A DNA stretch of 7,663 bases from Candidatus Latescibacterota bacterium (lineage in GTDB: Bacteria > JAAXHH01 > JACQVL01): positions 1 through 7,663 of the forward strand of contig JACQVL010000011.1 of assembly GCA_016209865.1 (NCBI GenBank), written 5' to 3'. Below, in pieces: positions 1-7,663 of this stretch (positions are counted from its first letter, which is position 1; the number at the start of each line of letters is the position of its first letter). The translations under genes were made by a program, and so were the position numbers. The notes beneath the pieces were generated by a model, which was not told the origin of the DNA, made no database searches, and worked only from the letters and a program-made list of their open reading frames with translations.

Positions 1-401
1 GGCTTGAGGTCGCGGTGGGTGATCCCATGCTCATGGGCATGGGCTAAGGCATCGGAGAGGGGGAGGAACCAGGCGAAGAACTGCGCCAGGGGCAGGCCGG
101 TCGGGGGGATGAGTTGGGCGAGGGGTTGCCCATCCACGTACTCCATCGTGATGAACAAGAGGCCGTCGGCCTCGTCGATGGAGTAGAGATGAGCGATGTT
201 GGGATGGTTGAGCTGGGCGGCGGCTTCGGCCTCGGTGCGGAAGCGGCGAAGCCGGGCCGGGTCGCGGCGCAGGGCTTCGGGCAGGACTTTCAAGGCGACC
301 TGCCGCTTCAGTCGCGTGTCCTCGGCCAGGTACACCTCGCCCATCCCACCCTGGCCGAGCAGCCGGAGGATGCGGTAGTGCAGAAGCATCGTCCCGGTCA
401 T
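1..401 (-). CDS. Ser/Thr protein kinase (eukaryotic-like, PknB type), N-terminal part only
   Basis: The first 133 codons of a Hanks-type Ser/Thr kinase are visible; the gene runs off the window edge. The translated segment has the glycine-rich nucleotide loop GQGGMGEV (residues 16-23), the ATP-anchoring VALK lysine (K38), a likely helix-C glutamate (E57) in [12 protein letters not shown] (66-69), the hinge ITMEYVDG after M86, and the catalytic-loop motif HRDLK (129-133) at the edge. All N-lobe signatures are intact, so an active cytosolic kinase is expected from family knowledge. Substrates, and any C-terminal sensor, WD40 or TPR domain, lie outside the window. The start is the ATG at 401, which overlaps the TGA of the preceding HicB-like gene as ATGA, so translation is probably coupled; M5 is a possible alternative start. 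No independent ribosome site was seen other than one inside the upstream gene. Family assignment is very secure; specific role unknown. Confidence 0.95.
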
Positions 402-565
402 GGCTCAGGTCCAAAGCTCTCGATGTGAAATTTGATGGCTGACTTCACGTCAGCGAGCGCCTCTTCATAAGTATCACCTTCGCCGACAACAACACCCTTC
501 ACACCCAGTGGGTAGGCCACATAACCATCAGGATGCTTTTCAACGATAATCTTAATCTGGCGCAT
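398..565 (-). CDS. HicB-family antitoxin-like small protein (orphan, no HicA seen)
   Basis: This 55-residue ORF begins [20 protein letters not shown] and ends in SFGPEP. The first strand ([16 protein letters not shown]), the [20 protein letters not shown] segment and the short C-terminal helix match the partly degenerated RNase-H-like fold of HicB antitoxins, including the usual G-T/D-T-Y-EEAL turn. Classical HicB proteins neutralise the HicA mRNA interferase and many carry a C-terminal DNA-binding domain; this one stops after the HicB fold, so it is a short form. No HicA-like ORF (small basic dsRNA-binding fold with a catalytic His) was found in 566-692 or overlapping it. Instead the gene is followed, with a 4-bp ATGA overlap, by a Ser/Thr kinase. 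The start is the ATG at 565, served by AGAGGAA nine bases upstream. Its base composition is more AT-rich than the neighbours, which may mean separate ancestry. Function as an antitoxin is not supported by context. Confidence 0.82.
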
Positions 566-574
566 ACGTGATAG

Positions 575-581
575 TTCCTCT
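575..581 (-). promoter_or_regulatory. Ribosome binding site of the HicB-like gene
   Basis: The minus strand reads AGAGGAA here, 9 bases before the ATG at 565. This is a clear Shine-Dalgarno match. It fixes the start of this short gene and, through the ATGA overlap, probably drives translation of the kinase as well. Confidence 0.75.
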
Positions 582-624
582 CGAATATTATAGAACGATG
601 AAAGTCAAAAACTCCGCAATGTGT

Positions 625-653
625 AGAATACGTGAATCCTCATGAGAAGTCAA
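625..653 (-). promoter_or_regulatory. Sigma-70-type promoter for the HicB-like/kinase pair
   Basis: On the minus strand TTGACT (653-648) and TATTCT (630-625) are separated by exactly 17 bases, a good sigma-70 match. Transcription would start near 618 and leave a leader of about 50 nt before the HicB-like ATG. A second, perfect -10 hexamer TATAAT lies at 592-587, but no -35 box sits at the right distance, and a start from it would fall on the ribosome site. The promoter lies in the 127-bp gap after the binding-protein gene, so the HicB-like/kinase pair can be expressed apart from the upstream operon. No intrinsic terminator was seen in this gap, so read-through from upstream also remains possible. 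Confidence 0.6.
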
Positions 654-692
654 TAAGAGACTCGAACAGACAAGCGAGCGACATGACCGTCC

Positions 693-2333
693 CTACCGCC
701 CGATATACAGCTCACTCAGACGCGGCAGGATGGGGTAGCCGGACGGGCTCGTCTTGATGCCCCGGAGGAAGGGCTTGCGGAGTTCGAGGGAGACGTCGTG
801 GTAGATGAACAGACCGCCCACATCGTCGGCTAAGATTTTTTGCGCCTCTTCGTACATCCCCATCCGTCTGGCCGGGTCGAGCTCGCGGGCGGCCTGCTCG
901 ACGAACGTGTCGAACCGGGCGTTCTTCCACGGATGCCGGCCATGGCCGGGAGGCTGGGAGTGCCACAGCGAGCCGAGCATGCTGTGCGGGTCGGGATAGT
1001 CGGAGGTGAACGGGACGAGTCCCAGCGGGATGGTGTGCTGGTACATGTTGTCCATGAACGTCTTCTCTTCCTGGTTCCGGATCGTCACGTCGATGCCCAG
1101 GACGGATTTCCACATCGCCTGGATGGCTTCCGCCACCGCCCGGACGCTGGCGGCGGATTCCCGCACCCACAGCTCCTTCTTCGGAAACCCTTTCCCACCC
1201 GGATAGCCCGCCTCAGCGAACAGCTTCTTCGCTAACGCCGGGTTGTACCCTTGCAGCGCTTTGTACTTATCCCCCAGATAGCCCGGATAGTCGTGCGGGA
1301 GCATCATGTACGCGGGCGTCCCCGCGCCACGCAGGACGGTCTTGATGATCGCGTCCCGGTCGATCGCGTGAGCCAGGCCGCGGCGGACGCGCACGTCGGT
1401 GAACGGCGGCTTCGTCGTCTGGACGACGATGTACCGGGTGCGCGGGATGGGCACTTTGACGAGCTGGGCGCGCAGAACAGGGTCTTTTTCCACGCGGGCG
1501 AGCTCGATCGAATCGACGTTGTACAGGTCGATCTCGTTGTTCTCGTAAGCGAGCAGGCCGACTTTCGCCCCGACCGGCTGGAGCACCCAGATGATCTTCT
1601 CTAAGGAGCCCTTGTTCGGCCCGTTGTACATCGGGTCGAGGGTCAGGATGATCCGGTCGCCGGGAATCCACCGCTCTAACTTGTACGTCGCGTTGGAGAC
1701 GCACTTGCCCGTCTCCGTCCACCGCTGGCCGTACTTCTCGATCTGCCAGCGCGGGACCGGCGGCGTCCCGCCGTACGCGGCGATGTACGGGAAGTACGGA
1801 CACGGGTTGGCCGTCTCGACGACGAACGTCAGGTCATCCGCCGCGCGGATTTTCACGGTGTTCGGGTCTTTTGAGAGTCCAGTATTGAACTCCTTCGCCC
1901 CTTTGATGTCGTAGTAGAAGAACGCATACGGGTTGGCTTCTTTCGGGTCGAGCGCCCGGCGCCAGGAGTAGACGAAGTCGTGCGCGGTCGCCGGCCGGCC
2001 GTCGCTCCACTTCCCGCCCTTGCGCAGATGGAACGTCCAGACGCGGCCGTCCTTCGACCGGTCGTACCGGTCCGCCACGCCGGGGAGGATCTGGTTGGTC
2101 AACGGGTCGACGACGAGGAGCGGCTCGAAGATGAACCCGCCCGGCGACCCGTACATCCGGACGTTCACGTCGAGCGTCTGCGGTTCCGGGATGATGTACC
2201 GGAAGACCTGCTTCGACAGCGGCGCAGCGTCGGACGGGAGGCGTTTCCCGATGGCGTTGACGAGTTGAGCGGAGGTGGGAGGAATTGAGACGGCAAAAGA
2301 GGCGGCGAGCAAATAGAGACGAATCAGACGCAT
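693..2333 (-). CDS. Extracytoplasmic solute-binding protein, family 5 (peptide/OppA-like)
   Basis: This 546-residue protein has a Sec-type signal (MRLIRLYLLAASFAVSIPP, likely cut after TSA-Q at about residue 22). It has no lipobox cysteine, so it should be released to the periplasm or cell exterior rather than lipid-anchored. It has the SBP_bac_5 layout throughout: EPQTLD (50-55), LLVVDPLTNQILPGVADRY (72-90), FHLRKGGKWSDGRPATAHDFVYSWRRALDP (101-130), SNATYKLERW (213-222), RVRRGLAHAIDRDAI (315-329), and a C-terminal lobe with FTSDYPDPHSML (442-453). The family binds oligopeptides or other small ligands for ABC import. Two cysteines (C178, C211) could form a disulfide. The start is the ATG at 2333, chosen for the signal peptide and a GGGGAG ribosome site at 2345-2340. 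An in-frame extension upstream only overlaps the preceding gene. It follows the regulator by 11 bp, so both are in one operon. No permease or ATPase gene is present here, so a transport role is unproven; the ligand cannot be read from sequence. Confidence 0.93.
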   Translation of the reverse strand: MRLIRLYLLAASFAVSIPPTSAQLVNAIGKRLPSDAAPLSKQVFRYIIPEPQTLDVNVRMYGSPGGFIFEPLLVVDPLTNQILPGVADRYDRSKDGRVWTFHLRKGGKWSDGRPATAHDFVYSWRRALDPKEANPYAFFYYDIKGAKEFNTGLSKDPNTVKIRAADDLTFVVETANPCPYFPYIAAYGGTPPVPRWQIEKYGQRWTETGKCVSNATYKLERWIPGDRIILTLDPMYNGPNKGSLEKIIWVLQPVGAKVGLLAYENNEIDLYNVDSIELARVEKDPVLRAQLVKVPIPRTRYIVVQTTKPPFTDVRVRRGLAHAIDRDAIIKTVLRGAGTPAYMMLPHDYPGYLGDKYKALQGYNPALAKKLFAEAGYPGGKGFPKKELWVRESAASVRAVAEAIQAMWKSVLGIDVTIRNQEEKTFMDNMYQHTIPLGLVPFTSDYPDPHSMLGSLWHSQPPGHGRHPWKNARFDTFVEQAARELDPARRMGMYEEAQKILADDVGGLFIYHDVSLELRKPFLRGIKTSPSGYPILPRLSELYIGR

Positions 2334-2344
2334 GGGAGGCTCCC

Positions 2345-5125
2345 CTACTCCCGCCTGCGGGCCAGTGCCTCGATCCCGCCGACCATCCCGCTGCCGAAGA
2401 GCAGGCCCTCCAAGGCGCCCAGGGCGATCTGCGTCGTCCGGCCAAAATAGACCTCCCCGAAGAACGCGGCCAGCGGGTCCATCCTGATCTGGGAGTCGGC
2501 AAACGAGCGGGCCACGATCTCCAGGCTGCTGCTGAACAGGTTGCCGCCGATAATCGTCAGCACAATCCCGGCGCACATCGCCCCGACGGCCGCCCCGATG
2601 ATATGCCGCCAGGACCGGCCGCGAGTCATCAACCCCCCGGTCACCACCACCCCGAGCGAGATGCCCGCCCCGATGACCATCCCTTCAAACGCCCCGGTGA
2701 TCGTTGTGAGGTTCTGGCCGAAGAGGGTCTTGAGCGTATCCACCCCTAACAGTTTGATGCTTCCCCCGATGGCCGCCCCGCCCGCCGCCCCGCCGAGAAC
2801 CGCCCACCACCGGCTGTGCCGGTAGGTGATGTGTCCGACTGTCACCATGCCGAAACTGACCCCGCTCCCGCCGAGCGCCCCGATGAAGGTGCCCAGGCAG
2901 CTCAGCACGAAGATAAGGGAGGTCGCCTCGAACGTGCCGGTGTGCCGGGCGACCGTGAGGCCGCCGCCGAGCAGCAGCCCGCCCATCAGGCCGGAGGCCG
3001 CCCCGCCGAACATCCCGCCGACCCCCTGCCGGATGATGGCCGCCCCGTTCCGGCGCAGCCGCACCCACACCAGGCCGAGGACGACCAGGAGGCCGACCGG
3101 AAGCGGGAGGTGGGGCAGGCTGATCAGCCGTTTCTCGTAATCCCGGATGATAGCCAGGCTGATCGCACGGCGGATGCGCCCGACGTGTTCGCCGTTCGTC
3201 CCTTCGTCTAAGACGGTGTCGACCGCCGTCCCGAACCAGTCCGCTAAGGCGATACTGGCCGCTTTCCTGACGCCTAAATCGTCATCCCACAGCGACAGGT
3301 GGCGGAGGAGGACTCTGGTCTCGTCGTCGCGCACCAGCCGGCACGCTTCGACGGCACACAGTCGCACGTCCGGGTCGGGATGCCGGCTGGCCTCGGCGAT
3401 CAGTCGAGGGGCTGAGGGGGCGAGCGGGACGAGCCACTCCGGGACTGGCTGGGCCCGGTTCAACAGGCTCATCGTCAGCAGGTCGGCTTCTTCCCCGGTC
3501 AGGCCAAGTTGTTCCCCGAACGGGACGAGCAGGTCTAAGGTGTCCGCGTCGATGATGAGCGCATGGGCACGGTAGTTTTCCAGCGCCCGTTCGACCACCT
3601 CCCGGGCCCGCTTCAGCTCATACGCCTCAGTCGTGAGCCAGCGAGACACCTCGGAAATCAGACACTCATGGGCTAACTCCAGCCACCCGTCCCCGTCCTG
3701 GCTCCGCCTGCGGACGACACGAGCCGCGACGAGCTCCTCGATCAGCTCCGGGAGCGGGGCTGAGCCGTTCGTGACGCGTGAGCTGAGGCGACCCTCCAGG
3801 TCGGACGCGCGCAGGATGAGTCGCTGTCCGTCCGCCGAGATGAGCGCGACGAGAATCTCCTGGACGGCCGCCAGGTCGGTGGCGTTGAACCGGCGCAAGA
3901 CGCGCTCCAGGTACCCGGCGAGGATGTGTGAGGCCGTCCCGAGCCGGTCATACGCGGCCAGCGTCATCCCGCCCGCTGAATCTCGCGCGTCGTACAGGGT
4001 GTCGCAGACGATCTGCAGGTGAGGCGGATCGACCCCGTCCTGTTCACTCAGGTCATCCAGCAGGCGCTCAACGAGCGGCGTTTCGTAGTGGCACCCGACC
4101 GCACGGGCTGGCTCGATGATCGCGCGCGCCGCCTGTTCGCGGCTGAGGCGTCTGAGGCGGTACTCGTGGTGGAAGATGTCCGGGATGGCCGGCTTGAGCA
4201 GGCTCATCTCGGCGAGCAGGTCTTCGCGCAGGACGAACACGAACCGCACGGGCAGGGCGTCGTTCGAGACGCACGGCCCGATCGCCTCGATCAACCGGCG
4301 CTGGCTCTCCTCCGGGAGCAGGGTGAAGAATTCCTCAAACTGGTCGAGCAGGAAGATCACCGACCGGGCCGGGGACGGACTCGTCACCCGTTCCACCCAT
4401 TCCTTCAGGTCCGGAGGCGTCTGCTGAGCCAGCTCTCCCCCTGAGGAGTCCTCTTCCGACCCCTGACCCCTGACCCCTGACTCCTGCTCCAACGCATTCA
4501 TCATTTGATGGAGTGGGTCGATGAAGCTGCGGATGACGAACACGAAGTGACCGTCGGCGGTCAGGCGCGGCATCAGCCCGGCGCGCAGGATGGAGCTCTT
4601 GCCTACACCGGAGCGGCCGTGCAGGATGAGCGACCGGTGGGCCAGGATGTTCGAGCAGATCAGGTCGATCTCCGGCTCCCGCCCGAAGAAGAAGGGCACG
4701 TCCTGTTCAGTATAGTAATCGAGGAATTTATAGGGGCGGATGGCGGTGCTGCTCTGCGAGAAGTCGGAAGAAAGGGGAACGGTCTCCGCCGTGGACTGGG
4801 TCGCCTGGCCGATGAAGAGATACCCATGCTTGGGGATGGTTTTGATGTAGCGCGGGTTGGCGACGTCGTCGCCGAGTTGCTTGCGGATCGCTTTGATGCA
4901 CTGGGTGAGCGCCGCGTCTGTCACGAAGACGCTATCCCAGATCTCCTCGAAAATCCGCCGCTTCTCGACCAGTTGACCCCGGTGGCTGATGAGCAACACC
5001 AGGACGTCGAAATACTTCGAGTTCAGCGGAAGCAGCCGGTTCTTGTGCCAGAGTTGCCGGTTGCGGACGTCGAGAGAGAAGTCATCGAACCGATAGCCGG
5101 TGACCTGCGTCTTGGTTGCGCTCAT
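2345..5125 (-). CDS. Membrane-anchored wHTH transcriptional regulator with STAND-type NTPase (nSTAND1) and HEAT repeats
   Basis: This 926-residue multidomain protein starts with an OmpR/CadC-type winged helix (about 8-107; LNSKYFDVLVLLISHRGQLV, recognition-helix area ALTQCIKAIRKQLGD, and the wing RYIKTIPKHGYLF). An nSTAND1-like NTPase follows (about 130-500): PYKFLDYYTEQDVPFFFGRE entry motif, Walker A GRSGVGKSS (170-178), Walker B VIFLLDQFEEFF (256-267), an arginine-containing FVFVLRED strand (295-302) and the family-typical LAHECLI (484-490). HEAT-like helices (571-632; HPDPDVRLCAVEACRL, LGVRKAASIALADW) come next. The C-terminal 260 residues contain about six glycine-rich hydrophobic segments (roughly 675-690, 700-725, 735-760, 773-792, 808-832, 841-862), so the protein is a multipass membrane protein with its DNA-binding end in the cytoplasm. 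STAND ATPases act as ligand-triggered switches; this one probably gates DNA binding. The ATG at 5125 is the only in-frame start after the TGA upstream; its ribosome site is weak. A heptad repeat lies in frame inside it. The binding-protein gene follows at once. Confidence 0.88.
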   Translation of the reverse strand: MSATKTQVTGYRFDDFSLDVRNRQLWHKNRLLPLNSKYFDVLVLLISHRGQLVEKRRIFEEIWDSVFVTDAALTQCIKAIRKQLGDDVANPRYIKTIPKHGYLFIGQATQSTAETVPLSSDFSQSSTAIRPYKFLDYYTEQDVPFFFGREPEIDLICSNILAHRSLILHGRSGVGKSSILRAGLMPRLTADGHFVFVIRSFIDPLHQMMNALEQESGVRGQGSEEDSSGGELAQQTPPDLKEWVERVTSPSPARSVIFLLDQFEEFFTLLPEESQRRLIEAIGPCVSNDALPVRFVFVLREDLLAEMSLLKPAIPDIFHHEYRLRRLSREQAARAIIEPARAVGCHYETPLVERLLDDLSEQDGVDPPHLQIVCDTLYDARDSAGGMTLAAYDRLGTASHILAGYLERVLRRFNATDLAAVQEILVALISADGQRLILRASDLEGRLSSRVTNGSAPLPELIEELVAARVVRRRSQDGDGWLELAHECLISEVSRWLTTEAYELKRAREVVERALENYRAHALIIDADTLDLLVPFGEQLGLTGEEADLLTMSLLNRAQPVPEWLVPLAPSAPRLIAEASRHPDPDVRLCAVEACRLVRDDETRVLLRHLSLWDDDLGVRKAASIALADWFGTAVDTVLDEGTNGEHVGRIRRAISLAIIRDYEKRLISLPHLPLPVGLLVVLGLVWVRLRRNGAAIIRQGVGGMFGGAASGLMGGLLLGGGLTVARHTGTFEATSLIFVLSCLGTFIGALGGSGVSFGMVTVGHITYRHSRWWAVLGGAAGGAAIGGSIKLLGVDTLKTLFGQNLTTITGAFEGMVIGAGISLGVVVTGGLMTRGRSWRHIIGAAVGAMCAGIVLTIIGGNLFSSSLEIVARSFADSQIRMDPLAAFFGEVYFGRTTQIALGALEGLLFGSGMVGGIEALARRRE
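4458..4485. repeat. In-frame heptad tandem repeat inside the regulator gene
   Basis: Four 7-bp units stand head to tail: GACCCCT three times and GACTCCT once. Read on the coding (minus) strand they encode QESGVRGQGS (residues 214-223), in a low-complexity linker between Walker A and Walker B of the NTPase. Because 28 bp is not a multiple of three, neighbouring bases must compensate for the frame, and the ORF stays open. A gain or loss of one unit would shift the frame. Confidence 0.85.
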
Positions 5126-5131
5126 ACCGCG

Positions 5132-5171
5132 GATCGTCTCACGATCGGTGATTTCTCACGATTTTCTCACG
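5132..5171. promoter_or_regulatory. Direct repeats and palindrome before the regulator gene (candidate operator)
   Basis: On the minus strand the heptamer CGTGAGA occurs three times (5171-5165, 5160-5154, 5143-5137), with start-to-start spacings of 11 and 17 bp. The copy closest to the gene lies in a perfect palindrome, GATCGT-CTC-ACGATC (5132-5146), six bases before the regulator ATG. Direct repeats about 11 bp apart are the usual target of OmpR/PhoB-type winged helices, which is the DNA-binding domain this gene encodes. Autoregulation is therefore a reasonable inference, not shown. The palindrome might also fold in mRNA and hide the weak ribosome site. The whole gap to the upstream gene is 82 bp and no convincing promoter was seen in it. 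Confidence 0.5.
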
Positions 5172-5207
5172 GAAGGCTCATGTTTCTTGGGAAGCAGTCG
5201 AGTAAAT

Positions 5208-6272
5208 TTACCCTACATCCACCCGGCTCTGGTCGCCGATGATGAACCGGTGGGTGCGCGGCTTGCCGTTCGCCCGGATAATCTCCGACTCGTTCCCCAG
5301 GATGCTGCTCTCGATGCGGATGGCGACGTCGAGAATCTTCGCCCGCTGCATCACAATACTATACTCAACCTCGCTGTTCCGGATGTGACAGTCATCATGG
5401 ATGGAAGTGAACGGGCCGATGTAGCTGTTCTCGATGACCGTCCCCGCGCCGATGATGGCCGGGCCCCGGATGTTGCTGTTGATGATGCGCGCCCCCCGTT
5501 CGATGATCACCCGCCCGGCGATCGTGGAGTCCTCGTCCACCTCCCCCTCGACGCGGGGGGCGAGGTTCTCTAAGACGAGTCGGTTGGCGGCTAACAGGTC
5601 GGGGGATTTCCCGGTATCCATCCACCAGCCGGTGATTTCCGAGTAGGTCACCTTGTAGTCGTGGTCGAGCAGGTACTGGTGCGCGTCGGAGATCTCCAGT
5701 TCCCCTCGGGCACTCGGGACGAGCTGGTTGACCGCCTCGAAGATGCAGTTCGTGTAGAAATACAGGCCGGCGACCGCATACGGACTCTTGGGATGGGCGG
5801 GTTTCTCCTCGACGCGCACGATCCGGCCGTCCCGGAGTTCGGGGACGCCGAACTGCCTGGGGTTCTTCACGCGCGCGACGGTGAGGTGGCAGTGGGATTC
5901 GAGCCGCGTGAACTCGTCGATGAACCGTTGGATGCCGCCCACGACCATGTTATCGCCGAGGTAGAACACGAACGGGTCAGACCCGATGAACGGCTGGGCG
6001 ATCTTGACGACATGGGCGACCCCCAGCGGACCTTCCTGCTCGATGTACGCCACCCGCAGGCCCCACGCGCGGCCGTCCCCGACCGCGTTCGGGACCTCGG
6101 TGTCGCCCTGGTTGATGACGATCCCGACGTCGGTAATCCCTGCATCACGGATAGCTTCGATCGCGTAGAAGAGGATGGGTTTATTGGCGACCGGGATCAA
6201 CTGTTTGTTCTGCGTATGGGTGATCGGCCGGAGCCGTGTCCCACGGCCGCCGCTGGCGATTAAAGCTTTCAT
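5208..6272 (-). CDS. Glucose-1-phosphate thymidylyltransferase, long form (RmlA-long/RfbA-like)
   Basis: This 354-residue enzyme is predicted to make dTDP-glucose (or a related NDP-sugar) from dTTP and glucose-1-phosphate in the cytosol, the first step toward dTDP-deoxysugars such as rhamnose. The N-terminal nucleotidyltransferase domain (1-240) has the signature SGGRGTRLRPITHT (7-20), catalytic K23 with QLIPVANKP (24-32), EGPLGVAH (80-87), metal-binding D107 in YLGDN, EEKP (155-158) and WWMDTGK (216-222) with the second acidic residue D219. From about 245 to the end, hexapeptide-type repeats (TIAGRVIIERGARIINSNIRG and following) predict a left-handed beta-helix. This makes it the long form rather than the short RmlA of about 290 residues, and the length matches that family. 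The ATG at 6272 has GGAG (6283-6280) seven bases upstream. Long-form enzymes vary in substrate, so the exact sugar and base are uncertain. No rmlB, rmlC, rmlD or glycosyltransferase gene accompanies it here. It is the first gene of the minus-strand run. Confidence 0.92.
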   Translation of the reverse strand: MKALIASGGRGTRLRPITHTQNKQLIPVANKPILFYAIEAIRDAGITDVGIVINQGDTEVPNAVGDGRAWGLRVAYIEQEGPLGVAHVVKIAQPFIGSDPFVFYLGDNMVVGGIQRFIDEFTRLESHCHLTVARVKNPRQFGVPELRDGRIVRVEEKPAHPKSPYAVAGLYFYTNCIFEAVNQLVPSARGELEISDAHQYLLDHDYKVTYSEITGWWMDTGKSPDLLAANRLVLENLAPRVEGEVDEDSTIAGRVIIERGARIINSNIRGPAIIGAGTVIENSYIGPFTSIHDDCHIRNSEVEYSIVMQRAKILDVAIRIESSILGNESEIIRANGKPRTHRFIIGDQSRVDVG

Positions 6273-6309
6273 AGAGAGACTCCAGAAGGGAGAGAGTAAA
6301 TGCTACAAT

Positions 6310-6423
6310 AAGTGACGAGTGACCAGTGACGAGTAAAGGCAAGAGAAAATAGCGATGTCATTCCCGCGAAAGCGGGAATCCATTTTGTTTTACTTGTCAC
6401 TGGTCACTCGTCACTTGTCACTG
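6310..6423. repeat. Heptad-repeat inverted repeat with nested hairpin (composite intergenic element)
   Basis: The left arm (6310-6337) consists of AGTGACN heptads; the right arm (6389-6416) is its reverse complement with a single difference (G6331 against T6395, a G-U pair in RNA). The right side continues with a further heptad to 6423, giving four GTCACTN units (6396-6423), followed by a run of seven T. Between the arms lies a separate perfect hairpin at 6360-6379. Folded as RNA or cruciform it gives a 28-bp outer stem around a GAAA-capped inner stem. It lies in the leader of the thymidylyltransferase transcript if the minus-strand promoter at 6442-6470 is used. No ORF is associated with it. 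Confidence 0.9.
6360..6379. repeat. ATTCCCGC hairpin with GAAA loop (dRS3/REP-like)
   Basis: ATTCCCGC, GAAA and GCGGGAAT form a perfect 8-bp stem with a GNRA-type tetraloop, embedded in GTC...CCA context. The pattern ATTCCC-N8-GGGAAT is that of the dRS3 repeats known from Neisseria, and similar hairpins are scattered between genes in many bacteria. The identity of this copy as a member of a repeat family in its own genome is inferred from that resemblance. Confidence 0.75.
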
Positions 6424-6441
6424 TTTTTTTCAACCCACCAG

Positions 6442-6470
6442 AATGTAACACGATGACGCCGGGTTGTAAA
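6442..6470 (-). promoter_or_regulatory. Probable promoter for the thymidylyltransferase operon
   Basis: On the minus strand TTTACA (6470-6465) and TACATT (6447-6442) are 17 bp apart, and TGT directly before the -10 box gives an extended -10 (TGn). Transcription would start near 6435, leaving a leader of about 160 nt that includes the whole heptad inverted repeat. It stands back to back with the dehydrogenase promoter, with only 7 bp between the two -35 boxes, so binding of polymerase or a regulator could affect both. The -10 box matches only four of six bases, hence moderate confidence. Confidence 0.5.
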
Positions 6471-6477
6471 GAACAGT

Positions 6478-6506
6478 TTGACAAAATGTGGCGGTTTGTG
6501 TATAAT
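6478..6506 (+). promoter_or_regulatory. Perfect-consensus sigma-70 promoter of the dehydrogenase gene
   Basis: TTGACA (6478-6483) and TATAAT (6501-6506) are both exact consensus hexamers with the optimal 17-bp spacer. Start of transcription is expected near 6513, giving a leader of about 85 nt. Such a strong core promoter usually needs repression or gives high constitutive expression; a perfect dyad begins four bases after the -10 box. Confidence 0.85.
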
Positions 6507-6509
6507 GGG

Positions 6510-6545
6510 CGGCATTGTCAACGGGATCCCTTGCTGACAATGCCG
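6510..6545. promoter_or_regulatory. 11-bp perfect dyad at the transcription start (operator or 5' stem-loop)
   Basis: CGGCATTGTCA (6510-6520) is followed by a 14-base loop and its exact reverse complement TGACAATGCCG (6535-6545). The loop itself contains the palindrome GGGATCCC (6523-6530). The dyad covers the predicted start site of the dehydrogenase mRNA. It could be a repressor operator, or a 5'-terminal stem-loop that protects the mRNA. It is not a terminator, because no T-run follows and it lies before the gene. Confidence 0.7.
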
Positions 6546-6586
6546 GAGACAGGCTGAGCGCGCGCGAATCGTGACAGCCAGACGAT

Positions 6587-6590
6587 GGAG
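6587..6590 (+). promoter_or_regulatory. Ribosome binding site deciding the GTG start of the dehydrogenase
   Basis: GGAG lies 8 bases before the GTG at 6599, good spacing. The next candidate, the ATG at 6611, is 20 bases away and has no site of its own, so the GTG start is preferred. Confidence 0.55.
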
Positions 6591-6598
6591 ATGATCCA

Positions 6599-7642
6599 GT
6601 GCCCGAACAGATGACGGCCGCCGTGTTGTACGGACAACACGATGTTCGAATTGAACAGATTGACATCCCTCAGATCGGTCCTCACGATGTCTTGCTCCGG
6701 ATCAAAGTCGCGCTCACCTGCGGGACGGACGTGAAGGTGTTCCAGCGCGGATACCACGCCAAGATGATCGTCCCGCCCGCCATCTTCGGCCATGAAGTGG
6801 CGGGCGAGGTCGAGGCAGTCGGCCGTCAGGTTCGCGGGTTTGAACCCGGCATGCGAGTCGTCTCCGCCAACTCCGCCCCGTGCGGCACCTGCTTCTACTG
6901 TCAGCGCCATCAGGAAAACCTGTGTGAGAACCTGTTGTTCATCAATGGCGCGTACGCCGAGTTTCTCCGCATCCCCGGCCAGGTCGTCGCCCGGAACCTC
7001 CTGTCCATCCCCGACCATGTGTCCTTCCGGGATGCGGCGCTCGTCGAGCCGTTAGCCTGCGTGCTGCACGGGCTCGAAGAGACCGGGGTGCAGCGGACGG
7101 ATACGGTCGCCGTCGTCGGGACGGGACCGATCGGGCTGATGTTCATCCGGATGGCGAAGCTGCGAGGGGCGACCGTCATCGCGGTCGGGAAGCGGGCCGA
7201 GCGCCTCAAAGCCAGCCGGCGCATGGGCGCGGATGAGGTCATCGACGCGGCGGCCGTCCCGGATGTCGTGGCGGCCGTCCGGGCGGCCACGGACGAGGGA
7301 CGGGGCGCGGACCGGGTGATCGAGGCGGTCGGCCGGCCGCCGGTCTGGGAGCAGGCGATCCAGATGGCCCGGCCGGGGGGAACGGTGAACCTGTTCGGCG
7401 GATGCCCGCCGCAGACGAACATTCAGGTGGATGCCGGACTCCTCCATTACTCCGAGCTGACGATCAAAGGCACGTTCCATCATACCCCGCGCTTCATCAA
7501 GCTGGCCCTCCGGCTGATCGCGGACGGGGTCATTCAATCAGACGCCCTCATCACCGGGGAAGCCCCGCTGAGCCAGCTCCCGCAAATCCTGGAGCGGATG
7601 CTGGGCAAGAACGGGGTGATGAAGACGGCGATCGTGCCGTAG
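6599..7642 (+). CDS. Zinc-dependent medium-chain dehydrogenase (iditol/threonine dehydrogenase-like)
   Basis: This 347-residue enzyme is predicted to oxidise a polyol or secondary alcohol reversibly with NAD(P), in the cytosol. The GroES-like catalytic domain has the zinc ligands C41 (CGTD), H65-E66 (GHEVAGEVEAVG) and E150 (VEPLACVLHG). The structural zinc lobe is complete (C95, C98, C101, C109). The Rossmann fold has GTGPIG (174-179). The end of the second strand reads VIAVGKRAERL (193-203), where NAD-dependent relatives carry an acidic residue; G197-K198-R199 instead suggests NADP preference. The C-terminal part (FGGCPP, HYSELTIKGTFHHTP, VIQSDALIT) resembles iditol-2-dehydrogenase-like proteins. 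The start is taken as GTG 6599 (MPEQMTAAVLY) because of GGAG at 6587-6590. ATG 6611 would begin exactly where many relatives do and cannot be excluded. It is a single-gene unit, divergent from the thymidylyltransferase operon, with heptad repeats on both sides. Substrate is not determined by sequence. Confidence 0.92.
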   Translation: MPEQMTAAVLYGQHDVRIEQIDIPQIGPHDVLLRIKVALTCGTDVKVFQRGYHAKMIVPPAIFGHEVAGEVEAVGRQVRGFEPGMRVVSANSAPCGTCFYCQRHQENLCENLLFINGAYAEFLRIPGQVVARNLLSIPDHVSFRDAALVEPLACVLHGLEETGVQRTDTVAVVGTGPIGLMFIRMAKLRGATVIAVGKRAERLKASRRMGADEVIDAAAVPDVVAAVRAATDEGRGADRVIEAVGRPPVWEQAIQMARPGGTVNLFGGCPPQTNIQVDAGLLHYSELTIKGTFHHTPRFIKLALRLIADGVIQSDALITGEAPLSQLPQILERMLGKNGVMKTAIVP

Positions 7643-7649
7643 GGCAGAG

Positions 7650-7663
7650 CAGTGACGAGTGAC
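7650..7663. repeat. Start of another heptad-repeat tract (cut by window end)
   Basis: Seven bases after the dehydrogenase stop codon CAGTGACGAGTGAC begins, the same AGTGACN heptad and the same orientation as the left arm at 6310-6337. The tract runs off the window, so it cannot be said whether it also forms an inverted repeat and serves as transcription terminator. Confidence 0.75.

Follow-up and report, generated by a model that had tools for sequence, protein, structure and literature searches.

The protein encoded at the centre of the window is probably a membrane-embedded activator of the STAND type, which couples a MalT-like switch to a CadC-like DNA-binding head and governs envelope and isoprenoid genes. 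The window, i.e. the whole stretch of DNA analysed, is a complete contig of 7,663 bases from a draft genome (G000; 3.75 Mb, 83% complete). The reading frame at 2345-5125 on its minus strand is intact, begins with ATG and encodes 926 aa. The parts of the protein are as follows.

2345..5125, minus strand: regulator gene, 926 aa; winged helix, nSTAND1, HEAT and six-helix membrane tail (ORF and Pfam)
4802..5098, minus strand: OmpR/CadC-type winged helix, residues 10-108 (Trans_reg_C; solved-structure matches)
3572..4735, minus strand: nSTAND1 NTPase module, residues 131-518 (Pfam, E 1.1e-56)
4592..4618, minus strand: Walker A GRSGVGKSS, residues 170-178 (conservation)
4328..4360, minus strand: Walker B region, residues 256-266, core LLDQFEE (conservation)
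3155..3409, minus strand: HEAT repeats, residues 573-657 (HEAT_2, Pfam)
3056..3124, minus strand: short hydrophobic helix ahead of the hairpins, residues 668-690 (hydropathy; AlphaFold2 helix at 675-692)
2357..3046, minus strand: six predicted membrane helices in three glycine-rich hairpins, residues 694-923 (hydropathy, positive-inside rule, AlphaFold2)

An earlier note on this DNA had read the N-terminus as an intact winged helix of the OmpR/CadC type, and Pfam bears this out. Trans_reg_C matches residues 32-104 (E 1.2e-16, 61 bits) above its curated cut-off, and the best matches of the head among solved structures are OmpR-family winged helices, including RstA, CadC and ToxR. The top NCBIfam match of the regulator is CadC, yet it falls below the CadC equivalog cut-off. 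The note had also placed an nSTAND1-like module with Walker A and Walker B motifs at residues 130-500, followed by HEAT-like helices. The profile search assigned residues 131-518 to nSTAND1 (193.5 bits against a cut-off of 27.1) and to no non-NTPase family, and the repeat arm adjoining the NTPase scores 28.6 bits with HEAT_2, against a cut-off of 27.7. Among 15 diverse homologues the Walker A residues G170-S178 are invariant with the exception of R171, which is nearly so, and D261, Q262, F263 and E264 of Walker B are invariant. A Pfam search of the regulator found no BTAD domain after the winged helix at E values up to 1. A full-length AlphaFold2 model was set aside (pLDDT 57).

The topology of the tail, predicted from hydropathy, charge bias, conservation and an AlphaFold2 model, agrees with the same note's proposal of about six glycine-rich membrane segments beyond residue 670. 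Family-mean hydropathy picks out seven hydrophobic segments, at 670, 708, 738, 775, 815, 842 and 900. The charges of the loops between the last six alternate (+2.2, -0.5, +2.5, -1.5, +2.1, -0.8), consistent with six crossings (708-918) with the N- and C-termini both in the cytosol. Segment 670-688 is flanked by positive charge on both sides and probably lies at the interface instead of crossing. GxxxG motifs number 18 in the tail against 9.1 +/- 2.5 in shuffles, and hairpin 2 resembles hairpin 3 (hhalign probability 93), with hairpin 1 weakly related (33-38). The AlphaFold2 tail model, built on 23 sequences (pLDDT 75, pTM 0.77), has six long helices and a few short ones. In the topology predicted from hydropathy and charge the largest extracytoplasmic loop is of about 39 residues (861-899), and by this loop analysis a C-terminal periplasmic sensor domain of the CadC/ToxR type is absent. 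On these predictions we infer that the regulator is embedded in the membrane through its tail.

Residues 665-926 match no Pfam family and gave nothing significant against PDB sequences. The best VIA structural match of the tail is the ADP/ATP carrier 6gci, at a Z of 12.2 that is below the safe line for helical bundles (205 residues aligned, rmsd 4.9), followed by Tim17-type subunits at a Z of about 8. Foldseek gave the carrier an E of 1.7 and returned nothing for the tail model at E <= 0.001, and the mitochondrial carrier (SLC25) signature Px[DE]xx[KR] is absent from all 23 tails. The modelled tail may thus be described as having a carrier-like arrangement only, as a match between helical bundles proves no SLC25 fold.

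Full-length orthologues were found in all 15 other genomes of the window's order; their identity is 54-62% across the whole alignment and reaches 64% in local matches. Calditrichaceae, one KSB1 MAG and one MAG labelled Acidobacteria also encode full-length members. The Calditrichota and KSB1 members are 43-55% identical to the window protein, and carriers make up 9 of 40 Calditrichota genomes, including a complete genome of 4.98 Mb (G359). A first scan of genome contigs, using a single protein as query, gave no match. The earlier note had seen in this protein a joining of the CadC-like membrane principle with that of the STAND NTPases; proteins with the whole domain order are present in all 15 order genomes, in Calditrichota and in KSB1. 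The architecture is complete and has been kept in different phyla, which speaks against a fusion by chance, and the proposal is supported.

Upstream of the gene, tandem 11-bp direct repeats of the form [C/T][A/G]TGAG-N5 (core RTGAG) were found in every lineage examined, with three or four units in most lineages and only two at two Calditrichota loci. In the window they are as follows.

5150..5182, minus strand: candidate operator, three 11-bp direct repeats CATGAGCCTTC CGTGAGAAAAT CGTGAGAAATC

When the matrix was built leaving one lineage out, the array ranked first in its locus on both strands in 8/8 lineages, and 1 Mb of shuffled sequence held 0 equal scores for each of the eight. A model for scanning genomes, which uses sequence only and was trained on 14 regulator operators, matches 15 of the 16 carrier genomes of the order. 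In the sixteenth (G004) there is a partial match at the very end of a contig, which breaks inside the operator. Outside the order, one of 99 genomes gave a match, and a weak one (E 0.008). In a pattern scan a reversed control pattern gave far fewer matches. The tandem half-sites lie about one helical turn apart, as in DNA binding of the OmpR/PhoB type; the sites of PhoP consist of 7-bp direct repeats separated by 4 bp (PMC4832192). The operator would be a plausible site for the winged head, which we infer to bind it. The view of the earlier note that the protein is a DNA-binding transcription factor is backed by this operator, which accompanies the gene and is found again at other promoters. 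The repeats could instead serve another winged-helix regulator, with the STAND protein acting indirectly or not at all, given that G000 encodes other OmpR-type regulators. Such an arrangement seems to us highly improbable, because the array tracks the gene across phyla, is missing from 98 of the 99 genomes outside the order, and always adjoins the regulator gene whatever the neighbour.

Two further features of the window bear on how the array might act.

5203..5208, plus strand: degenerate -10 element TAAATT, on the divergent side of the array at 20 bp, the same spacing as the TATAAT of relatives
5208..6272, minus strand: rmlA_long glucose-1-phosphate thymidylyltransferase (TIGR01208, 444 bits)

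On the side of the divergent gene, a TATAAT-like element lies at a distance of 19-21 bp from the array at all tabulated sites of the order except the partial array of G012, which is anchored differently and does not fit the spacing. Within the order this divergent -10 lies on the side away from the repeat direction. The match to TATAAT is 6/6 at the regulator array of seven of the nine tabulated order genomes (G002, G005, G007, G008, G010, G011 and G013) and at a TonB receptor site of G010. It is 5/6 in G001 and L035 and at the G007 TonB, DoxX and two Cu/Zn sites, and 4/6 in the window and at the tsf site; ties between equal matches were resolved toward 20 bp, and the 4/6 cases count for little. 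The window's own element also points antisense into rmlA. With a -10 at this distance the array covers the -35 position, an arrangement seen at PhoB promoters, which points to the geometry of an activator. In Calditrichota and KSB1 the repeats are present with no clear -10 at 20 bp, which counts against the activator reading there. This would suit a protein that works mainly as a repressor or autorepressor through the same operator, its membrane part releasing the DNA on a signal. So would the position of the array: in every lineage it precedes the regulator's own start by 35-166 bp, and this holds for the window too, where there is no divergent target. However, with nearly all order sites showing the activator spacing and the array covering the -35, we judge repression to be unlikely as the main mode of action.

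The genes beside the array suggest what an activator would control. Two more genes of the window enter here.

6599..7642, plus strand: zinc alcohol-dehydrogenase-like gene, the divergent partner in G001, G011 and G013
693..2333, minus strand: OppA-type substrate-binding protein (SBP_bac_5, E 3.8e-84), which begins 11 bp downstream of the regulator

In the f3 genomes a PF00494 pair adjoins the regulator, and the divergent operon holds hpnC, hpnD and hpnE, all above NCBIfam cut-offs. These genes are preceded by a DHBP synthase in g3 and by an alcohol dehydrogenase in G011 and G013. The alcohol dehydrogenase is directly divergent from the regulator in G001 and G013 and, judged by eye from the upstream sequence, in G011. 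At 6/6 loci from Calditrichota, KSB1 and L035 the divergent gene is a cis-prenyltransferase (uppS-like). G359 has a second uppS elsewhere in its genome, and the divergent copy in Calditrichota is probably a dedicated enzyme and a target of the regulator. The window locus has no isoprenoid divergent partner; its alcohol dehydrogenase is still divergent with rmlA between, apparently an insertion that parted the regulator from what was its divergent neighbour. The hpnC/hpnD pair was not found in the 83%-complete G000. The isoprenoid link is hence strong for the regulator family and only indirect for the window copy. Hopanoids were rejected as the product, as a squalene-hopene cyclase match turned up in just two of the 11 genomes searched (G001, and a partial match in G010), which makes squalene or C30 carotenoids more likely. 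Coupling of the regulator to the downstream OppA gene was ruled out, this neighbour not being conserved beside relatives.

The operator model also found sites outside its training set, among them a second array in G000.

L225:10375-10412 (= C223:24374-24411): operator-like array between rpsB and tsf (E 1.1e-4)

This array lies upstream of an operon that includes uppS and a dxr-like gene. Other arrays precede a TonB-dependent receptor in eight genomes (G002, G003, G005, G007, G008, G009, G010 and G015; E 5e-8 to 0.035) and a DoxX gene in G010 (E 1e-8). In G002, G005, G010 and G012 an array with weak scores (E 0.003-0.2) is flanked by a circularly permuted ATP-grasp operon on one side and a Cu/Zn-efflux/HflK/SPFH operon on the other. 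The likely targets, as predicted from these sites, are membrane-lipid and envelope genes.

The closest nSTAND1 relatives outside the family bear SIR2_2 or cyclase heads, and no ORF among the relatives L044-L114 has the winged head of this family. One of them, the Chloroflexota protein L044, shares the HEAT arm and the glycine-rich membrane tail with the regulator (hhalign probability 81). STAND chassis thus appear to swap effectors, which is known for the class. With ThsA/SIR2-type heads on the same nSTAND1-HEAT chassis, and a similar tail in one case, the regulator might be a defence-type STAND sensor whose DNA-binding effector alters transcription when invasion or membrane damage is detected. 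We find this quite improbable: the PADLOC defence models, the one such library searched, gave no match to the regulator, the protein is conserved order-wide at 54-64%, the predicted targets are housekeeping envelope genes, and no defence genes occur among the neighbours examined.

The preferred reading, an activator acting from the membrane, draws on features known from separate systems. The regulator resembles CadC and ToxR in its N-terminal OmpR-type winged helix, predicted membrane anchoring and one-component design, but it interposes an NTPase and a HEAT arm between its head and the membrane, has six hairpin helices where they have one pass, and lacks a large periplasmic domain. It resembles MalT as a STAND NTPase switching a transcription factor, for which several tandem DNA sites are expected of the oligomer. 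MalT, however, is a soluble protein whose LuxR-type head is C-terminal and whose sensor binds an inducer; the regulator has its winged head at the N-terminus, and its sensor side finishes in the membrane. In AfsR and the SARP-STAND regulators, too, a DNA-binding winged helix at the N-terminus leads into a STAND NTPase; the regulator differs in lacking BTAD, in its nSTAND1 family NTPase, in HEAT instead of TPR repeats and in its membrane tail. L044 has the same chassis, its tail aligning by profile, but its N-terminal effector is SIR2/ThsA-like and not a winged helix. The operator is like PhoB/PhoP-type sites in its 11-bp direct repeats over the -35 region and unlike them in having three or four units with the core RTGAG. 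Unlike PhoB and PhoP, the regulator is not phosphorylated, because it has no receiver domain. In the literature library searched we found no paper on the combination of winged helix, STAND and membrane domains, and the main text of a survey of transmembrane regulators mentions none that contain an NTPase.

An ATP-driven oligomerisation switch acting from the membrane is suggested by the conserved motifs and the predicted helices, and MalT offers a known example of a STAND activator switched by ATP (PMC4381067). At rest the NTPase would be ADP-bound and closed, and the tail, together with the HEAT arm, may sense a lipid-soluble ligand or the condition of the membrane. Binding of ATP would open the NTPase and let protomers assemble at the membrane, so that three or four winged heads could occupy the three or four repeats and bring RNA polymerase to the TATAAT at a distance of 20 bp, replacing a -35 element in the manner of PhoB. 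Targets would comprise squalene synthesis (hpnCDE), the TonB receptor, Cu/Zn efflux with the HflK-type SPFH proteins, DoxX and, probably, the dedicated cis-prenyltransferase of Calditrichota; the regulator gene would control itself through the same array. More tentatively, and with the odds against it, the glycine-rich three-hairpin tail may sense polyisoprenoids or membrane order. If so, the regulator would be a one-piece bacterial counterpart of sterol-sensing control, in which ATP-driven assembly on tandem sites would switch on squalene and cis-prenyl synthesis along with SPFH microdomain proteins.

One conserved protein would unite a membrane-anchored transcription factor and an inflammasome-like ATP switch, which are usually apart, and its readable DNA targets make it a compact system for studying how a membrane-bound STAND assembles on DNA. 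The squalene and cis-prenyl genes and the HflK-type microdomain proteins suggest a dedicated circuit of membrane-lipid control in little-studied phyla, and the Calditrichota carrier G359, which is likely cultivated, would allow tests. The operator, the regulon and the isoprenoid gene context are new beyond the earlier note.

Several minor observations were made alongside. In Chloroflexota, L044:9266-12361 and L057:3066-5975 have a SIR2/ThsA-like head on an nSTAND1-HEAT chassis, backed in L044 by a glycine-rich multipass membrane tail; both are possible membrane-bound defence STANDs. The Deltaproteobacterium MAG CSMAG_234 (L045-L051, L087) encodes at least eight large related nSTAND1 proteins, of which the one scanned, L045, reads cyclase-SIR2-nSTAND1-TPR. 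G006:C66:64746-70554 holds three successive winged-head matches, in ORFs about 800 aa long that may be other regulators arranged in tandem. Within the window, the alcohol dehydrogenase has a promoter at 6463-6510 (TTGACA-N17-TATAAT) preceded by TGTAAAGAACAG. G001 (L006) has the identical 19-bp TGTAAAGAACAGTTTGACA, which hints that there is a second conserved operator. At 6310-6420 and 7640-7663 there are interspersed repeats of the GTGACGAGTGACCAGTGACGAG type and a ATTCCCGCGAAAGCGGGAATCC palindrome; the contig ends inside a GTGACGAGTGACCAGTGACGAG-type repeat, which may explain the assembly break. At the opposite edge, inspection by eye revealed a truncated Ser/Thr kinase-like start (3-401) and, beside it, a short HicB-like ORF (about 413-565).
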